This document shows positions 1 through 64,000 of a DNA stretch of 64,000 bases, in pieces. A program made the translations under genes and the position numbers. Below the pieces are notes generated by a model. The model saw nothing but the letters and a program-made list of their open reading frames with translations. It was not told the DNA's origin and did not search any database. Position 1 is the stretch's first letter, and each line of letters opens with the position of its first letter. Origin of the DNA: Mesorhizobium sp. (GTDB lineage: Bacteria > Pseudomonadota > Alphaproteobacteria > Rhizobiales > Rhizobiaceae); NCBI GenBank assembly GCA_004017535.1, contig SAJS01000022.1, positions 39,231 through 103,230 of the forward strand, in the 5' to 3' direction.

Positions 1-1012
1 CGTCGCCGCGCTTGATGGTGCCCGAGATCGGGCAGGTCTCGACGCGCCGGCCGTTGACGCGCACGAACATCTCCGGCGAGGCGCCGATCAGATATTCGTT
101 CTCGCCGAGATTGATGAAGAAGGAATAGGGCGAGGGGTTGATTGATTTCAGCTTGCGCGAGATGTCGGAGGGCTGGGTCTCGCAGCGCTCGTAGAACATC
201 TGTCCAGGCACAACCTCGAACAGGTCGCCGCGCTTGAAGCTTTCCATGGCGCGCCGCACCAGGTTGGCGTATTCGCCCGGTTCGTGGTCGCCGCGCGGCG
301 GGATGCGGTCGGCGGTCTTGAACGGCTCGACATGGGCATCGCGGGCCAGGCCTTCGGTCGAAAAGCCCTCGCCGGAATAGTCGTAGCGGTCGGTCCAGGC
401 TTTGGTCGAATAATGGTCGACCACGAGAATCTCGTCTGGCAGGAACAGCACCAGGTCGCGCTGGCTTTCCTTGCGCTCGAGCTTGTAGTCAACCGGGTCG
501 AACTGGAAGGCGAGGTCATAGCCGAAGGCGCCATAAAGGCCAAGATTGGCGTCCTCGGCGGTCTTGAACAAAGCGGTGATGGCCCGCAGCACGGTGAAGA
601 CGGACGGAACGCGGCTGCGCTCCTCCTCGGTGAAGACGCGGCCGGGTTTTGCCACATCGAGGCGGATGAGCGTCTTCGAGGTCTCCGCGATCATCACCTC
701 GCTCAGCGCGCCAAGTGCCTTTCCGATAGCAGGCAGGAGCACTTCGCCGCGCCTGTTCAGCGCTTCGATGCGCATGGCGCGGCCGCGCGCGGAGATCACC
801 AGCGGCGGGTCGATGATGGCGGTATCCCAGCGCGTGTAGCGGCCCGGATACTCGTAGTTCGAGGAAAACACCGCGCCGCGGCGTGAATTCAGGCCGTCGA
901 CATAGGCATCGATCGCGCCTTCATAGGGCCTGTCGTGCCGTTCGCGGGTGATCGTCACGCCGCCCGCGGTGACGAAGCGCTCCGCCCCGTTGTCCAGAAC
1001 TTTAGTCGTCAT
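1..1012 (-). CDS. trpE(G): Anthranilate synthase, fused TrpE(G) type, 5' part only (337 codons visible)
   Basis: Converts chorismate plus glutamine to anthranilate, the first committed step of tryptophan synthesis, in the cytoplasm. Read on the minus strand from ATG at 1012, the protein begins [13 protein letters not shown] and runs open to the window edge. The TrpE motif NPSPYSFF, part of the tryptophan-binding/chorismate region, is near residue 299, followed by GASPEMFVR and [10 protein letters not shown] typical of chorismate-utilising enzymes. In rhizobia this protein carries a C-terminal glutamine amidotransferase (TrpG) domain; that part lies outside the window, so the fusion is inferred from the close rhizobial match and the trpL leader upstream. 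The 3' end is cut by the window, not by mutation. Confidence 0.93.
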
Positions 1013-1056
1013 TGCCGTCTCCATCAGCGTTTTGGGCAACGGACCCGGGAATGGCT

Positions 1057-1096
1057 CTAAAAAACAAATGGCCGCCCGGACATTCCGCTGCGGCCA
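1057..1096 (-). terminator. trp attenuator: intrinsic terminator stem with U tract
   Basis: On the minus strand TGGCCGC (1096-1090) pairs perfectly with GCGGCCA (1075-1069) and is followed by TTTGTTTTTT. The 5' arm can alternatively pair with AGCGGCCG lying directly after the trpL stop (about 1133-1125), which gives an antiterminator. This is the expected switch for tryptophan-controlled readthrough into trpE(G). Confidence 0.85.
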
Positions 1097-1134
1097 CCCT
1101 CATTTTCACGCGCACACGCACGAACCGGCCGCTG

Positions 1135-1179
1135 TCAGCGAGCCCACCACCAAACGGTCTTGTTCGAACGCATGTTCAT
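1135..1179 (-). CDS. trpL: trp operon leader peptide (14 aa, three consecutive Trp codons)
   Basis: Minus-strand ORF ATG(1179) to TGA(1135) encodes MNMRSNKTVWWWAR. Three adjacent TGG codons sit just before the stop, the hallmark of a ribosome-mediated tryptophan attenuator; the Sinorhizobium meliloti trpL peptide also ends in WWWAR. Ribosome stalling at the Trp codons would decide which downstream hairpin forms. The A of ATG is 8 nt past the last base of a -10 box, so the transcript probably starts at the start codon itself (leaderless), as described for S. meliloti trpL. Confidence 0.92.
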   Translation of the reverse strand: MNMRSNKTVWWWAR

Positions 1180-1186
1180 GCCGACT

Positions 1187-1215
1187 CCCATAGCGGCGAA
1201 TGCTTGGATCGGCAA
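1187..1215 (-). promoter_or_regulatory. sigma70-type promoter of trpL-trpE(G)
   Basis: On the minus strand, TTGCCG (1215-1210) and TATGGG (1192-1187) are separated by exactly 17 bases. The expected start falls at or next to 1179, the A of the trpL ATG. The call is from sequence alone. Confidence 0.7.
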
Positions 1216-1343
1216 GCGGAATCAGGAAACTAGCCGGGCGTGGTGAATCGGCTGTAGCGCAGGCTCGCCCTCCCGGCTTGGCGGGAGCATTTCGCTTGGC
1301 GGACGGCGCGATATGCAGCCGGACATTCGCTGGCTGGAACTCT

Positions 1344-1634
1344 TTAGCCCGCGTCAACGACAAACATGCGTGCTTCCTGCGCCGCGTCGCGCTCAACCTT
1401 GATCGGCGCGTACTGCGGTGACCGATAAAATGCCAGCGCGTCGGCGAGGGTCGCGAATTCGAAGATGCCCGCCATGGGCAATGGTGTCACGTCTCCTTCC
1501 AGCCTCTCAACCACTGGCCCGAAGTGCAGGATACGGCCGCCTGCCGCGTGCAGCGCTGCCTGAAAGCGCGGCGCCAGCGCGGCTTGCCTTGCCGGATCCT
1601 TGATACGCAGATTGATGTGGACGTAGGCAGTCAT
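1344..1634 (-). CDS. DUF1330 family protein (96 aa)
   Basis: Small cytoplasmic protein beginning MTAYVHINLRIKDPARQ. The pattern (HINLRIKDP, IFEFATLADALAFYRSPQYAPIKVERDAA, MFVVDAG end) matches DUF1330, a dimeric alpha-beta barrel (ferredoxin-like) family of unknown biochemical role. Full length for the family. It is transcribed divergently from a MarR-type regulator only 66 bp away, with a palindrome in the shared spacer, so control by that regulator is likely. Start ATG at 1634 is the first in-frame start before the spacer; longer in-frame extensions would run through the regulator gene. Confidence 0.8.
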   Translation of the reverse strand: MTAYVHINLRIKDPARQAALAPRFQAALHAAGGRILHFGPVVERLEGDVTPLPMAGIFEFATLADALAFYRSPQYAPIKVERDAAQEARMFVVDAG

Positions 1635-1650
1635 GGCGCGCTCCCGAATA

Positions 1651-1668
1651 ATAATGTATATACAGTAT
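1651..1668. promoter_or_regulatory. Palindromic operator candidate between DUF1330 gene and marR-type gene
   Basis: A perfect 10-bp palindrome TGTATATACA (1655-1664) sits in an 18-bp near-perfect dyad (ATA-a-core-g-TAT). It lies in an AT-rich island inside the 66-bp divergent spacer. MarR-family dimers bind such sites, so this is a plausible autoregulatory operator. Confidence 0.55.
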
Positions 1669-1700
1669 TTGATGAATCGGAGAGTGTCGAGACCTGGTGT

Positions 1701-2210
1701 ATGACAGAGGCTTCTGATTTCTATCGTCGCGTCGAGACCGAATGTCCGGCCTTCCAGGCTCGGGTCACTGCGCGGGCGCTGACGCGCTACTACAACACCT
1801 GTTTTCGGCCGTTGGGGATCACCGCGGAGCAGTTCAGCCTTCTGGTGGGGATTGGCGGCAGCCACGAACCAACGATCGCTGAGCTGGCGTCGCGCGCCGG
1901 GGTCGACGCCACCACTCTCAGCCGCAGCGTGCAGAGCCTCGAACGGAGCAATCTTGTGCGCAGCCAAGGGGGGAGGGGCCGGGCCGGCAAACGCTTGGTG
2001 CTCACCGATGCGGGCCGCCGGTTGATGCACGAATCCATGGCCGCCTGGGAGAGCGCCCGGCTTCGGTTGGCCGATGCATTTGGCGAGGAGGCATCGCGTT
2101 CCGCGGGGAGGATTATGTCGCGGCTTGCGGTCGCCGCCCAGGCCGCGACCTCGGCCGTCTCACAAACCAATTTCCCAGATAACCAGCCTGGGATGCCGGC
2201 CGCTCGATAA
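1701..2210 (+). CDS. MarR family transcriptional regulator (169 aa)
   Basis: Winged-helix repressor-type protein beginning MTEASDFYRRVETECP. A MarR core spans about residues 35-115: ITAEQFSLLVGIGG, then TIAELASRAGVDATTLSRSVQSLERSNLV (recognition helix region) and a wing ending GRAGKRLVLTDAGRRL. Length is normal for the family. ATG at 1701 is chosen because it matches the family N-terminus; an upstream in-frame start would run through the divergent DUF1330 gene. Ligand unknown; the likely target is the divergent gene. Confidence 0.82.
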   Translation: MTEASDFYRRVETECPAFQARVTARALTRYYNTCFRPLGITAEQFSLLVGIGGSHEPTIAELASRAGVDATTLSRSVQSLERSNLVRSQGGRGRAGKRLVLTDAGRRLMHESMAAWESARLRLADAFGEEASRSAGRIMSRLAVAAQAATSAVSQTNFPDNQPGMPAAR

Positions 2211-2280
2211 CATCCGGATCGGTCGCGCATTCGGGCAGGAAATCACGCTCCGACCCGCCGTTCAGGCTAGGGCAAGGACA

Positions 2281-3336
2281 TCAATCCTCCAGCGTGCCCG
2301 AGCGCGCATCGCTGCTCCTGGCTTCGCCGGCGAGCTTCAACAGATCCTCGCCGGCGCGGATGATGCGTCGCGCGCGGCGGGTCAGGATGAAGCCCGACTG
2401 CGGTGCAAACACTTCCGTGCGGCCGCCGGCCTCGCCGGGCGCGTGCACGATCGTCGCCAGCCTGTCGCCCTTCTTCACGCGGTCGCCTGGCTTGACGTCG
2501 TAGAGGATCGCGCCGGCCCTGGGCGAGGGCATCATGTCTATGTTCTCGAGCGGCACGACCGGTCCTGAGAATTTCTCGAATTTCGGCACGGACGAGTCCT
2601 GAACGACGCCGCGTGTCACCAGCAGGCGGTAGAGGCCTTCCGCGTCGGACGCGGCCAGTGCGCCATCGACGTCGAGCATGCCGCGATATTCGACCGTGGT
2701 GACGACGCGGCGATCGAAGCGCGCGATGCTCGCGGGCACATTCTGGTAGGGCATGATCGAGGCGCCTTCGAAAGTGCCGGTAGTGTCCTCGCTCCACAAA
2801 AGGACGGCCTCGGCGCCCATGGCGGCGGCGCAGTCGGCCATATGCGGCCACAGGCTGGAGTGGATGTAGAGATAGGTGAGGCCTTCGTCATCGCAGTGGA
2901 GGTCGAGCACGATGTCGCTGCCGAGCGAGAGCTGGACCAGCCGGTTCTTCAGCCGGCGGTCGGCGCCGCCGAGGCTGACATCCGGCAGAAGCTTGGCGTC
3001 GGGCGCCGCAAGCAACGGGAAGGAGCGGTTGAAATTGGTGCGGGTGCCGAGATTGAAGCGGCCCTGATGCTCGCCGAAATGATATTGCGCGCGGCCGATC
3101 GGATTGGCCCAGGGCACGATGGTGATCGGACCCCTGATGCGGCCCTCGGTCTTGGCCTTGGCAAGCATCGGCATCAACGCGTCGATGGCGACGACGCCCG
3201 GCAGTTCGCCGGCATGAAGAGCGGCCTGCAGATAGGCGGAAGGGGCCGCCTTGTCCTTGCCCTCGAAGCGGAAGACCGGGAATTCGTAAATCGTGCCTTC
3301 GGCGTCGCCGGGGATGCGCTCGATCGTCTTCTGCAT
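2281..3336 (-). CDS. Succinylglutamate desuccinylase/aspartoacylase family metalloprotein
   Basis: M14-like zinc hydrolase of the AstE/AspA superfamily, probably releasing an acyl group from an N-acyl amino acid; the substrate cannot be read. Visible are the zinc-ligand motif HAGELPG near residue 41, the later ligand in DLHCDDEG near residue 145, and TVEYRG near 210. The C-terminal 90 residues form a lipoyl/barrel-like region (AGAILYDVKPGDRVKKGDRLA, VFAPQSGFIL) common in this subfamily. Start ATG 3336 has GGAGG four bases upstream; a GTG at 3360 in frame is less likely. Stands alone between a marR gene and an MFS gene. Confidence 0.82.
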   Translation of the reverse strand: MQKTIERIPGDAEGTIYEFPVFRFEGKDKAAPSAYLQAALHAGELPGVVAIDALMPMLAKAKTEGRIRGPITIVPWANPIGRAQYHFGEHQGRFNLGTRTNFNRSFPLLAAPDAKLLPDVSLGGADRRLKNRLVQLSLGSDIVLDLHCDDEGLTYLYIHSSLWPHMADCAAAMGAEAVLLWSEDTTGTFEGASIMPYQNVPASIARFDRRVVTTVEYRGMLDVDGALAASDAEGLYRLLVTRGVVQDSSVPKFEKFSGPVVPLENIDMMPSPRAGAILYDVKPGDRVKKGDRLATIVHAPGEAGGRTEVFAPQSGFILTRRARRIIRAGEDLLKLAGEARSSDARSGTLED

Positions 3337-3403
3337 GGGGCCTCCGAATGAAGAGGCCACCCAAATGCCTGTTCGCGGCTCGGATGTCGAGTGGTCCAGG
3401 CCG

Positions 3404-3496
3404 GGCTACGCCGTAGGGCAACAGCCGGCTACGGCGAGGTGCCGAGCTTGGCTACGTCGAAGACGCCGAGCCCGTTACGGCGAAACGCCGAGCTTT
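3404..3496. repeat. Four degenerate tandem units of 23-24 bp
   Basis: Between the desuccinylase start and the MFS stop the sequence repeats GGCTACGxCGA...GCCGAGC about every 23-24 bases (units starting near 3404, 3427, 3450 and 3474). The last unit runs to the MFS stop codon. Units are imperfect. No gene is seen in this 150-bp stretch. Confidence 0.55.
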
Positions 3497-4667
3497 ATTC
3501 AGCGGGCTGCGGCTCCAGGATCGCGCAGCGGTCGAGCGACTGCGACAGCACGGCCACCGCGACGGCCAGAAGCGCGAGCGCGGCGCCCACCAGCGGCAGG
3601 TTGCCGTAGGACACGCCCCAGGAGATTGCGAGACCGCCGATCCAGGCGCCGCCGGCATTGCCGACATTGAAGGCGCCCTGGTTCAGCGTGGCGGCAAGGT
3701 TCGGTCCTTCGGCGGCTGCCTCGACGACGCGGATCTGCAGCGGCGGCACGACGATGAAGATCAGCATGCCCCACAGGAAGACGATGGCGACGGCGACCGC
3801 GGCAATCGCGCCGAGCTTGGCGAAGACGACGAACAGCAGGGCCATGGCGAGCAGCGTGGCAATCACGGTCGGCATCAGCTTCCAGTCGGCCAGCCTGCCG
3901 CCGATGATGTTGCCGATGGTCATGCCGGCGCCGAACAGGAGCAGCACCCAGGTCACGGTCGCCGTCGACAGGCCGGAGACGTCGGTCAGATACGGCTTGA
4001 TGTAGGTGAAGACGGCGAACAGGCTGGCCGAGGCGAGCGAGGCGATCAGCATCGCCAGCCACACCTGCAGCTTGCCGAGCACGCGCAATTCGCCGACCAG
4101 CCCGCCGCCGCTGGGCTCGGCGACATCCGACGGCACCAGCCATCCGATCGCCGCGACCGAGATCAGGCCGATGCCGACGACGGCGAGGAAAGTGGCGCGC
4201 CAGCCGAAGGCTTCGCCCAGCGCCGTGCCGGCAGGAACGCCCAGGATGTTGGACAGCGTCAGGCCGGCAAACATCAGCGCGATGGCGCTCGCCCGCTTGT
4301 TGCGCGGCACGAGGCTCGCCGCAACGACGGAGCCGATGCCGAAAAAGGCGCCGTGGCCGAAGGCGGTGAAGACCCGCGCGGCCATCAACAGCCAGTAGTT
4401 CGGAGCGATGGCGCAGAAGAGGTTGCCGATGACGAAGAGAGCAGCGAGGCCGACAAGCACGGGCTTGCGCGACATGCGCGCCGTTGCCATGGCCACGATC
4501 GGCGCGCCGAAGACGACGCCCAACGCATAGCCGGTGACCAGAAGGCCAGCCGAAGGGATCGAGACGCCAAGGTCGGCCGCCACTTCCGGCAGCAGGCCCA
4601 TGATGACGAATTCGGTGGTGCCGATGCAGAAGGAGGCAATGGCAAGCGCTAGGATCGGCAGCGGCAT
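3495..4667 (-). CDS. MFS transporter, DHA1/AraJ-like drug or sugar efflux permease (390 aa)
   Basis: Inner-membrane exporter with twelve predicted hydrophobic segments. The N-terminus MPLPILALAIASFCIGTTEF and the motif FVIMGLLPEVAADLGVSIPSAG are characteristic of the AraJ/YdhP branch of DHA1 transporters. Motif A lies in the loop after segment 2 (ARMSRKPVLVG). The length of 390 aa is standard. Start ATG 4667 gives the canonical N-terminus. Substrate unknown; no adjacent co-directional partner and no obvious regulator next to it. Confidence 0.86.
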   Translation of the reverse strand: MPLPILALAIASFCIGTTEFVIMGLLPEVAADLGVSIPSAGLLVTGYALGVVFGAPIVAMATARMSRKPVLVGLAALFVIGNLFCAIAPNYWLLMAARVFTAFGHGAFFGIGSVVAASLVPRNKRASAIALMFAGLTLSNILGVPAGTALGEAFGWRATFLAVVGIGLISVAAIGWLVPSDVAEPSGGGLVGELRVLGKLQVWLAMLIASLASASLFAVFTYIKPYLTDVSGLSTATVTWVLLLFGAGMTIGNIIGGRLADWKLMPTVIATLLAMALLFVVFAKLGAIAAVAVAIVFLWGMLIFIVVPPLQIRVVEAAAEGPNLAATLNQGAFNVGNAGGAWIGGLAISWGVSYGNLPLVGAALALLAVAVAVLSQSLDRCAILEPQPAE

Positions 4668-4784
4668 GGAATGTCCGTCTGAATCGGTTCAAAATCTAGA
4701 CTGGCGTTAGATGTACTCAGCGCGCAAGCGTCATTGTTGCAACGCAGCATGCAGAAAGAGGAGAGCGAGGTCGCGACGAACAAC

Positions 4785-6161
4785 CTAGGTGAGCGGCTTC
4801 AGCTCCTGGGCGATGGTCGGCAGCAGCTCCGAGACATTGGGGTGGATGTGCATGGCGCGCGCCAGCGTCGAGATGGGCGCCTTGGCGTACATGAGATCGA
4901 GCACGCAGTGGATCGCTTCGTCGCCGCCCGGCCCGAGCACGGTGCAGCCGAGGATCTCGCCGGTGTCGGCATCGGCGAGTATCTTCATGAAGCCCTGCGT
5001 CTCGCCCTTCTCGACCGCGCGGCCGACACGCGTCATCGGCCGCTGGCCGACCAGCGCGCGGCGGCCGGATTTCTTCACCGCGGCTTCCGTCATGCCGCAG
5101 CGTCCAAGCGGCGGATCGATATAGAGCGCATAGGCCTCGATGCGGTCGGTGACCTTGCGCGGATCATTGTCGAGCAGATTGGCGGCGACGATCTCGAAGT
5201 CATTGTAGGAGGTGTGGGTGAAGGCGCCCTTGCCGTTGCAGTCGCCCATCGCCCAGATGCCGGGCACGCTGGTGCGCAACTGGTCGTCGACGACGATGAA
5301 GCCGCGCTGGTCGACGGCGACGCCGGCCTTTTCTAGGCCGAGATCGTCGGTGTTGGGGACGCGGCCGAGCGCCAGCAGCACATGCGAGCCGACAGCCGGC
5401 GGCTTGCCAGCGGAGAAGGTGACGGCGATCTCGTTGCCTTTCCTGGCGAACGCGATGTCGCCGGCGCCGACATGGACGGTGATGCCTTCATTTTCGAGAA
5501 TGGACTGGATGGCGGCGGACGTTTCCTCGTCCTCGCGGCCGGTCAGCCGCGGCGCTTTCTCGATCACCGTGACCTCGGAGCCGAAGCGGCGGAACATCTG
5601 CGCGAATTCGAGCGAGATATAGCTGCCGCCGACGACGATCAGATGGCTGGGCAGCACATCGAGATCCATCATCGAGGAATTGGTGAGATAGGGGATGTCG
5701 TGGACACCGGGCAGGTCGGGCACCGATGCGCGGCCGCCGGTGTTGAGGAAGATCCTTGGCGCGGTGAGCAGCTCGTCGCCGACACGCACGGTGTTGGCGG
5801 ATTCAAAGCGCGCATGGCCGCGATAGAGCGTGCACTTCTCCATGCCCGCGATCCAGGTCTCCAGCCCCGTGCGGGAAGCGCCCGACACCTTGTCCTTGCG
5901 CGCCTTGATGGCCTTGTAGTCGACGCCGACGGGACCCGAAACCGTCACGCCATAGTCGGCGGCGCGGCGGGCGAGGTGGGCGGCATAGGCGCTCGCCACC
6001 ATCGTCTTGGTCGGAATGCAGCCGGTGTTGACGCAGGTGCCGCCGATGAGATTGCGTTCGATCAGCGCCACGCTCATGCCGGCCGCGTTCAGCCGGCCGG
6101 CGAGCGGCGTGCCAGCCTGGCCGGCGCCGATGACGATGGCGTCGAAGGCTTTGGCGCTCAT
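4785..6161 (-). CDS. FAD-dependent pyridine nucleotide-disulfide oxidoreductase (RclA/mercuric reductase-like)
   Basis: Class I flavoprotein disulfide reductase, 458 aa. The FAD-binding GAGQAG is at 12-17, the redox-active disulfide GGTCVNTGCIPTK places cysteines at 43 and 48, the NAD(P)-binding VVGGSYISLEFAQ is near 175, and the second FAD motif GDCNGKGAFTHTS is near 310. A C-terminal HIHPNVSELLPT carries the active-site His-Glu expected in the dimer partner. The tail lacks the CC pair of true mercuric reductases, and MerT/MerP/MerR are absent, so an RclA-like or general oxidoreductase role is more likely. Its ATG overlaps the stop of the upstream DUF4126 gene by 4 bp, so the two are co-transcribed. 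Confidence 0.85.
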   Translation of the reverse strand: MSAKAFDAIVIGAGQAGTPLAGRLNAAGMSVALIERNLIGGTCVNTGCIPTKTMVASAYAAHLARRAADYGVTVSGPVGVDYKAIKARKDKVSGASRTGLETWIAGMEKCTLYRGHARFESANTVRVGDELLTAPRIFLNTGGRASVPDLPGVHDIPYLTNSSMMDLDVLPSHLIVVGGSYISLEFAQMFRRFGSEVTVIEKAPRLTGREDEETSAAIQSILENEGITVHVGAGDIAFARKGNEIAVTFSAGKPPAVGSHVLLALGRVPNTDDLGLEKAGVAVDQRGFIVVDDQLRTSVPGIWAMGDCNGKGAFTHTSYNDFEIVAANLLDNDPRKVTDRIEAYALYIDPPLGRCGMTEAAVKKSGRRALVGQRPMTRVGRAVEKGETQGFMKILADADTGEILGCTVLGPGGDEAIHCVLDLMYAKAPISTLARAMHIHPNVSELLPTIAQELKPLT

Positions 6162-6619
6162 GCGACGGCAGCCACGATCAGCAGCCCGCCGATGATCGCC
6201 ACGGCATCCTCTAAGAAGGCGGCAGGCGGATCCTTGCCGAAGGCGGCGGCCAGCCGGCCACGCACCTCGGCGCCACCCAGCGTGCCGATCACCGCGCCGA
6301 TGGCGCCGGCGATAAGCCCGCCGATGGTGGCGCCAGCGGTGGCGCCGATCACCGCGCCGGTGAAAGCGCCTAGCACGACACGGGCGCCGAACTGCTGCGG
6401 CACCTTCCGGCTCGGCGTCGACGGCAACTGGTCGGTCACGAGCTCAACAATTGCCAGGATGGTGAAAATGCCGACGGCGATCCAGTGGCCCATGAAGCTC
6501 GCCCAGGTGCCGGCGACCGGCAGCCAGCCGAGATAAGAACCCCAGGCGACGGCGGCCGGCGCTGTCATTGCGCGCAGGCCGGCAACGACACCTATCAGCA
6601 GTGCAAGCAGGTAAAGCAT
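6158..6619 (-). CDS. DUF4126 family membrane protein (153 aa)
   Basis: Small integral membrane protein beginning MLYLLALLIGVVAGLRAMTAPAAVAW, typical of DUF4126. About four hydrophobic or glycine-rich segments are visible, including a Gly/Ala-rich stretch (TGAVIGATAGATIGGLIAG) and a terminal helix. Function unknown. It is translationally coupled (ATGA overlap) to the flavin disulfide reductase downstream, suggesting a membrane-linked redox function, but that is inference. Start at 6619 is preferred over more distal in-frame starts because it matches the family N-terminus. Confidence 0.78.
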   Translation of the reverse strand: MLYLLALLIGVVAGLRAMTAPAAVAWGSYLGWLPVAGTWASFMGHWIAVGIFTILAIVELVTDQLPSTPSRKVPQQFGARVVLGAFTGAVIGATAGATIGGLIAGAIGAVIGTLGGAEVRGRLAAAFGKDPPAAFLEDAVAIIGGLLIVAAVA

Positions 6620-6750
6620 GATCGACCCCCTCAAATCGGAACCTCGCACGGTACCATGAAGGCAGGCTAGCATAGGGCGAGCGTTTGGCCACGGGCTTTT
6701 GTCCGACAATCGGTTATGCTCGGCAGCTGACGAAATCGGGAGGTGCCGCC

Positions 6751-7308
6751 ATGACGGCAAGTGAGCGCATCAAGATGGCGGCGGGCGAATGGTACACCTG
6801 CACAGACGATGAGTTGGAGGCGTTGCGCGTTGCCGCGCGCGATGCGGTGTTCGAGCACAACAGCCTGCCGCCCCGGCAGCGCGGCAATATGGGGCGTGCC
6901 TTGCGGGCGCTGCTTGGCGGCGCGGGCGAAGGGGCGCGCATAGAGGCGCCGTTCCATTGCGCCTATGGCTTCAATTTGTTTCTCGGCGACGGCACTTTCC
7001 TCAATGCCGGCTGCACGATCCTCGACACCGCGCCGGTGCGGATAGGCAAGGGCACGCTGCTTGGCCCCAATGTCCAGATATACTGCGCGGAGCATCATCG
7101 CGAGGCCACTGGACGGTTGGCCGGGCTGGAGATCGCAAAACCGGTGACGATCGGCGACAACGCCTGGATCGGCGGCAGCGCCGTCATCCTCGCCGGCGTC
7201 AGCATAGGCGAGGGCGCGATCGTCGGCGCCGGCGCGGTGGTGACCCGCGACGTGCCGGCCAACGCGACCGTGGTCGGCAACCCGGCGCGGGTGGTCACGC
7301 CGCGCTAA
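6751..7308 (+). CDS. Sugar O-acetyltransferase, maltose/NodL-like (185 aa)
   Basis: Acetyl-CoA-dependent acetyltransferase of the left-handed beta-helix (hexapeptide) class. The N-terminal Mac domain (MTASERIKMAAGEWYTCTDD) is followed by hexapeptide repeats and the catalytic histidine in IYCAEHHREAT near residue 115. The C-terminus GAVVTRDVPANATVVGNPARVV is diagnostic. Length equals Maa/NodL proteins. The ribosome site GGGAGG lies 8 bases before ATG 6751. The 3' end overlaps the convergent GlxA-type regulator by 14 bp. No nod genes are nearby, so a housekeeping maltose-acetyltransferase-type role is more likely than Nod factor modification. Confidence 0.86.
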   Translation: MTASERIKMAAGEWYTCTDDELEALRVAARDAVFEHNSLPPRQRGNMGRALRALLGGAGEGARIEAPFHCAYGFNLFLGDGTFLNAGCTILDTAPVRIGKGTLLGPNVQIYCAEHHREATGRLAGLEIAKPVTIGDNAWIGGSAVILAGVSIGEGAIVGAGAVVTRDVPANATVVGNPARVVTPR

Positions 7309-8281
7309 GCGCGCCCGCGGTCTTGGAAAACTCCCGCCTGTATTGCATAGGCGAGGTTTTCAGCCGCGCGGCAAAATGCTGGCGCAGCGAGGTGGCGCTG
7401 CCGAAACCGGCTTCGAAGGCCACCATGTCCATCGATTTGTCCGTCTGCTCCAAAAGCCGCTGCGCCAGCGCGACGCGCTGGTCGGCGAGCCAGTCGCCGA
7501 AACTGGTGCCGGTGGTTTTCTGGAAACGGCGCGTGAAGGTGCGGCGGGTAAGGCCCGCCGCGTCAGCGACGCTGTCGAGACTGTGCGCTTCGCCGAGCGA
7601 TGCCCGCACGTCATCGAGGGCCTTGGCGAACCGGTCGGCGTTCGGCGTCGGCGCAAGCGGGCGCTCGATGAACTGTGCCTGGCCGCCCTGCCGGTGCGGC
7701 GAGAGCACGACGTGGCGGGCAAGTCGAAGGGCAGCCTCCGCGCCATAGCGGGCGCGTACGATGTGCAGGCAGCAGTCGAGCCCGGCTGCGACACCGGCGG
7801 AAGTGATGACATCGCCATCGTCGACATAGAGCACGTCGGCGTCGATTGCGATGTCTGGATGAAGCGCCTGGAGCTGATCGGTATAGGCCCAGTGGGTGGT
7901 TGCCTTACGCCCGGCCAGCAATCCGGCGCCGGCAATGGCGAAGGTGCCGAGGCACAGACCCACGATCAGCGCGCCGCGCCCATGCGCGCCTTGCAGCGCC
8001 TCCTTGAACGGTGCGGGCAGCGGGGCCTCGAGATCCTTCCAGCTTGGAATGATGACGATGTCGGCCTCGTCGAGCGCCGAAAGATCGTGCGGCACGACGA
8101 TGCTCAGCCCCGCATCGGTATGAATGGGTCCCTCCTCCATCGCGCAGACGCGGAAGTCGAAGCGTGGCAGTCCAAGCCTGGTTCGATCGGCGCCAAACAC
8201 CAGGCAGGGCACGGAGAGGTGGAACGGGCTGATGCCGTCGAAGGCGACAGCGGCGATGATCGGTTGCTTCATGGCTGACAT
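7295..8281 (-). CDS. GlxA-type AraC family transcriptional regulator (DJ-1/PfpI domain plus HTH)
   Basis: 328-aa regulator with an N-terminal class I glutamine amidotransferase-like (DJ-1/PfpI) domain (about 8-190, with the nucleophile-elbow-like VGLCLGTFAIA) and a C-terminal AraC double HTH (about 215-320: LDSVADAAGLTRRTFTRRFQKTTG, MDMVAFEAGFGSATSLRQHF). It diverges from an isochorismatase-fold hydrolase with an inverted repeat in between, the usual arrangement for a regulator and its target. Two in-frame ATGs (8281 and 8272) are possible; neither has a clear ribosome site, so the first is reported. Confidence 0.86.
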   Translation of the reverse strand: MSAMKQPIIAAVAFDGISPFHLSVPCLVFGADRTRLGLPRFDFRVCAMEEGPIHTDAGLSIVVPHDLSALDEADIVIIPSWKDLEAPLPAPFKEALQGAHGRGALIVGLCLGTFAIAGAGLLAGRKATTHWAYTDQLQALHPDIAIDADVLYVDDGDVITSAGVAAGLDCCLHIVRARYGAEAALRLARHVVLSPHRQGGQAQFIERPLAPTPNADRFAKALDDVRASLGEAHSLDSVADAAGLTRRTFTRRFQKTTGTSFGDWLADQRVALAQRLLEQTDKSMDMVAFEAGFGSATSLRQHFAARLKTSPMQYRREFSKTAGALSAA

Positions 8282-8304
8282 CGTCTGCGTTGATTGGGGA
8301 ATGT

Positions 8305-8333
8305 CCCAATTCTTTCGAATGATGTCAATTGGG
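8305..8333. promoter_or_regulatory. Inverted repeat in the regulator/hydrolase divergent spacer
   Basis: CCCAATT (8305-8311) and AATTGGG (8327-8333) form perfect 7-bp arms 15 bp apart, centred midway between the divergent genes. A half-turn-spaced dyad like this is a plausible operator for the neighbouring AraC/GlxA protein. Confidence 0.5.
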
Positions 8334-8400
8334 CCACTTTCGGCCGTCGGGACATCCGCCTAGCTTTGCGCCCATCAACCCGGTCGAAAGGAAAACCGCC

Positions 8401-9042
8401 ATGTCAGCACCAGCCACCCAGCCGCGCCGCGCGCTTGTCGTCGTCGATGTCCAGAACGACTATAATGGCGGCAATTTAGCCATCCAGCATCCGCCCTTCG
8501 CCGAGACCGTCGCCAATGTGGCGCGCGCCATGGACGCTGCCGCGGCGGCCGGCATCGAGATCGTCGTCGTCAAGCAGATGGCGCCCGAGACCTCGCCGAT
8601 CTTCGCCAAGGGCAGCCATGGCGGCGAACTGCATCCAGAGATCGCCGGGCGCGCACGCGACCACTATGTCGAGAAGACGCTGCCATCCGCCTTCTCCGGC
8701 ACGGACCTCGAGGCCTGGCTGCGCGCCAATGCCATCGATACGATCGCGGTCGTCGGCTACATGACCCACAATTGCGATCTGTCGACCATCATCCACGCAA
8801 TGCATATGGGCTTCGCCGTCGAGTTCCTCTCGGATGCCAGCGGCTCGGTGCCCTATGCCAACAGCGCGGGCTATGCGTCGGCAGAGGACATCCACCGGGT
8901 GGTAAGCGTCGTTCTGCAGTCGCGCTTCGCCGCGGTGCTGAAGACCGCCGAATGGATTGATTGCCTGAAGACCGGGAAGCCGCCCGAACGCGACACGATT
9001 TATGCATCGAACCAGCGGGCGCTGAAGCGGAACGCTGCCTAG
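8401..9042 (+). CDS. Isochorismatase-fold cysteine hydrolase (nicotinamidase-like, 213 aa)
   Basis: Amidase-type hydrolase. The catalytic triad is visible: D16 in VVVDVQNDY, K92 in VEKTLPSAF, and C125 in GYMTHNCDLS with the preceding cis-peptide region. Members hydrolyse nicotinamide, isochorismate, ureidoacrylate or similar substrates; which one applies is not determinable. ATG at 8401 has AAAGGA upstream. The divergent GlxA-type regulator probably controls it. The terminator hairpin at 9058-9079 is placed for fhs but may also stop this transcript. Confidence 0.84.
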   Translation: MSAPATQPRRALVVVDVQNDYNGGNLAIQHPPFAETVANVARAMDAAAAAGIEIVVVKQMAPETSPIFAKGSHGGELHPEIAGRARDHYVEKTLPSAFSGTDLEAWLRANAIDTIAVVGYMTHNCDLSTIIHAMHMGFAVEFLSDASGSVPYANSAGYASAEDIHRVVSVVLQSRFAAVLKTAEWIDCLKTGKPPERDTIYASNQRALKRNAA

Positions 9043-9052
9043 TCCGGCAAGC

Positions 9053-9079
9053 AAAAAGGGCGCCGCAATAGCGACGCCC
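9053..9079 (-). terminator. Intrinsic terminator downstream of fhs
   Basis: On the minus strand GGGCGTCGC (9079-9071) pairs with GCGGCGCCC (9066-9058) with one mismatch and an ATTG-type 4-nt loop, followed by TTTTT. It lies 27 bp past the fhs stop and between convergent genes. Confidence 0.8.
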
Positions 9080-9105
9080 CTGACCACTCCCGGCGTGAAG
9101 GGTGC

Positions 9106-10785
9106 TTAGAACAGGCCTTCGATCTGACCCTGTTCGTTGAGGAAGATCTTTTCCGAGGACGGCGCCTTGGGCAGGCCGGGCATGGTCATGACCTCGCCGC
9201 AGATGATGACGACGAAGCCGGCACCGGCCGAAAGCCTGACCTCGCGCACCGGCACGGTGTGGCCGGTCGGCGCGCCGCGCAGATTCGGGTCGGTCGAGAA
9301 GGAGTACTGGGTCTTGGCCATGCAGACCGGCAGATTGCCGTAGCCGGCCTGTTCCCAGGCATGCAGCTGGTCGCGGATCGACTTGTCGGCGATCGCCTCG
9401 TCGCCGCGATAGATGCGCTTGACGATGGTGTTGACCTTCTCGAACAGCGGCATCTCGTCCGGATAGAGCGGCGAGAACTGCGAGGCGCCGGACTCGGCTA
9501 TTTCGACGACCTTGCGGGCGAGGTCCTCGATGCCCGCCGAGCCTTGCGCCCAGTGCTTGCACAGGATCGCCTCGGCTCCCTGCGCCTTGACGAAATCCTT
9601 CATCGCCTGGATCTCGGCTTCGGTGTCGGTGGTGAAGTGGTTGATCGCCACCACCGCCGGCACGCCGAACTGCTTCACGTTCTCGATGTGGCGGCCGAGA
9701 TTGAGGCAGCCCTTCTTGACCGCCTCGATGTTCTCCTTGCCGAGGTCTTCCTTTTTGATGCCGCCATTCATCTTCATGGCGCGCACGGTCGCGACGATGA
9801 CCGCCGCCGAGGGCTTCAGCCCCGCCTTGCGGCACTTGATGTCGAAGAACTTTTCCGCGCCGAGGTCCGCGCCGAAGCCGGCTTCGGTGACGACATAGTC
9901 GGCGAGCTTCAGCGCGGTCGTGGTGGCGACGACCGAGTTGCAGCCATGCGCGATGTTGGCGAACGGGCCGCCATGCACGAAGGCCGGGTTGTTTTCCAGC
10001 GTCTGCACCAGGTTGGGCTGCATGGCATCCTTGAGCAGAACCGCCATGGCGCCGTCTGCCTTGAGGTCGCGGGCATAGACCGGCGACTTGTCGCGGCGAT
10101 AGGCGACGATGATGTCGCCGAGACGCTTCTCGAGGTCCTTGAGGTCGGTAGCCAGGCACAGGATCGCCATCACTTCCGAGGCGACGGTGATGTCGAAGCC
10201 GGCTTCACGCGGATAGCCGTTGGCGACGCCGCCCAGCGAGCAGATGATCTCGCGCAGCGCCCGGTCGTTCATGTCCATGACGCGGCGCCAGGCCACGCGG
10301 CGGGTGTCGATGCCGAGTTCGTTGCCCCAGTAGATGTGGTTGTCGATCAGCGCCGACAGCAGATTATGCGCGGTGGTGATGGCGTGGAAATCGCCGGTGA
10401 AGTGAAGGTTCATGTCCTCCATCGGCACCACCTGGGCAAGGCCGCCGCCGGCTGCGCCGCCCTTGACGCCGAAATTCGGGCCGAGCGAGGCCTCCCGGAT
10501 GCAGACGATCGCCTTCTTGCCGATGCGGTTCAAACCGTCGCCGAGGCCGACCGTGGTGGTCGTCTTGCCTTCGCCGGCGGGCGTCGGGTTGATGGCGGTG
10601 ACCAGGATGAGCTTGCCGTCCTTGTTACCCTTCACCGACTTGATGAACTCGGCCGAGACCTTCGCCTTGTCATGGCCATAGGGCAGCAGATGCTCGGTCG
10701 GGATGCCGATTTTGGCGCCGATCTCCTGGATCGGTTTCTTCTTGGCGGCGCGCGCGATCTCGATGTCGGACTTCACTTCGGCCAT
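9106..10785 (-). CDS. fhs: Formate--tetrahydrofolate ligase
   Basis: ATP-dependent ligation of formate to tetrahydrofolate giving 10-formyl-THF for purine and one-carbon metabolism. 559 aa, full family length. Visible are the P-loop-like [16 protein letters not shown] near 66-82, [15 protein letters not shown] near 100, [10 protein letters not shown] near 127, and the conserved C-terminus [21 protein letters not shown] 10785 is preceded by AGAGGAAAG. Monocistronic: a sigma70-type promoter is upstream and a terminator follows. Confidence 0.97.
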
Positions 10786-10871
10786 GACGGCTTTCCTCTG
10801 GAGTAGGCGGTGGAGGGGAGGGGTTCGATCATTCGTGCATGGTCGAGACCCCGCCCGGACGCAAGGGCATG

Positions 10872-10900
10872 TTCTAACCCTGTCGTTGGCGCGGCGTCAA
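10872..10900 (-). promoter_or_regulatory. sigma70-type promoter upstream of fhs
   Basis: On the minus strand TTGACG (10900-10895), a 17-base spacer, then TTAGAA (10877-10872), leaving a leader of about 80 nt before the fhs ATG. Sequence-only prediction. Confidence 0.55.
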
Positions 10901-11045
10901 CTTCCATGCAACTATGTTTCCTGTTAAGAAAGAGCGTTCCGTCGCCGGGCCTCTTCAGGGCAGTCGTCTCGGGCCCGGTCGTTGCGCCGTATAGAAGCCA
11001 GAGCGGGGGCGGTTTCGCCGTCTCAAAACAGCCGCCTAATGCGCG

Positions 11046-11090
11046 AAAAGCGACAGGGGCGACGGCGCAAATCCGCCATCGCCCTGTCGC
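11046..11090 (-). terminator. Terminator of the coiled-coil/AAA/DUF2333 gene cluster
   Basis: On the minus strand a long stem, GCGACAGGG...CCCCTGTCGC with inner GGCGG/CGCC pairs and a short loop, is followed by TTTTCG. It begins 13 bp after the DUF2333 stop codon. Confidence 0.75.
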
Positions 11091-11102
11091 GCCGAGACGG
11101 TG

Positions 11103-12227
11103 CTATTGTGTCAGAACGTTGCTGATCTCGACCATGTTGGAGCGCACGCGCAGTATGTAGAAGCCCATCGTCGTGAGATGCGTCGGCAACAGCCAGCCGT
11201 CCTCCCGGCCATTGGCGATGATGAAGGGCTGGATGCGCAGCGCCGAGACGAACTGCGCATCCATCGTGTCCCACAGGCTCTGCAGGTGCTTTTCCTTGAG
11301 CACGTCCTCGAAGTCGGCTTGGGCGCCCTTCATCAGGCCGTAATAGGCATAGAGCTGGCCATAGGCGAACCAGAAGCGGTCGTCGGCGCGGGTATCGAAC
11401 CAGCCGTTGTTGTGGTTTTCGGCGCGCTCCTTGAGGATCGCCGAAGTCGAGCCGATATCCGATGCGATGCGGTCGATATATTGCTTGAGATTGTCGGCAC
11501 GCGCGTCGAACGTCGCCTGGCAGGTGGCGAGCCGGGCGTTGAAGGAACGCAGCTTGCGCACCGCGTCGCGATAATAGCTCGGCGTCGGCGTCTTCGGGCC
11601 GAAGGGATTCAGCCCGAAATACCAGGTGTACTCGTCGAACTGCAGATTGCCGCGTGCGTCCTGCAGGTCGGCGTCGATCTGCGAGGTCGTGCGCACGCGG
11701 CCGAGATTGTCGGCGAGCTCGGTCGCGGTGCGGCGCACCGCCTGGTTGATGCCGCGCTGGAAGGATGCCTTGTTGTCCATCCAAGGCGTGTTGTCCCAGT
11801 CGATGCCGAACAGGCCGAGCTTGTAGAGGATCATCGACGAGATCCAGGCATTCTGGTTGACGTTGAAGTCGGTCAGATCGGCGGCGACCTGGGCGATCGC
11901 CGAGTTGCCGCAGGTCTTGGCCGTGTCGGTGCCGGCGCCGGCGGAAACCTGTTCGCCGGCCGACACGTTGCGCTTCTCGAATGTGTAGGTGTCGGGATAG
12001 TTCGGGTTGAAATTGTTCCACCACTGCGTGGCGTAGAAGAAATTGGCGTAGAGGCCGATCAGAACCAGGAGAGCAAGACCGACCACCGCCTTCAGGATCC
12101 AGCCGCGCTGTCCATACCAGCGGCCGACCCACATGAACGGCCACAGAATGACGCCGATGACGAAGCCGATGCCGCGGCCGATCCACTGGAAGATCTGGGT
12201 GAAGAAGTTCACGATCGGGTCGAGCAT
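11103..12227 (-). CDS. DUF2333 family membrane protein (374 aa)
   Basis: Uncharacterised envelope protein. The N-terminus is strongly hydrophobic with two segments (about 12-34, GRGIGFVIGVILWPFMWVG; about 46-66, LKAVVGLALLVLIGLYANFF), after which about 300 residues are soluble and probably periplasmic, rich in Trp/Tyr/Asn and mostly helical. The overall pattern matches DUF2333. ATG 12227 is preceded by GGGGGT; an in-frame start at 12305 would add a non-hydrophobic tail. Last gene of a minus-strand cluster with DUF6638, an AAA ATPase and a coiled-coil protein, so it may be the membrane anchor of that system. A terminator follows. Confidence 0.8.
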   Translation of the reverse strand: MLDPIVNFFTQIFQWIGRGIGFVIGVILWPFMWVGRWYGQRGWILKAVVGLALLVLIGLYANFFYATQWWNNFNPNYPDTYTFEKRNVSAGEQVSAGAGTDTAKTCGNSAIAQVAADLTDFNVNQNAWISSMILYKLGLFGIDWDNTPWMDNKASFQRGINQAVRRTATELADNLGRVRTTSQIDADLQDARGNLQFDEYTWYFGLNPFGPKTPTPSYYRDAVRKLRSFNARLATCQATFDARADNLKQYIDRIASDIGSTSAILKERAENHNNGWFDTRADDRFWFAYGQLYAYYGLMKGAQADFEDVLKEKHLQSLWDTMDAQFVSALRIQPFIIANGREDGWLLPTHLTTMGFYILRVRSNMVEISNVLTQ

Positions 12228-12332
12228 GGCTGTGGCACCCCCTTTAGAGTATTTCACCGTTTCAAGGGAAACGGCGATCTGCCCTAACCCTTTGTTTTGG
12301 CGCAATTCCGGGCGGAAACCGCCCAGACTTTT

Positions 12333-13640
12333 CTAGTCGATCACGCCGTAAAGGCGCGCGCGGAACGCCGCCTTGTCCTTCAAATATGTGGTTTTCAGAA
12401 CGTCCACAACATGGCTTCGCCAGGCGTCGCTGTAGCTCTCATAGTCCTTGTAGAAGCCGGGCTTGTTGAAGACGTAGCGCGAGACGAAGTCCTGCGGCAC
12501 GAAATCTGAGATCAACTGGTTGGTCAGCCAGGCATCGGGGTGTTCGGGCTTGGCGCGCACGACCAGGAAGCGCTGGCGCGGCGGCACGTCCTCGATTTTG
12601 AGATGGCCGAGTTGGGCGATCTCGCGCTTGGCGGCGTTGAGGAAGGGAAAGTTCCCGTCCCGGGCGATCAGGTCGGCATTGCCGTGGATCCAGGTCTGCA
12701 GCCAGACCTTGTCGACATCGGTCAAATTGCGGTTGGGCTCGGCGTCGCGGATCAGCGCGCCCACGACCATCTCGGCGCGATGCTCGAGATAGCCGGAGGC
12801 CTCGATCCACGAGGCGCGCGGCAGGTCGAGGCGGCCGGTGGCGGCGAGGAAGCGGAACACCTTGTCGGCATCGTTGATCGACAGGTAGCTGACCTGCCAG
12901 GGGCGTGAGCGGCGGAAGCCGGGAGCGGCTGGATCGCAGATCACCGTCGTCATATCGGGGTCGACGAAGACATAGAGGCCGCCGAAATGGCTGGTCCAGT
13001 AGGCATTGTGGCGGAAGATCACCTGGTCGGGGACCAGCGCGTTCTCGCGGATGTCGCCGCAGATTTTGGCCAGATCGACCATGCGCTGCAGCATGGCGTT
13101 GTCGCGCCAGGCGTCCGGCTCCTGTTTCAGCCGGTCGACCAGCTTGCCGAGCTCGGCCGCCTTGCCCAGCACGTCCTCGGCCGACAGTACCTTGAACTCG
13201 ACCTGGTTGATTGACAGCAGGTCCTCGATGTCGTTGACCTTGGGGACCGAGTCCTCGATCTCGCCGTAGATCACGTCCTTGATGGTCAGCGCGTCGATGG
13301 CGCGCTGGTTCTTCGACATGAACTCGAACATCAGCTGCGAGGTGTTGGAGAAGGCGGTGTGCACCACCGGCAGGTCGATCTGCGACGGCGTCAGGATGAT
13401 GAAGCGGCGGTTGACCTCGTTGGGATCGAGATAGTCGAAATCGCCGCACTCCTCGGCGATTTCGGGCGAAAAGCCGGTGCGGTCGATCTGGAAGCTCTTC
13501 AACTTGGTCGGCTCGAGGCCGAAGGCGACAAGCGCCTTGTTGTAGCGCTGGATGAGATACGGCTCGTCGACGGTGAGCAGCCTGCCGTAGATCAGCTCGT
13601 TGTCGCGCAGAAGATCGGGTTTCTTGGCGGGGCGGGTCAT
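12333..13640 (-). CDS. DUF6638 family protein (435 aa)
   Basis: Large, probably cytoplasmic protein with no signal peptide or membrane segment. Begins MTRPAKKPDLLRDNELIYGRLL and ends KAAFRARLYGVID. I recognise the overall sequence as the alphaproteobacterial DUF6638 type; no catalytic motif is visible. It sits 105 bp upstream of the DUF2333 gene and downstream of the AAA ATPase gene, from which it is separated by the DUF559 cassette. Membership in one functional unit with these neighbours is inferred from shared strand and order. Confidence 0.72.
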   Translation of the reverse strand: MTRPAKKPDLLRDNELIYGRLLTVDEPYLIQRYNKALVAFGLEPTKLKSFQIDRTGFSPEIAEECGDFDYLDPNEVNRRFIILTPSQIDLPVVHTAFSNTSQLMFEFMSKNQRAIDALTIKDVIYGEIEDSVPKVNDIEDLLSINQVEFKVLSAEDVLGKAAELGKLVDRLKQEPDAWRDNAMLQRMVDLAKICGDIRENALVPDQVIFRHNAYWTSHFGGLYVFVDPDMTTVICDPAAPGFRRSRPWQVSYLSINDADKVFRFLAATGRLDLPRASWIEASGYLEHRAEMVVGALIRDAEPNRNLTDVDKVWLQTWIHGNADLIARDGNFPFLNAAKREIAQLGHLKIEDVPPRQRFLVVRAKPEHPDAWLTNQLISDFVPQDFVSRYVFNKPGFYKDYESYSDAWRSHVVDVLKTTYLKDKAAFRARLYGVID

Positions 13641-13690
13641 TGGCTGGGGTCCGACAAATGTCGCCTCGAAAGGTGAAGCGGCGACGCTGA

Positions 13691-13738
13691 CGCCCCCCTC
13701 TCCCCGTCCTTCACGGGGAGAGGGTAAGGGTGAGGGGC
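13691..13738 (+). repeat. 48-bp inverted repeat, copy A (itself a hairpin)
   Basis: Identical over 48 bp to the reverse complement of 14173-14220. It contains a 12-bp arm palindrome (CCCTCTCCCCGT / ACGGGGAGAGGG). Lies 50 bp upstream of the DUF6638 start and just beyond the DUF559 stop. Confidence 0.9.
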
Positions 13739-13749
13739 GGCGCCAGCGT

Positions 13750-14166
13750 TCAAAGATTTGTCTCCCCGTAGCCGCCGGCGGCAGTAAACCGAAGCTCGTG
13801 CGTTTCGATTAGACGATCGAGACGGCATTCGATTGCAGCAAGTATGGTTTCGAGCACCTCATCCCGATCTTTCAAGATAGCGACATTCCAGAAGCGGAGG
13901 ACGGACCAATTGTTTGAGACCATGAAGCGATCTCTAGTCCTGTCGTAATTATTGCCTGCATGCTGGCTGCCGTCGACCTCAACAACGAGGCGGCACTCCC
14001 TGCAGGCAAAATCGGCGAAATAATTTCCTATCGGAAACTGCCGCACAAATTTATGACCGTTCAATCGTCTGCCGCGCAGTTCCATCCAAAGCGCTGTTTC
14101 CGCGTCGTTATCCGACTGCCGAAGGCGTCTTGCTCGTTTCGTTGTCGCGACTTCTGGTCCACGCAC
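13750..14166 (-). CDS. DUF559 domain protein, Vsr-like endonuclease fold (138 aa)
   Basis: Compact protein VRGPEVATTKRARRLRQSDN... with the DUF559 core: AETALWMELRGRRLNGHKFVRQ, then GNYFADFACRECRLVVEVDGSQH (a D...ExD-like PD-(D/E)XK arrangement) and a C-terminal VLRFWNVAIL followed by helix. The family resembles very-short-patch repair and related restriction-fold nucleases; real activity is unproven. GTG 14166 is the probable start, directly beside repeat copy B; an ORF extension to 14238 would simply translate the repeat. It interrupts an otherwise co-directional operon and is bracketed by perfect inverted repeats, so it looks like an inserted cassette. Confidence 0.78.
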   Translation of the reverse strand: MRGPEVATTKRARRLRQSDNDAETALWMELRGRRLNGHKFVRQFPIGNYFADFACRECRLVVEVDGSQHAGNNYDRTRDRFMVSNNWSVLRFWNVAILKDRDEVLETILAAIECRLDRLIETHELRFTAAGGYGETNL

Positions 14167-14172
14167 GGCGCT

Positions 14173-14220
14173 GCCCCTCACCCTTACCCTCTCCCCGTGA
14201 AGGACGGGGAGAGGGGGGCG
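14173..14220 (-). repeat. 48-bp inverted repeat, copy B
   Basis: Exact reverse complement of copy A (13691-13738) over 48 bp, then one mismatch and four more matching bases. It lies between the DUF559 start and the AAA ATPase stop. Confidence 0.9.
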
Positions 14221-14268
14221 CCGACGTTGGCACCACATCCTTCCGTACTCGCCGGCAGCGAAGGAAGC

Positions 14269-16179
14269 CTACGCATTCCACGCCCCCTTCTTCTTCAATT
14301 CCTCCATCTCGCGCGCCGCGCGCTCACGCAGCCTTGCGTCGCGCAGGAGCTTCTCCACCGCGGCATCATCCGACTTGTCGGAATAGCGGAACTCGGAATC
14401 GGCGTAGCGGTTGATCTCCTGCATGACCATGTCCATCGAGAACGGCCCGCGCAGTTCCTCGATCATCGCCTTCTTGTCGTCGTAGCTCTTGTGCATGAAG
14501 GCTTCGGGCTTCTCGAACCACTCGTCCGGCAGCTCGATATCCATGGCGCGCATCTTGATCGCGTCGGTGACGTTTTTGATGGCGCGGCCGGTGAAGCGTG
14601 GTTCTGCGTCCTTGATCATGTGCAGGTAGGTGCCGATATCGGCCATGGTCTTAGGCGCGCCATTCTCCTTCATGTAGCGCTCATAGACCTTCATCAGCCC
14701 GTCTTCCTGCGGCTTCTCGTGTGCTTCATAGGCTTCGGCCACGGCGCGCTGGATCTCCTGCGCGGCATAGAGCTCATGCTCGCCCAGCGGGATCTTGTGG
14801 TTCTTGCCGGCGAGCAGCACGAAGATGTCGATATAGTCGTCGCGGGTCTGCGGGCCGTCGACCAGCCAGCGCGCGCCGGCGCGCTGGCGCAGCGCGTCGT
14901 CGACATTTTCCGGATAGTTGGAGAACATGCCGAAAGAGCAGTTGCCGCGCACCACCGTCGAGGCGCCGGCGAAGGCGTCCATCAGCACGCCGGTGATCTC
15001 CTGCTGACCGGCGGAAGCGCGGTCGTCGGAGCGGCGCGCCGCAACCTGGTCGATATCGTCGATGGTGCCGAAGCCGATGACGCGCGGATTGAGCACGTTG
15101 TTGATGAATTGCCGGCAGTTCTGGCCGGACTTGCCCTGATAGGACGAAATCTGGTCGACGCCGAAATTCTCATAGGCGAACGGATAGCCGGCCACCTGGC
15201 AATAGCCGTTGACGAGGCCGGCGATCATCTGGATCAGTGTCGTCTTGCCGGTGCCTGGCGCGCCGTCGCCGATGAAGGTGAACAGGAAGCCGCCAAGCTC
15301 GACGAACGGGTTCAGCTCGCGCTCGAAATCGTAGGCCATCAGCATCTTGGCCAACCTGACTGACTGGAATTTGGCGATGTGGTTGCCGACAACCTCTTCC
15401 GGCTTCTTGAAGGTCATCACCAGCGGCTTGGAGCGCTTGCCGGGCGCGACGTCGAAGCCGTCGAGGGTGAAATCGTCGACATCGATGCGGATATGCGTGT
15501 TCTCGAACGGGCCGATGCCGTCGAAGCGGCCCTTTCGCGCCAAGAGCCCGTCGATGGCGACACGGGCGAAGGCGCGAGCACGCGTCATCAGGTCCGCATC
15601 GTCCTTCGAGCCGGTAATCGCCTTGTCGAGACCGGCCACGATCGATTTCACCGCGTCCTGTGGCGTGTCGAACAGGAAGTCGGGCTCGGCGATGTCGTTC
15701 GGCGCCTCGCCGTCGCTGTCGATCAGCTGGAACAGATAGGAGGCAAAACTGAAAGCGGAGACGTAAGCCGACGCCGACAGAAGCTTCTTGAAGCTCGACG
15801 CCTCGTCGCCTTCCAGCGGCGCACGGGCATTCTTCGCCTGCAGGCTTTCGAGATCGGAGCCTTCGGCGAAGACACCCGCTATGGCGAGCGCGATCGCGAG
15901 GCCACGGCGGGCGCGGTAGAGCAGCGTGTGCTGCGGGATGCTCATCAACTGGTCGTCGGGGTGGATCGCGGCGACCGTCTTTGTGAGCTCGACCTCGCGC
16001 GTGCGGCGCACCGAGCCGACCGAAACGGTCGAGACGAAGCGGCGGTTGGTGCCGGCGAGCGGCGTGCCGGATTCGCGCGACGGGTCCTCCAGCACGACGA
16101 TGCGGGTGATGAAGCTCTGCGCCGAGGCACGGTGCTTCTCGATTGCGGCTTCCGAGATCGTGGTCAGGCCGGTGTCCAT
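14269..16179 (-). CDS. AAA family ATPase of unknown function (636 aa)
   Basis: Large cytoplasmic ATPase. An N-terminal region of about 300 residues without recognised domain precedes a classic AAA module: Walker A GDGAPGTGKTT near 301-311, Walker B VIGFGTIDDIDQ near 362-373, sensor-1 asparagine in FGMFSNYPENVDDALRQRAGARW near 415 with arginine-finger-like RQR. Walker B ends in DD-x-D rather than DE, a possible deviation in the catalytic glutamate. The C-terminal 60 residues are charged and helical. It follows the 382-aa protein with 24 bp between coding ends, so they form one transcript. Remodelling of a partner protein is likely; the substrate is unknown. Confidence 0.8.
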   Translation of the reverse strand: MDTGLTTISEAAIEKHRASAQSFITRIVVLEDPSRESGTPLAGTNRRFVSTVSVGSVRRTREVELTKTVAAIHPDDQLMSIPQHTLLYRARRGLAIALAIAGVFAEGSDLESLQAKNARAPLEGDEASSFKKLLSASAYVSAFSFASYLFQLIDSDGEAPNDIAEPDFLFDTPQDAVKSIVAGLDKAITGSKDDADLMTRARAFARVAIDGLLARKGRFDGIGPFENTHIRIDVDDFTLDGFDVAPGKRSKPLVMTFKKPEEVVGNHIAKFQSVRLAKMLMAYDFERELNPFVELGGFLFTFIGDGAPGTGKTTLIQMIAGLVNGYCQVAGYPFAYENFGVDQISSYQGKSGQNCRQFINNVLNPRVIGFGTIDDIDQVAARRSDDRASAGQQEITGVLMDAFAGASTVVRGNCSFGMFSNYPENVDDALRQRAGARWLVDGPQTRDDYIDIFVLLAGKNHKIPLGEHELYAAQEIQRAVAEAYEAHEKPQEDGLMKVYERYMKENGAPKTMADIGTYLHMIKDAEPRFTGRAIKNVTDAIKMRAMDIELPDEWFEKPEAFMHKSYDDKKAMIEELRGPFSMDMVMQEINRYADSEFRYSDKSDDAAVEKLLRDARLRERAAREMEELKKKGAWNA

Positions 16180-16203
16180 GAAGGATGCTCCGCGATTTGA
16201 CGG

Positions 16204-17352
16204 TCACACATCGCTGATCACCTGCCCGTTGGACAGGATGTGAACCTTGTAGCCGGAAAAGATCTTCTGCGCTTCACCCGCGGCATAGAGCGCCTGGTAG
16301 GCCTCATGCGGGATCAGCGCGTGGTTCTCGTAGCTCGAGACGCCCTGGCGCGCCGCTTCGAGATCGTCGGTGTTGATGAAGAATTCCTGCGTCGTCTTCT
16401 CGCTGGAGAAAAGACCCCTGCGGCCGGGCTTCTCGCTCTTGGAAAAGACCTCCTGGATTGTCCAGGTGAGCAGCCAGGCATTCTCGGGCTTGCGCACCTT
16501 GGAGAGCACCTCGGCCACGGTCGAATTGTTGTCGGTGATGCCGGCCGAGTAGAAGGGCCCGAGCACCACGCGCCGCAGCTGCTTGGGATGCAGCGACTCG
16601 AAATCCTTGTCGAGATTGACGGCGATCGTCGCCGGCGAGAGCGTGTAGGCCGAGTTCTTCTCGGTGAAATCGTCGAAGCGGTGCGCAAGCTCCGGGTTGA
16701 GCAGGCCGTCGACGGGCAGCGGGATCTCGACCTTCTCGTTCAGCTTGCCGGTGCTGTCGTCGACCAACTGGCGCACCATGCTTTCGGAGGAATCCTCCAC
16801 CGTCACCATGTAGATCAGCGGCAGGTTGGCGCTGCCGTCGAATGTCGCCCAGTGGACGAGATAATAGGGCCGCATGGTCTTCGGGTTGACCGAGACTTTG
16901 GCCGTCTGCGCAAGCGTGAACGGGCCGAAGGTCGCCTCGCTCTTGACGTCCTCCAGATAGAGCCGCTCGGCCATCGACTTCTGGAGCGCCTCGGGAAATT
17001 CCTTGTGGCGCAGGATGAAGTCGGCCATCTCCTCGCGCAGCTCGCCGGCCTGCGGGATGTTGGCCAGGCGGGCGTCGGCCTGCTGGCGGTCGTTTTCCAA
17101 TTCGAGCAGGTTCTGGAACACGGGATAGCCGCTGTCAGCGCGCGAGATGCGGAAGGTGTCCATGAAGCCCAGCCGGTTGCGCCAGCAGGCAAAGGATTTG
17201 TCCAGCCGTGCGATATACTCCGCGACGATCCTGGCGACGATGCCGTGCCGGTAAAGCGGCGAGCGGTCGTCGCGCATGAACACTTCCAGTCCGCCCAGCG
17301 CCGCCGTGATGGCGGAGAAATAGCGGGCCGCCGCGTCGTTCTCAGGTGTCAT
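16204..17352 (-). CDS. Conserved protein of unknown function in the AAA cluster (382 aa)
   Basis: Soluble protein with no signal peptide or membrane span; starts MTPENDAAARYFSAITAALGG, ends HILSNGQVISDV. The first 160 residues are predicted helical; the middle (about 165-290) is beta-rich, for example RPYYLVHWATFDGSANLPLIYMVTVEDSS. No catalytic motif recognised. Located 24 bp upstream of the AAA ATPase and downstream of the coiled-coil gene across a 137-bp spacer holding two strong hairpins. Probably a partner or adaptor of the ATPase, by context only. Confidence 0.68.
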   Translation of the reverse strand: MTPENDAAARYFSAITAALGGLEVFMRDDRSPLYRHGIVARIVAEYIARLDKSFACWRNRLGFMDTFRISRADSGYPVFQNLLELENDRQQADARLANIPQAGELREEMADFILRHKEFPEALQKSMAERLYLEDVKSEATFGPFTLAQTAKVSVNPKTMRPYYLVHWATFDGSANLPLIYMVTVEDSSESMVRQLVDDSTGKLNEKVEIPLPVDGLLNPELAHRFDDFTEKNSAYTLSPATIAVNLDKDFESLHPKQLRRVVLGPFYSAGITDNNSTVAEVLSKVRKPENAWLLTWTIQEVFSKSEKPGRRGLFSSEKTTQEFFINTDDLEAARQGVSSYENHALIPHEAYQALYAAGEAQKIFSGYKVHILSNGQVISDV

Positions 17353-17386
17353 GGGACTGCCGTGGAGATGAGATCAGCGGCGCCGC

Positions 17387-17428
17387 CCAAGCAGATATTC
17401 GTGGCATGTCCCACGAATATCTGCTTGG
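17387..17428. repeat. Perfect 18-bp-arm hairpin within the cluster
   Basis: Left arm CCAAGCAGATATTCGTGG (17387-17404), 6-nt loop CATGTC, right arm its exact reverse complement (17411-17428). No U tract on the minus (coding) strand, so it is not a canonical terminator. It lies between the coiled-coil gene and the 382-aa gene. Confidence 0.85.
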
Positions 17429-17444
17429 ATTCCTTTATTTTCTC

Positions 17445-17489
17445 GCAGGTTCTGACCGCAACACCGTGGGACACTTTTGCGGAACCTGC
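17445..17489. repeat. Second hairpin directly after the coiled-coil gene stop
   Basis: GCAGGTT (17445-17451) with CCGCAA pairs with TTGCGG and AACCTGC (17483-17489), giving 13 paired bases with a 4-nt bulge. On the minus strand it begins immediately after the TAA at 17490 and is followed by purine-rich sequence, not a U run. Confidence 0.7.
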
Positions 17490-18578
17490 TTAGGACTGCA
17501 CATAGTTGGCGGAATTGTGCTTCTTCATCACATCGTCGAAGCGGCGCGCGAAGGCGTCGTCGGCAAGCTTCTTGCGCCGCTGGATGTCGGCTGACGCCAC
17601 CATGTTCTTCTCATGCATCTCGAGCAGATCGCCGATATGCTTCTGCGAGGCGGCGCCGATGCCGGCCATCGTCTCCTCGGCCGTGTTGTCGACCTGGCTG
17701 CCCAGCGTGTTGATCTTGTGGGCGACGTCCTGCTGGGCGGCGGTCTTCAGCGAATCTTCCAGCGCCTTGTACAGCACGATGCGTTGCTCGGTGTCGATGG
17801 TCAGCTTGTTGATCAGCGTCGACTGCGCGGCGATCTGGTTGTTGAGCGAATCGACGAAGGTCTGGAACATCGAGGTATAGCGCTCCAGCGTCTGGCTTTC
17901 GGCGAGCAGCTCCTGTTCCTTGGCCTGCTTTTCATTGTATTCGGTCGCCATTTTGGAGCGCTCGCCCTCGAGCTCGGTACGCTCCTTCTGCGTCGTCGAC
18001 GCGGCGATCTTGTTCTCGATGTCGAGCAGCAGAGGGTTCAATTCCTCGATGCGCTTCTGCACGGCCTCGAGGTTGGACATGGTCGTCTTGCGGCGCTCGA
18101 TCACCTGCGACAGGCTGGTCTCGGAAGTCTTGTAGCGCTGGTCGAGGATCTGTTTCTGCGCCTTCAGGATGCCGACGATGGTATCCGACTTCGCCAAAAG
18201 CTCCTGCAAATTGCCGGCCAGCGACATGTTGCGGACGCGGTCGGTGCGCATGCGCTGCTTGCGCTGCTCGGAGAAGACACCGACGAAGTTTTCCCAGCCG
18301 GTGTAGCTCTTCATGCTCTCGAACTCGGCGCCGAAAACGTTGGTGGCGTCCTCGAGCCCGATGATCAGGTCGGCGATGTTGCCTTCCATGACCTTCTGCT
18401 GCTTGAGCACGTCCTCGATGCGGGCGTTCTCGATGTCGAAATTGGCGTCGCCGATCTTCTTATCGGCCTGCGCGAGCGTGTCGAGCACCGTACCGGACTG
18501 CTCGATCTTGGTGCGCATGTCCTCGACGACCTGCTTGGTCCTGGCAATTTCGGCATCGAAATTCTGCAATGTCGCCAT
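17490..18578 (-). CDS. Coiled-coil protein of unknown function (362 aa)
   Basis: Almost entirely helical, charged protein: MATLQNFDAEIARTKQVVEDMR at the start, heptad-rich stretches at about 140-250 (LSQVIERRKTTMSNLEAVQKR, ERSKMATEYNEKQAKEQELL) and a C-terminal helical tail. No signal peptide or membrane segment, so cytoplasmic or peripherally attached. Loosely reminiscent of TelA-type or filament-forming coiled-coil proteins, but I cannot assign it. ATG 18578 is chosen; the in-frame start at 18662 has an atypical composition. First gene of the cluster, so it likely defines stoichiometry: two large hairpins after it could limit or stabilise downstream transcription. Confidence 0.72.
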   Translation of the reverse strand: MATLQNFDAEIARTKQVVEDMRTKIEQSGTVLDTLAQADKKIGDANFDIENARIEDVLKQQKVMEGNIADLIIGLEDATNVFGAEFESMKSYTGWENFVGVFSEQRKQRMRTDRVRNMSLAGNLQELLAKSDTIVGILKAQKQILDQRYKTSETSLSQVIERRKTTMSNLEAVQKRIEELNPLLLDIENKIAASTTQKERTELEGERSKMATEYNEKQAKEQELLAESQTLERYTSMFQTFVDSLNNQIAAQSTLINKLTIDTEQRIVLYKALEDSLKTAAQQDVAHKINTLGSQVDNTAEETMAGIGAASQKHIGDLLEMHEKNMVASADIQRRKKLADDAFARRFDDVMKKHNSANYVQS

Positions 18579-18864
18579 TGGGGCCTCCCGCTTCGGCATC
18601 CGTTTCCGTGTCGTGGCGGCAAATATATGTGGGGCTTCAAGGGATTGAAAGAAGGAAGACAAGGAGAGACGTCAAAACAAAAGAACTGGTCAGGTCCTTG
18701 AAAGACAAGGCAATCATGCGCATGGCGGCCAGTAATGCGCGACGCCGTCGAACAGCTTCAGCTTACATGCCTTAAGCTCTTGTTTTTACGGACGGCCAAG
18801 GCGATGACACAGCGCCGGCAAATCTCATAAGCCGGCGGCAGTACCAGTTTCTTTCCAATTCCGA

Positions 18865-19254
18865 TCAGGGTTTTGGGTCGGCCTTGAGATAGGCGATCAC
18901 GTTGGCGATGTCGTCGTCGCTGGTCAGGCCGGTAAAGGCCATCCTGTTGCCGGGAACCTTCTGCTTGGGAGCCTTGAGATATTCGGCGAGGCTGGCCTCG
19001 TCCCAGACCAGGCCGGCGGCGCCGGCATCCTTCATGGCTTGGGAATAATGGCCGGCAAAGCTCTCCGCCGAGCCGGCCTTGCGGCCGACGACGCCCATCA
19101 GATGCGGGCCGACCTTGTCGCGGTCGCTTGCCGCCTCATGGCAGGCCATGCAGCGGTTGAAGACCTTCTTGCCCAGTGCTGCATCGCCACCGGCATGCGC
19201 GGCAAGCCCGCCGGCAAGCAGGAAAAGTGCGGCGGGCGAAATGGCTCGAAGCAT
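18865..19254 (-). CDS. Class I c-type cytochrome, exported (129 aa)
   Basis: Periplasmic electron carrier. Signal peptide MLRAISPAALFLLAGGLAAHAG (cleavage near residue 21), heme-binding CMACH at 35-39, KVGPHLMGVVGRKAG and the C-terminal helix DIANVIAYLKADPK. The sixth ligand is the Met in GNRMAFTGL. It resembles mitochondrial-type cytochrome c2 or c556-like small carriers. ATG 19254 gives the signal peptide. Single gene, co-directional with the LysR remnant upstream. Partner oxidase not in the window. Confidence 0.88.
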   Translation of the reverse strand: MLRAISPAALFLLAGGLAAHAGGDAALGKKVFNRCMACHEAASDRDKVGPHLMGVVGRKAGSAESFAGHYSQAMKDAGAAGLVWDEASLAEYLKAPKQKVPGNRMAFTGLTSDDDIANVIAYLKADPKP

Positions 19255-19342
19255 GGCTGACCCCGGAGAGTTCTTGCTGTCGGCCTTATAGGGCGAAGCC
19301 TTGACAAAAGCCACACCCGGCGCGGCGGGCAATCTCCGCGGC

Positions 19343-20202
19343 TCAGGCCTGCTGCGCCAGATCTCGGCGCAGAAAGTCATGCAGACGATCGACCGCCGGC
19401 GTCGTCGACAAAGGGTTGCGCAGGATGCCGATCTCCAGGTCCGGCAACACAGGCAGCCCCTCATTGGCGCCGATGATGCGCAGCGACGGCGGCACGCTTC
19501 GCTGGGCAAGGCCGGCGACCGCGAGCCCCGCCTGCACCACCGCGACCAGCCCGAGCAGGGAGGCGCTGGAATAGGTGCAGCGATAGGATCGGTCGGCACC
19601 GCCGAGTGCCTGCAGCACATTCATCCTTGCCGCGCAGCCAGGTTCGAACAGGGCGACAGGCAGCGGATCGGTCTGCCAGGCCACGTGATTGGGCGAGGCG
19701 ATACCCAGACAAAGCGCTCCAGCCTGATCACCTCGAGCGGCTGATCCGGCAGGCGGGTGACGATCGCCAGGTCGAGCCGTCCCTCCGCCAGGGTCTTCAC
19801 CAGCGCCGTCGACTGCTCGCAGACGAGCTCGACGGTGACCAGCGGGTGATCCTCGGCAAAGCGCGACAGCACGGGCGGCAGCAGGAAGGCCGCGTAGTCG
19901 TCCGGCACGCCGAGGCGCACGCTGCCAGTTTCCTTCGGCCGGGTGACGCTCGCCCATGCCTCGTCGGACAGTTTCAGCAGCCGGCGCGCATAGATGAGGA
20001 AATCCTCGCCGGCCGCATTGGGGGTGACCGTTCTAGGGCCCCGCACCAGAAGCTGGTTGCCCACCATGTCTTCCAGCCTTTGCATCTGCATGCTGACCGC
20101 CGACTGGCTGCGGCCGACGCGCGGCGCCGCATTGGACAGGCTGCCGCTTTCGACGACGGCAACGAAGGTCTTCAAGAGGTTGAGGTCGAGTGGAGCGGCC
20201 AT
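19343..20202 (-). pseudogene. LysR family regulator, frameshifted
   Basis: Reading from ATG 20202 (MAAPLDLNLLKTFVAVVESG) gives a normal LysR HTH and effector domain up to LEVIRLERFVWV near 19712; the frame then diverges into non-homologous sequence. The expected continuation (ASPNHVAWQTDPLPVALFEPGC...FLRRDLAQQA) is in another frame down to 19343. The span of 860 nt is one short of a whole number of codons, consistent with a single-base deletion near 19,708. Without it the protein would be about 286 aa, normal for LysR. It diverges from a DMT exporter it would be expected to regulate. A sequencing error cannot be excluded. Confidence 0.8.
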
Positions 20203-20302
20203 AGCGCTATCAGCATATCGAATAGATACCCACAAATCTATTCGCTTGATTGAAATCGTTTCGGCTGGCCAGATGAGCTCCGACCCGTTTGGAGAGCCGA
20301 TA

Positions 20303-21199
20303 ATGAGGGACATATCGATCGCCCGCTTCCCCGCCGCGAGCCTCGCTCTGGCGATGGTGATTGCCGGCACGGTCGGCGCCTTCGTCACGGAGTCGGGACA
20401 ACATCCCGTCACCGTCGTCTTCTGGCGATGCGTGTTTGGCGCGCTGTTCCTGGCCGCGTGGTGCCTGCTGCGCGGCTACCTGCCGGACCGGACGCTGTCC
20501 CCATCCCGGCTTGCGCTCGCCGCGCTTGGCGGCGTTTGCATGGTGCTGAGCTGGACGGCCTTCTTCGCCGGCTTCGCGATGACATCGATCGCGACGACGA
20601 CAATCGTCTATCATGTCCAGCCGTTCTTCGTGGTGCTGATCGGCGTCATCTTCCTCAAGGAACGCATCTCGCCCGACCAGATTCTGTGGATGCTTGGCGC
20701 GTTCCTCGGCGTGGTGCTGGCCAGCGGCCTGGTCGTCATTCACGGCCGTGCCGACGCGAAATGGGCGTTGGGCATCGCGCTGACGCTGGGCGCCGCCCTG
20801 CTTTATGCGGTGGCGACGCTCCTTGCCAAGGGCCTCGGACAACAGCGCGCGGAGATCACCGTGCTTTGCCAGACGCTGGTCGGGGTCGTGCTGCTCGCCC
20901 CGTTCGCCGAAATCGGCCACTCCATCCCGCTTCCATCGTGGGGCTGGCTGGCCGGGATCGGGGTCCTGCATACCGGCATCGCTTATGTGTTGATGAATTC
21001 CGCCTTTCCGCGCCTAAAGACGCCGGTGATCGGCGTTCTCACTTTCATCTATCCTGTCGTCGCGATCATCATCGACTGGACCTTGTACGGCCATCCACTC
21101 GGACCGGCGCAGGCTGCCGGCATGGCGCTGATTGCGCTGGCAACCCTCGGCGTGCGGCTTGGCTGGCGGTTTCCGATTCGGCGTGTTTCGGCCGCCTAA
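20303..21199 (+). CDS. EamA/DMT family transporter (298 aa)
   Basis: Inner-membrane exporter with ten hydrophobic segments and two EamA halves (about 8-140 and 152-285); VFWRCVFGALFLAAW, FLKERISPDQILWMLGAFLGVVLA and PVVAIIIDWTLYGHPLGPAQ are typical. Probably exports amino acids or metabolites; substrate unknown. ATG 20303 has GGAGAG seven bases upstream, better than the in-frame ATG at 20273. Divergent from the frameshifted LysR gene, convergent with tdk (stops 4 bp apart). Confidence 0.84.
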   Translation: MRDISIARFPAASLALAMVIAGTVGAFVTESGQHPVTVVFWRCVFGALFLAAWCLLRGYLPDRTLSPSRLALAALGGVCMVLSWTAFFAGFAMTSIATTTIVYHVQPFFVVLIGVIFLKERISPDQILWMLGAFLGVVLASGLVVIHGRADAKWALGIALTLGAALLYAVATLLAKGLGQQRAEITVLCQTLVGVVLLAPFAEIGHSIPLPSWGWLAGIGVLHTGIAYVLMNSAFPRLKTPVIGVLTFIYPVVAIIIDWTLYGHPLGPAQAAGMALIALATLGVRLGWRFPIRRVSAA

Positions 21200-21202
21200 A
21201 CC

Positions 21203-21814
21203 TCAGGGGCTGACAAAACCAATGAGATCGTCGGGAGCTGACCTGCCCATTTCCTCTTCCCAATGGCGGCGGCAGAGCGAGACATAGACGTCCTTGCCGA
21301 TGGCGACCTGCTGGCCCTGCTTCGCCACCTTGCCGTCGGAGCCGAGCCTGACCACCATCGTGGCCTTGCGGCCGCAGCGGCAGATGGTGCGCACCTCGCG
21401 CAAATCGTCGGCGATGGCGAGCAGCGCGCGCGAGCCGGGAAACAGATTGCCCTGGAAATCGGTGCGCAGGCCGTAGCACATGACCGGGATGTTCAGCCTA
21501 TCGGCGATACGGGCGAGCTGCCAGACCTGCTCCTCCTCGAGGAACTGAGCCTCGTCGACGAACACGCAATGCACGGTCGTATGTTCGTGATGATCGGCGA
21601 CCCTGGCGAAGAGGTCGTCGCCGTCGCGGAACATCTCGGCCTCGGATTCGAGACCGATGCGCGACGAGATCAATCCGCTGTCGCCCTTGCGATAATGTCC
21701 GGCGACGAACAGCATCGTCGACATGCCGCGTTCGCGATAGTTGTAGGACGCCTGCAAGAGCATCGTCGTCTTGCCGGCATTCATCGTCGCGTAGTGGAAG
21801 TAAAGCTTGGCCAT
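21203..21814 (-). CDS. tdk: Thymidine kinase
   Basis: Phosphorylates thymidine with ATP in the pyrimidine salvage pathway. 203 aa, type II family. P-loop ATMNAGKTTML near 10-20, Walker-B-like HCVFVDEAQFL near 82-92, and zinc-ribbon cysteines in ICRCGRKA and SLCRRHW. ATG 21814 gives the canonical MAKLYFHYATMNAGK start; the upstream extension to 21874 is not conserved in character. Monocistronic. Confidence 0.95.
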   Translation of the reverse strand: MAKLYFHYATMNAGKTTMLLQASYNYRERGMSTMLFVAGHYRKGDSGLISSRIGLESEAEMFRDGDDLFARVADHHEHTTVHCVFVDEAQFLEEEQVWQLARIADRLNIPVMCYGLRTDFQGNLFPGSRALLAIADDLREVRTICRCGRKATMVVRLGSDGKVAKQGQQVAIGKDVYVSLCRRHWEEEMGRSAPDDLIGFVSP

Positions 21815-22062
21815 GCGTCCTTCTAAGCTCACATGTCGGCGCCCGGGGAGGGGGCCCGAGGCTCCGTCCACCAAAAACTCCCTGCCGTCTAAAATCCGAT
21901 GTCGTTCAAAAGCCTGTCATGTCGCGTAAAGGCTAGCGCGCGCCGTTCGTCGTGATGTTGAAGCGCTTGAAACGGCTTCAAAATGGTGTTTGGCTGACGA
22001 AACAAGGCGGGCGCAAGAACCGTGACTTCGCATCGCCTGGTAATTGCAATGGGAGAAAGTTC

Positions 22063-22998
22063 ATGTCGCGTATGAAATCTATCGTCGCAGGCATCGGCCT
22101 TGCGGCGCTTCTGACCACGACGGCCGCCTATGCCGGCGATCCGGCGAGCTGCAAAGCGGTTCGCCTGTCCGATGTCGGCTGGACCGACATCCAAGCCACG
22201 ACGGGGCTGGCCTCGGTGCTGCTCACCGCGCTCGGCTATGAGCCGCAGACGATCCAGCTTTCGGTGCCGGTGACCTATGCGTCGCTGAAGAACAAGGACC
22301 TCGACGTTTTCCTCGGCAACTGGATGCCGTCGATGACCAACGACATCAAAGACTATACCGCCGACGGCTCGGTCGAGACGATCAGCACCAACCTGACCGG
22401 CGCCGGCTATGGCATCGTCGTGCCGACCTATGTCGCGGATGCCGGCGTCAAGACGCTGACCGATCTCGGCAAGTTCAAGGACAAATTCAACGGCAAGATC
22501 TACGGCATCGAGGCAGGCAATGACGGCAACCGCATCATCCTCGACATGATCAAGAACCCGAAGGACAATCTCGAGGGCTTCGAACTGGTCGAGTCGTCGG
22601 AAGCCGGCATGCTGACGCAGGCCGAGCAGTCGATGAAGAACAATGAGTGGATCGCCTTCCTCGGCTGGACGCCGCACCCGGTGATGGGCGCCATGAAGAT
22701 CACCTATCTCGACGGCATGGGCGACAGCGGCTTCGGCGCCGCCACGGTCTACACCAACGTGCGCAAGGGCTACACCACCGAATGCCCGAACGCCGGCAAG
22801 TTCATCGCCAACCTGAAGTTCAATCTCGACATGGAAGGCGAGATGATGGACGCGATCCTGAAGGGCGGCGATGCCCAGACGGTGGCGAAAGACTGGCTGA
22901 AGAAGCATCCCGACGCCGTTGCGCCCTGGATTGCCGGCGTCACCACCTTTGATGGCGGCGACGCGGCTGCCGCCGTCAAGACCGCGCTCGGGAGCTGA
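22063..22998 (+). CDS. choX: Choline ABC transporter, periplasmic binding protein
   Basis: Captures choline (also betaine-type ligands) in the periplasm for uptake as osmoprotectant precursor and carbon source. Signal peptide MSRMKSIVAGIGLAALLTTT... cleaved after AYA near 24. Aromatic-cage residues typical of ChoX are visible: W in VGWTDI, W in LGNWMPSM, Y in GAGYGIV, N in IEAGNDGNRI and W in FLGWTPHP. 311 aa, normal. The ribosome site GGGAGA lies upstream of ATG 22063. First gene of choXWV; a hairpin after it may reduce permease expression. Confidence 0.93.
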   Translation: MSRMKSIVAGIGLAALLTTTAAYAGDPASCKAVRLSDVGWTDIQATTGLASVLLTALGYEPQTIQLSVPVTYASLKNKDLDVFLGNWMPSMTNDIKDYTADGSVETISTNLTGAGYGIVVPTYVADAGVKTLTDLGKFKDKFNGKIYGIEAGNDGNRIILDMIKNPKDNLEGFELVESSEAGMLTQAEQSMKNNEWIAFLGWTPHPVMGAMKITYLDGMGDSGFGAATVYTNVRKGYTTECPNAGKFIANLKFNLDMEGEMMDAILKGGDAQTVAKDWLKKHPDAVAPWIAGVTTFDGGDAAAAVKTALGS

Positions 22999-23026
22999 GC
23001 CGCTTGGGACCGGCATGATTTCCGGA

Positions 23027-23058
23027 AAAGGGCAGCCCTTGAAGAGGCTGCCCTTTTT
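23027..23058 (+). terminator. Intrinsic terminator/attenuator between choX and choW
   Basis: AAAGGGCAGCC (23027-23037) pairs perfectly with GGCTGCCCTTT (23046-23056) around an 8-nt loop, ending in TTTTT. Partial termination here would raise choX over choWV, a usual need for binding proteins. Confidence 0.8.
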
Positions 23059-23121
23059 CATATGCCTGGAGACGTGAGAGGATGACCGTGCGGCAAGCGC
23101 GGCGCAGCCGAGAGGGGAAAT

Positions 23122-23976
23122 ATGGATCCAATTTCGAAATTCCTGACCGACTACAAAATCCCCATCGGGCCGTGGGGCAAGGCGTTCTTCGGGTTCCTGA
23201 CCGACAATTTCGACACCATCTTCCGGGCTTTCTCAAACGGGTTGAATTTCATTCTCGATGGGGCGGTGAACCTCCTGCTGATGGTGCCGCCGGTGCTTCT
23301 GGCGCTGGTCATCGCGATCGTCGCCTGGCTCCTGCAGCGTTCGCGGCCGCTCGCCATCGGCGTCTTCCTCGGCCTGATCTTCATCATCAACCAGAACCTG
23401 TGGAAGCAGACGGTGCAGACGCTGGTGCTGGTCGTTGCCGCCGCCGCCATGGCGATGGCGATCGGTGTGCCGCTCGGCATCTGGGCCGCGCACAAGCCGA
23501 AGGTTTACCGGGTCATGCTGCCGGTGCTCGACCTGATGCAGACGCTGCCGACCTTCGTCTACCTGATCCCGGTGCTCACGCTGTTCGGCCTCGGCAACGC
23601 GCCCGGTCTCATCGTCACCATCATCTTCGTCATCCCGACGGCAGTCAGACTCACCCATCTCGGCGTGGTCTCGGTGCCCAAGGCGATCATCGAGGCGGGC
23701 GAGGCCTTCGGCGCCACCAAGCGCCAGCTCCTGTGGAAGGTGGAGCTGCCATCGGCGCTGCCGACCATCATGGCGGGTCTCACGCAATCGATCATGCTGT
23801 CGCTGTCGATGGTGGTGTTCGCCGCTCTGATCGGCGCCGGCGGCCTCGGCACGGAAATCAACCGCGCGCTTGGCTCGCGCCGCATCGATCTCGGGCTTGA
23901 GGCCGGGCTCGCCATTGTCGTGCTCGCTATCGTTCTCGACCGCATGACCCGCATCGGCGTTGGAGGCAAGAAATGA
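23122..23976 (+). CDS. choW: Choline ABC transporter, permease
   Basis: Inner-membrane permease, 284 aa, of the ProW/OpuAB type. About six hydrophobic segments; the BPD_transp_1 coupling motif is EAGEAFGATKRQLLWKVELPSALPTIMAG near 190-218. The N-terminus MDPISKFLTDYKIPIGPWGKAFF is the amphipathic start of ChoW proteins. ATG 23122 follows AGAGGGGAA. Overlaps choV by 4 bp (ATGA), so the two are translationally coupled. Confidence 0.92.
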   Translation: MDPISKFLTDYKIPIGPWGKAFFGFLTDNFDTIFRAFSNGLNFILDGAVNLLLMVPPVLLALVIAIVAWLLQRSRPLAIGVFLGLIFIINQNLWKQTVQTLVLVVAAAAMAMAIGVPLGIWAAHKPKVYRVMLPVLDLMQTLPTFVYLIPVLTLFGLGNAPGLIVTIIFVIPTAVRLTHLGVVSVPKAIIEAGEAFGATKRQLLWKVELPSALPTIMAGLTQSIMLSLSMVVFAALIGAGGLGTEINRALGSRRIDLGLEAGLAIVVLAIVLDRMTRIGVGGKK

Positions 23977-25154
23977 CCGTCGCGGTTGATTTCAAGAACG
24001 TGGACATCGTCTTCGGGGCCGACCAGGCAGGTTCGCTGGCTTTGATCGATCAAGGCGCCACCCGCGCCGAGATATTGGAGAAGACCGGCAATGTGCTTGG
24101 GTGCGCCGGCGCCAGCCTCACCGTGCACGAAGGCGAGATATCGGTGCTGATGGGCCTGTCCGGTTCCGGCAAGTCGACGCTGCTTCGGGCTGTCAATCGG
24201 CTGAACGTCGTGTCGCGCGGCCAGGTGCTGGTCAAGGACGGCGACCGCATCGTCGATGTCGTCACCTGCGACGAGGCGACCTTGCGGCGGCTGCGGCAGA
24301 AGCAGGTGGCCATGGTGTTCCAGCAGTTCGGGCTGCTGCCCTGGCGCACGGTCGAGGAAAATGTCGGCTTCGGGCTTGAGCTTGCCGGCGTCCCGGAAGC
24401 CGAGCGCAAGGCGCGGGTGCAAAAGCAACTACAGCTTGTCCATCTCGATCAGTGGTCGAGGAAATACGCGCATGAGCTTTCCGGCGGCATGCAGCAGCGT
24501 GTCGGCCTGGCGCGCGCCTTCGCCACCGAAGCGCCGATCCTCTTGATGGACGAGCCGTTCTCGGCGCTCGACCCGCTGATCCGCACCAAGCTGCAGGACG
24601 AATTGCTGCAGCTTCAGGCGGAACTCAAGAAGACCATCATCTTCGTCAGCCATGACCTCGAGGAGGCGCTGAAGATCGGCAGCCACATCACGATCATGGA
24701 AGGCGGCCGCATCGTCCAGACCGGCGCGCCGGAAGACATCGTGCTCAGGCCCGCCAACGACTATGTCCGCGACTTCATCGCCAATGTAAACCCGTTGTCG
24801 GTGCTGACGGCGTGGAACGTGATGCGGGACCGCCGCGACCTGGAGCAGGGCGAGGACGGCTGGGTGTGGCTCGACAGACGCAAGACGACGCGCTTCAAGA
24901 TCGACGAGCATGGCCTGGTGGCCGCGGCCGAGCGCGACGGCAAGCCGGCGGTGTGGGTCTCCTGCGCCGATGTCGAGCGTCAGCCGGAGGAGGGGGCGCA
25001 GGTGTTCTGGGCCAATCCCGGCACGCCGCTGAAGACGGTGATGCTCGCCATGCACCGCTCGCAGACGGCGCCGGTGGCGCTGTTCGACGAAGGCTCGCGT
25101 TTCGTCGGCGCGATCGGCATCCGCGACGTCCTGAGCGCCGTGCTGCGGCGGTAG
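23973..25154 (+). CDS. choV: Choline ABC transporter, ATP-binding protein
   Basis: ATPase that powers ChoXW, 393 aa. Walker A GLSGSGKST near 61-69, signature ELSGGMQQRVGLARA near 167, Walker B ILLMDEPFSALD near 189, H-loop FVSHDLEEAL. The C-terminal 110 residues form a short CBS-like regulatory region as in ProV/OpuAA. Start ATG overlaps the choW stop. Last gene of the operon; no terminator seen in the following 297 bp. Confidence 0.94.
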   Translation: MTVAVDFKNVDIVFGADQAGSLALIDQGATRAEILEKTGNVLGCAGASLTVHEGEISVLMGLSGSGKSTLLRAVNRLNVVSRGQVLVKDGDRIVDVVTCDEATLRRLRQKQVAMVFQQFGLLPWRTVEENVGFGLELAGVPEAERKARVQKQLQLVHLDQWSRKYAHELSGGMQQRVGLARAFATEAPILLMDEPFSALDPLIRTKLQDELLQLQAELKKTIIFVSHDLEEALKIGSHITIMEGGRIVQTGAPEDIVLRPANDYVRDFIANVNPLSVLTAWNVMRDRRDLEQGEDGWVWLDRRKTTRFKIDEHGLVAAAERDGKPAVWVSCADVERQPEEGAQVFWANPGTPLKTVMLAMHRSQTAPVALFDEGSRFVGAIGIRDVLSAVLRR

Positions 25155-25451
25155 CCCTCTTCGCAGGCGTACAGTCCCCGGTCTGGACGTTGCCGGCTTC
25201 GAGGCGGGTTACGGGACCGACACGCCTTCACTGTCCGAGGCCAGGTTCGCCTCAGCAACGCTTTTTGAGGAGCCTAATCGACGAACTCGTACCGCATTTG
25301 AGGCCTGGCATCCCGTGGCTGCAGGGAAGGCTGTCTACCGGCGTATTATTTTTTTCGAAATCCATTCTGATTCCAGAAGCCTATGCAGTAGAATGTTGCT
25401 ACGGCCGCCAAGGCGAGGCCCGGCGGTGAAAATGCAGCGGGGTATACGACG
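25155..25451. other. Intergenic region choV / persulfide dioxygenase gene
   Basis: 297 bp without a supported gene. An AT-rich tract near 25345-25400 (TTATTTTTTTCG, then TATGCA about 30 bases on) is a promoter candidate for the next gene. No terminator with U tract was found. Confidence 0.4.
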
Positions 25452-26489
25452 ATGATCTTCCGCCAGCTCTTCGATTCCGTCTCGGGCACCTACTCCTATC
25501 TGCTCGCCAGCCGGCGCGGCGGCGAGGCGCTGATCATCGATCCGGTGCTGGAGAAGGTGGATCGCTATCTCCAACTGGTCAACGAGTTGGATTTGAGGCT
25601 GGTCAAAGCGGTGGATACGCATCTTCACGCCGACCATATCACCGGCCTCGGCGCGCTACGCGACAGGACGCATTGCGTGACCGTGATGGGCGAGCAGACC
25701 AAGGCTGACGTGGTGTCGATGCGGCTCGCCGACGGCGACAAGCTCGCCATCGAAGGGCTGGCGCTCGACGTTGTCTACACCCCCGGCCACACCGACGATT
25801 CCTACAGTTTCGTCCTGCCCGACCGGGTCTTCACCGGCGATACGCTGCTCATCCGCGGCACCGGCCGCACCGACTTCCAGAACGGCGATCCGCGCAAGCA
25901 ATATGAGTCGATCTTCGGCCGTCTGCTCAAGCTGCCCGACGAGACGATGATATTTCCGGCCCACGACTATAAGGGCGAGACCGTGTCGACGATCGGCGAG
26001 GAAAAGGCCTTCAACCCGCGCCTGCAGGTGAAGTCGGTCGACGAATATGTGAACATCATGAACAATCTGAATCTGGCCAACCCGAAGATGATGGACGTGG
26101 CCGTGCCCGCCAACATGCGGGTCGGGCTGCATCAGGACGACATCGCCAGCCGCGGCTGGGCGGTCAGCGCCGAGCAGGCGCTGGCGCTTGTCGGGCGGCC
26201 CGACGTGGCGCTGATCGACCTGCGCGAGCAGTCCGAACGCGAGCGCCACGGCGTCATCCCCGGAGCCATCCATCTGCCCTATGCGCGGCTGCAGGAGAAC
26301 ATCATGTCAGGCGGCATGCTGCATGAGCTGGCCAAATCAACAGCCAAGCAGCTTCTGTTCTACTGCGCTTTCGGCGAGCGTTCGGCGATGGCGGTGCAGG
26401 CGGCGCAGGATGTCGGGATTTCCAGCGCCCGCCACATCCAGGGCGGCATCGACGCCTGGCGGAAGGCGAGCGGGCCGCTCGCGCGCTAG
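25452..26489 (+). CDS. MBL-fold persulfide dioxygenase fused to rhodanese domain (345 aa)
   Basis: N-terminal metallo-beta-lactamase domain (about 1-235) with THLHADHITGL at 56-66 providing metal ligands, later ligands in TPGHTDDS and FPAHDYKG: the ETHE1/Blh persulfide dioxygenase type, which oxidises glutathione persulfide to sulfite. C-terminal rhodanese domain (about 250-345) with catalytic C305 in FYCAFGERS. Fusions of this kind (PRF proteins) are known in bacterial sulfide detoxification. No BigR repressor or sulfide:quinone reductase is adjacent, unlike many bigR-blh operons. ATG 25452 follows GCGGGG. Confidence 0.88.
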   Translation: MIFRQLFDSVSGTYSYLLASRRGGEALIIDPVLEKVDRYLQLVNELDLRLVKAVDTHLHADHITGLGALRDRTHCVTVMGEQTKADVVSMRLADGDKLAIEGLALDVVYTPGHTDDSYSFVLPDRVFTGDTLLIRGTGRTDFQNGDPRKQYESIFGRLLKLPDETMIFPAHDYKGETVSTIGEEKAFNPRLQVKSVDEYVNIMNNLNLANPKMMDVAVPANMRVGLHQDDIASRGWAVSAEQALALVGRPDVALIDLREQSERERHGVIPGAIHLPYARLQENIMSGGMLHELAKSTAKQLLFYCAFGERSAMAVQAAQDVGISSARHIQGGIDAWRKASGPLAR

Positions 26490-26547
26490 AGCGTTTTACC
26501 ATCTCACGTCTGGACTTTCCCTGACGAAGGGCGTCTGGGCTATTCGT

Positions 26548-26876
26548 GGCGATTGCGCCTCTTCCTGTTGAGCCGGCAACTGGGTCAGCATGTAAGTTGT
26601 GAGTATACATGGATTGCCGACCGGCTGGCGATAACACAACGGACCATGCGGCGGCGGCTCGCCAGGAAGGGACGACCTTCTCCGCAATCTTTGACCATGT
26701 CCGCAGCGACTTGGCCAAGAAATACCTCGAGGCCGACGGAAAGCGACTACCTGCCCGCGGTCGCGGATGAGACGCTGCTGGCGCGCTACCATTTCGCCGG
26801 GTCGGTGATCTTCCAGCGGCCGACGGGGGCGTGCCGGCCCCGATCGAGCCTGGCGCTCGCGATTGCCTTCCTTTGC
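26548..26876 (+). pseudogene. Remnant of an AraC family regulator (C-terminal HTH)
   Basis: Pieces in two frames add up to a decayed AraC DNA-binding domain: WIADRLAITQRTMRRRLA (first HTH), then after a frame change QEGTTFSAIFDHVRSDLAKKYLEADGKRLP, then after another change LPAVADETLLARYHFAGSVIFQRPTG. In intact relatives these segments run continuously. No N-terminal effector domain is left. The remaining sequence from 26877 to 27065 holds no gene except the leader of the next one. Confidence 0.65.
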
Positions 26877-27065
26877 GGGACTTTCGTACGCCTGCCGGGG
26901 CGCGAGAGCCCGCTAGATTGTCTTCACTTGGCCTGTGGTTTTCGCAGGTGAAAGCGACCGCACCTGAGCGGCGCCACTAAAACACCGCTGTTGCAGAAAT
27001 GCCATATCGAGTTTCCTCTTATAATGTTATCGCAAGCTGAAGGCATTTCGCTGGGGACTCTAAAA

Positions 27066-27752
27066 ATGCGCCTAGTTTCCATTCTGTTCGCCGGCCTGCT
27101 TTCGCTCTTCACCGGTTCTGCCGTGGCCGCCGACGCCGTCGCAGCCGAGCCTGTTTACGCTATCAATTGGTCGGGCGCGTATATCGGCGCGTTTGCCGGG
27201 TATGGCTGGGGATCTGATACCTACAACTACTCTGCGATGGGGGCACCATCGTCGGTCGATTTCGATGCGAACGGATTCGTGGGCGGTCTCACCGCCGGAT
27301 ACAACTGGCAGCACGACCGCTTCGTCTTCGGTGCAGAGGCCGATATGTCGTTCGCGAACATCAAAGGCGACGTTGTGGCGCCTTTTAACGATGCTCCCTG
27401 CTACATCGAAGGTTGTACCGCAAAGGTGAGCTGGTTTGGCACCGGCCGTGGACGTGTGGGCTATACCTTCGAAAATTTCCTTCCTTATGTAACAGGCGGC
27501 TTCGCCGTTGGACACGTGAAGGGCTCGGCCGACATAGGCGCATGTGGCTTCGTTGGCGGCTGCAGCTATGGTGACACGCGCTGGGGTTGGTCGGCTGGCG
27601 CCGGCGTCGAGTGGGCGATGAACCGGCACTTGTCGTTCAAGGCCGAATATCTGCATGTCGACTTGGGCAAGCCCGACTTCAACGCAGCCACCACCACGAC
27701 CGATGCAATCGACTTCGACACGGTTCGCCTCGGAATCAACTACCACTTCTGA
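27066..27752 (+). CDS. Outer membrane beta-barrel protein, Omp25/31-like (228 aa)
   Basis: Exported protein with signal peptide MRLVSILFAGLLSLFTGSAVAADA (cleavage near 22) and a mature eight-stranded barrel: INWSGAYIGAFAGYGWG, GFVGGLTAGYNWQHDRFVFGAEAD, GRGRVGYTFENFLPYVTGGFAVG, and terminal TVRLGINYHF ending in the aromatic residue recognised by the BAM machinery. Four cysteines (CYIEGC, CGFVGGC) in loops may form disulfides. ATG 27066 gives the signal peptide. Structural or porin-like role in the outer membrane; monocistronic. Confidence 0.85.
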   Translation: MRLVSILFAGLLSLFTGSAVAADAVAAEPVYAINWSGAYIGAFAGYGWGSDTYNYSAMGAPSSVDFDANGFVGGLTAGYNWQHDRFVFGAEADMSFANIKGDVVAPFNDAPCYIEGCTAKVSWFGTGRGRVGYTFENFLPYVTGGFAVGHVKGSADIGACGFVGGCSYGDTRWGWSAGAGVEWAMNRHLSFKAEYLHVDLGKPDFNAATTTTDAIDFDTVRLGINYHF

Positions 27753-27881
27753 TGTTTGGCAAGCAGCCCGGGCCAGTGAGGGTGCGGATGCTAGCTCCCG
27801 TAATTCGAATGCCGTCGCGTGCGGGCGTAGAATTTCCTTTCGCCATCGAAACCGCCTAGCTAGCAGAGGCAGCGGCGTGGC

Positions 27882-29954
27882 TCAGTTCAGCCCGATCAGC
27901 TTGGAGCCGTTCCGGAACAGGGCTTCCCCGTCCCGGTCGAAGCGGAAGGTGGCGATGAAATCGTCGGCACGATAGTTCGGCAAGGTGCTGCGAATCTTGG
28001 CGGCGAAGGTCCGCGCCTCGTCCTGCCGACCGGCCAGCGCCAGGCAATGGGCGGCGATTGCCAGGATGATGACATGGGCGTTTGGCCTTGCGGCCGCATT
28101 CAGCGCCCATTCAGCCGCCGCTTCGAATTCGCCCAGCCTTGCATGGGCCATGGCACGCGCGCCCATCATGCCGAACAAGAGCGGATCGAACGGGCTGAGA
28201 TGGCGCGAATGGTCGGACGAGCCGATCGCCGATTGCGGGTCGCCCGACTGAGAATGGACGAAAGACAGCGCGTAATGGCCGAGCGCGAAATTGGGGCTGA
28301 GGTCGACGGCACTCGCCAGTTCCAGTAGCGAGCTGTCCTGTTCGCCGCGCAGCCACAGCGCGCGGCCCATCGCCCAGTGGGCGGCGGGGTTGCGGTCGTC
28401 GACCAGCAGGCTCTGGCCGGCGCTTTCGAAGGCAAGCGCGGTCTCCCGATCGCGGTCGCCCCAGCGCTGGAAAGCGTTCTGCCAATGGGTGAAGGACATG
28501 CCGGCATAGGCGCGCGCGAAAGTGGGGTCCAGCTTCAACGCTTCGCCGAAGAAATGCTGCGCCAGCTCGTTTTCCTGGCGGGTGAAGCGATACATGTGCC
28601 AGAGGCCGCGATGATAGGCTTCCCAGGCATTGAGCGAATTGGGCGCCTTCAGCAAGGCGCGGTTGCGCTCCACCGTCGCGATCTCGGCGGCGATGGAAGA
28701 GACGATGCTGTTGCCGATATCCTCGATGACGATGAAGATGTCGTCGGGCTTGTGCTCGAAGGTCTCGGCCCAGACGATCCTTGCTGTGCGGACCTCGACA
28801 AGCTCGACCGACACGATGAATCGGCCCGGCAGAGATTGCACCGAGCCTGTCGCGACATAGTCGACATTCAGCCGGCGGCCGGCGTCTTCCGGCGCGATGT
28901 TCTTTTCGGCGAGCGTGAAGACCGAGCCGCGGGCGATGACGAAGAAATCGCGAAGCTTGGCAAGCCGCGTGATGATGTCGTGCGTCAGGCCGTCCGCCAG
29001 CCCGCCACGGAAGCCGCCGGTGCCGGCACTCTCGGCAAACGGCATCACCGCCAGCGAGGCCCGGCGCGTCGCTGCTGGCTCGGATTCGATCGCGGCGACC
29101 GGTGATTCCGGGAACGGGAAAGCAGGCTCGGATCTGGTGCCTGGAGCCGCTCCGGCGTTCCGGGCCTTTATCTTGTGCCAGGCCTCGCGCAAGGGCGTGA
29201 AATCCAGTTCCTCGGAATGAAACAGCTCCGCCGCCGTCGCAAGATGCTGCTCGCCGGTGCCGAATTGCCCGCGCCGTGCGAGGTTCTCCAGCAGCGCCAT
29301 ATGCGCGCGGCCATCGAAGGGCGCGAGCTCCAGCCATTTGTCGATATAGACGCCGGCCTCGTCGGCTCCCTGCGGGAGAAGGCCGATGATGTGCTCCAGA
29401 ACCGCGATATGGCATGCGCTGAAACGGCGGCGCTGCGCCGTCAGCCAGCTGCCGAAATGCGGGCTGCGATCGAGTTCCAGGCCGTCGAGGAAGTCGCCGG
29501 CGAAAAGTTGCGCAAGTGCCTGCAGACGGTCGAGGCCAAGCGTCTCGATCCCTTCCGCCACCGCGGCAGCGGCCACGACGGCATCGACGCTCATACCGCC
29601 GAGGTGAAGCGCCACGGTGTCGCCTTCCGTCTCGACCCGCCGCAAGTCCGGTTCGTCCAGCGCGGCACGCAGCTTGCTCAGGCACCAGCGCAGCTCGCCG
29701 CGCGGATCGTTGGGGACGTCCCAGAGAAGCTCGCAAAGACGGCTGCGGCTGACGGGGCGGGGCGCCAGCGCCAGATAGGCAAGCAGCGCCCGCAGCTTGC
29801 GTGACGATGGCAGCGCGACGGGAACATCGCCGCGCATGATCCCGAGCGGCCCGAGCAGCCTGATCGAAAGGCGGGCTGCATCGCTTTTCTGAGTCGACCA
29901 AACGGATTCCACGTCCGTTTCCACGCTCGCTCCCACGCTGACTGATTGGTACAT
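27882..29954 (-). CDS. SARP/BTAD-type regulator with FlgO-like domain and TPR repeats (690 aa)
   Basis: Multidomain protein: OmpR-type winged helix at about 29-105 (LSIRLLGPLGIMRGDVPVALPSSRKLRALLAYLAL), bacterial transcriptional activation domain at about 110-265, a FlgO/adenylate-cyclase-middle-type domain at about 305-445 (SLAVMPFAESAGTGGFRGGLADGLTHDIITRLAKL), then TPR-like helical repeats to the end. No cyclase catalytic domain is present, so a DNA-binding regulator is more likely than an adenylate cyclase. ATG 29954 is the first start. It diverges from cysK with 171 bp between, so control of sulfur assimilation is possible but unproven. Confidence 0.82.
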   Translation of the reverse strand: MYQSVSVGASVETDVESVWSTQKSDAARLSIRLLGPLGIMRGDVPVALPSSRKLRALLAYLALAPRPVSRSRLCELLWDVPNDPRGELRWCLSKLRAALDEPDLRRVETEGDTVALHLGGMSVDAVVAAAAVAEGIETLGLDRLQALAQLFAGDFLDGLELDRSPHFGSWLTAQRRRFSACHIAVLEHIIGLLPQGADEAGVYIDKWLELAPFDGRAHMALLENLARRGQFGTGEQHLATAAELFHSEELDFTPLREAWHKIKARNAGAAPGTRSEPAFPFPESPVAAIESEPAATRRASLAVMPFAESAGTGGFRGGLADGLTHDIITRLAKLRDFFVIARGSVFTLAEKNIAPEDAGRRLNVDYVATGSVQSLPGRFIVSVELVEVRTARIVWAETFEHKPDDIFIVIEDIGNSIVSSIAAEIATVERNRALLKAPNSLNAWEAYHRGLWHMYRFTRQENELAQHFFGEALKLDPTFARAYAGMSFTHWQNAFQRWGDRDRETALAFESAGQSLLVDDRNPAAHWAMGRALWLRGEQDSSLLELASAVDLSPNFALGHYALSFVHSQSGDPQSAIGSSDHSRHLSPFDPLLFGMMGARAMAHARLGEFEAAAEWALNAAARPNAHVIILAIAAHCLALAGRQDEARTFAAKIRSTLPNYRADDFIATFRFDRDGEALFRNGSKLIGLN

Positions 29955-30125
29955 ATTCTATCACCAAACACGACAGGGCGCATCCGGCGGCGAGTTTTCG
30001 AGCCGCATGCGGCCTTGGCCGAATTGCAGGCAAGTCAGACGCAACTAACACGGCAAGGTGTCGAAACCGCGCCGCCCAATCCGCCGGCCTGTAACCGGCA
30101 TGTGAGATCTCGAGGAGAAAGATCC

Positions 30126-31211
30126 ATGTTGCATCAATTGAAAATCAGGACCACGGCCGGGCGCGGCCGGCTGTTCGACAGCATTCTCGACACGGTCGGC
30201 GATACGCCGGTCATCCGCATCAACAATCTCGGGCCGGGTCACGCGACGATCTATGTGAAGGCCGAGTTCTTCAATCCGGCGGCCTCGGTGAAGGACAGGC
30301 TGGCGCTCAACATCATCGAGGAAGGCGAGCGCAGCGGCAAGCTCAAGCCCGGCCAGACGGTCGTGGAGGCGACGAGCGGCAACACCGGTATCGGTCTTGC
30401 CATGGTCTGCGCGCAGAAAGGCTATCCGCTGGTGGTGACGATGGCCGACAGCTTCTCCATCGAGCGCCGCAAGCTGATGCGCATGCTGGGTGCCAAGGTG
30501 GTGCTGACGCCGCGCGCCCAGAAGGGCTTCGGCATGTACAAGAAGGCGGTCGAGCTCGCCGAGGCCAATGGCTGGTTCCTGGCGCGCCAATTCGAGACGG
30601 AAGCCAACGCCGATATCCACGAGGCGACCACCGGCCGCGAGATCATCAACGACTTCGCAGGCTCAAGGCTGGATTATCTGGTCACCGGCTACGGTACCGG
30701 CGGCACGGTGGCCGGCGTCGGCCGAGTGCTGCGCCGCGAGAGGCCGGAGGTCAGAATCGTGCTTGCCGAGCCGGCGAACGCGCAGCTGATCGGCAGCGGC
30801 AAGGCCCAGGAGCGCGGCGCCGGTGGGGCTCCGGCCGCCAGCCATCCGGCTTTCGAGCCGCACCCGATCCAGGGCTGGACGCCTGACTTCATCCCCAATG
30901 TGCTGCAGGAGGCGATCGACCAGCGCTACTTTGACGAGGTGGTGCCGATCCCCGGTCCCGAAGGCATCAAATGGGCGAAGGCGCTGGCGCAGCAGGAAGG
31001 CATCTTCACCGGCATTTCCGGCGGCGCCACCTTCGCCGTGGCGCGGCAGATCGCGGGCAAGGCCCCGGCGGGCTCGGTGATCCTGTGCATGCTGCCCGAC
31101 ACCGGCGAACGCTACATGTCGACGCCGCTCTTCGACGGCATCGAGGCCGAGATGGACGCCGAGGAGACGGCGCTGTCGCGTTCGACACCGAGCTGCCAGT
31201 TCGAGGCCTGA
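30126..31211 (+). CDS. cysK: Cysteine synthase, O-acetylserine sulfhydrylase
   Basis: PLP enzyme making L-cysteine from O-acetylserine and sulfide. K56 in NPAASVKDRLAL is the PLP lysine; TSGNTGIGLA binds substrate carboxylate, GTGGTVAGVGRVL the PLP phosphate, and SGGATFAVA is the C-terminal PLP-ring region. At 361 aa it is longer than typical CysK (about 310-325), with an N-terminal extension of about 14 and a C-terminal tail after GERYMSTPLFD. The ribosome site GAGGAG precedes ATG 30126. The PLP decarboxylase gene follows by 85 bp and may be co-transcribed. Confidence 0.88.
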   Translation: MLHQLKIRTTAGRGRLFDSILDTVGDTPVIRINNLGPGHATIYVKAEFFNPAASVKDRLALNIIEEGERSGKLKPGQTVVEATSGNTGIGLAMVCAQKGYPLVVTMADSFSIERRKLMRMLGAKVVLTPRAQKGFGMYKKAVELAEANGWFLARQFETEANADIHEATTGREIINDFAGSRLDYLVTGYGTGGTVAGVGRVLRRERPEVRIVLAEPANAQLIGSGKAQERGAGGAPAASHPAFEPHPIQGWTPDFIPNVLQEAIDQRYFDEVVPIPGPEGIKWAKALAQQEGIFTGISGGATFAVARQIAGKAPAGSVILCMLPDTGERYMSTPLFDGIEAEMDAEETALSRSTPSCQFEA

Positions 31212-31296
31212 AGCCAAGCTGCGGCGCTCCGTCCGTTTTCGGGTGGCGGCGCCGCAGTGATTGGCTGCGCATTGGGAAAGGCGCAGGAGAAATCGC

Positions 31297-32778
31297 ATGG
31301 ACAGCTTGCGGGAACTGATAGCCACCGAGGAAACGCTCGATCCACCGGACTGGGCCGACATGGGGACGCTCTCGCATCGGATACTCGATGACGCCATCAC
31401 CTATCTCAAGGATGTGCGTGAGCGTCCGGTCTGGCGCGAGATGCCGGCCGAGGTGCGATCTTTCTTCTCGGCGCCATTGCCCCGCGAGCCGGCGCCGGTG
31501 GCCGAGGTCTATGACGATGTCGCCCGCAACGTCATGCCTTATCCGATGGGCAACATCCATCCGCGTTTCTGGTCCTGGTATATGGGGGCCAGCAACTTCA
31601 CCGGCGCGCTCGGCGATTTCCTTGCCGCGATCCAGGGGTCCAATCTCGGCGGCGGCAACCATGCCGCCGGCTTGATGGACAGCCAGGTCGTCAACTGGAT
31701 GAAGGAGATGATGAGCTTCCCGGCCTCGGCCAGCGGCACGCTGGTCAGCGGCGGTTCGATGGCCAACATCATCGGCTTGACCGTGGCGCGCAACGCCAAG
31801 GCGGGCGTCGACGTGCGCGAGCGCGGCGTCGCCGCTATGCCGAAGCCGTTGCGTTACTACGCTTCGGACCAGGTCCATTCCTGCCACCGCAAGGCCATGG
31901 AAGCGCTCGGCCTCGGCAACCGGGCGCTGCGGCGGATCCCGACCGACGGAGGGCTGCGCATCGATATCGGCGCGCTCAAAGCGGCCATCGCGGAGGATCG
32001 CGAGGCGGGTTTCAAGCCGGCCTGCGTGATCGGCACCGCCGGCACGGTCAACACCGGCGCGGTCGACGACCTGCAGGTGCTGGCGAAAGTGGCGGCCGAA
32101 GAAGACCTCTGGTTCCATGTCGACGGCTGCATCGGCGCCCTGATCGCAATAGCGCCCGAGAACAGGTCGCTCGTCGCCGGCATCGAGCAGGCGGATTCGA
32201 TCGCGCTCGATCCGCACAAATGGCTGCATGCGCCGTTCGAGGCGGGCTGCGCGCTGGTGCGGGATGCATCGGCCCACCGCAACACATTTGCCATCACGCC
32301 GGAATATCTGGAGTCGACGCCGCGCGGCCTTGCCTCCGGAGCGTGGCTGCACGACTACGGCCTGCAGACCTCGCGCGGCTTCCGCGCGCTGAAAATCTGG
32401 ATGGCGCTGAAGGAGCATGGCGTCGAAAAGTTCGGCCGGCTGATCGACCAGAACATCGCCCAGGCTCGTTATCTCACCGGACTGATCGAGGCGGCGCTGG
32501 CGCTCGAGCTGATGGCGCCGACCACCATAAACATCGTCAGCTTCCGACACCGGCTTGATGGCGGGTCCGAAGAGCGGCTCAAGGCGTTCAACACCGAGAT
32601 CATGCTGAGATTGCAGGAAGAGGGCATCGCGGCTCTGTCCGACACGACCGTGCATGGCCGGCATTGCCTGAGGGCGGCGATCGCCAATCACCGCACGCGC
32701 CGCGACGATCTCGACCTGCTGGTGCGCGAGATGCTTCGGCTTGGGCGGGAAATCAAGGCGGCCGCGCCACCAATGTGA
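31297..32778 (+). CDS. PLP-dependent group II amino acid decarboxylase family protein (493 aa)
   Basis: Pyridoxal-phosphate enzyme of the aromatic-L-amino-acid/glutamate decarboxylase family. Visible: substrate-entry HPRFWSWYMGASNFTGALGD, the ring-stacking His in YYASDQVHSCHRKAMEALG, DGCIGALI (Asp binding the pyridine N), and the Schiff-base lysine K308 in ALDPHKWLHAPFE. The exact substrate (aromatic amino acid, cysteine sulfinate or other) is not readable. AGGAGA lies six bases before ATG 31297. Downstream of cysK, so a sulfur amino acid substrate is conceivable. Confidence 0.84.
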   Translation: MDSLRELIATEETLDPPDWADMGTLSHRILDDAITYLKDVRERPVWREMPAEVRSFFSAPLPREPAPVAEVYDDVARNVMPYPMGNIHPRFWSWYMGASNFTGALGDFLAAIQGSNLGGGNHAAGLMDSQVVNWMKEMMSFPASASGTLVSGGSMANIIGLTVARNAKAGVDVRERGVAAMPKPLRYYASDQVHSCHRKAMEALGLGNRALRRIPTDGGLRIDIGALKAAIAEDREAGFKPACVIGTAGTVNTGAVDDLQVLAKVAAEEDLWFHVDGCIGALIAIAPENRSLVAGIEQADSIALDPHKWLHAPFEAGCALVRDASAHRNTFAITPEYLESTPRGLASGAWLHDYGLQTSRGFRALKIWMALKEHGVEKFGRLIDQNIAQARYLTGLIEAALALELMAPTTINIVSFRHRLDGGSEERLKAFNTEIMLRLQEEGIAALSDTTVHGRHCLRAAIANHRTRRDDLDLLVREMLRLGREIKAAAPPM

Positions 32779-32796
32779 AACGCGCCGAAGCGTATC

Positions 32797-33171
32797 TCAA
32801 CCAGCCGCCAGTGTGGCGCCCGGCAGATAGAGCATGATCGGCCGGATCTCGTAGACGGCGGAAGGGTTGACGCGCTTGAGATCGCGCGCGGCGGCGATAG
32901 CTTCGTCCTGGTCGGCGCAGTCGAGGATATAGAGTCCGAGCAACTGTTCCTTGGTTTCGGCAAAGGGACCGTCGATCACCATGCCGTCGCCGGGACCGCG
33001 CAGCGTCACGGCCTTGGCCGTCGCGTCGAGCCTCGCCGCCGGACCGAGCCTGCCTTCGCGCGTGAGCCTATCGTTGACATCGAGCAGGTCCTTCATCAGC
33101 GCCGCATCCTCGTCGGGCGTCCAGGACTGGACCGTGTCTTCGACGTGGTAGGCCAGGATGGCGTAAAACAT
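32797..33171 (-). CDS. YciI family protein (124 aa)
   Basis: Small cytoplasmic protein of the YCII/DGPF family: MFYAILAYHVEDTVQSWT..., internal VIDGPFAETKEQLLGLYILDC with the DGPF signature and ending EIRPIMLYLPGATLAAG. Dimeric ferredoxin-like fold; members often accompany ECF sigma factors, but none is seen here. Function unknown. Convergent with the decarboxylase gene (18 bp between stops). Confidence 0.86.
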   Translation of the reverse strand: MFYAILAYHVEDTVQSWTPDEDAALMKDLLDVNDRLTREGRLGPAARLDATAKAVTLRGPGDGMVIDGPFAETKEQLLGLYILDCADQDEAIAAARDLKRVNPSAVYEIRPIMLYLPGATLAAG

Positions 33172-33265
33172 TGGGGCGGATTCCTCGTGCAGAAACGGGC
33201 CGCACTATCACAAGGAAGAGGTTATCGATCCAGTACCGGCGTGGAACCGGCAACCGCCTGCTGAC

Positions 33266-34675
33266 TCAAGCTGCCACCGGCAGCCGCAGCTCTGTCAGCA
33301 GGCCGCCGCCCGGATAGTTGGAAAGATCGACCTCGCCGCCGGCGCCGCGGGCGATGTTGCGGGCGATGGTGAGGCCGAGGCCGAGGCCGCCGGTGGTGCG
33401 GTTGCGCGATTCCTCCAGCCGCACGAAGGAGCCGAACACCGCGTCCAGCTTCGCTTGCGGGATGCCGGGGCCCTCGTCGCGGATCGAGAGCGTGATCGTG
33501 TCGCCCGTTCGCCGCACGCCGAGATGCGCTTTCTTGCCGTAGGTCACCGCGTTCTGGATGAGATTGGTGACGCAGCGGCGCAGCGCCACCGGCCGCGCAA
33601 TGCAGATCAGGCCGCGCGAAGGCGTCGCATCCTCGTCGAAGGATGCATCTTCGAAAGAGTCCGCGACCGATTCCACCAGCGACCAGAAATCGATCCGCTC
33701 GGCCTTTTCCTCGGTCACCTCGAATTTGGCGAAGTCGATGACGGAGCTCGCGATGCTTTCGATGTCGGCGAGGTCGTGCGCCAGCGCCTCGCGTGCGGGC
33801 GACCTGCGCAACAGTTCGAGGCGGAGCCGCATGCGGGTCAGCGGCGTGCGCAGGTCATGCGCCAGCGCGGCCGCAAGGTGCTCGCGGTCCTCGACATAGT
33901 CGCGCAGCCGCATCTGCATGGCGTTGATCGCCTTCGCCGCGGCGCGGATCTCGCGGCTGCCGCTCTCCGAGATCGGCGGGCTTTTCAGGTCGTTGCCGAT
34001 CCGCTTCACTGCGGTCTCCATCATCCGGTAGGGCGCGGTCAGCCGGCGCAGCGACCAGATCGACATGATGACGATCAGACCGGCGATCAGCGAGTAGAGC
34101 GGCAGGCTGTCGAGGCTCAGAATCGGCCCCGCCGGCGTGATCGGTTCCGTGAAATTCAACCACTGCCCGTCGGAAAAACGCAATGATGCCGTCAGCTTGT
34201 CACTCTGCGCGAAATCCGCGGCGAGGACCAGAAGGTCGCGTTCGACCTGGCCGACATCCTTGTTCACCGCCTGACCGTCCGGGACGTCGGCCTCTTGGGT
34301 GGCAGGATCGCGCCGCACGCGAGCGTCGGTGATGCCGAATTTCGAGAGGCGGCCGACCAGGATGTCCTCCAGCTCGGCCAGCTCGTCATCGCCGGCGATC
34401 GAGGAGGTGACGGCGGGCGTGTCCGAAACCGTCAGCGCATAGGTCGAGTTGAACAGGCCGGATGCGGTCGCCTTGCGCTCTTCGGGCGTGGCGTCGTGCA
34501 TCAACTGCACGAGCGAATAGGCACGGTCGTTCAATCGATAGAGATCGACGATACCATTGGCGGCGGCGCGGTCGCGCGCCACGATGTAAAGCGTCGCCAC
34601 CTGGCTGAGCATGAGGCCGGCAATGACGATGAGCAGCACCCAGGCAGGCAGGGTCTGGGGCAGGAAGCGTCTCAT
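33266..34675 (-). CDS. Sensor histidine kinase, two transmembrane segments (469 aa)
   Basis: Inner-membrane sensor: first membrane segment at about 10-31 (LPAWVLLIVIAGLMLSQVATLYI), periplasmic sensor to about 165, second segment at about 167-187 (PLYSLIAGLIVIMSIWSL), HAMP, then DHp with phospho-acceptor His in ALAHDLRTPLTRMRLRLELL near residue 271, and ATP-binding N box NLIQNAVTYGKK, G1 DEGPGIP and G2 GGLGLGLT. ATG 34675 overlaps the response regulator stop by 4 bp. Ligand unknown; the periplasmic domain is not a recognised type. Confidence 0.9.
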   Translation of the reverse strand: MRRFLPQTLPAWVLLIVIAGLMLSQVATLYIVARDRAAANGIVDLYRLNDRAYSLVQLMHDATPEERKATASGLFNSTYALTVSDTPAVTSSIAGDDELAELEDILVGRLSKFGITDARVRRDPATQEADVPDGQAVNKDVGQVERDLLVLAADFAQSDKLTASLRFSDGQWLNFTEPITPAGPILSLDSLPLYSLIAGLIVIMSIWSLRRLTAPYRMMETAVKRIGNDLKSPPISESGSREIRAAAKAINAMQMRLRDYVEDREHLAAALAHDLRTPLTRMRLRLELLRRSPAREALAHDLADIESIASSVIDFAKFEVTEEKAERIDFWSLVESVADSFEDASFDEDATPSRGLICIARPVALRRCVTNLIQNAVTYGKKAHLGVRRTGDTITLSIRDEGPGIPQAKLDAVFGSFVRLEESRNRTTGGLGLGLTIARNIARGAGGEVDLSNYPGGGLLTELRLPVAA

Positions 34676-35388
34676 TCGGACGTCGTTTCGGGCAGGAACT
34701 GATAGCCGCCACTGCGCACCGTCAGGATCAGTTTCGGCGTTTTCGGATCGTCTTCCATCTTGCGGCGCAGACGGCTCACCAGAATGTCGACGCTGCGGTC
34801 GAAGCTGTAGCCGGTGTCGCCGCCGGAGAGTTCTATCAGCTGTTCGCGGGTGAGCACGCGCTGCGCGCTTTTGACGAAGGTCTGCAGCAGGTTGAACTCG
34901 GCCATGGTCAGCTCCACGCGGACGTCGTCGGGTGCCGTCAGGCGCCGCCGCGCGCAGTCCATCGTCCAGCCGGCAAAGTGATAGATCTGCTTGGCGGCCG
35001 GGCGACGCGGCTCGGCGCTGCCGTTGCGCCTTAGCACCGCGCGGATGCGGGCCAGAAGCTCGCGCGGATCGAAGGGCTTGGGCACATAGTCGTCGGCGCC
35101 CATTTCGAGACCCACAACACGGTCGGTCGTCTCGGTGACCGCGGTCAGCATGATTATCGGCGTGGTGTAGTTTGCGCGGATATCGCGGCAAAGCTCAAGT
35201 CCGCTCTTTCCGGGCAGCATCACGTCGAGAACGATCAGGTCCACCGGCGTGCGGCGCAGGACCGCCTCCATCTCGGCGCCGTCGCCGGCCACTGTCGTGT
35301 GCAGCCCGCGCTTCTGGAAAAACTCCTGCAGCAGGTCGCGTATGCCCTTGTCGTCATCGACGATCAGTATGTGTGCGTCCGATTTCAC
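34672..35388 (-). CDS. OmpR family response regulator (238 aa)
   Basis: Receiver domain (about 5-118) with acidic pocket VDDDKG, phospho-acceptor Asp in LIVLDVMLPGKSG near 54 and conserved Lys in PKPFDPREL; winged-helix DNA-binding domain (about 140-235: FNLLQTFVKSAQRVLTREQLIEL, RSVDILVSRLRRKMEDDP). The start is GTG 35388, the only one that gives a complete receiver. Coupled to the kinase downstream. Diverges from two small exported proteins, possible targets. Confidence 0.91.
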   Translation of the reverse strand: MKSDAHILIVDDDKGIRDLLQEFFQKRGLHTTVAGDGAEMEAVLRRTPVDLIVLDVMLPGKSGLELCRDIRANYTTPIIMLTAVTETTDRVVGLEMGADDYVPKPFDPRELLARIRAVLRRNGSAEPRRPAAKQIYHFAGWTMDCARRRLTAPDDVRVELTMAEFNLLQTFVKSAQRVLTREQLIELSGGDTGYSFDRSVDILVSRLRRKMEDDPKTPKLILTVRSGGYQFLPETTSE

Positions 35389-35626
35389 TCGAAACCTATG
35401 ATTCTGTTAGCCGAGCATCCCTTCGGCGATCTCTCACACGATAGAATTCGGGCCACATCTTGGCCAGTGGCCGCGATCGCCGCGCCGGTCGGGTTCCCCA
35501 GAAACAATCCAGAAACAAAATTCTACAGTCGAGAAAAACTGGTGAAAAATTTCAAGGTCATAACCGGTGCCGTGGCGGTCAGGTCATCGGCTGCGACGCA
35601 AGTTTCCGGAGTAACGGACGAGACCA

Positions 35627-35932
35627 ATGCAGAGGTTCTGGATCAGCGTGATGGGTGCTTTGCTCAGCATATCGCTCATCACGGCAGCGGCCGGCGCCTC
35701 AACCGCAAAGGTCGCGCCGCCGCTCACCCGGACGGAGCGCTGCACCAATCTGAGCCGTCAGGTTGACGAAGCCCTCGAAACCCATGCCGCGGCAACGCAG
35801 GTCACCGCGGCGAAAGCACTGCAAAGAAAGGGAAACCGGTTCTGCGCCAACAAGAAACAGGCACAGGGTATCCGGATGCTCGCAAACGCTTTGAAGTTGC
35901 TTGGAGTGACGCCGATCGATCCCGCTCAGTGA
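35627..35932 (+). CDS. Small exported protein of unknown function (101 aa)
   Basis: Signal peptide MQRFWISVMGALLSISLITAAAGAS (cleavage near 24) and a helical basic mature part with two cysteines (RCTNLSRQVDEALE, NRFCANKKQAQGIRMLANALKLLG). The pattern resembles small periplasmic helical-hairpin proteins; family not recognised. Followed 37 bp later by another small exported protein in the same direction, and divergent from the two-component system across 238 bp. Confidence 0.65.
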   Translation: MQRFWISVMGALLSISLITAAAGASTAKVAPPLTRTERCTNLSRQVDEALETHAAATQVTAAKALQRKGNRFCANKKQAQGIRMLANALKLLGVTPIDPAQ

Positions 35933-35969
35933 CGCTCACCTAGACCGGCAAGAAAAAGGAAATAAAGCC

Positions 35970-36248
35970 ATGAAGAAGTCCATCCTGTCCGCCCTCGGCC
36001 TCGGTGTTGCTCTCGCCTTCGCGATGCCGGCTCTCGGCAACGCCGCCACCACCACGACCGCTGCTCCGGCCGCGTCCACCACGACGACCACGACCGCTCC
36101 GGCGGCTGACGCTACCGCCAAGCCCGCGCCGAAGAAGGTAGCGACCAAGAAGGTCTGCAAGCCGACCAAGAAGCACAAGTGCCCGGCTCCGAAGAAGGCG
36201 CCGGCTGCCAAGCCCGCCGCTGCGAAGCCGGCTGCCAAGAAGCCCTGA
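35970..36248 (+). CDS. Ala/Thr/Lys/Pro-rich exported basic protein (92 aa)
   Basis: Signal peptide MKKSILSALGLGVALAFAMP (cleavage near 25, ALGNA), then low-complexity Ala-Thr runs and a basic C-terminal half built from AKPA/KKxA repeats with one Cys pair (VCKPTKKHKCPAPKK). Highly cationic and disordered: possibly cell-surface or nucleic-acid/polysaccharide binding, but function is unknown. Ribosome site AAGGAAAT precedes ATG 35970. Follows another small exported gene; a GC hairpin follows. Confidence 0.7.
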   Translation: MKKSILSALGLGVALAFAMPALGNAATTTTAAPAASTTTTTTAPAADATAKPAPKKVATKKVCKPTKKHKCPAPKKAPAAKPAAAKPAAKKP

Positions 36249-36272
36249 TCCAGAGCTTGGATCATTTTGACG

Positions 36273-36306
36273 GAGCCGCTCCAGCCGATTTCGGCCGGGG
36301 CGGCTT
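36273..36306 (+). terminator. Probable terminator hairpin after the small exported genes
   Basis: AGCCGCTCCAGCCG pairs imperfectly with CGGCCGGGGCGGCT around ATTT, followed by only a short TCTT. Good stem, weak U tract. Confidence 0.45.
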
Positions 36307-36395
36307 CTTGGCGGCAGGAGCCCGGAGCCGGCAGGCTTCAGCAGCGCCGTGCACCCTTAACCTGATTGCAATGCCGGTGCTGTAGGACAATCCGC

Positions 36396-36710
36396 ATGAA
36401 GAAGCGGTTTTCGTCCCTGATGCGTTCGCTGACACTCGGCGGCCTGATCGCCACCGCGGCCGCGCGATCGTTGATCATCTTTACTGCAAGCCCCGTGCCG
36501 GATCCCGCCAGCGGCAGGACCGAGCCAGAGCTGTTCGCTCCGCTGATCTCTTCAAGCTTCGACTACATCACGCCGGCGCAGTCCTGGGTTCTTCTCGTGC
36601 TGACCGGCTCGACGATGATCGGCTTCGCCGCCTGGATGCTCTTCGCGCTCCGGGAGCGCGGATCGGGCGGCCCCGACAGGTCGCGCACGGCCGGGCGGCA
36701 GGGCCGTTGA
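36396..36710 (+). CDS. Small membrane protein of unknown function (104 aa)
   Basis: Starts MKKRFSSLMRSLTLGGLIATAAARSLIIF with one hydrophobic segment (about 13-31) and a second at about 62-85 (SWVLLVLTGSTMIGFAAWMLFAL), with an acidic loop between. Both ends are basic. Not recognised. ATG 36396 chosen from composition; no strong ribosome site. 128 bp before clpS. Confidence 0.5.
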   Translation: MKKRFSSLMRSLTLGGLIATAAARSLIIFTASPVPDPASGRTEPELFAPLISSSFDYITPAQSWVLLVLTGSTMIGFAAWMLFALRERGSGGPDRSRTAGRQGR

Positions 36711-36838
36711 CCGGCAGCCAGCGCTTCCCCACATAGAGTTGGTCGCCCTGGCCTTGTCGCCGTTGCGCAGTCAAATGGACGAGCGCGTTTCCGCGTGACA
36801 AAGTGATGTGAAACCCAGTTCATCGCTGGTGGATTCCG

Positions 36839-37144
36839 ATGCCCGAAATCGTCATCAAACCCCGTGTCAAGGCGCAGCCGAAGACCGAACGGCCGAAGCT
36901 CTACAAAGTCATCCTGATCAACGACGATTTCACACCGCGCGAATTTGTCGTCACTGTGCTCAAAGGCGAGTTCAAGCTCAGCGAGGACCAGGCGCATCGT
37001 GTCATGATCACGGCGCATACGCGCGGCGTCTGCGTCGTCGCGGTGTTCACCAAGGATGTCGCCGAAACCAAGGCGACACGGGCGACCGACGCCGGCAAGG
37101 CCAAGGGCTATCCGCTGCTGTTCACCGTCGAGCCGGAAGAGTAG
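36839..37144 (+). CDS. clpS: ATP-dependent Clp protease adaptor ClpS (paralog, ClpS2-like)
   Basis: Delivers N-degron substrates to ClpAP. 101 aa with the ClpS core: PKLYKVILINDDFTPREFVVTVLKGEF, AHRVMITAHTRGVCVVAVFTKDVAETKATRATDAG, ending PLLFTVEPEE. The position after TP, a Met in E. coli ClpS (TPMEFV) and part of the N-degron pocket, is Arg here (TPREFV), which suggests altered specificity. Alphaproteobacteria often have two ClpS proteins; this looks like the second type and clpA is not adjacent. ATG 36839 is the only sensible start. Confidence 0.9.
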   Translation: MPEIVIKPRVKAQPKTERPKLYKVILINDDFTPREFVVTVLKGEFKLSEDQAHRVMITAHTRGVCVVAVFTKDVAETKATRATDAGKAKGYPLLFTVEPEE

Positions 37145-37158
37145 GGGCAGGCGCTTTT

Positions 37159-37181
37159 CCTTCTCCGCTTGTGGGAGAAGG
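37159..37181. repeat. Small palindromic element after clpS
   Basis: CCTTCTCC / GGAGAAGG with 7-nt loop, followed by a GCGC palindrome (GGCGCGTAGCGCC). It resembles the short GC-rich intergenic palindromes scattered in rhizobial genomes. May terminate clpS transcription. The rest of 37182-37315 shows nothing else. Confidence 0.5.
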
Positions 37182-37315
37182 TGGATTGGCGCGTAGCGCC
37201 GAGAGGGATGAGGGATGTTCCAGCTTGGCGCCAAGCTTACCCATCACCCGGATTGCCAGCCGATTTGCGAAGGACAAATCGGGGCAATCCGACTCTAACA
37301 GGGAGAGGTAAGAAC

Positions 37316-39403
37316 CTACCGTCCTTCGCGATACCACATCGAGCCGATGGCGAGCAGCAAGAGGCCGAGGCCGAGGAAGCCGCCGAACAGCGGCACGCGC
37401 GACACGGCCTTGAGCGTGCTGTCGTCGGTGGTGCGCAGGCCTATCCAATCGTCACCCGAAGCCGCCGCCGAAGAGCGGACCGGCACGATCGACGGCAGGG
37501 CTACCCCGTCAGCCAGATTTGCGAGCGTCGATGACGGCGCCAACCGCCGCACGCTGCCGCCGGTCGCTTCAGCCGGCGCCTTAAGCCGGTTCTCGGTCGA
37601 GACCACGTCCTGGAATTCCGGCGCGTTGACCGGACCGACATGGGCGAGCGCGGTGAGATCGCCATTGCCGATCTGGTAAAGGCCGATCTCGCTGGTTCGC
37701 AGGCTGCCGGTGAAGATGCCAGGCTCGGCTTTCTCGAGCTTCACCGTCATCGTCTTGCCGGAGGGCGTGATCACCTGGGCGGGACCCGGATCGTCGCTCA
37801 TCGTCTGGCGTCGGATCTCCAGCATCATGCCGCGGCCGTCGGCGGTCAGCCGCTCCTCCTCCAGCTCCGGCTCCTTCATCAGCCAGTGGGCGATGCGACG
37901 GTAGAGCTGGACATGCGGGCCGCCGCCCTCGAAGCCACGCGCCCACAGCCAGCCCTGGTCCGACAAGAGCATGCCCACCCGGCCTTCACCCTTGCGGTCG
38001 AGCAGGAGCAGGGGCCGGTCGTCGGCGCCCTTCATCACCACTTCCCCTTCCGGATTCTTGACGCCGATGGTGCGGAACCAGCGGCTCCAATGCGGCGGCT
38101 CGCTTGCCGAGCCGTCGAGCCCGCGCGTCACCGGGTGGCGCTGGCCGAGATCGGTCAGGCGCGGATAGAAGGCCTTGTCGACCACCTCGCCGGTGGGCAT
38201 GGCCGGCAGCGCGGCGTTGAGCGGGGTTCGGGCGATGGAGTTGTCGCCGGCATATTCGGGCCCGGCTGCAATCAGCAGCGCGCCGCCCTTTTCGACATAT
38301 TCGGAGATGTAGTCGTAATAGAGGATCGGCAGCACGTCGCGGTGCTGGTAGCGGTCGAAGATGATCAGGTCGAAATCCTTGATCTTCTCGACGAACAGCT
38401 CGCGCGTCGGGAAAGCGATCAGCGACAGCTCGTTGATCGGCGTGCCGTCCTGCTTTTCCGGCGGGCGCAGGATGGTGAAGTGGACGAGATCGACCGACGC
38501 GTCCGACTTCAAAAGGTTGCGCCAGGTGCGCTCGCCGGCATGCGGCTCGCCGGAGACCAAGAGCACGCGCAGGTTCTCGCGGATGCCGTCGACCAGGGCG
38601 ATCGCCCGGTTGTTGGCGTCCGTCAGCTCGCCGGGCTCGCGGTCGATGCCGAGCTGGACGATGTTGCGGCCGGCATTGGGAATGGTGACCGAGAGCTTCA
38701 TCGGCTGGCCGACTGTCGCGTGCTCGACCGAGACCTGCTCGCCATTGACCGAGACCCGCACATCCACCGGGGCGCCATTGCCTTCCGTCGAAATGACGCG
38801 ATAGCTCATGTCGAGCGGCTTGCCGACGAGGCCGAAGCGCGGCGCGTTCTCGAAGCGGATGCGGCGGTCCTTCTCGTGCTCGCTGCCGGTGATCAGCGCA
38901 TGCAGCGGCGCGTTGAATTCCGGCGTTCCGCCGGGTGCGTCATGCACCTCGCCGTCGGTGATCATGATCGCGCCGCCGATGCGCGACGGCGGCACGTCCC
39001 GGAAGGCGCTCCCCAACGCGCTGAACAGCCTGGTTTCGGTGCGTTCGTCGGCGGCTTCGGACTTGCCGGCTTCGACGACGCGGACATCGAATTGCTTGAA
39101 GCGGCCGAGACGCTCCTGCATCCCGGCCAGCGCCTCGTCGGTCTGCTTGGCGCGGTCGCCGATATCCTGGCTCTGGCTGCGGTCGACGATCAGCGCGACG
39201 ACGCTCTTCAGCGCCTCGCGCTCCTCGGCGAGGAACACCGGGTTGAGCAAAGCCGCGGCAAGCGCGAGCAGCGCGATGAAGCGCAGCGCCGAACCGCGCT
39301 GGCGGAACCACAGGCCGACCAGCGCCAGCAACAGCAACGGCACGAAGAGCAGGCCGAAGAGCGGCCAGGAGACGAGCGGTTCGAAGGAAATCGACCAGTT
39401 CAT
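37316..39403 (-). CDS. Membrane protein with glutamine-amidotransferase-like/VWA-like core, moxR cluster (695 aa)
   Basis: Two hydrophobic segments near the N-terminus (about 12-30 and 38-56, LRFIALLALAAALLNPVFL), a VWA-like stretch (VVALIVDRSQSQ, near 65, and IGGAIMITDGEVHDA near 142), a large exported region that includes a GATase1-like segment (ALLIAAGPEYAGDN near 375) and a terminal membrane helix (GLLLLAIGSMW) with a short basic tail. Family of rhizobial proteins beside MoxR/DUF58/DUF4159 genes; function unknown. The 3-bp gap to the upstream DUF4159 gene shows co-transcription. Last gene of the operon. Confidence 0.78.
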   Translation of the reverse strand: MNWSISFEPLVSWPLFGLLFVPLLLLALVGLWFRQRGSALRFIALLALAAALLNPVFLAEEREALKSVVALIVDRSQSQDIGDRAKQTDEALAGMQERLGRFKQFDVRVVEAGKSEAADERTETRLFSALGSAFRDVPPSRIGGAIMITDGEVHDAPGGTPEFNAPLHALITGSEHEKDRRIRFENAPRFGLVGKPLDMSYRVISTEGNGAPVDVRVSVNGEQVSVEHATVGQPMKLSVTIPNAGRNIVQLGIDREPGELTDANNRAIALVDGIRENLRVLLVSGEPHAGERTWRNLLKSDASVDLVHFTILRPPEKQDGTPINELSLIAFPTRELFVEKIKDFDLIIFDRYQHRDVLPILYYDYISEYVEKGGALLIAAGPEYAGDNSIARTPLNAALPAMPTGEVVDKAFYPRLTDLGQRHPVTRGLDGSASEPPHWSRWFRTIGVKNPEGEVVMKGADDRPLLLLDRKGEGRVGMLLSDQGWLWARGFEGGGPHVQLYRRIAHWLMKEPELEEERLTADGRGMMLEIRRQTMSDDPGPAQVITPSGKTMTVKLEKAEPGIFTGSLRTSEIGLYQIGNGDLTALAHVGPVNAPEFQDVVSTENRLKAPAEATGGSVRRLAPSSTLANLADGVALPSIVPVRSSAAASGDDWIGLRTTDDSTLKAVSRVPLFGGFLGLGLLLLAIGSMWYREGR

Positions 39404-39406
39404 GAC

Positions 39407-42226
39407 CTACTGCCCCAGCCGTTCGAGCAGCACGGGCACGTGCACCTGGTCGGATTTGTAGTTGCCGGTCAGCATGTACATCATGATGTTGACGCCGGCG
39501 CGCAGCGCATAGACGCGCTGCATCGGATCGGGCGGCACGGTCGGCAGCATCGGATCGCCGTTCTCGTCGACCGCCCAGGCGCCAGCGAAATCATTGGCGG
39601 TGATCATGATTGGCGAGACGCCGTCGCCGGTGCGCACCGGTCGGTTCTCGGTGTTGCTCGCGTCGAGCGAGGCCTCGACCCAAAGCGGGCTGCCGCTGAA
39701 GCGGCCGGGGAACTCTGGAAGGATGAAGAAGGACTTGGTCAGCACGTGATCCGACGGCACCGGCTCCAGCGGCGGCACGTTGAGATTGGCGAGGATGTCG
39801 CGCAGCCGCTCCGTCGCCGGGCTTGCCGAGCCGGCGCCGATGCCGTTCGAGAACTGGTCGCGCGTGTCGAACAAGACCGTGCCGCCCTGCTGCATATAGG
39901 CATCGATGCGGGCGATCGCCGCCTGGCTGGGCATCGGCGCCGATGCATCGATCGGCCAATAGATCAGAGGAAAGAAGGACAGTTCGTCCTTCGCGATGTC
40001 GACGCCGGCCGGCGGGCCGGGCTCGAGCGCGGTCTTCTCGATCAGGAAACGGGTGAGGCCCTCAAGGCCGGCGCGGCTGATCGAATCGACGCCGGGCTCA
40101 CCCGTGATCACATAGGCGATGCGGGTTTTCGAAATGTCGTCGATCGCCTGGGCGTCGCCTGGCTTCGAATCGTCGGCGCGGGCGAGATCGGTGTGGCCGA
40201 AGAGGCCGCCCAGCACGACCAGGACGGTGGCTGTGGTCGCCACGGCCGCGCGGCGCGGCCGGCGCGCCAGCAGGCCGCCCATCCAGAACACGGCCAAGGT
40301 GTCGAGCGCCATCAACAGGAGCGCGACGGCGACCAGCGGCCCTTTGAGGTTCTCCGACTCGTCGAAGGCATAGGGGATGGCGGTCACCGGCAGCGAAACC
40401 TGCGGGCGCACCAGCGGCGCGAAGGTGCTCGATACCTCTAGTAGATTGTGCGCGAACACGCCCGTCTCGGAGCCGTAAAGGCCGGGCGGGTTCTCCAGTG
40501 TCACTGGCAGCGGGCCGGCGCCGGGCACCAGCGGGCGGGCATCGGGCGAGGGGGGTGTGAGAATGCCGTCGGCGCCGATCATGCGGTAGGGTGCCAGCGA
40601 CGCGGCGGTGGCCTCGGCATTGGCGATCGCCGCGCCCTGGTTGCGCGACAGCTGCACGACGCGCCGCAGCATCTCGACGAACGTGCCGGAGATCGGCAGG
40701 TTCGACCAGGTCGCCTCGGGCGTGACATGGAAGAGCACCAGCGTGCCCTTGTCCTTTTTCATGCCTGTCACCAGCGGCGTGCCGTCGGCAAGCGTGGCCC
40801 AGGTACGCTCGACGATGTCGGGCGTCGGCTCGGCCAGAACCTGCCGGCTGACCGTCACCTCGGAGGGCGGGGAAAGATCGGCGAAGGGACCGTTCTTCGG
40901 GAATTCGGTGACCGCCTGCGGTGTCGTCCAGGACAGCGCGCCGCCGAGCGCGCGTTCGCCGCTGCGCAGCCGGACCGGCAGGAGATCATCGTCATTGCCG
41001 GCCGCGGCAAGACGCGGGCCGGCAAAACGCACCAGCGTGCCGCCCTTGTCGACCCATTCGACCAGACGCTGCCTGACCTGCTCCGGGATGGTGCCGACAT
41101 CGGCCATGATGATCATCGCCGGCTTCTGGTCGAGGAGCTGCGGAATGGCGTCGGCGAGGTCGGCGCTCGACGGCTCGACCAGGTCGGCGAAGGGCTGCAG
41201 GGCGCGGCGGATATAGTAGAGCGGCGACAGAAGCGGCTGCGCCTGGTCGGCCTCGGCCTGCGACAGCAGGCCTACACGGCGTCGTTTCGAGCTTTCGTCC
41301 AGCACCCGCACCGCGCCCGCCTGGTGCTCGCCGTCGAGCGCGATCGAGGCGAAATCGTTGCGCAGTTCGAAGGGGACCGCCATCGTCGTCGTGGCGGCGG
41401 CTTCGCCGGGCGCAAAGGTCAGCGTCGCATCGGCGATGCGGCGGCCCTTGTCGTCGAAGGCGCCCGCGGTGACCTGCGCCGGCGCCGGATTGCCCGGCGC
41501 GCGGATAGCGGTCAAAGCGAAACCGTCGACCTGGTTGTCGGCGCCAATCAGGCCGGTCAGGGCGAGCCGGTCGGATGTGGCCCAGACCAGCCGCTTCGCG
41601 TTCTTTTCGAGCAGTGTGTTGAAAGCGGCTTCGTCGCCTTTGGCGGCAAGGCCATCGGCGAGCACCGCGACGCTGGCGCCCGGCAGGCGCTCCAACGTGG
41701 CGGCGACGCGAGCGTAGACGGCCGGCCTGTCGGTGGGGATCGGCCGCGGCTTGGCGGCGCGCAGATGGTCGAGCGCGGCTGAGGCATCGAAGGGGCCGAT
41801 TTCGGCATTGGGCTTCTCGGCGGTGAAGGCAATGACGACCGGCACGCCGTTCGAGCCGGCATCGGCGATCAGCCGCTCGGCGGTGGCGACGCGCTTGCCC
41901 CAGTCAGCGGCGCTTGCCCAGCTGTTGTCGATGACAAGCGCCAGGGCGGAACCTTCCGCCGGCAGCTTTTCGCGCGGATTGAAGACCGGCTCGGCCAGAG
42001 CCATCACGACAAGCGCCGCCATCAGCAACCGAAGCAGAGTGAGCCACCATGGGCTTTGCTGCGGGGTTTCCTCGCGCCTGAGCACCCGGGCCAGGATTTT
42101 CAACGGCGGAAAAACTTCCGTTTGCGGCTTGGGCGGGGTGAGCCTGAGCAGCCACCAGATCACCGGCAACGCCAGAAGGCCCCACAACACCATGGGCGCC
42201 CCGAAGGAAAGCGGCAGCCAGCTCAT
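39407..42226 (-). CDS. BatA-like N-terminal plus DUF4159 membrane protein (939 aa)
   Basis: Begins with the Aerotolerance-regulator (BatA) N-terminal membrane unit MSWLPLSFGAPMVLWGLLALPVIWWL..., second helix at about 60-78, then VWA-like LALVIDNSWASAADW and a long exported region. Near 655-705 two further membrane segments precede a C-terminal DUF4159 domain (about 715-935; IDDISKTRIAYVITGEPGVDSISRAGLEGLTRFL, FFPLIYWPID, GAWAVDENGDPMLP). Overlaps DUF58 gene stop by 4 bp. Believed to act with MoxR and DUF58 proteins in an envelope chaperone/assembly process, but no substrate is known. Confidence 0.84.
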   Translation of the reverse strand: MSWLPLSFGAPMVLWGLLALPVIWWLLRLTPPKPQTEVFPPLKILARVLRREETPQQSPWWLTLLRLLMAALVVMALAEPVFNPREKLPAEGSALALVIDNSWASAADWGKRVATAERLIADAGSNGVPVVIAFTAEKPNAEIGPFDASAALDHLRAAKPRPIPTDRPAVYARVAATLERLPGASVAVLADGLAAKGDEAAFNTLLEKNAKRLVWATSDRLALTGLIGADNQVDGFALTAIRAPGNPAPAQVTAGAFDDKGRRIADATLTFAPGEAAATTTMAVPFELRNDFASIALDGEHQAGAVRVLDESSKRRRVGLLSQAEADQAQPLLSPLYYIRRALQPFADLVEPSSADLADAIPQLLDQKPAMIIMADVGTIPEQVRQRLVEWVDKGGTLVRFAGPRLAAAGNDDDLLPVRLRSGERALGGALSWTTPQAVTEFPKNGPFADLSPPSEVTVSRQVLAEPTPDIVERTWATLADGTPLVTGMKKDKGTLVLFHVTPEATWSNLPISGTFVEMLRRVVQLSRNQGAAIANAEATAASLAPYRMIGADGILTPPSPDARPLVPGAGPLPVTLENPPGLYGSETGVFAHNLLEVSSTFAPLVRPQVSLPVTAIPYAFDESENLKGPLVAVALLLMALDTLAVFWMGGLLARRPRRAAVATTATVLVVLGGLFGHTDLARADDSKPGDAQAIDDISKTRIAYVITGEPGVDSISRAGLEGLTRFLIEKTALEPGPPAGVDIAKDELSFFPLIYWPIDASAPMPSQAAIARIDAYMQQGGTVLFDTRDQFSNGIGAGSASPATERLRDILANLNVPPLEPVPSDHVLTKSFFILPEFPGRFSGSPLWVEASLDASNTENRPVRTGDGVSPIMITANDFAGAWAVDENGDPMLPTVPPDPMQRVYALRAGVNIMMYMLTGNYKSDQVHVPVLLERLGQ

Positions 42227-43157
42227 GCGACCGCCTTTCCAGCCCGATTGGCAATTGACGCTGCGTGCCCGCCTTCCACGGTCATTGCCATGTGGACGCG
42301 CACCAGCGCTTCGGAAGCGAGGCGGTCGGTGTGGTTGACGGTATAGCTCCAGCCGAGACGCTTGCACCAGGCGGCCAGTTCCTCGCGGCGGGCCCTGTAG
42401 AGCAGGCGATATTCCTCGGCCAGCATCTCGGCGCGGCCAGCGGTCAGCTTGTCGCCGGTCTCGGGATCGGTGAACTCGGTGCGGCCGGCATAGGGGAAGG
42501 TTTCCTCGGCCGGGTCGGCGACTTCGATCAGATGGGCGCGCACGCCGTGGCGGGCGAGCACGTCGAGCCAAGCCATGGTCTCCTCGACCGGATCGAGGAA
42601 ATCGCTGACGAGCACGATGTCGCAGAAGCGGCGGATGGCCGACAGGTCGGGTTTGGCCGGCAGCGCGGCGGCGTGGCTCAGCTGGGCGGCGATACGCTCA
42701 GCGCCGTTGCGGGCGGTGAACGGGTCGGTCAGGCCCGGCCAGGCGATGCGCTCGCCGCTGCGAGACAAAAGCTCGGCCAAGGCGAGCGCCAGCACCAGCG
42801 CGCGCGATTCCTTGGAGACGCCGGCGCCGGCCGATTTGTAGAGCATGGAAGGCGAGGGGTCGGCCCAGAGCCAGACAGTGTGCGCGGCTTCCCATTCGCG
42901 ATCGCGCACATAGGTATGGTCGTCTCTGGCCGAGCGGCGCCAGTCGATGCGCGAGGAGTCGCCTTCGACATAGGGCCGGAACTGCCAGAAATTCTCGCCG
43001 ATGCCGCGCTTGCGACGGCCGTGCCAGCCGGCGATCACCGTGTTGACGATGCGCCGCGCCTCGACCAGCAGGTCCGGCACCAGTGAAGCCCGCAACCGGC
43101 CACGGGCGAGCGCGTCGCGCGTCGCAACCGGTGCCTGGACCTCGCCTATTCGACCCA

Positions 43158-43158
<1 letters not shown>
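42223..43158 (-). CDS. DUF58 domain protein (311 aa)
   Basis: Cytoplasmic or membrane-peripheral protein with the DUF58 signature: GRRKRGIGENFWQFRPYVEGDSSRIDWRRSARDDHTYVRDRE at about 46-90, then a VWA-like part (VWLWADPSPSMLYKS near 95; DIVLVSDFLDPVEETMAWLDVL near 190). Partner of MoxR ATPases in many genomes. Its ATG (43158) shares one base with the moxR stop, so translation is coupled. The family function is unsettled. Confidence 0.88.
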
Positions 43159-44162
<1,004 letters not shown>

Positions 44163-44316
44163 GCCGTTCGATCCTTGTGGTTGGAAATACCGGCCTGCAT
44201 TCTCAATGCCGCAGAATGCCGCGATTCGGCTTCGCCCGGCGCCTGTGAATGAACTTAAATCACAGACTTGGGCGGACAAGGCTGACAATCGGGACAACAG
44301 TGACTATTTCGTGACC

Positions 44317-44961
44317 ATGGCCGAACGCAGCGAACATCATGAACAGCGCCTGGGTGAGCAGAGCCTGACGAGCGCCACCGAGGCGCGTGGGCTTGAGGCG
44401 CTGGTTTCGCGTGCCGCCCGCGCGGGCAAGGGGCCGGCGCCGGTCGAGCGCTGGAATCCGGACTTCTGCGGCGACCTCGACATGGAGATCAAGGCGGACG
44501 GCACCTGGTTCTATCTCGGCACGCCGATCGGCCGCATGCCCTTGGTGCAGCTTTTTTCCAGCGTGCTGCGCAAGGATGCCGACGGCAAGACCTATCTGGT
44601 GACGCCGGTCGAGCGGGTCGGAATCCGCGTTGTCGACGCGCCTTTCATCGCCGTCGAAATGAATGTATCCGGTAGCGGCGACGGGCAAGTCATTACCTTT
44701 CGGACCAATGTCGGCGACGTGGTGACCGCCGGGCCCGGCCATCCGCTGCGCTTCGTCGACGAGGACGAAACCGGCGGGCTGAAACCCTACGTGCTGGTGC
44801 GCGGACGGCTGGAGGCGCTGGTGGCGCGGGCGGTGATGTATGAACTGGTCGCGCATGGCGAGGAGATCGACATTGATGGCAAGGCGATGTTCGCCGTCCG
44901 CTCTGGCGGCGAGGTCTATCCGATCATGCCGGCCGAAAAGCTGAAACGGCTGAGCGCGTGA
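44317..44961 (+). CDS. DUF1285 family protein (214 aa)
   Basis: Cytoplasmic protein MAERSEHHEQRLGEQSL..., DUF1285 core from about 40: WNPDFCGDLDMEIKADGTWFYLGTPIGRMPLVQLFSSVLRKDADGKTYLVTPVERVGIRV and VLVRGRLEALVARAVMYELV. Two-lobed beta-rich fold, role unknown. Its stop overlaps the next ATG by one base (TGATG), tying it to the NUDIX and cca genes. ATG 44317 is preferred; a GTG two codons upstream is possible. Confidence 0.87.
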   Translation: MAERSEHHEQRLGEQSLTSATEARGLEALVSRAARAGKGPAPVERWNPDFCGDLDMEIKADGTWFYLGTPIGRMPLVQLFSSVLRKDADGKTYLVTPVERVGIRVVDAPFIAVEMNVSGSGDGQVITFRTNVGDVVTAGPGHPLRFVDEDETGGLKPYVLVRGRLEALVARAVMYELVAHGEEIDIDGKAMFAVRSGGEVYPIMPAEKLKRLSA

Positions 44962-45593
44962 TGGACCAGGTGACGCGGGCGCCGTTTTCGATCGCGGATT
45001 TCCGGGTGCGGGCCGCCGCGCGGGCCGCGATCACGCCTGGCGAGGATTTCGGCGATCATCGCTTCAATCCCGATCATCCCAGGCTCCAGCACGTCAAGCC
45101 GCTGCGTGACGCGGCCGTGCTCATCCCCGTCGTCGACCGCGCCGAGGGCGCCATGGTGCTGCTCACCAAGCGCGCCGAGAAGCTGCGCAGCCATTCCGGC
45201 CAGGTGGCGTTTCCGGGCGGCACGATCGATCCCACCGACCCTGGCCCTGAGGCAACCGCGCTGCGGGAGACCTTCGAGGAGATCGGCCTCGATCGCGACC
45301 ATATCGAGATCATCGGCCGCATGCCGGATTATGTGTCGGGCAGCGGCTACCGCATCGTGCCGGTGCTATCGGTGGTGCGGCCCGGCTTTTCGCTGACGCT
45401 CAATGCCGATGAAGTCGACGCGGCCTTCGAGGTTCCCCTGAGTTTCCTGATGAATCCGGCCAACCACACGCGCGACAGCCGCATGTGGAACGATCTCGAA
45501 TGGTTCTTTTACGATATGCCCTATGGCGACCAGCGCATCTGGGGCGTCACAGCCGGCATCATCCGCACGCTGTATGAAAGGCTTTATGCGTGA
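44961..45593 (+). CDS. NUDIX hydrolase, CoA pyrophosphatase type (210 aa)
   Basis: Hydrolyses CoA or other nucleoside diphosphate derivatives. Nudix box GGTIDPTDPGPEATALRETFEEIGL near 86-110 with RExxEE core, preceded by the CoA-type motif LRSHSGQVAFPGG. Full length 210 aa. Starts at the base that ends DUF1285 and its stop overlaps the cca GTG by 4 bp. The set DUF1285-NUDIX-cca is a common rhizobial arrangement, consistent with one operon. Confidence 0.9.
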   Translation: MDQVTRAPFSIADFRVRAAARAAITPGEDFGDHRFNPDHPRLQHVKPLRDAAVLIPVVDRAEGAMVLLTKRAEKLRSHSGQVAFPGGTIDPTDPGPEATALRETFEEIGLDRDHIEIIGRMPDYVSGSGYRIVPVLSVVRPGFSLTLNADEVDAAFEVPLSFLMNPANHTRDSRMWNDLEWFFYDMPYGDQRIWGVTAGIIRTLYERLYA

Positions 45594-46858
45594 GCGTCGA
45601 GCTGTCCCTCTCGGGCCAGGCCGGTTGGCTTGGCGACAAGGCCCTGCAGCAATTGCTGGCCGCGCTGAAGCAGGGCGGCGACGAAGCGCGTGTCGCCGGC
45701 GGCGCGGTGCGCAATGCGCTGCTTGGCCAACCGGTGGCCGACATCGACATCGCCGCGACGACATTGCCCGAAGAGACCATCCGGCGCGCGGAGGCAGCCG
45801 GCTTCAAGACGGTGCCGACAGGGATCGAACACGGCACCATCACCGTCATTGCGGGCGGCAAGCCCTATGAAGTCACCACGCTGCGCGCAGATGTCGAGAC
45901 CGACGGCCGCCGGGCGAAAGTGACTTTCGGGCGCGACTGGAAGCTTGATGCCGAGCGGCGCGACTTCACCATCAACGCGCTCTATGCCGACGCCGACGGC
46001 ACGGTCGTCGATCTTGTCGGCGGCATTGCCGATATCGAGGCGCGGCGGCTGCGTTTCATCGGCGACGCGGAGGCGCGCATCCGCGAGGATTATCTGCGCA
46101 TCCTGCGCTTTTTCCGCTTCTTCGCCTGGTATGGCGACGGACGGCCCGATGCTGAAGGCTTGAAGGCCTGCGCCCGACTGAAAGAGGGGCTCGCCCAGCT
46201 TTCGGCCGAACGCGTCTGGTCCGAACTGAAGAAGCTGCTGTCGGCTCCGGATCCTTCGCGCGCCCTGCTCTGGATGCGCCAGGCCGGCGTGCTGTCGGCC
46301 GTGCTGCCGGAAAGCGAGAAATGGGGCATCGATGCCATCCACGGCTTGGCCAGGACCGGGAAGGATCTCGGCTGGATCGCCGATCCGATGCTGCGGCTCG
46401 AGGCAATCGTCCCGCCCGATGCCGTGCGCATGAAGACGCTTGGCGAGCGGCTGCGGCTTTCGAATGACGAGGCCGCTCGTCTGCGACACTGGGCGCTGAC
46501 CATCGCCCCGGACGCGAAGATGACCGAGACCGAGCTGGCCAAGAAGCTCTATTATGGCGATCGCGATGGCTATCTCGACCGCATCCGGCTGGCGCTTGCC
46601 GCCGCGCGGACCCGTGCCGTGGAAGACAACCAGGCGATGATGGAGGCCGGCGGCCTTTCACGCCTGCTCAACTTCACGCTGAAGTGGGCAAAGCCGGTGT
46701 TTCCGATCAAGGGCGCCGACCTGACGGGCCTTGGCGCGTCACCAGGGCCGAAGCTCGGCGCGACGCTGAAGAATCTCGAAAGGGAATGGGTCGGGTCGGG
46801 CTTCACCCTGGAACGCGGCGCGCTCATGGAACGCGCTGCGCAGGCTCTGGAGCCTTAG
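45590..46858 (+). CDS. cca: CCA tRNA nucleotidyltransferase
   Basis: Adds or repairs the CCA 3' end of tRNAs. 422 aa. Class II head domain: GGAVRNALLGQPVADIDIAAT with the catalytic D-x-D at 53-55 region, GRDWKLDAERRDFTINALYAD, then the neck RFIGDAEARIREDYLRILRFFRF. GTG 45590 overlaps the NUDIX stop (GTGA). No HD domain, as usual for alphaproteobacterial forms. Convergent with the S8-like gene. Confidence 0.93.
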   Translation: MSVELSLSGQAGWLGDKALQQLLAALKQGGDEARVAGGAVRNALLGQPVADIDIAATTLPEETIRRAEAAGFKTVPTGIEHGTITVIAGGKPYEVTTLRADVETDGRRAKVTFGRDWKLDAERRDFTINALYADADGTVVDLVGGIADIEARRLRFIGDAEARIREDYLRILRFFRFFAWYGDGRPDAEGLKACARLKEGLAQLSAERVWSELKKLLSAPDPSRALLWMRQAGVLSAVLPESEKWGIDAIHGLARTGKDLGWIADPMLRLEAIVPPDAVRMKTLGERLRLSNDEAARLRHWALTIAPDAKMTETELAKKLYYGDRDGYLDRIRLALAAARTRAVEDNQAMMEAGGLSRLLNFTLKWAKPVFPIKGADLTGLGASPGPKLGATLKNLEREWVGSGFTLERGALMERAAQALEP

Positions 46859-46877
46859 TCGTCGGGCGCCGCGCCTG

Positions 46878-47858
46878 TCAGTGTATCGCCACGGGCGCCA
46901 GCGCCCGCGAGAGACTTGCCTCGCCCTTGCCGTAGATGGACGGATCGTAGTTCGCCAGCGTATCGGTGCGGGCCGTGTTGAGCAGGTCGTTGGTGATCTG
47001 CACCGGCGTCGCCTTGGTGAACTTACTGCCGATGATCGCGGCGTAGCCCGAGATGATCGGCGCCGCGAACGAAGTTCCGTAGAGACCCGTCTTGTCGCCC
47101 TCGACGCCGACCACCAGGAAATGACTCTGCACAGCCGCGTTGGAGCCGGCATAGTTGGAATACCAGGCGAGCTGGGCCTTGTTGGTCGTTGTGCCATTTG
47201 TCGACAGCGCGCCGACGAAGATCGCCGTCGGTTTGCCAATCAGGGCAAGGTCGAGATAGTCCTGCTGGCCGCCTGTGACTCCACCCACAGCGACCGCGTC
47301 GTTGCCGGCCGCCTTCGAGACGATGGCCGAGCCTTTGGTTGCATACGATATGATAGACGCCTCTTCCGGAGCCCACCAGATCTGATTCACGCTGTAGCCC
47401 GCGGTGGTGTACATGCCGTAGCTGAGGTTGAGCACATTAAGACCGCGTGCCAACGAAACGGACGTGCCGGTCGAGAAATCCTTGGAGCGTATGGTCGCGG
47501 CGGGAGCGATCATGCTTGCCTCCTCGCGCGTCCATTCGCCGTGTCGCTGCGTCTGCACGCCAACGCCGAAATTTCCGGAAAAGCGATCTGAACTGCTGAA
47601 GTCGTCGACCATGGTGATGGTGACGCCCTTGCCCTTGTAACCGGCGGCCCATGCGGCGCCGACGTCGGGGCTCATCCAGCTCTGTAGGGCCTGTGTCGAG
47701 CGCACGACCGGGATCGTGGCGCTTACGCAGATGGACCCGCCGCCATGGCAGAGCGCGGCCATCTCGTCCGGGCTGAGAGCTTCCTGCGCCGATGCCATCG
47801 GCGCCGAAAAAATGGCCAAGGCGGCGGCGACGCCGAACTTCAGGGACTTAACCGACAT
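46878..47858 (-). CDS. Exported subtilisin-like (S8) serine protease homolog (326 aa)
   Basis: Signal peptide MSVKSLKFGVAAALAIFSAPMASAQ (cleavage near 24). S8 features: Asp in GVTITMVDDFSSS near 85, His106 in QRHGEWTREEAS, oxyanion Asn in AAGNDAVA near 178, and Ser in LYGTSFAAPIISGYAAI near 262. The His motif differs from the usual HGTHVAG, so activity may be altered. No autotransporter domain. ATG 47858 gives a normal signal peptide. The gene upstream encodes another exported protein 81 bp away, so they may form a pair. Confidence 0.76.
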   Translation of the reverse strand: MSVKSLKFGVAAALAIFSAPMASAQEALSPDEMAALCHGGGSICVSATIPVVRSTQALQSWMSPDVGAAWAAGYKGKGVTITMVDDFSSSDRFSGNFGVGVQTQRHGEWTREEASMIAPAATIRSKDFSTGTSVSLARGLNVLNLSYGMYTTAGYSVNQIWWAPEEASIISYATKGSAIVSKAAGNDAVAVGGVTGGQQDYLDLALIGKPTAIFVGALSTNGTTTNKAQLAWYSNYAGSNAAVQSHFLVVGVEGDKTGLYGTSFAAPIISGYAAIIGSKFTKATPVQITNDLLNTARTDTLANYDPSIYGKGEASLSRALAPVAIH

Positions 47859-47939
47859 GTTAATTCTCCAGTCAGACAGAACCAGGACGGGTGATCGTGA
47901 GTTTCGGGACAAGATGATTTCATTTGCCAGCCCCTCCGA

Positions 47940-48518
47940 TCAGAAAGTGAGACGGTAGTTCAGCCAGAGATGCATAGTCTCCGGTCTGGCGCTGACCAGA
48001 TACTTCAGCGTTTCCTCAGGCGCGGTCTCGCCCGCCGCCAGGCGGCAATTGACGCTGTAGGTTCCGAACTCGCCGTAGTCGGCCTCGCAAGGCTTTTCCG
48101 TCAGGTTGCCGCCGATTGTGGTGGTGAGCGACAGGGACAGGGTGCTGTTGGGATTCGGATGGGTCTGGGTGAGAAATCCGAGCTTGAGGCTCGGCTCGAT
48201 ACGATATTTCTCGGCGTGCTCGCCGGTGCCGAACCCCCAGAGAAAGCCGGTATCGGGCGTGATCTGGGTGAGTAAGTCGACATGCATGTCGACCCAACTC
48301 GCGTGATACCAACGGCTGAAGGAGACCCAGCTTCCGCTCTGCAATTCATAGCCGCCAGTGCCGAGGCCCCTGGCCTTGTCGCTGAGCGGAGAACCCTGAT
48401 GGACATCGACGAGCGAGGTGGTCCATTCCTGCGCGGCCGCGGCGGGCGCAAAGAGGAACGCGCACGCCAAGAGCACCGCCGTGCAGAAACCGCTTCGGAT
48501 GTTAGATCGCTCGCGCAT
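47940..48518 (-). CDS. Exported protein of unknown function, beta-rich (192 aa)
   Basis: Signal peptide MRERSNIRSGFCTAVLLACAFLFAPAAAAQ (cleavage near 30). The mature part alternates beta strands with aromatic and glycine residues (GGYELQSGSWVSFSRWYHASWVDMHVDLL, SLKLGFLTQTHPNPNSTLSLSLTTTIGGNL) and ends MHLWLNYRLTF with a terminal Phe, which fits a small outer-membrane barrel. Two Cys (PCEAD, VNCRLA) may be disulfide-linked. Transcribed with the S8-like gene. Not recognised beyond that. Confidence 0.65.
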   Translation of the reverse strand: MRERSNIRSGFCTAVLLACAFLFAPAAAAQEWTTSLVDVHQGSPLSDKARGLGTGGYELQSGSWVSFSRWYHASWVDMHVDLLTQITPDTGFLWGFGTGEHAEKYRIEPSLKLGFLTQTHPNPNSTLSLSLTTTIGGNLTEKPCEADYGEFGTYSVNCRLAAGETAPEETLKYLVSARPETMHLWLNYRLTF

Positions 48519-48789
48519 GCGCGAAGCACCTCGCCCCACCATTCCGGACAGCGCCTTGATGGCGAAGGGCTCCTCGGGCAGCCGCCTCTGGCCGGATCAT
48601 TCGCCGGACAATCGCACGCGCACCGTTACCGCGAGGTTATCTACGCTATTACGAATATAAGAATTCTCGAAATATGCATGAATATGCCATTGGCCGGCGA
48701 TCAGAGGAATCGGCAACACAGAGCGGGACGCACCGGAAGGGGGCCCGCCTGCTGCATGTTGGCGTTTCGAAATCCGTGATGTGACTCGC

Positions 48790-48975
48790 TCAGGCGGCGT
48801 CGCGAACCTTCTGGATGCGCGAGCGGATCGCCTCGATCATCGTCTCGCGAATGATGGTCTCGCCATGCGTTTCACGCATATGCTCGACTGCACGGCGCAT
48901 GACCTCCGCTTCTTCCTCGGCGCGCGTGTGCCAGTCACAGCCGGGAACCAGCGATCCGCATTGAAATTCCTTCAT
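48790..48975 (-). CDS. DUF1059 family protein (61 aa)
   Basis: Short protein MKEFQCGSLVPGCDWHTRAEEEAEVMRRAVEHMRETHGE, with two Cys and two His (C6, C13, H16, H32 or H37) arranged like a small zinc-ligand set; fits DUF1059. Function unknown. Ribosome site AAGGAAAT precedes ATG 48975. Flanked by noncoding sequence on both sides (48519-48789 and 48976-49248), which holds a hairpin at 49161 and AT-rich promoter-like stretches but no supported gene. Confidence 0.8.
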   Translation of the reverse strand: MKEFQCGSLVPGCDWHTRAEEEAEVMRRAVEHMRETHGETIIRETMIEAIRSRIQKVRDAA

Positions 48976-49160
48976 GGGGATTTCCTTTCCTCGCGACGGG
49001 GCCGCTCGGCCAGAGCGCTCCAGCCATTTATCTTTATGCAATCCCGCCGAAAGCACGCGCTTTTGCGCAGGATTGCCCGGATGGATATCAATAACACATG
49101 CCGGCGCTTTCGGTTGCACGAAGAAGTGGCCGAGAGCGGTCGGCGCGCCAGAAACATGAA

Positions 49161-49192
49161 CGAAGGGCGGAGCACTGGTTCTCCGCCCTTCG
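49161..49192. repeat. Perfect 12-bp-arm hairpin in noncoding DNA
   Basis: CGAAGGGCGGAG (49161-49172), 8-nt loop, exact reverse complement 49181-49192. No U tract on either strand. May be a terminator-like or RNA-stability element. Confidence 0.6.
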
Positions 49193-49248
49193 CGCCGCCT
49201 GAACCTGCTATGCCTCGCCACGCGGCTTTTCTGGGATTGCTCCAGCCG

Positions 49249-49509
49249 TTACTTCATGATCTTGGCGGCTTCGGCGATCTTCTTATTGCCGCTCATGTCC
49301 CAGGACACGCGGACCTTCTCGCCGGCCTGAATGCCGGGATCCTTGAAGGCCTTGGACAAGGTGAAGGTCGATCCGTCGTCCAGAACCAGGCTCATGGCCG
49401 TTCCATCAAAGCTCTTCACGGTTCCCGTGGTGTGCTTGACCGCCGCGAACGCGGCGCCACCGGAGGCGAGGAAGGCGGCGGTCGCCGCCGTCACGATAAG
49501 CTTGCGCAT
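49249..49509 (-). CDS. DUF1344 family exported protein (86 aa)
   Basis: Signal peptide MRKLIVTAATAAFLASGGAAFAA (cleavage near 23), then VKHTTGTVKSFDGTAMSLVLDDGSTFTLSKAFKDPGIQAGEKVRVSWDMSGNKK: an OB-like beta barrel as in DUF1344. Periplasmic, function unknown. ATG 49509 fits the signal peptide. Single gene; the 257 bp up to hemF shows only AT-rich promoter-like sequence near 49640-49690. Confidence 0.85.
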   Translation of the reverse strand: MRKLIVTAATAAFLASGGAAFAAVKHTTGTVKSFDGTAMSLVLDDGSTFTLSKAFKDPGIQAGEKVRVSWDMSGNKKIAEAAKIMK

Positions 49510-49766
49510 GGCATGCTCTCCTGGAAGGTAGGGGGCCCGTTGGATCAGGCACCCTTTCTTGATCAGGGCCGTCAAGTCGCGTCGAGTCACGGCCGCGGGA
49601 GCAACGATCGCCACCTCTGCCGCCGGCGCTTCCCGACCCGGTGACCTTAAATAACCCAGTTTTATCAAAAGGATATTAGACGAAAAAGATATCGCACCCG
49701 CCACATTGCCCGCCAAGATTCGGCGAATGGGACGGCAATGCGGCCATCGCCGCGCTCACCGGATCG

Positions 49767-50681
49767 TTACGGCCATTTTACCTCGGGCGGCAGGCTGGAC
49801 AGGATCGAGGCGACATTGCCGCCGGTCTTCAGGCCGAATATGGTGCCGCGATCGTGAAGCAAGTTGAATTCGACGTAGCGGCCGCGCCGGATCAGCTGTT
49901 CGTCGCGCTCGCCATCGGTCCAGTTCTGGTTGAAGTTGCCCCGAACCAGATGGGCATAGACGACTAGAAAGGAACGGCCGACGTCCTGGACGAAATTGAG
50001 ATCGGCGTTCCAGCCGCCCTTGTCCTCGCCCGAATGCAGCCAGTCGAAGAAGATGCCGCCGATGCCGCGCGGCTCATTGCGGTGCGGCAGGAAGAAATAT
50101 TCGTCGCACCAGGCCTTGAATTTGGGATAGTCGGCGACCGCGGCGTTCTTCTCGCAGGCGAACTGCATGGCACGGTGGAAGGCGATCGTGTCGGGGTCGT
50201 CCTGGGTGCGGCGGCGGTCGAGCACCGGCGTCAGATCGGCGCCGCCGCCGAACCATTGGCGCGTGGTGACGACCATGCGCGTGTTCATGTGCACGGCCGG
50301 CACGTTGGGATTCCAGGGATGCGCAATCAGCGAGATGCCGCTCGCCCAGAAGCGCGGATCCTCCTCGGCGCCGGGAATCTGCTTCCTGAACTCCGGCGAG
50401 AATTCGCCATGGACGGTCGAAGTGTGCACGCCGACCTTCTCGAAGACGCGGCCGCGCATCATCGACATGGTGCCGCCGCCACCGCGGCCCTCGTCGCGTT
50501 CCCAAGGGGTCTTCTCGAAACAGCCGGGCGACCATGAGGACAGCGGTCCCTGAAGCTCCTGCTCGATCTGCTCGAAGGTGGCGCAGATACGTTCGCGCAG
50601 CGCTTCGAACCAGAGGCGGGCCTTCATCTTCTTCTGCTCGATATCACCCGGCAGGCCAACCGGAAGGTCAGGTCTTTCCAA
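49767..50681 (-). CDS. hemF: Coproporphyrinogen III oxidase, oxygen-dependent
   Basis: Oxidative decarboxylation of coproporphyrinogen III in heme synthesis. 304 aa. Conserved segments: [57 protein letters not shown] and [49 protein letters not shown]. Start is TTG 50681, with GGAGA seven bases upstream; the alternative ATG at 50627 would drop 18 conserved-looking residues and lacks a ribosome site. Monocistronic. Confidence 0.95.
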
Positions 50682-50801
50682 TTCAGTCTCCAGTCACAGG
50701 CCGCTTGCCTGACAAATGACTCGTCTTTTACCGGCGCGATCCCTAATCTCTTAAGGACAAGGGTCAAGTCCTGTCTGATCAAGGCGCAAGGGAGTTACTT
50801 C

Positions 50802-51059
50802 ATGCGCACCCCGGCAAGACCGCCGCTGGATGGCTTGAAGAAGAGGCTGGAGCGCTCGCGCGCCGAGCGCGCAAACATGCCGCGCGACGGATTCCTGCGC
50901 GAGACCTTCGTGCTGCCGAGGCCCGCCGCTCGCCTCAAGGCCAAGGAGTGGTTCGAGCGCTTTCCGAAGCAGGCCTACTGGACCGAGATCGAAAGCTGGT
51001 TCGAACGGCCGGGCGACGTGATCGAGTTCACCATGCGGCGGCTGCCGGCGGCCGACTGA
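50802..51059 (+). CDS. Short conserved-looking protein, unknown (85 aa)
   Basis: MRTPARPPLDGLKKRLERSRAERANMPRDGFLRETFVLPRPAARLKAKEWFERFPKQAYWTEIES... Basic, helical, no signal or membrane segment. Good ribosome site (AAGGGAG) before ATG 50802 and strong codon bias support it. Not recognised. Convergent with the glycosyltransferase gene. Confidence 0.7.
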   Translation: MRTPARPPLDGLKKRLERSRAERANMPRDGFLRETFVLPRPAARLKAKEWFERFPKQAYWTEIESWFERPGDVIEFTMRRLPAAD

Positions 51060-51093
51060 AGCGCGGCCATCTTCGCAGCCACGGTCTTCGGCG

Positions 51094-52392
51094 TTACGCG
51101 GGCATTTCCGGCCGCATCAATGCCCTGTAGGCGGCCAGCATCGCGTCGGCCGACCGTCCCGTGTCGATGATCGACTGCCGAGCGGCGGCGCGCATCCGCT
51201 GGAGGGCCGCCGCGTCGTCGACCAGCCCGGCAAGGCGCGGCGTCAGCGCTTCCGGAACCGCGATCGGAGCGATGAAGCCGTTGATGCCTTCGCTGATGAC
51301 GAGCGCCGCATCGCCGACATCGGTGGTCGCCACCGGGCAGCCCATCGCCAATGCCTCAAGCATCGCCAGCGGTGTGCCTTCGATGCGCGACGACATCACG
51401 AGGATGCTGCAGGCGGCGTAGAATCGCGGCATCGCCTCCCGGTCGAGGCGGGGCAAATGATGCAGGCGGTCGGAGATGCCGGCAGCATCGGCCGCATCGC
51501 CAAACGCTTTGATCATTGGGCCGTCGCCCAGCACGAGAAGGCGCACATGAGGATGGGCGGCGAGAATTGGCGCCGCCACCGCCAGGAAGGCGAGAGGCCG
51601 TTTTTCCTCGCTCATCCGCCCGACGAAGCCGATCACGAAGGTGTCCTCCTCGACGCCGAAGCGCCTGCGGACCGCGGCGCGGTCGACCCTTTGCGGATTG
51701 AAGACGCCTTCGTAATCGACGCCGTTGGGGATAACAGCGACTGCCTCGGGGCGAGCGCCGCCACCGGTGAGCGAGCGGCCGATCCTTTCGTTCACCGCGA
51801 TGAGGCGATCGATGTGAAGCCTGGCACGCAGCGCCGAGGCCAAATGCGCCTTTGGCGCGTCATTGTGCAGGATGTCGTAGCTCCGGATGGCCGGAAAGCG
51901 GGCCTTGATCCGCTTCAGGTTCTTGTAGAGGAAGCGCGACCCGCTCGACAGGATCGCCTTGGAATCGCGCGAGGCAATGAGCGCGGCGATGAATTCGAAC
52001 CAATATCGCCGGTCCAGCAGATCAGGCAGATGGTAGATTTCGGAAGTGATCGCCGCGAATGCCGGCGCCAGCGCCTGGTCGCCGGTCTCGGTGGTGACGA
52101 TGCTGAGGCGCCATTCCGATTTGAGGCTGTCGAGGATGTCAGCCAGCAGCACTTCGGCGCCGCCGATCGGCAGCCAGGGCACCAGGACGAGCAAATGCGG
52201 ACGCAAGTCGGCGAGATTTCCCGCTGAGCGCACCAGGGCGGAAAACGGCTCTTGGTTTGCGGCAGCGAGAGGCGCGCCCCGCCCAGGGCGGCCCGCCAGC
52301 CGGCGCAATTTGTCGATCTTGCTCGACCAGCTTTTGGCCAGCGCTGTCCATGCAAGGCGCAGCGGCGGCAAGGACTGGTTGGCACGCGTCAT
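51094..52392 (-). CDS. Glycosyltransferase family 4-like (GT-B) (432 aa)
   Basis: Transfers a sugar from a nucleotide donor, probably to a surface polysaccharide or lipid acceptor. N-terminal Rossmann half with LVLVPWLPIGGAEVLL near 70; C-terminal donor-binding half with VIGFVGRMSEEKRP near 245, LGDGP near 285, and the EX7E-type motif SSRIEGTPLAMLEALAMGCPV near 345. Coupled by a 4-bp overlap to the PIG-L deacetylase upstream, so the pair probably handles one glycan. Acceptor unknown. Confidence 0.88.
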   Translation of the reverse strand: MTRANQSLPPLRLAWTALAKSWSSKIDKLRRLAGRPGRGAPLAAANQEPFSALVRSAGNLADLRPHLLVLVPWLPIGGAEVLLADILDSLKSEWRLSIVTTETGDQALAPAFAAITSEIYHLPDLLDRRYWFEFIAALIASRDSKAILSSGSRFLYKNLKRIKARFPAIRSYDILHNDAPKAHLASALRARLHIDRLIAVNERIGRSLTGGGARPEAVAVIPNGVDYEGVFNPQRVDRAAVRRRFGVEEDTFVIGFVGRMSEEKRPLAFLAVAAPILAAHPHVRLLVLGDGPMIKAFGDAADAAGISDRLHHLPRLDREAMPRFYAACSILVMSSRIEGTPLAMLEALAMGCPVATTDVGDAALVISEGINGFIAPIAVPEALTPRLAGLVDDAAALQRMRAAARQSIIDTGRSADAMLAAYRALMRPEMPA

Positions 52393-53285
52393 GTGGGCTC
52401 GGTGCTCCAGAGCGCCTCATGCGCCGGGGCCGGGATGCCCTGGGCCGGTGTGAATGGCTTTATCGACGCTGGCGGTTCCGCAAACTGGCTCGGATACCGC
52501 GCAACGAGCGCCAGCTTGTCGGCCGCCGCGCCAATGGGCCAAAGCGAGCGCCGGAGCTTCAATCGCGCGGCAAGGCATTGGAACCTGGCAAGGCCCTCCG
52601 CCCGCGCCCGCCGGACGGAGGCATAGTGCAGATCTTCATAGAAGGCGATGCGCCAGCGCGCCCGCAGGGCGTTGTAGTGCCGTAACACGATCTTGAGGAC
52701 TACCATGTGGTCGATATGCCCGCCGATGGCCATCGGGCAGAAGAGCCAGGGCCGCCGATCCTTGGGCTGTTCCTTTGCCGCGGCAAAGATCGCCGCGACG
52801 ACCGCTTCGTCAAGCTGCCGCGCATCGTCTTCCACCTTGGCGATGTCGAAGGGGGCGTGCCCGCGCAGCGGCGCCTCGTCGAACCCGCCGAAGCAGAGGC
52901 GCAGGCCAACCTGTTCCGCAAAGGCGAGGTCTTCGCGCTGGCGCAGGCTGGAGATCGCGGCGATACGCTCGTCGTCATGTGCCGCGACCGCTCCCGGCTG
53001 GGCCACATAGCCGCACTGCGAGAACAAGGTGAGCAGAATGCCTTTCCGCCGCCGAAGCACGAAAGCTCCCAGCGAAAAACAGATATCGTCGCAATGAGGC
53101 GCAAGATAGAGATCATGCGTCGAAGCCTCGGCGAGGCCAGCCGGAGCGGCGCGCCAGCGCGAGGCGAAATCCTGCGCGGTCAAGTTCAGGCCTTGCAGGG
53201 CCTTCGGGCCAAGGGACGCGATGGCGTTACAATTCATGCCCGTGCGGTCCGCTCGGCCTTTAAAGAAATCCAGGGTCGAAGGCAT
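52389..53285 (-). CDS. PIG-L/LmbE family deacetylase
   Basis: Zinc-dependent N-acetylsugar deacetylase. Motif APHCDDICFSLGAF near 63 (canonical PHxDD, here with Cys at the variable place), and the second ligand GGHIDHMVVLKIVLRH near 190. Coupled to the glycosyltransferase downstream by ATGA overlap, a common pairing in glycan synthesis. The start is uncertain: ATG 53285 is reported; ATG 53237 is also in frame and TTG 53315 is possible. No strong ribosome site decides. Confidence 0.82.
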   Translation of the reverse strand: MPSTLDFFKGRADRTGMNCNAIASLGPKALQGLNLTAQDFASRWRAAPAGLAEASTHDLYLAPHCDDICFSLGAFVLRRRKGILLTLFSQCGYVAQPGAVAAHDDERIAAISSLRQREDLAFAEQVGLRLCFGGFDEAPLRGHAPFDIAKVEDDARQLDEAVVAAIFAAAKEQPKDRRPWLFCPMAIGGHIDHMVVLKIVLRHYNALRARWRIAFYEDLHYASVRRARAEGLARFQCLAARLKLRRSLWPIGAAADKLALVARYPSQFAEPPASIKPFTPAQGIPAPAHEALWSTEPT

Positions 53286-53432
53286 TCTCCTGCAGACCAA
53301 ATCCTTGTCTTGCAAGGATTATCTTTGGCAAGACCGTCAAAAATGCGGACTGGCGCAGGCTCGCGGCAATGGCCTGTCTCCAGGCGAGTGGCGTCCATCC
53401 CGTCTGTCTTGAAAGGCGACTGCAATGGAGGG

Positions 53433-53879
53433 TCAGCGCGCAACCACCAGTCGCCTTGCTCCCGACCCTTGGGCGCTCAGCCGATCTTCCTTGTTTCTCA
53501 GCGGGCATTTGTCGATCGACATGCAGCCGCAGCCGATGCAGTCGGTCAGGCCATCGCGCAATTTCTTCATCTGGGCGATCTTGTGGTCGAGCTCGTCGCG
53601 CCAGGCTGTTGAAAGCAGGTTCCAGTCCTCGCGCGTCGGCGTGCGCTCTTCGGGCAGGGACTGGAACGCCCGTGCAATGTCGGCAAGCGAGATGCCGACC
53701 TCCTGGGCAACGCGGATGATCGCCACGCGCCTGAGCACATCGCGGCCGTAGCGCCGCTGGTTGCCGGACGTCCGGTGGCTGCGGATCAGCCCGCGCGCCT
53801 CGTAGAAATGCAGCGCCGATACCGCGACGCCGCTGCGCATCGCCACTTGGCCGACCGTCAATTCCCTTACCGGAGCCAT
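53433..53879 (-). CDS. soxR: Redox-sensing MerR family regulator SoxR
   Basis: [2Fe-2S] sensor of redox-cycling compounds. N-terminal MerR HTH ([26 protein letters not shown]), dimer helix, and the SoxR cluster C114-x2-C117-x-C119-x5-C125. 148 aa, as in E. coli SoxR (154). ATG 53879 gives the canonical start; the ORF extension to 54047 is spurious. A SoxR-type operator lies 20-36 bp upstream. No soxS (none expected in this group). Confidence 0.94.
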
Positions 53880-54088
53880 TCTCAAATTCCTGCTTGACCT
53901 CAAGTTAAGTTGAGCTTGTAGCCACGAAAGATCGATAGGGCAATTGCAGGAGAAGGGCGATGTGCGCCTGGGCAGGAATGACGGTAGAAGGAAGGGCGGT
54001 TCGGGAGCGCGCGGAGGCGCGAGAGCTGGCTCGTCGTTCCGACGCAATTCCCGACGGAAATCCGTCTCACACTTTTGGGGGGGTTGCT
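53880..54088. other. Region between soxR and trmL
   Basis: 209 bp. Holds the SoxR operator and, downstream of it, an ATG at 53960 with AGGAG upstream. The reading frame from it ([11 protein letters not shown]...) runs antisense through trmL and has no recognisable protein character, so it is not annotated as a gene. Confidence 0.5.
53894..53924 (+). promoter_or_regulatory. SoxR operator within a promoter pointing away from soxR
   Basis: CCTCAAGTTAAGTTGAGC (53898-53915) is nearly identical to the E. coli soxS SoxR site. On the plus strand it is positioned as in soxS: -35 TTGACC (53894-53899) and a 19-bp spacer to a weak -10 (TAGCCA). This would transcribe rightward, opposite to soxR. It may also repress soxR, since the dyad lies just upstream of its start. 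Confidence 0.72.
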
Positions 54089-54547
54089 TTAGCCGATCTG
54101 GCGGAGCGCTTCACCCGCGACCATGGCGACCGACAGCGCGACATTGATGCTGCGCGCGTCAGCCCGCATCGGAATGGTCAGTCGCGCATCCGCCGCCTGG
54201 TGGACTTCCTCCGTGACGCCGGCGGATTCGCGGCCGAACAGAAGGATGTCGCCGGCGGCGAAAGCAAAGCCGGTATAGGCGGCCGTGGTCTTTGTGGTGA
54301 GCAGCACCAGGCGGCGCGCATGCGCCTTGCGCCACGCCTCGAAGGCGTGCCAGTCGGCGTGGCGGGTGAGCGCCGCCATTTCGAGGTAGTCCATGCCGGC
54401 CCGCTTCAGCGCCCGGTCGGAGAGCGGGAATCCGGCAGGCTCGATGATATCGACAGCGATGTCGAGGCAGGCGGCGAAGCGCAGGATGGTCCCGGTGTTG
54501 CCGGCGATATCCGGCTGGTAGAGCGCGATGCGGAGACGATCGTTCAT
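54089..54547 (-). CDS. trmL: tRNA (cytidine(34)-2'-O)-methyltransferase
   Basis: SPOUT methyltransferase modifying the wobble base of tRNA-Leu. 152 aa. Motifs: [23 protein letters not shown] at the start, [15 protein letters not shown] (motif 2) and [26 protein letters not shown] (trefoil knot motif 3). ATG 54547. Convergent in coding direction with the SoxR-dependent promoter. Confidence 0.95.
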
Positions 54548-54993
54548 TTTCGCATCCTGCTAATAAGTGGCAGATCGGCCACAGGCATCTCCCGCTTTCG
54601 GCGATTTCTGGCCTGTCGGGTGGCCATTTTCTGCGAAGTCGAGTATAGGACCATCATCGTCAACCCGAACCGAATGGAGGGGAACACATGATGACCATGC
54701 ACATCCAGCGCCTCTCCTGGGCTCTCCTATGCCCAATGGCGGTTTCGGTACGACGATTCTTCTGACACTTTAAGTCTTCATCGCACCGATTCCCGCCGAA
54801 CCCAGTTTTCGGCCTTCGAAGGAATCTTGCGATGTTTTTCAAACTGCCAAAGGGGCGCCGCGCCCCAGCTGAACGTGTAGAGATCGACGCTTGCCGCGCC
54901 GTTACGACCGATTGGATCCGCGCCTTCGGTCGAATGCCGGGGATCGAGGCCGTATCACCCTTTTTAACGCATTTGCATATGGAGGACGGACCG
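54548..54993. other. 446-bp gap trmL / unknown gene
   Basis: Mostly noncoding. The only candidate is a 25-codon ORF at 54688-54765 with a strong ribosome site (listed separately). The in-frame upstream extension of the next gene (from ATG 54832) has weaker GC3 and is not used. Confidence 0.5.
54688..54765 (+). CDS. Possible small ORF, 25 aa
   Basis: MMTMHIQRLSWALLCPMAVSVRRFF. GGAGGGG lies five bases before ATG 54688, an unusually strong site. No homology recognised; could be a leader peptide or chance. Not counted as a firm gene. Confidence 0.25.
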   Translation: MMTMHIQRLSWALLCPMAVSVRRFF

Positions 54994-55410
54994 ATGTTCG
55001 ATCCCTACAAGATACCGGGTTCAAGAAGCCTGCATGAACGTAAGGCGGCGACCTGGGCGCTGCTGATCGGCGAGACCTATTCGTCGGCGGTGCATGCCGA
55101 GGAACGGCGCAGGCCGCATCGCGGCATGCTGCCGGACGTCGATTTCTCGCGCGCGGTGCCCGACCACAGCCGGCCGACGCTGGTGCGCCGGATCATCCGT
55201 CTGTTCCGGCCGGGCGACAGGAACCAGGCAGGCTGCGGCTTTTCGTCGGGAAGCTCGGCGCCGTCAGGATCGTCGAGCGAGCCTGTCGGCGAAATGCCGG
55301 CGAAACCCTATATTGCGAGCAGCAAGGCCGGCGATGCGGATGATTCCGTATCGCCGGCGCGCAATGCCGCGCGGCCGCAAAGCCTAGCCCATCAGTCCCG
55401 CGCCGCATGA
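54994..55410 (+). CDS. Hypothetical protein upstream of ABC exporters (138 aa)
   Basis: MFDPYKIPGSRSLHERKAATWALLIGETYSSAVHAEERRRPHRG... Ser/Arg/Pro-rich, probably disordered C-terminal half. No signal peptide or domain recognised. ATG 54994 is chosen because GGAGG sits 8 bases upstream; ATG 54832 in the same frame is the alternative. 27 bp ahead of the first ABC gene, so probably co-transcribed. Confidence 0.5.
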   Translation: MFDPYKIPGSRSLHERKAATWALLIGETYSSAVHAEERRRPHRGMLPDVDFSRAVPDHSRPTLVRRIIRLFRPGDRNQAGCGFSSGSSAPSGSSSEPVGEMPAKPYIASSKAGDADDSVSPARNAARPQSLAHQSRAA

Positions 55411-55437
55411 GCGCGCATAGCATCGTGAGTGCCTGGA

Positions 55438-57318
55438 ATGTTCCGCTGGTTTGAACAGAGGCTCGATCCGTTTCCTGCCGCGGAGCCGGTCGAGCCGCCA
55501 AAGACGCTGGTCGCGTTTTGCGTGCATTACACGCGCGGCGCCTGGCCCTACATCATCCTCGATGCGATGCTGGTGACGGCGATCTCCATCGCCGAAGTGT
55601 GGATGTTCGGCTTCATGGGCCGCATCGTCGACTGGCTGTCGGGGCAGAACCGCGAAACCTTCCTGCAGACCGAGAGCTGGAAGCTCGCCGGCATGGCTTT
55701 TGTCGTGCTGTTCGCGCTGCCGGGCACGGTCTGGCTGCATTCGCTGCTCAACCAGCAGACACTGATGGGCAACTATCCCATGCGCATCCGCTGGCAGGTA
55801 CATCGCTACCTGCTCAAGCAATCGATGGCCTTCTACCAGGACGAGTTCGCCGGCCGCATCGCCACCAAGCTGATGCAGACGGCGCTCGCCGTGCGCGAAT
55901 GCGTGATCAAGCTGATCGACGTCTTGAACTACGTCATCGTCTATTTCCTCGGCATGCTGTTCATCGTCGGCTCGGCCGACTGGCGGCTGGCGGCACCGCT
56001 TGCCGTCTGGCTGGTCGGCTATGTCGGGCTGCTGCGCTTTTTCATCCCGCGGCTGGGCAAGGTTGGCGAGGAGCAGGCCAATGCGCGCTCGACCATGACC
56101 GGGCGCGTCGTCGACAGCTACACCAACATCCAGACGGTGAAGCTGTTCAGCCACGCGCGCCGCGAGGCGACCTTCGCCAGGGAAGGCATGGCGAGCTTCC
56201 TTGACACCGTCTACCGCTCGATGCGGCTGGTCACGGTGCTCTACGGGCTGCTCTACATCCTGAACTCGCTGCTTTTGTTCTCCGTGACGGCGATCTCGCT
56301 GTGGCTGTGGCTCGGCCAGGCGGTGACGATCGGCGCGGTCGCGGTGGTCATCGGCCTCGTGCTCAGAATGTGGGGCATGTCGCAGTGGATCATGTGGGAG
56401 ATGTCCGGCCTGTTCGAGAATATCGGCACGGTGCAGGACGGCATCCAGTCGATCTCGTTGCCGCGCCTGGTCGAAGACAGGCCGGGCGCGAAGGACATCG
56501 CCGTCAGCCAGGGTGAGATCCGCTTCGAGGACATCCGCTTCCATTACGGCAAGCAGAAGGGCGTCATCGAGAATCTGTCGCTCACCGTGAAACCCGGCGA
56601 GAAGGTCGGCATCGTCGGCCGCTCCGGCGCGGGCAAGTCGACGCTGGTCAACCTGCTGCTGCGTTTCTACGACCTGGAAAGCGGCAGGATCCTCGTCGAC
56701 GACCAGGAGATCGCGGCGGTGACGCAGGATTCGCTGCGCGCGCAGATCGGCATGGTGACGCAGGACACTTCGCTGCTGCACCGCTCGGTGAAGGAGAACA
56801 TCCTTTACGGCCGGCCGGACGCGACCGACGATATGCTCATCGAGGCGGCGCGCCGGGCTGAGGCGCTCGATTTCATCGGCGGGCTTTCCGACCACAATGG
56901 GCGCAAAGGGTTTGATGCCCATGTCGGCGACCGCGGCGTCAAACTGTCCGGCGGTCAGCGGCAGCGTATCGCGATCGCCCGCGTCATGCTGAAGGACGCG
57001 CCGATCCTGATCCTCGACGAGGCGACCTCGGCGCTCGATTCGGAGGCCGAGGCGGCGATCCAGGAGAACCTCTACAAGCTGATGCAGGGCAAGACCGTCA
57101 TTGCCATCGCGCACCGGCTGTCGACGATCGCGGCAATGGACAGGCTTGTCGTCATGGACAAGGGCCGCATCATCGAGGAGGGCTCGCATGAGGAGCTCGT
57201 CGCCAAGGGCGGACTCTACGCCCAGCTCTGGCAGCGTCAGTCGGGCGGCTTCCTGCTCGATGAGGCGCCGGCTGACCCCGCCAACGATGCGATTGCCAAA
57301 GGTGAAGCCGCCGAATGA
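55438..57318 (+). CDS. ABC transporter half-exporter, permease plus ATPase (626 aa)
   Basis: Type I exporter half: six hydrophobic segments in the first 300 residues, nucleotide-binding domain from about 350 with Walker A VGRSGAGKSTLVNLLL near 395, signature KLSGGQRQRIAIARVML near 500, Walker B APILILDEATSALDSE and H-loop VIAIAHRLSTIA. ATG 55438 chosen over GTG 55429. Overlaps the next ABC gene by 4 bp. The two genes probably form a heterodimer; substrate unknown. Confidence 0.9.
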   Translation: MFRWFEQRLDPFPAAEPVEPPKTLVAFCVHYTRGAWPYIILDAMLVTAISIAEVWMFGFMGRIVDWLSGQNRETFLQTESWKLAGMAFVVLFALPGTVWLHSLLNQQTLMGNYPMRIRWQVHRYLLKQSMAFYQDEFAGRIATKLMQTALAVRECVIKLIDVLNYVIVYFLGMLFIVGSADWRLAAPLAVWLVGYVGLLRFFIPRLGKVGEEQANARSTMTGRVVDSYTNIQTVKLFSHARREATFAREGMASFLDTVYRSMRLVTVLYGLLYILNSLLLFSVTAISLWLWLGQAVTIGAVAVVIGLVLRMWGMSQWIMWEMSGLFENIGTVQDGIQSISLPRLVEDRPGAKDIAVSQGEIRFEDIRFHYGKQKGVIENLSLTVKPGEKVGIVGRSGAGKSTLVNLLLRFYDLESGRILVDDQEIAAVTQDSLRAQIGMVTQDTSLLHRSVKENILYGRPDATDDMLIEAARRAEALDFIGGLSDHNGRKGFDAHVGDRGVKLSGGQRQRIAIARVMLKDAPILILDEATSALDSEAEAAIQENLYKLMQGKTVIAIAHRLSTIAAMDRLVVMDKGRIIEEGSHEELVAKGGLYAQLWQRQSGGFLLDEAPADPANDAIAKGEAAE

Positions 57319-59198
57319 TGCAAGCCATCTATCGCTGGTTCGAGCACTGGGTCTACCCGTTCCGCGAGCCCGCGAATCTGCGGCCGCCCGCCAGCGTCGG
57401 CGGCTTCCTGTGGCACTATGTCGGACAGGCGAAGCTCGCCTTCTTCGCCATGCTCGTCATCGGCGGCATCGCACCGCTGGTCGAGGCCGGCCTATTCTAT
57501 TTCGTCGGCAGGCTGGTCGATATCCTCGACCAGTTGCCCGGCGAGCGCAGTTGGCATGCGCTTTGGGCCGCGGCCGGCCCCGAGCTCTTGTTCATGGGCG
57601 CGGTGGTGCTCGTCATCCGCACCGCCGTGGTCGGCCTTTCGGCGCTGGTCGACGAGCAGACGATCACGCCCGGCTTCTACAATCTGGTGCGCTGGCAGGC
57701 GCACCGGCATGTCTCGCGCCAGTCCTACGCCTTCTTCCAGAACGACTTCGCCGGCCGCATCGCGACAAAGGTCTGGCAGGCCGGGCAGGCGACGGGCGAC
57801 CTGATGGAAAGCTTCATCGAGGTGGTCTGGTTCATGATCGTCTATACGGTGACGACGCTGGCGCTGGTCGCCGGGCTGGATCTGCGGCTGGCGGTCATGG
57901 TGGTGGTGTGGATCGCCGCCTTCGGCTGGCTGGCGAAACTCTATCTGCCGGCGATCCGCAAGCATGCCGAGGCGACCGCAGAGGCCGGCTCGATGATCAC
58001 TGGCCGCATCGTCGATTCCTATTCCAACGTGCAGACGCTGAAGCTGTTTTCGGCCGATGGCGATGACCGCTATATCCGCAGCGGCTTCGACATCTATCTC
58101 GACGCGCTGCGCCCGTTCACGCGCCGGCTGACCGGGGTGCGCATGGCGCTGACCATGCTCTCCGGCGTCATGATAACCGCGATCGCCGCCTTCGCCATAT
58201 ATCTCTGGGTCGAAGGCTCGATCACGGTCGGCGCCGTCGCCTTCACGCTGTCGCTGGTGCTCAGGCTGAACATGCTGCTCGGGCGACTGATGATGCAGCT
58301 CAACGGCATCCTGCGAAATCTCGGCGTGCTGGAAAATTCCAAGGCGATGATCTCGCAGCCGCTCGGCCTGACCGATGCGCCGGACGCCAAGGAGCTGGTC
58401 GTCACCGGCGGCCGCATCGACGTCAGCAACGTCACCTTCCATTACGGCAAGGGGGCAGGGGTGCTCGACGGCATCGACCTCGTCGTGCGTCCGGGCGAGA
58501 AGGTCGGGCTGGTCGGTCCGTCCGGCGCCGGCAAGACGACGCTCGCCAACCTGATCCTGCGCCTCTACGATCTGGAAGGCGGCCGGATCTTGGTCGACGG
58601 CCAGGATATCGCGCATGTGACGCAGAACTCGCTGCGCGGCAATATCGGCGTCGTCAGCCAGGACACGGCGCTATTCCACCGCTCGCTGCGCGACAACATC
58701 AAGCTCGGCATGCCGGACGCCACCGACGCGCAAGTGATCGCCGCGGCCAGGAAAGCGGAGGCGCATGACTTCATCCTGGGGCTGCGCGACACCAGAGGCC
58801 GCGCCGGCTACGAGGCCTATGTCGGCGAGCGCGGCGTGAAGCTCTCCGGCGGCCAGCGTCAGCGCGTGGCGATCGCCCGCGTCTTCCTCAAGGATGCGCC
58901 GATCCTGATTCTCGACGAGGCGACCTCGGCGCTCGATTCCGACATCGAGGCGGCGATCCAGGAGAATCTGACCAGGCTGATGGAGAACAAGACGGTGATC
59001 GCCATCGCGCATCGGCTGTCGACCATCGCGGCGCTCGACCGGCTGGTGGTGCTCGACGGTGGCCGCATCGTAGAACAGGGCACGCATGATGAGCTGGTGG
59101 CGCTCGACGGGCTCTATGCGCGGCTGTGGAAACGGCAGTCCGGCGGCTTCCTGTTCAACGAGGAAAGCGCGCTGGAAGAGACGCGGCCGGCGGAGTAG
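57315..59198 (+). CDS. ABC transporter half-exporter, permease plus ATPase (627 aa)
   Basis: Paralog of the upstream gene with the same layout: membrane domain (about 25-310), Walker A VGPSGAGKTTLANLIL near 395, signature KLSGGQRQRVAIARVFL, Walker B APILILDEATSALDSD, H-loop VIAIAHRLSTIAALD. Both NBDs keep all catalytic motifs, so a symmetric-function heterodimer is likely. Start ATG overlaps the previous stop. Typical lipid/drug/peptide exporter architecture (MsbA/LmrCD-like). Confidence 0.9.
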   Translation: MMQAIYRWFEHWVYPFREPANLRPPASVGGFLWHYVGQAKLAFFAMLVIGGIAPLVEAGLFYFVGRLVDILDQLPGERSWHALWAAAGPELLFMGAVVLVIRTAVVGLSALVDEQTITPGFYNLVRWQAHRHVSRQSYAFFQNDFAGRIATKVWQAGQATGDLMESFIEVVWFMIVYTVTTLALVAGLDLRLAVMVVVWIAAFGWLAKLYLPAIRKHAEATAEAGSMITGRIVDSYSNVQTLKLFSADGDDRYIRSGFDIYLDALRPFTRRLTGVRMALTMLSGVMITAIAAFAIYLWVEGSITVGAVAFTLSLVLRLNMLLGRLMMQLNGILRNLGVLENSKAMISQPLGLTDAPDAKELVVTGGRIDVSNVTFHYGKGAGVLDGIDLVVRPGEKVGLVGPSGAGKTTLANLILRLYDLEGGRILVDGQDIAHVTQNSLRGNIGVVSQDTALFHRSLRDNIKLGMPDATDAQVIAAARKAEAHDFILGLRDTRGRAGYEAYVGERGVKLSGGQRQRVAIARVFLKDAPILILDEATSALDSDIEAAIQENLTRLMENKTVIAIAHRLSTIAALDRLVVLDGGRIVEQGTHDELVALDGLYARLWKRQSGGFLFNEESALEETRPAE

Positions 59199-59207
59199 AA
59201 CGGCGTC

Positions 59208-59519
59208 ATGTCGGTACGCATGCCCACCAATTTCGGACGGTCAGGCGCGCAGGAAAGCGCGCTCGACCTGCTCGGCCACGAAATCCTCGCCGAAAAGGCC
59301 GCAGCGCTCGGCCGCGCCGGCCAGCGCGTGGAGGAGACTCTGGCGAAGCTGCGTGATCACGGCGAGAGCGAGCATCGTAACCGGCTGCTCAAGGAAGCCG
59401 CTGCCGCCGTCCATGCCTACTTCATCCAGCGCGAGCTCTGCGGTTTGCGCAAGCACGATGCGGTGATCCGCGAATATGATATCCCCAAGGCCGTGCTGGT
59501 CAGGCTCGGCGCCAGCTAG
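59208..59519 (+). CDS. DUF6665 family protein (103 aa)
   Basis: Small cytoplasmic helical protein MSVRMPTNFGRSGAQESALDLLGHEILAEKAAALGRAG... matching, as far as I can tell, the DUF6665 pattern of rhizobia. Follows the ABC genes by 9 bp, so probably in their operon. The 3' end overlaps the convergent hydrolase by 20 bp. Function unknown. Confidence 0.72.
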   Translation: MSVRMPTNFGRSGAQESALDLLGHEILAEKAAALGRAGQRVEETLAKLRDHGESEHRNRLLKEAAAAVHAYFIQRELCGLRKHDAVIREYDIPKAVLVRLGAS

Positions 59520-60369
59520 GCGTGATCTCTTCGCGAAAGCGTGCTAAGCGGGTTGCAAGCGCTTGCGGATTTTCGTCCGCAACGAAATGACCGCTATCCG
59601 CGATGACACCGCCATCGACGCGCGAAAGCCCTGAAGACCTTAAGCCATCGAGATAGTCGCTGATCTTACCGGACTCCGCCGAGCCCCTGAGATAGAGGAC
59701 CGGCGTGCCGATGGGGGCCGGGGGCCTGGCCTCATTGACCTTGGCGTCCTCGGCAAAGGCGCGGTACCAGTCGAAGCCCGCCTTCAGGCTTTCCGGCCGC
59801 GAATAGGCGTTTGCGTAGACATCCCTAGCTTCGGCGGGGATCCGCGACTTTTCTTTCGAAAGGATGTCGAAGAAGAAATCGAAATAAGCGCGCTGATGGC
59901 CGCTCACCAGCATCTCAGGCAGGGCCGGAATCTGATGGAAGGCGAAATGCCAGATATGCGGGTTTCGGATCACCTCCTCCCATGGAGCCACACCAGGGAT
60001 GACGACATCCATAATCACTGCGCCGGACAACTCTATGTCCCGGTCACGCAGCAGCGCGAACACAATCTGACCACCAATGTCGTGGCCGGCAACGATAACC
60101 TGCCGCAGGCCGCAAGCGCCAATCAGCCCGGCCGTCAGTTTTGCCAGATATGCCTTGTCGCCGCTTTTGGGCATGCCTTGCGAACCGCCGATGCCGGGCA
60201 GGTCGGGCGCGATCACGCGCTGACCGCTGGCTAACTGGTCGATGACTTTCTCGTAAGCATAAGAGCTTTGCGGCCAGCCATGCAGAAGGAGAAGCCCGGG
60301 CGCGTCGGCCGGCCCAGCTTCGCGGATGGCAACAGCCAGTCCATCTACCTCGACAGTTCGAGTTTGCAT
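59500..60369 (-). CDS. Alpha/beta hydrolase, epoxide hydrolase-like (289 aa)
   Basis: Hydrolase fold: oxyanion HGWPQSSYAY near 28, nucleophile Asp in VAGHDIGGQIVFALL near 95 (GHDxG rather than GxSxG, typical of epoxide hydrolases and haloalkane dehalogenases), His in DSGHFVADENP near 268. Cap domain in between. Substrate unknown. ATG 60369. Confidence 0.86.
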   Translation of the reverse strand: MQTRTVEVDGLAVAIREAGPADAPGLLLLHGWPQSSYAYEKVIDQLASGQRVIAPDLPGIGGSQGMPKSGDKAYLAKLTAGLIGACGLRQVIVAGHDIGGQIVFALLRDRDIELSGAVIMDVVIPGVAPWEEVIRNPHIWHFAFHQIPALPEMLVSGHQRAYFDFFFDILSKEKSRIPAEARDVYANAYSRPESLKAGFDWYRAFAEDAKVNEARPPAPIGTPVLYLRGSAESGKISDYLDGLRSSGLSRVDGGVIADSGHFVADENPQALATRLARFREEITPSWRRA

Positions 60370-60451
60370 GCTTCGATCTCCATCGATGCCCCGTCGATGG
60401 AATTAGGCTTCCGTCAGCCTTCGGACAGGTCCGACCTAGGGATTGGAGGTG

Positions 60452-60796
60452 CTATTCCAGCCATTCCGTGATGAAGTGGCCGTTCTCGTGGATGTCGGTG
60501 CTTTCGAGCGGACCGGGGCCGAGATTGGTGAATTTGTGCGGGGTGTCTGGCGGCACGATCACGATCTGGCCGGCTGTGGCCCTGATTTCCCGGTCGCCGA
60601 TGATGAACAGGCCGGTGCCGGAGCGGATGACGAAGATCTCCGCATAGGGGTGCTTGTGCAGGCGCGGGCCGGCGCCGATCCTTTCCTGATAGTTGAAGAT
60701 CAGGCAGGAATTGGCGCCGAACTGGCCGCATTGCAGCTCGCCTTTCCAGCGGTCGGGGGCGTCGGCCCAGCTGTCGCGTTCAATGACATGCGCCAT
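60452..60796 (-). CDS. Cupin domain protein (114 aa)
   Basis: Single-domain cupin: metal motif 1 RLHKHPYAEIFVIRSGTGLFIIGD near 46-68 and motif 2 IVPPDTPHKFTNLG near 80. Begins MAHVIERDSWADAPDRW. Role unknown; many small cupins are sugar or small-molecule enzymes or regulators. The ORF extension upstream to 60967 lacks character. Same direction as the hydrolase, 82 bp apart. Confidence 0.84.
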   Translation of the reverse strand: MAHVIERDSWADAPDRWKGELQCGQFGANSCLIFNYQERIGAGPRLHKHPYAEIFVIRSGTGLFIIGDREIRATAGQIVIVPPDTPHKFTNLGPGPLESTDIHENGHFITEWLE

Positions 60797-61108
60797 GACG
60801 GCAGAATAGACCGGGCCAGAAGGGGATGTCGAGGCGCGTACCGGCCCGATCTCATCCCGGATTTCCAGCAGTTTCACCCTGTCCGGCAGCATGGCGGCGG
60901 CACGCCGGTCAGGGCCGCCGCGCATCCCCGCGACAATCTGCCCTTGTGGCCTCACCCCGCTGGACAAAAACGGGCCGCACGCATAAACCGAAAATCCAAA
61001 TGCCGGAGGAATTCGCTAGCCTGTTCGCCATGCGCTGTCGGGCAGGTGCGATTGAGCGGGGACAAGGCTCGGCCTCCGGTTAGGAAGAGGCGAAAGGATC
61101 AGGCACCC
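60797..61108. other. Intergenic region cupin / petA
   Basis: 312 bp without a gene. Expected to hold the divergent promoters of petABC and the cupin gene; no clear -35/-10 pair was found. A short rightward frame ending at 61083 was not accepted. Confidence 0.4.
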
Positions 61109-61669
61109 GTGAGCGCAACCGACATCCACGATCCCAACCGTCGCGATTTTCTCTACGTAGCCACCGGCATGGCCGCCGTTGTCGGCGCGGGAGCCGTCGC
61201 GTGGCCGTTCATCGACCAGATGCGCCCCGATGCCTCGACGCTGGCTCTCGCTTCGGTCGAGGTCGACGTTTCCTCGCTGCAGCCTGGCAGCTCGCTGATC
61301 GTCAAGTGGCGCGGCAAGCCGGTGGTGGTGCGCAACCGCACCGAAAAGGAAATGAAGGACGGCGAGGCCGTCAATCTCGCCGATCTCAAGGACCCGATCG
61401 CGCGCAACGCCAACCTGCCGTCCGACGCGCCGGCGACCGACGCCAACCGTACCACGCCCGGCAAGGAAGCCTGGATGGTGATGGTGCAGGTCTGCACCCA
61501 TCTCGGCTGCATCCCGCTCGGCCAGGAAGGCGATTTCGGCGGCTGGTTCTGCCCGTGCCATGGCTCGCAATACGACACCGCCGGCCGCATCCGCAAAGGC
61601 CCGGCGCCGGAGAACATGGCGATCCCGGTATTCAAGTTCATTTCCGATACCAAGATCCTTATCGGTTGA
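61109..61669 (+). CDS. petA: Ubiquinol-cytochrome c reductase, Rieske iron-sulfur subunit
   Basis: Respiratory complex III subunit carrying the [2Fe-2S] cluster. Tat-type N-terminus with RRDFLY at 11-16 and one membrane anchor ([12 protein letters not shown]). Cluster ligands C129, H131 (CTHLGC) and C148, H151 (CPCHGS), with C134/C150 forming the disulfide. 186 aa. GTG 61109 is the start ([10 protein letters not shown]). First gene of petABC. Confidence 0.95.
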
Positions 61670-61685
61670 GGCAGGGGATATTTCG

Positions 61686-62987
61686 ATGAGCGAGGGACAC
61701 TCGACCTATACGCCCAAGACCGGTATCGAGCGCTGGTTCGACGCCCGCATGCCGCTGCCGCGGCTGGTCTATGACAGCTTCGTGGCCTATCCGGTGCCGC
61801 GCAACCTCAACTACATGTGGACGTTCGGCGGCATCCTGTCGATCATGCTGGTCGCGCAGATCCTGACCGGCATCGTGCTGGCGATGCACTACACGTCCGA
61901 TACCAATCTCGCCTTCGATTCGGTCGAGAAGATCATGCGCGACGTGAATTCGGGATGGCTGCTGCGTTATCTCCATTCCAACGGCGCCTCGTTCTTCTTC
62001 GTCGCCGTCTACATCCACATCTTCCGCGGCCTGTTCTACGGTTCCTACAAGGCGCCGCGCGAGTTGCTGTGGATCCTCGGCTGCATCATCTACCTGCTGA
62101 TGATGGCCACCGGCTTCATGGGCTATGTTCTGCCCTGGGGACAGATGAGCTTCTGGGGCGCCACCGTCATCACCGGCTTCTTCAGCGCCATTCCGCTGGT
62201 CGGCAACTGGATCCAGCAGCTTCTGCTCGGCGGCTTCGCTGTCGACGATCCGACGCTGAACCGGTTCTTTGCGCTGCATTATCTGTTGCCGTTCATGATC
62301 GCAGGCGTCGTGGTGCTGCACATCTGGGCGCTGCATGTCGTCGGCCAGTCGAACCCCACCGGGATCGAGGTCAAGTCGAAGACCGACACGGTCGCCTTCA
62401 CGCCCTACGCGACCATCAAGGATGCGTTCGGCATGATCGTGTTCCTGTTCGTCTTCGCCTATTTCGTCTTCTACTTGCCGAACTATCTCGGCCACCCCGA
62501 CAACTACACGGTCGCCAACCCGCTGAAGACGCCGGCCCATATCGTTCCGGAATGGTACTTCCTGCCGTTCTACGCGATCCTGCGCGCCATCACCTTCAAC
62601 ATCGGCCCGATCAACTCCAAGCTCGGCGGCGTGCTGTGCATGTTCGGCGCCATCGCCATGCTGTTCCTGGTGCCGTGGCTCGACACCTCCAAAGTGCGCT
62701 CGGCGGTCTACCGTCCGTGGTACAAGCTGTTCTTCTGGCTGTTCGTCGCCGACGCCATCCTGCTTGGATGGCTGGGCTCGCAGCCGGCGGAAGGCGCTTA
62801 CGTGTTCATGGCGCAGATGGCGACGCTGTTCTATTTCGCCTTCTTCCTGATCGTCATGCCGGTGCTCGGCCTGATCGAGACGCCGCGCAGGCTGCCGAAT
62901 TCGATCACCGAGGCGGTGCTGGAAAAGAACAAGGGCGGCAGCGGACATCCGGCAGGCGCGACCGCCGCGCCGGAAACCAAAGGCTGA
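61686..62987 (+). CDS. petB: Ubiquinol-cytochrome c reductase, cytochrome b subunit
   Basis: Core membrane subunit of complex III with two b hemes. 433 aa with eight predicted helices. Heme histidines sit in [23 protein letters not shown] (helix B) and [24 protein letters not shown] (helix D); quinone-site motif [13 protein letters not shown] near 283. ATG 61686 follows the petA stop by 16 bp. Full-length fused cytochrome b as in proteobacteria. Confidence 0.97.
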
Positions 62988-63007
62988 GGATCTGAGGGGA
63001 TTTGGGT

Positions 63008-63877
63008 ATGAAGAAGATTCTCACCTCGCTGGCGCTGCTCGGCCTGGTGGTCGCGGGCACCTGGATGTCAAGTGCTGGGGCCATCGCCGCGGAAGAGCAG
63101 AACCCGGCCGCTCCGACGCATTTCCCGATCAACGAGCCGAAGGAAATGAGCTGGAGCTTCGCGGGCCCGTTCGGTACCTATGACAAGGCGCAGCTGCAGC
63201 GCGGCCTCAAGGTCTATAAGGAAGTCTGCTCGGCCTGCCACTCGATGAACCTGGTGGCGTTCCGCACGCTGGAAGGGCTCGGTTATTCGGAAGCGCAAAT
63301 CAAGACGCTGGCCGCCGGATACACCATCCATGACGGCCCGAACGACGCCGGCGACATGTTCGACCGTCCCGGCAAGCCGTCGGACCACTTCCCGGCGCCG
63401 TTCCCGAACGAGCAGGCCGCGGCTTCCGCCAATGGCGGCGCCGCCCCGCCGGACATGTCGCTGCTCGCCAAGGCGCGCGGCGTCGAGCGCGGCTTCCCGC
63501 GCTTCATCTTCGACATCTTCACCCAATATGCGCAGGGCGGCCCGGACTATATCCATTCGCTGCTCACCGGCTACGACCAGACGCCGCCGGCCGGCATGGT
63601 GATCCCGGAAGGCACGCACTACAATCCGTACTTCCTGTCCGGCGTGTCGCTGAAGATGCCGAAGCCGCTCTCGGACGGCCAGGTCACCTATGACGACGGC
63701 TCGCCGCAGACTGTCGACCAGTATGCCCGTGACGTCTCGGCCTTCCTAATGTTTGCCGCCGAGCCGCATCTCGAGGACCGCAAGAAGACTGGCTTCCGCG
63801 TCATGATCTTCCTGCTGCTCTTCGGCGCGCTGGTCTACATGACCAAGCGCAGGGTGTGGGCCGACGTCGCGCACTGA
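63008..63877 (+). CDS. petC: Ubiquinol-cytochrome c reductase, cytochrome c1 subunit
   Basis: Periplasmic heme subunit of complex III. Signal peptide MKKILTSLALLGLVVAGTWMSSAGA; heme site C74-S-A-C77-H78 (VCSACHSM); sixth ligand Met in the KMPKPL region; C-terminal membrane anchor GFRVMIFLLLFGALVYMTKRRVW. 289 aa. ATG 63008, 20 bp after petB. Last gene, followed by two hairpins. Confidence 0.96.
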   Translation: MKKILTSLALLGLVVAGTWMSSAGAIAAEEQNPAAPTHFPINEPKEMSWSFAGPFGTYDKAQLQRGLKVYKEVCSACHSMNLVAFRTLEGLGYSEAQIKTLAAGYTIHDGPNDAGDMFDRPGKPSDHFPAPFPNEQAAASANGGAAPPDMSLLAKARGVERGFPRFIFDIFTQYAQGGPDYIHSLLTGYDQTPPAGMVIPEGTHYNPYFLSGVSLKMPKPLSDGQVTYDDGSPQTVDQYARDVSAFLMFAAEPHLEDRKKTGFRVMIFLLLFGALVYMTKRRVWADVAH

Positions 63878-63905
63878 GCCGCGGCCGGCTTCCAGAAAAA
63901 TGCCA

Positions 63906-63923
63906 GGGCGCCGAAAGGCGCCC
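63906..63923 (+). repeat. GC hairpin after petC
   Basis: GGGCGCC GAAA GGCGCCC: perfect 7-bp stem with a stable GAAA tetraloop, 28 bp after the petC stop. No U tract; may protect the 3' end or support termination. Confidence 0.6.
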
Positions 63924-63936
63924 TCAGACTGCTGAC

Positions 63937-63966
63937 AAACCCCGTCGAATTTCGGCGGGGTTTTGT
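63937..63966 (+). terminator. Intrinsic terminator of petABC
   Basis: CCCCGTCGA pairs with TTTCGGCGGGG-type sequence (63940-63948 with 63952-63960; one G-U pair) and continues AAA/TTT at the base, followed by TTTTGTTTT. Strong rho-independent terminator. Confidence 0.9.
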
Positions 63967-64000
63967 TTTATGTGGTTGAGCGTTTTGAGAAGTTGGCGTC

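Follow-up and report, generated by a model that had tools for sequence, protein, structure and literature searches.

The closest described system is the attenuator RNA rnTrpL of S. meliloti (= RcsR1, RF02552) with its leader peptide peTrpL, whose two founding papers are reportedly Baumgardt 2016 and Melior 2019. According to published work, this RNA begins with the trpL AUG and is translated (PMC7298713, PMC10117765), RcsR1 and rnTrpL share one transcription start position (PMC7143759), the 14-aa peTrpL ends in WWWAR (PMC7298713), and both RNA and peptide act in trans (PMC7298713, PMC7143759). Among the papers searched, none combined Mesorhizobium with a trp attenuator, and a study on M. huakuii sRNAs (PMC5596092) named RcsR1 only in its discussion and references and contained no word starting with trp.

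The leader considered here lies in a window of 64,000 nt, i.e. the whole stretch of DNA that was analysed (G000:C14:39231-103230 of a 6.86-Mb genome). It very probably represents the rhizobial trp attenuator (rnTrpL/RcsR1 and peTrpL) in Mesorhizobium, with transcription starting at or near the trpL AUG and with Trp-dependent readthrough. The genus agrees with TrpE(G) similarity: among the best 80 matches listed, from which the organism's own record may be absent, the nearest named relative was Mesorhizobium sp. SOD10 (97% over 337 aa). The features of the locus are the following.

1210..1215, minus strand: -35 element TTGCCG, from the sequence; TTG at the same spacing in the stretches passing the strict test below
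1187..1192, minus strand: -10 element TATGGG, separated by 17 bp from the -35 and by 7 nt from the ATG
1135..1179, minus strand: trpL, leader peptide MNMRSNKTVWWWAR; transcription predicted to begin with the A of its ATG (1179)
1144..1152, minus strand: three Trp codons, the sensing site
1127..1144, minus strand: 1:2 hairpin around the trpL stop (GGC-u-CGCU / AGCG-GCC)
1127..1132, minus strand: region 2, GCGGCC, 5' arm of the antiterminator
1090..1095, minus strand: region 3, GGCCGC, common to antiterminator and terminator, from helix counts on relatives
1066..1099, minus strand: terminator stem-loop (3:4), from the fold and compensatory changes
1059..1068, minus strand: U-tract UUUGUUUUUU, from sequence and fold
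1..1012, minus strand: 5' part of trpE(G), continuing beyond the window, from a TIGR01815 match on the longer locus L039

The anatomy announced by the original prediction was confirmed nearly to the base. The -35/-10 pair with its 17-bp spacing is read directly (TTGCCG at 1215-1210, TATGGG at 1192-1187), and the ORF behind it has 14 codons (ATG 1179-1177, stop TGA 1137-1135), three of them adjacent Trp codons, as befits an attenuator peptide ahead of a Trp biosynthesis gene. That gene, whose ATG lies downstream at 1012, encodes a protein that matched TIGR01815 (TrpE-clade3) with 1225.5 bits over 692 of 717 positions in L039 and bears chorismate-binding and glutamine amidotransferase (GATase) domains, i.e. 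a fused TrpE(G); trpD sits on a different contig (L207). The terminator stem UGGCCGC/GCGGCCA is exact at 1096-1069 and extends to 1099-1066 with G-U pairs; it contains an internal loop, and its 3' arm includes GCGGCC at 1075-1070. A second GCGGCC, 3' of the trpL stop (1132-1127), complements the GGCCGC of the terminator 5' arm (1095-1090) and is the antiterminator arm that had been proposed, so that sequence, fold and counts on relatives agree on a mutually exclusive antiterminator and intrinsic terminator. From the trpL AUG to the end of the U-tract the RNA would measure 121 nt, close to the 120 nt foreseen. The segment between regions 2 and 3 differs among relatives: a CGCGTGCGCGTGAAA-like stretch (about 1115-1100 in the window, columns 68-84 or so of the family alignment) recurs in many Mesorhizobium-side leaders, and Rhizobium-side leaders carry TTGACCAGTCATG in its place.

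Likeness to the S. meliloti system thus covers the position upstream of trpE(G), the 14-aa peptide ending in WWWAR, an RNA of about 116-121 nt beginning at the trpL AUG (here predicted) and the same order of arms, while the N-terminal half of the peptide and the middle of the RNA differ. The S. meliloti RNA and peptide are reported to act in trans, whereas the Mesorhizobium counterpart is known from sequence. With the peTrpL attenuators of Agrobacterium and Bradyrhizobium, as described in PMC7298713, it shares adjacent Trp codons and little other sequence conservation, their leader peptides having other sequences and 19 and 15 aa. The enterobacterial trp leader (RF00513) resembles it by adjacent Trp codons, mutually exclusive arms and an intrinsic terminator. 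Unlike what is predicted for the Mesorhizobium leader, E. coli trpL has a Shine-Dalgarno (SD) sequence and a 5' leader, along with TrpR repression.

Rfam models drew a narrower line. Across the whole window nothing matched at the gathering threshold: RF02552 aligned with the leader over model positions 1-96, i.e. at full length but weakly (22 bits for a gathering score of 60), and RF00513 gave 14.9 bits (E 3.3, cut-off 41). Among 19 relatives scanned, RF02552 attained its cut-off in six (S. fredii, E. aridi, two Rhizobium, Mycoplana and A. vitis, with 75-100 bits), each match beginning 16 nt inside the trpL ORF that precedes trpE(G), and fell short in 13, three Mesorhizobium among them. By position and order the window leader, for which transcription is predicted, occupies the same orthologous place in front of trpE(G). 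Judged by sequence, it is the same architecture at that place, outside the limit that Rfam draws for RcsR1; it extends the known S. meliloti system as an ordinary new example and is not a new system.

Distribution was followed with DNA, protein and structure searches. A 211-bp leader probe matched all 119 genus genomes searched, a subset of a larger group; a contig end truncates the match in G007, and two genomes have it split. In these two, G016 and G343, the split lies near the trpE start and the query pieces overlap, as if a short duplication or insertion preceded trpE. A second DNA match in G029 (E 8.8e-4) was discarded, being a stretch in which no leader is visible. At E <= 1e-100, TrpE(G) had a match in 115 of 121 genomes of the family and in 61 of 297 of the order. 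Leaders were read in the best-scoring loci (30 from the order search, 80 from the TrpE(G) similarity search and 28 new ones from the family search), so this sample is weighted to close kin; all 138 carried a run of at least two Trp codons, and WWW was present in 126. Altogether 198 loci were read, some genomes more than once; four are identical to the window locus from -45 to +150, three of them from the same genome.

A covariance model built from 51 leaders, the window's own included, found one copy in the genome at E <= 0.001 (112.7 bits, E 1e-29, a score to be read with the window leader being part of the model). The same model, with stricter filters, matched 27 of 150 order genomes at E <= 0.001, the weakest of which, some partial, may be due to chance. 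A genome search with TGGTGGTGGGCTCGCTGA returned three one-mismatch matches and an exact second copy (L001); the latter was rejected as a second attenuator, since it sits within a 427-aa ORF, read in a different frame, and the covariance model recognises a single copy.

The 51 family leaders were also aligned for helix tests. The terminator helix was paired in 84.0% of cells and contained 26 cells changed on both sides, for a shuffled mean of 11.6 (none of 500 shuffles as high), and its covariation score of 0.165 exceeded the 0.061-0.113 of slid versions. Two figures are less favourable: the number of pairs with both-side change (five) was equalled or exceeded in 150 of 500 shuffles, and a version slid by -3 reached 27 both-side-changed cells, though with just 52.3% paired. 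The clearest covarying pair, 98-128, was G-C in 42 leaders and A-U in eight. The 2:3 helix was paired in 97.1% of cells (at most 58.5% in slid versions) and the family-wide 1:2 helix in 92.8% (at most 49.8%); in these 51 leaders neither showed covariation because both are almost invariant. RNAalifold favoured a 1:2 form in which the Trp codons pair with GCGGCC. A U-run 3' of the stem was detected by script in 157 of 162 distinct leaders, and the other five, on reading, have a similar stem with weaker tracts.

Such comparative evidence is far stronger than the fold of the single RNA for the leader being more than chance: the 123-nt RNA 1179-1057 folds at -52.3 kcal/mol with z = -2.61, and two of 200 dinucleotide shuffles fold as well. 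An accidental meeting of a WWW ORF with a G+C-rich hairpin might draw on simple promoter and terminator scans that stay at background and on the additional exact TGGTGGTGGGCTCGCTGA just mentioned. It is refuted by the comparison, and its probability is negligible, given a leader conserved in every genus genome searched and in every protein-fetched locus, the covariation of the terminator and the covariance model score.

The promoter is poor by E. coli rules, its -35 agreeing with TTGACA at four of six positions and its -10 with TATAAT at three of six. An E. coli-type promoter scan and a simple terminator scan listed neither of the two elements of the window, and the case therefore rests on comparison, by which the promoter is strongly supported. 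A strict test asked for TTG, 16-18 bp, TA, and 5-9 nt between the end of the -10 and the ATG. Of 143 distinct upstream stretches, 138 passed it, whereas mononucleotide shuffles of the 143 averaged 1.2 and never exceeded 5. When 15 loci were recovered and TTTACA, TTTACG and TGGACA were allowed as -35, a widening made after the five misses had been seen, 157 of 158 passed, 155 with 17-bp spacing; the single miss, L054, passes if the ATG is taken two codons further up. In 126 of the 127 distinct stretches fetched by protein, a -35/-10 pair ended 6-8 nt short of the trpL ATG, while only 6 of the 2017 ATG triplets of the window passed the same test. This is the arrangement of a promoter set for a start at the start codon, as in leaderless mRNAs.

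A leaderless start of the trpL transcript is thus likely, since the geometry is fixed to the AUG and also occurs at L119 (S. fredii USDA 205) and L131 (Ensifer aridi), two loci coding for the peptide of S. meliloti, where the RNA is reported to be leaderless and translated. The distance from -10 to ATG was 7 nt in most loci, the window included (spacing 17), and 6 or 8 nt in the remainder, so that the exact start could vary by a base. The start foreseen at the trpL ATG agrees with the promoter geometry, and its exact placement at 1179 is a prediction. The base before the ATG was C in 117 of the 127 protein-fetched stretches. In 120 distinct trpL 5' ends, position +4 was A in 105 and position +7 was A in 100, which may be linked to leaderless initiation.

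A trp attenuator with a conventional 5' leader would instead start upstream, and translation of trpL would use the SD-like GGGAG or begin with the in-frame ATG of 1191-1189, giving the 18-aa MGVGMNMRSNKTVWWWAR. Besides the existence of this ATG, the SD-like energy of -6.8 before ATG 1179 and the E. coli-type scan, which yields no promoter at trpL, speak for it. Yet GGGAG and the upstream ATG belong to the -10 and are not conserved in many relatives (TAATGG, TATTGG, TAACAA), SD energies before trpL have a median of -3.3 and reach -6 or below in 39 of 162 leaders, and the promoter geometry is fixed to the downstream ATG. Of 62 leaders, 60 showed less SD complementarity ahead of trpL than ahead of trpE; the window belongs to the two that did not (-6.8 before trpL, -6.4 before trpE) because its -10 runs into GGGAG. 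Overall, a conventional leader appears decidedly improbable.

Anatomy, mutually exclusive arms, conservation and promoter geometry being directly seen, we infer start site, ribosome stalling and readthrough as follows for the leaderless attenuator. RNA polymerase would start at the trpL AUG, or about one base from it, and a ribosome would initiate on a message devoid of 5' leader. With ample charged tRNA-Trp, the ribosome would reach the trpL stop, region 2 would be covered or paired with region 1, 3:4 would form, and transcription would end some 121 nt from its start. Under a shortage of charged tRNA-Trp, the ribosome would stall on UGG UGG UGG, region 2 would pair with region 3 and trpE(G) would be transcribed. 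Synteny, peptide, structure and conservation all support the proposed Trp attenuator before trpE(G).

Upstream surroundings are more variable. In 55 of 198 loci, trpL was preceded at a distance of at most 150 nt by a succinylglutamate desuccinylase-like gene (Pfam AstE_AspA_cat); where found in others (2.9 kb searched), it was 151-400 nt away in two, 401-1500 nt in 19 and further in one. In the window, a DUF1330 gene (minus strand) and an opposite ORF, which we take to be MarR-like, intervene between the two (1344-2210), as they also do before trpL in four further loci, two of them from the same genome. Beyond the -35, the window sequence was 26-29% identical (ungapped) to four relatives with other upstream sequence and 47-53% identical (ungapped) to three nearer ones. 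Its -35 hexamer, TTGCCG, corresponds mostly to TTGCGC, TTGCGT, TTGCAC or TTGCAT elsewhere in the MNMR group. The locus may be viewed as a natural promoter variant, in which TTGC remains 17 bp from the -10.

Trans action of the released RNA and peptide, for which trpDC and sinI are the targets of RcsR1, would be carried over from S. meliloti by analogy. It is said to be conserved in Agrobacterium and Bradyrhizobium in PMC7143759 and PMC7298713, which argues against an attenuator acting in cis only, whose RNA and peptide would be by-products devoid of a trans role in this genome. Scans for pairing with trpD did not single this gene out, as the cis-only reading would have it: in a plain duplex scan, 7 of 27 background genes equalled or surpassed trpD, and in a crude accessibility-weighted one 4 of 27. 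The test is however without power, because a signal was expected in the two Sinorhizobium-type controls and none was seen (S. fredii 21/27, E. aridi 5/27, accessibility-weighted); further genomes gave 18/27 (M. amorphae), 24/27 (Mesorhizobium SOD10) and 7/27 (LMG 17147) by the same scan, as read beside these signal-free controls. The trpD loci of two more genomes (L212, L214) were left out of the comparison. A role in cis only is thus a serious possibility, if somewhat short of an even chance.

The composition of the leader peptide bears on its possible role. Between the first Met and the Trp run (1179-1153 in the window), 62 diverse leaders contained no Asp and one Glu among 503 residues, together with 63 Lys and Arg. 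From base composition by codon position, 23.4 acidic residues would be expected, with a minimum of 12 in 1000 shuffles, numbers that overstate independence because the sequences are related. Where it spans two codons, GA is frequent (96 of 441, 74 expected); the depletion is thus tied to the reading frame, although GA is scarce at codon positions 2-3 as well (1 of 503, 5.1 expected). For comparison, the 62 TrpE proteins, with starts picked on SD energy, had 120 acidic residues among the 558 that make up their first nine positions behind the start, and six of 113 distinct leader peptides had an acidic residue anywhere. In the MNM group, with 24 distinct trpL, codon counts mix synonymous and non-synonymous changes and are too few to use. 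PMC7298713, the one paper searched for charge terms, did not mention acidic depletion in the matching passages; S. meliloti peTrpL is reported in RNA-protein complexes. Conceivably, the trpL peptide of Hyphomicrobiales is selected as a small, basic, acid-free peptide because it is active in trans and not only a ribosome clock, the leaderless start letting the attenuator RNA serve as its mRNA. We regard this as rather unlikely, and attenuation or a ribosome-tunnel constraint would explain the depletion as well as a trans role.

Through this leader, a well-studied regulator is extended to Mesorhizobium, including a leader that, like 13 of the 19 relatives scanned, is missed by the Rfam RcsR1 model at its cut-off. 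Scarcity of acidic residues offers a simple lead on selection of the peptide beyond its Trp codons. Since the relatives examined hardly differ in their leaderless promoter geometry, results obtained in S. meliloti can be carried over to them and tested.
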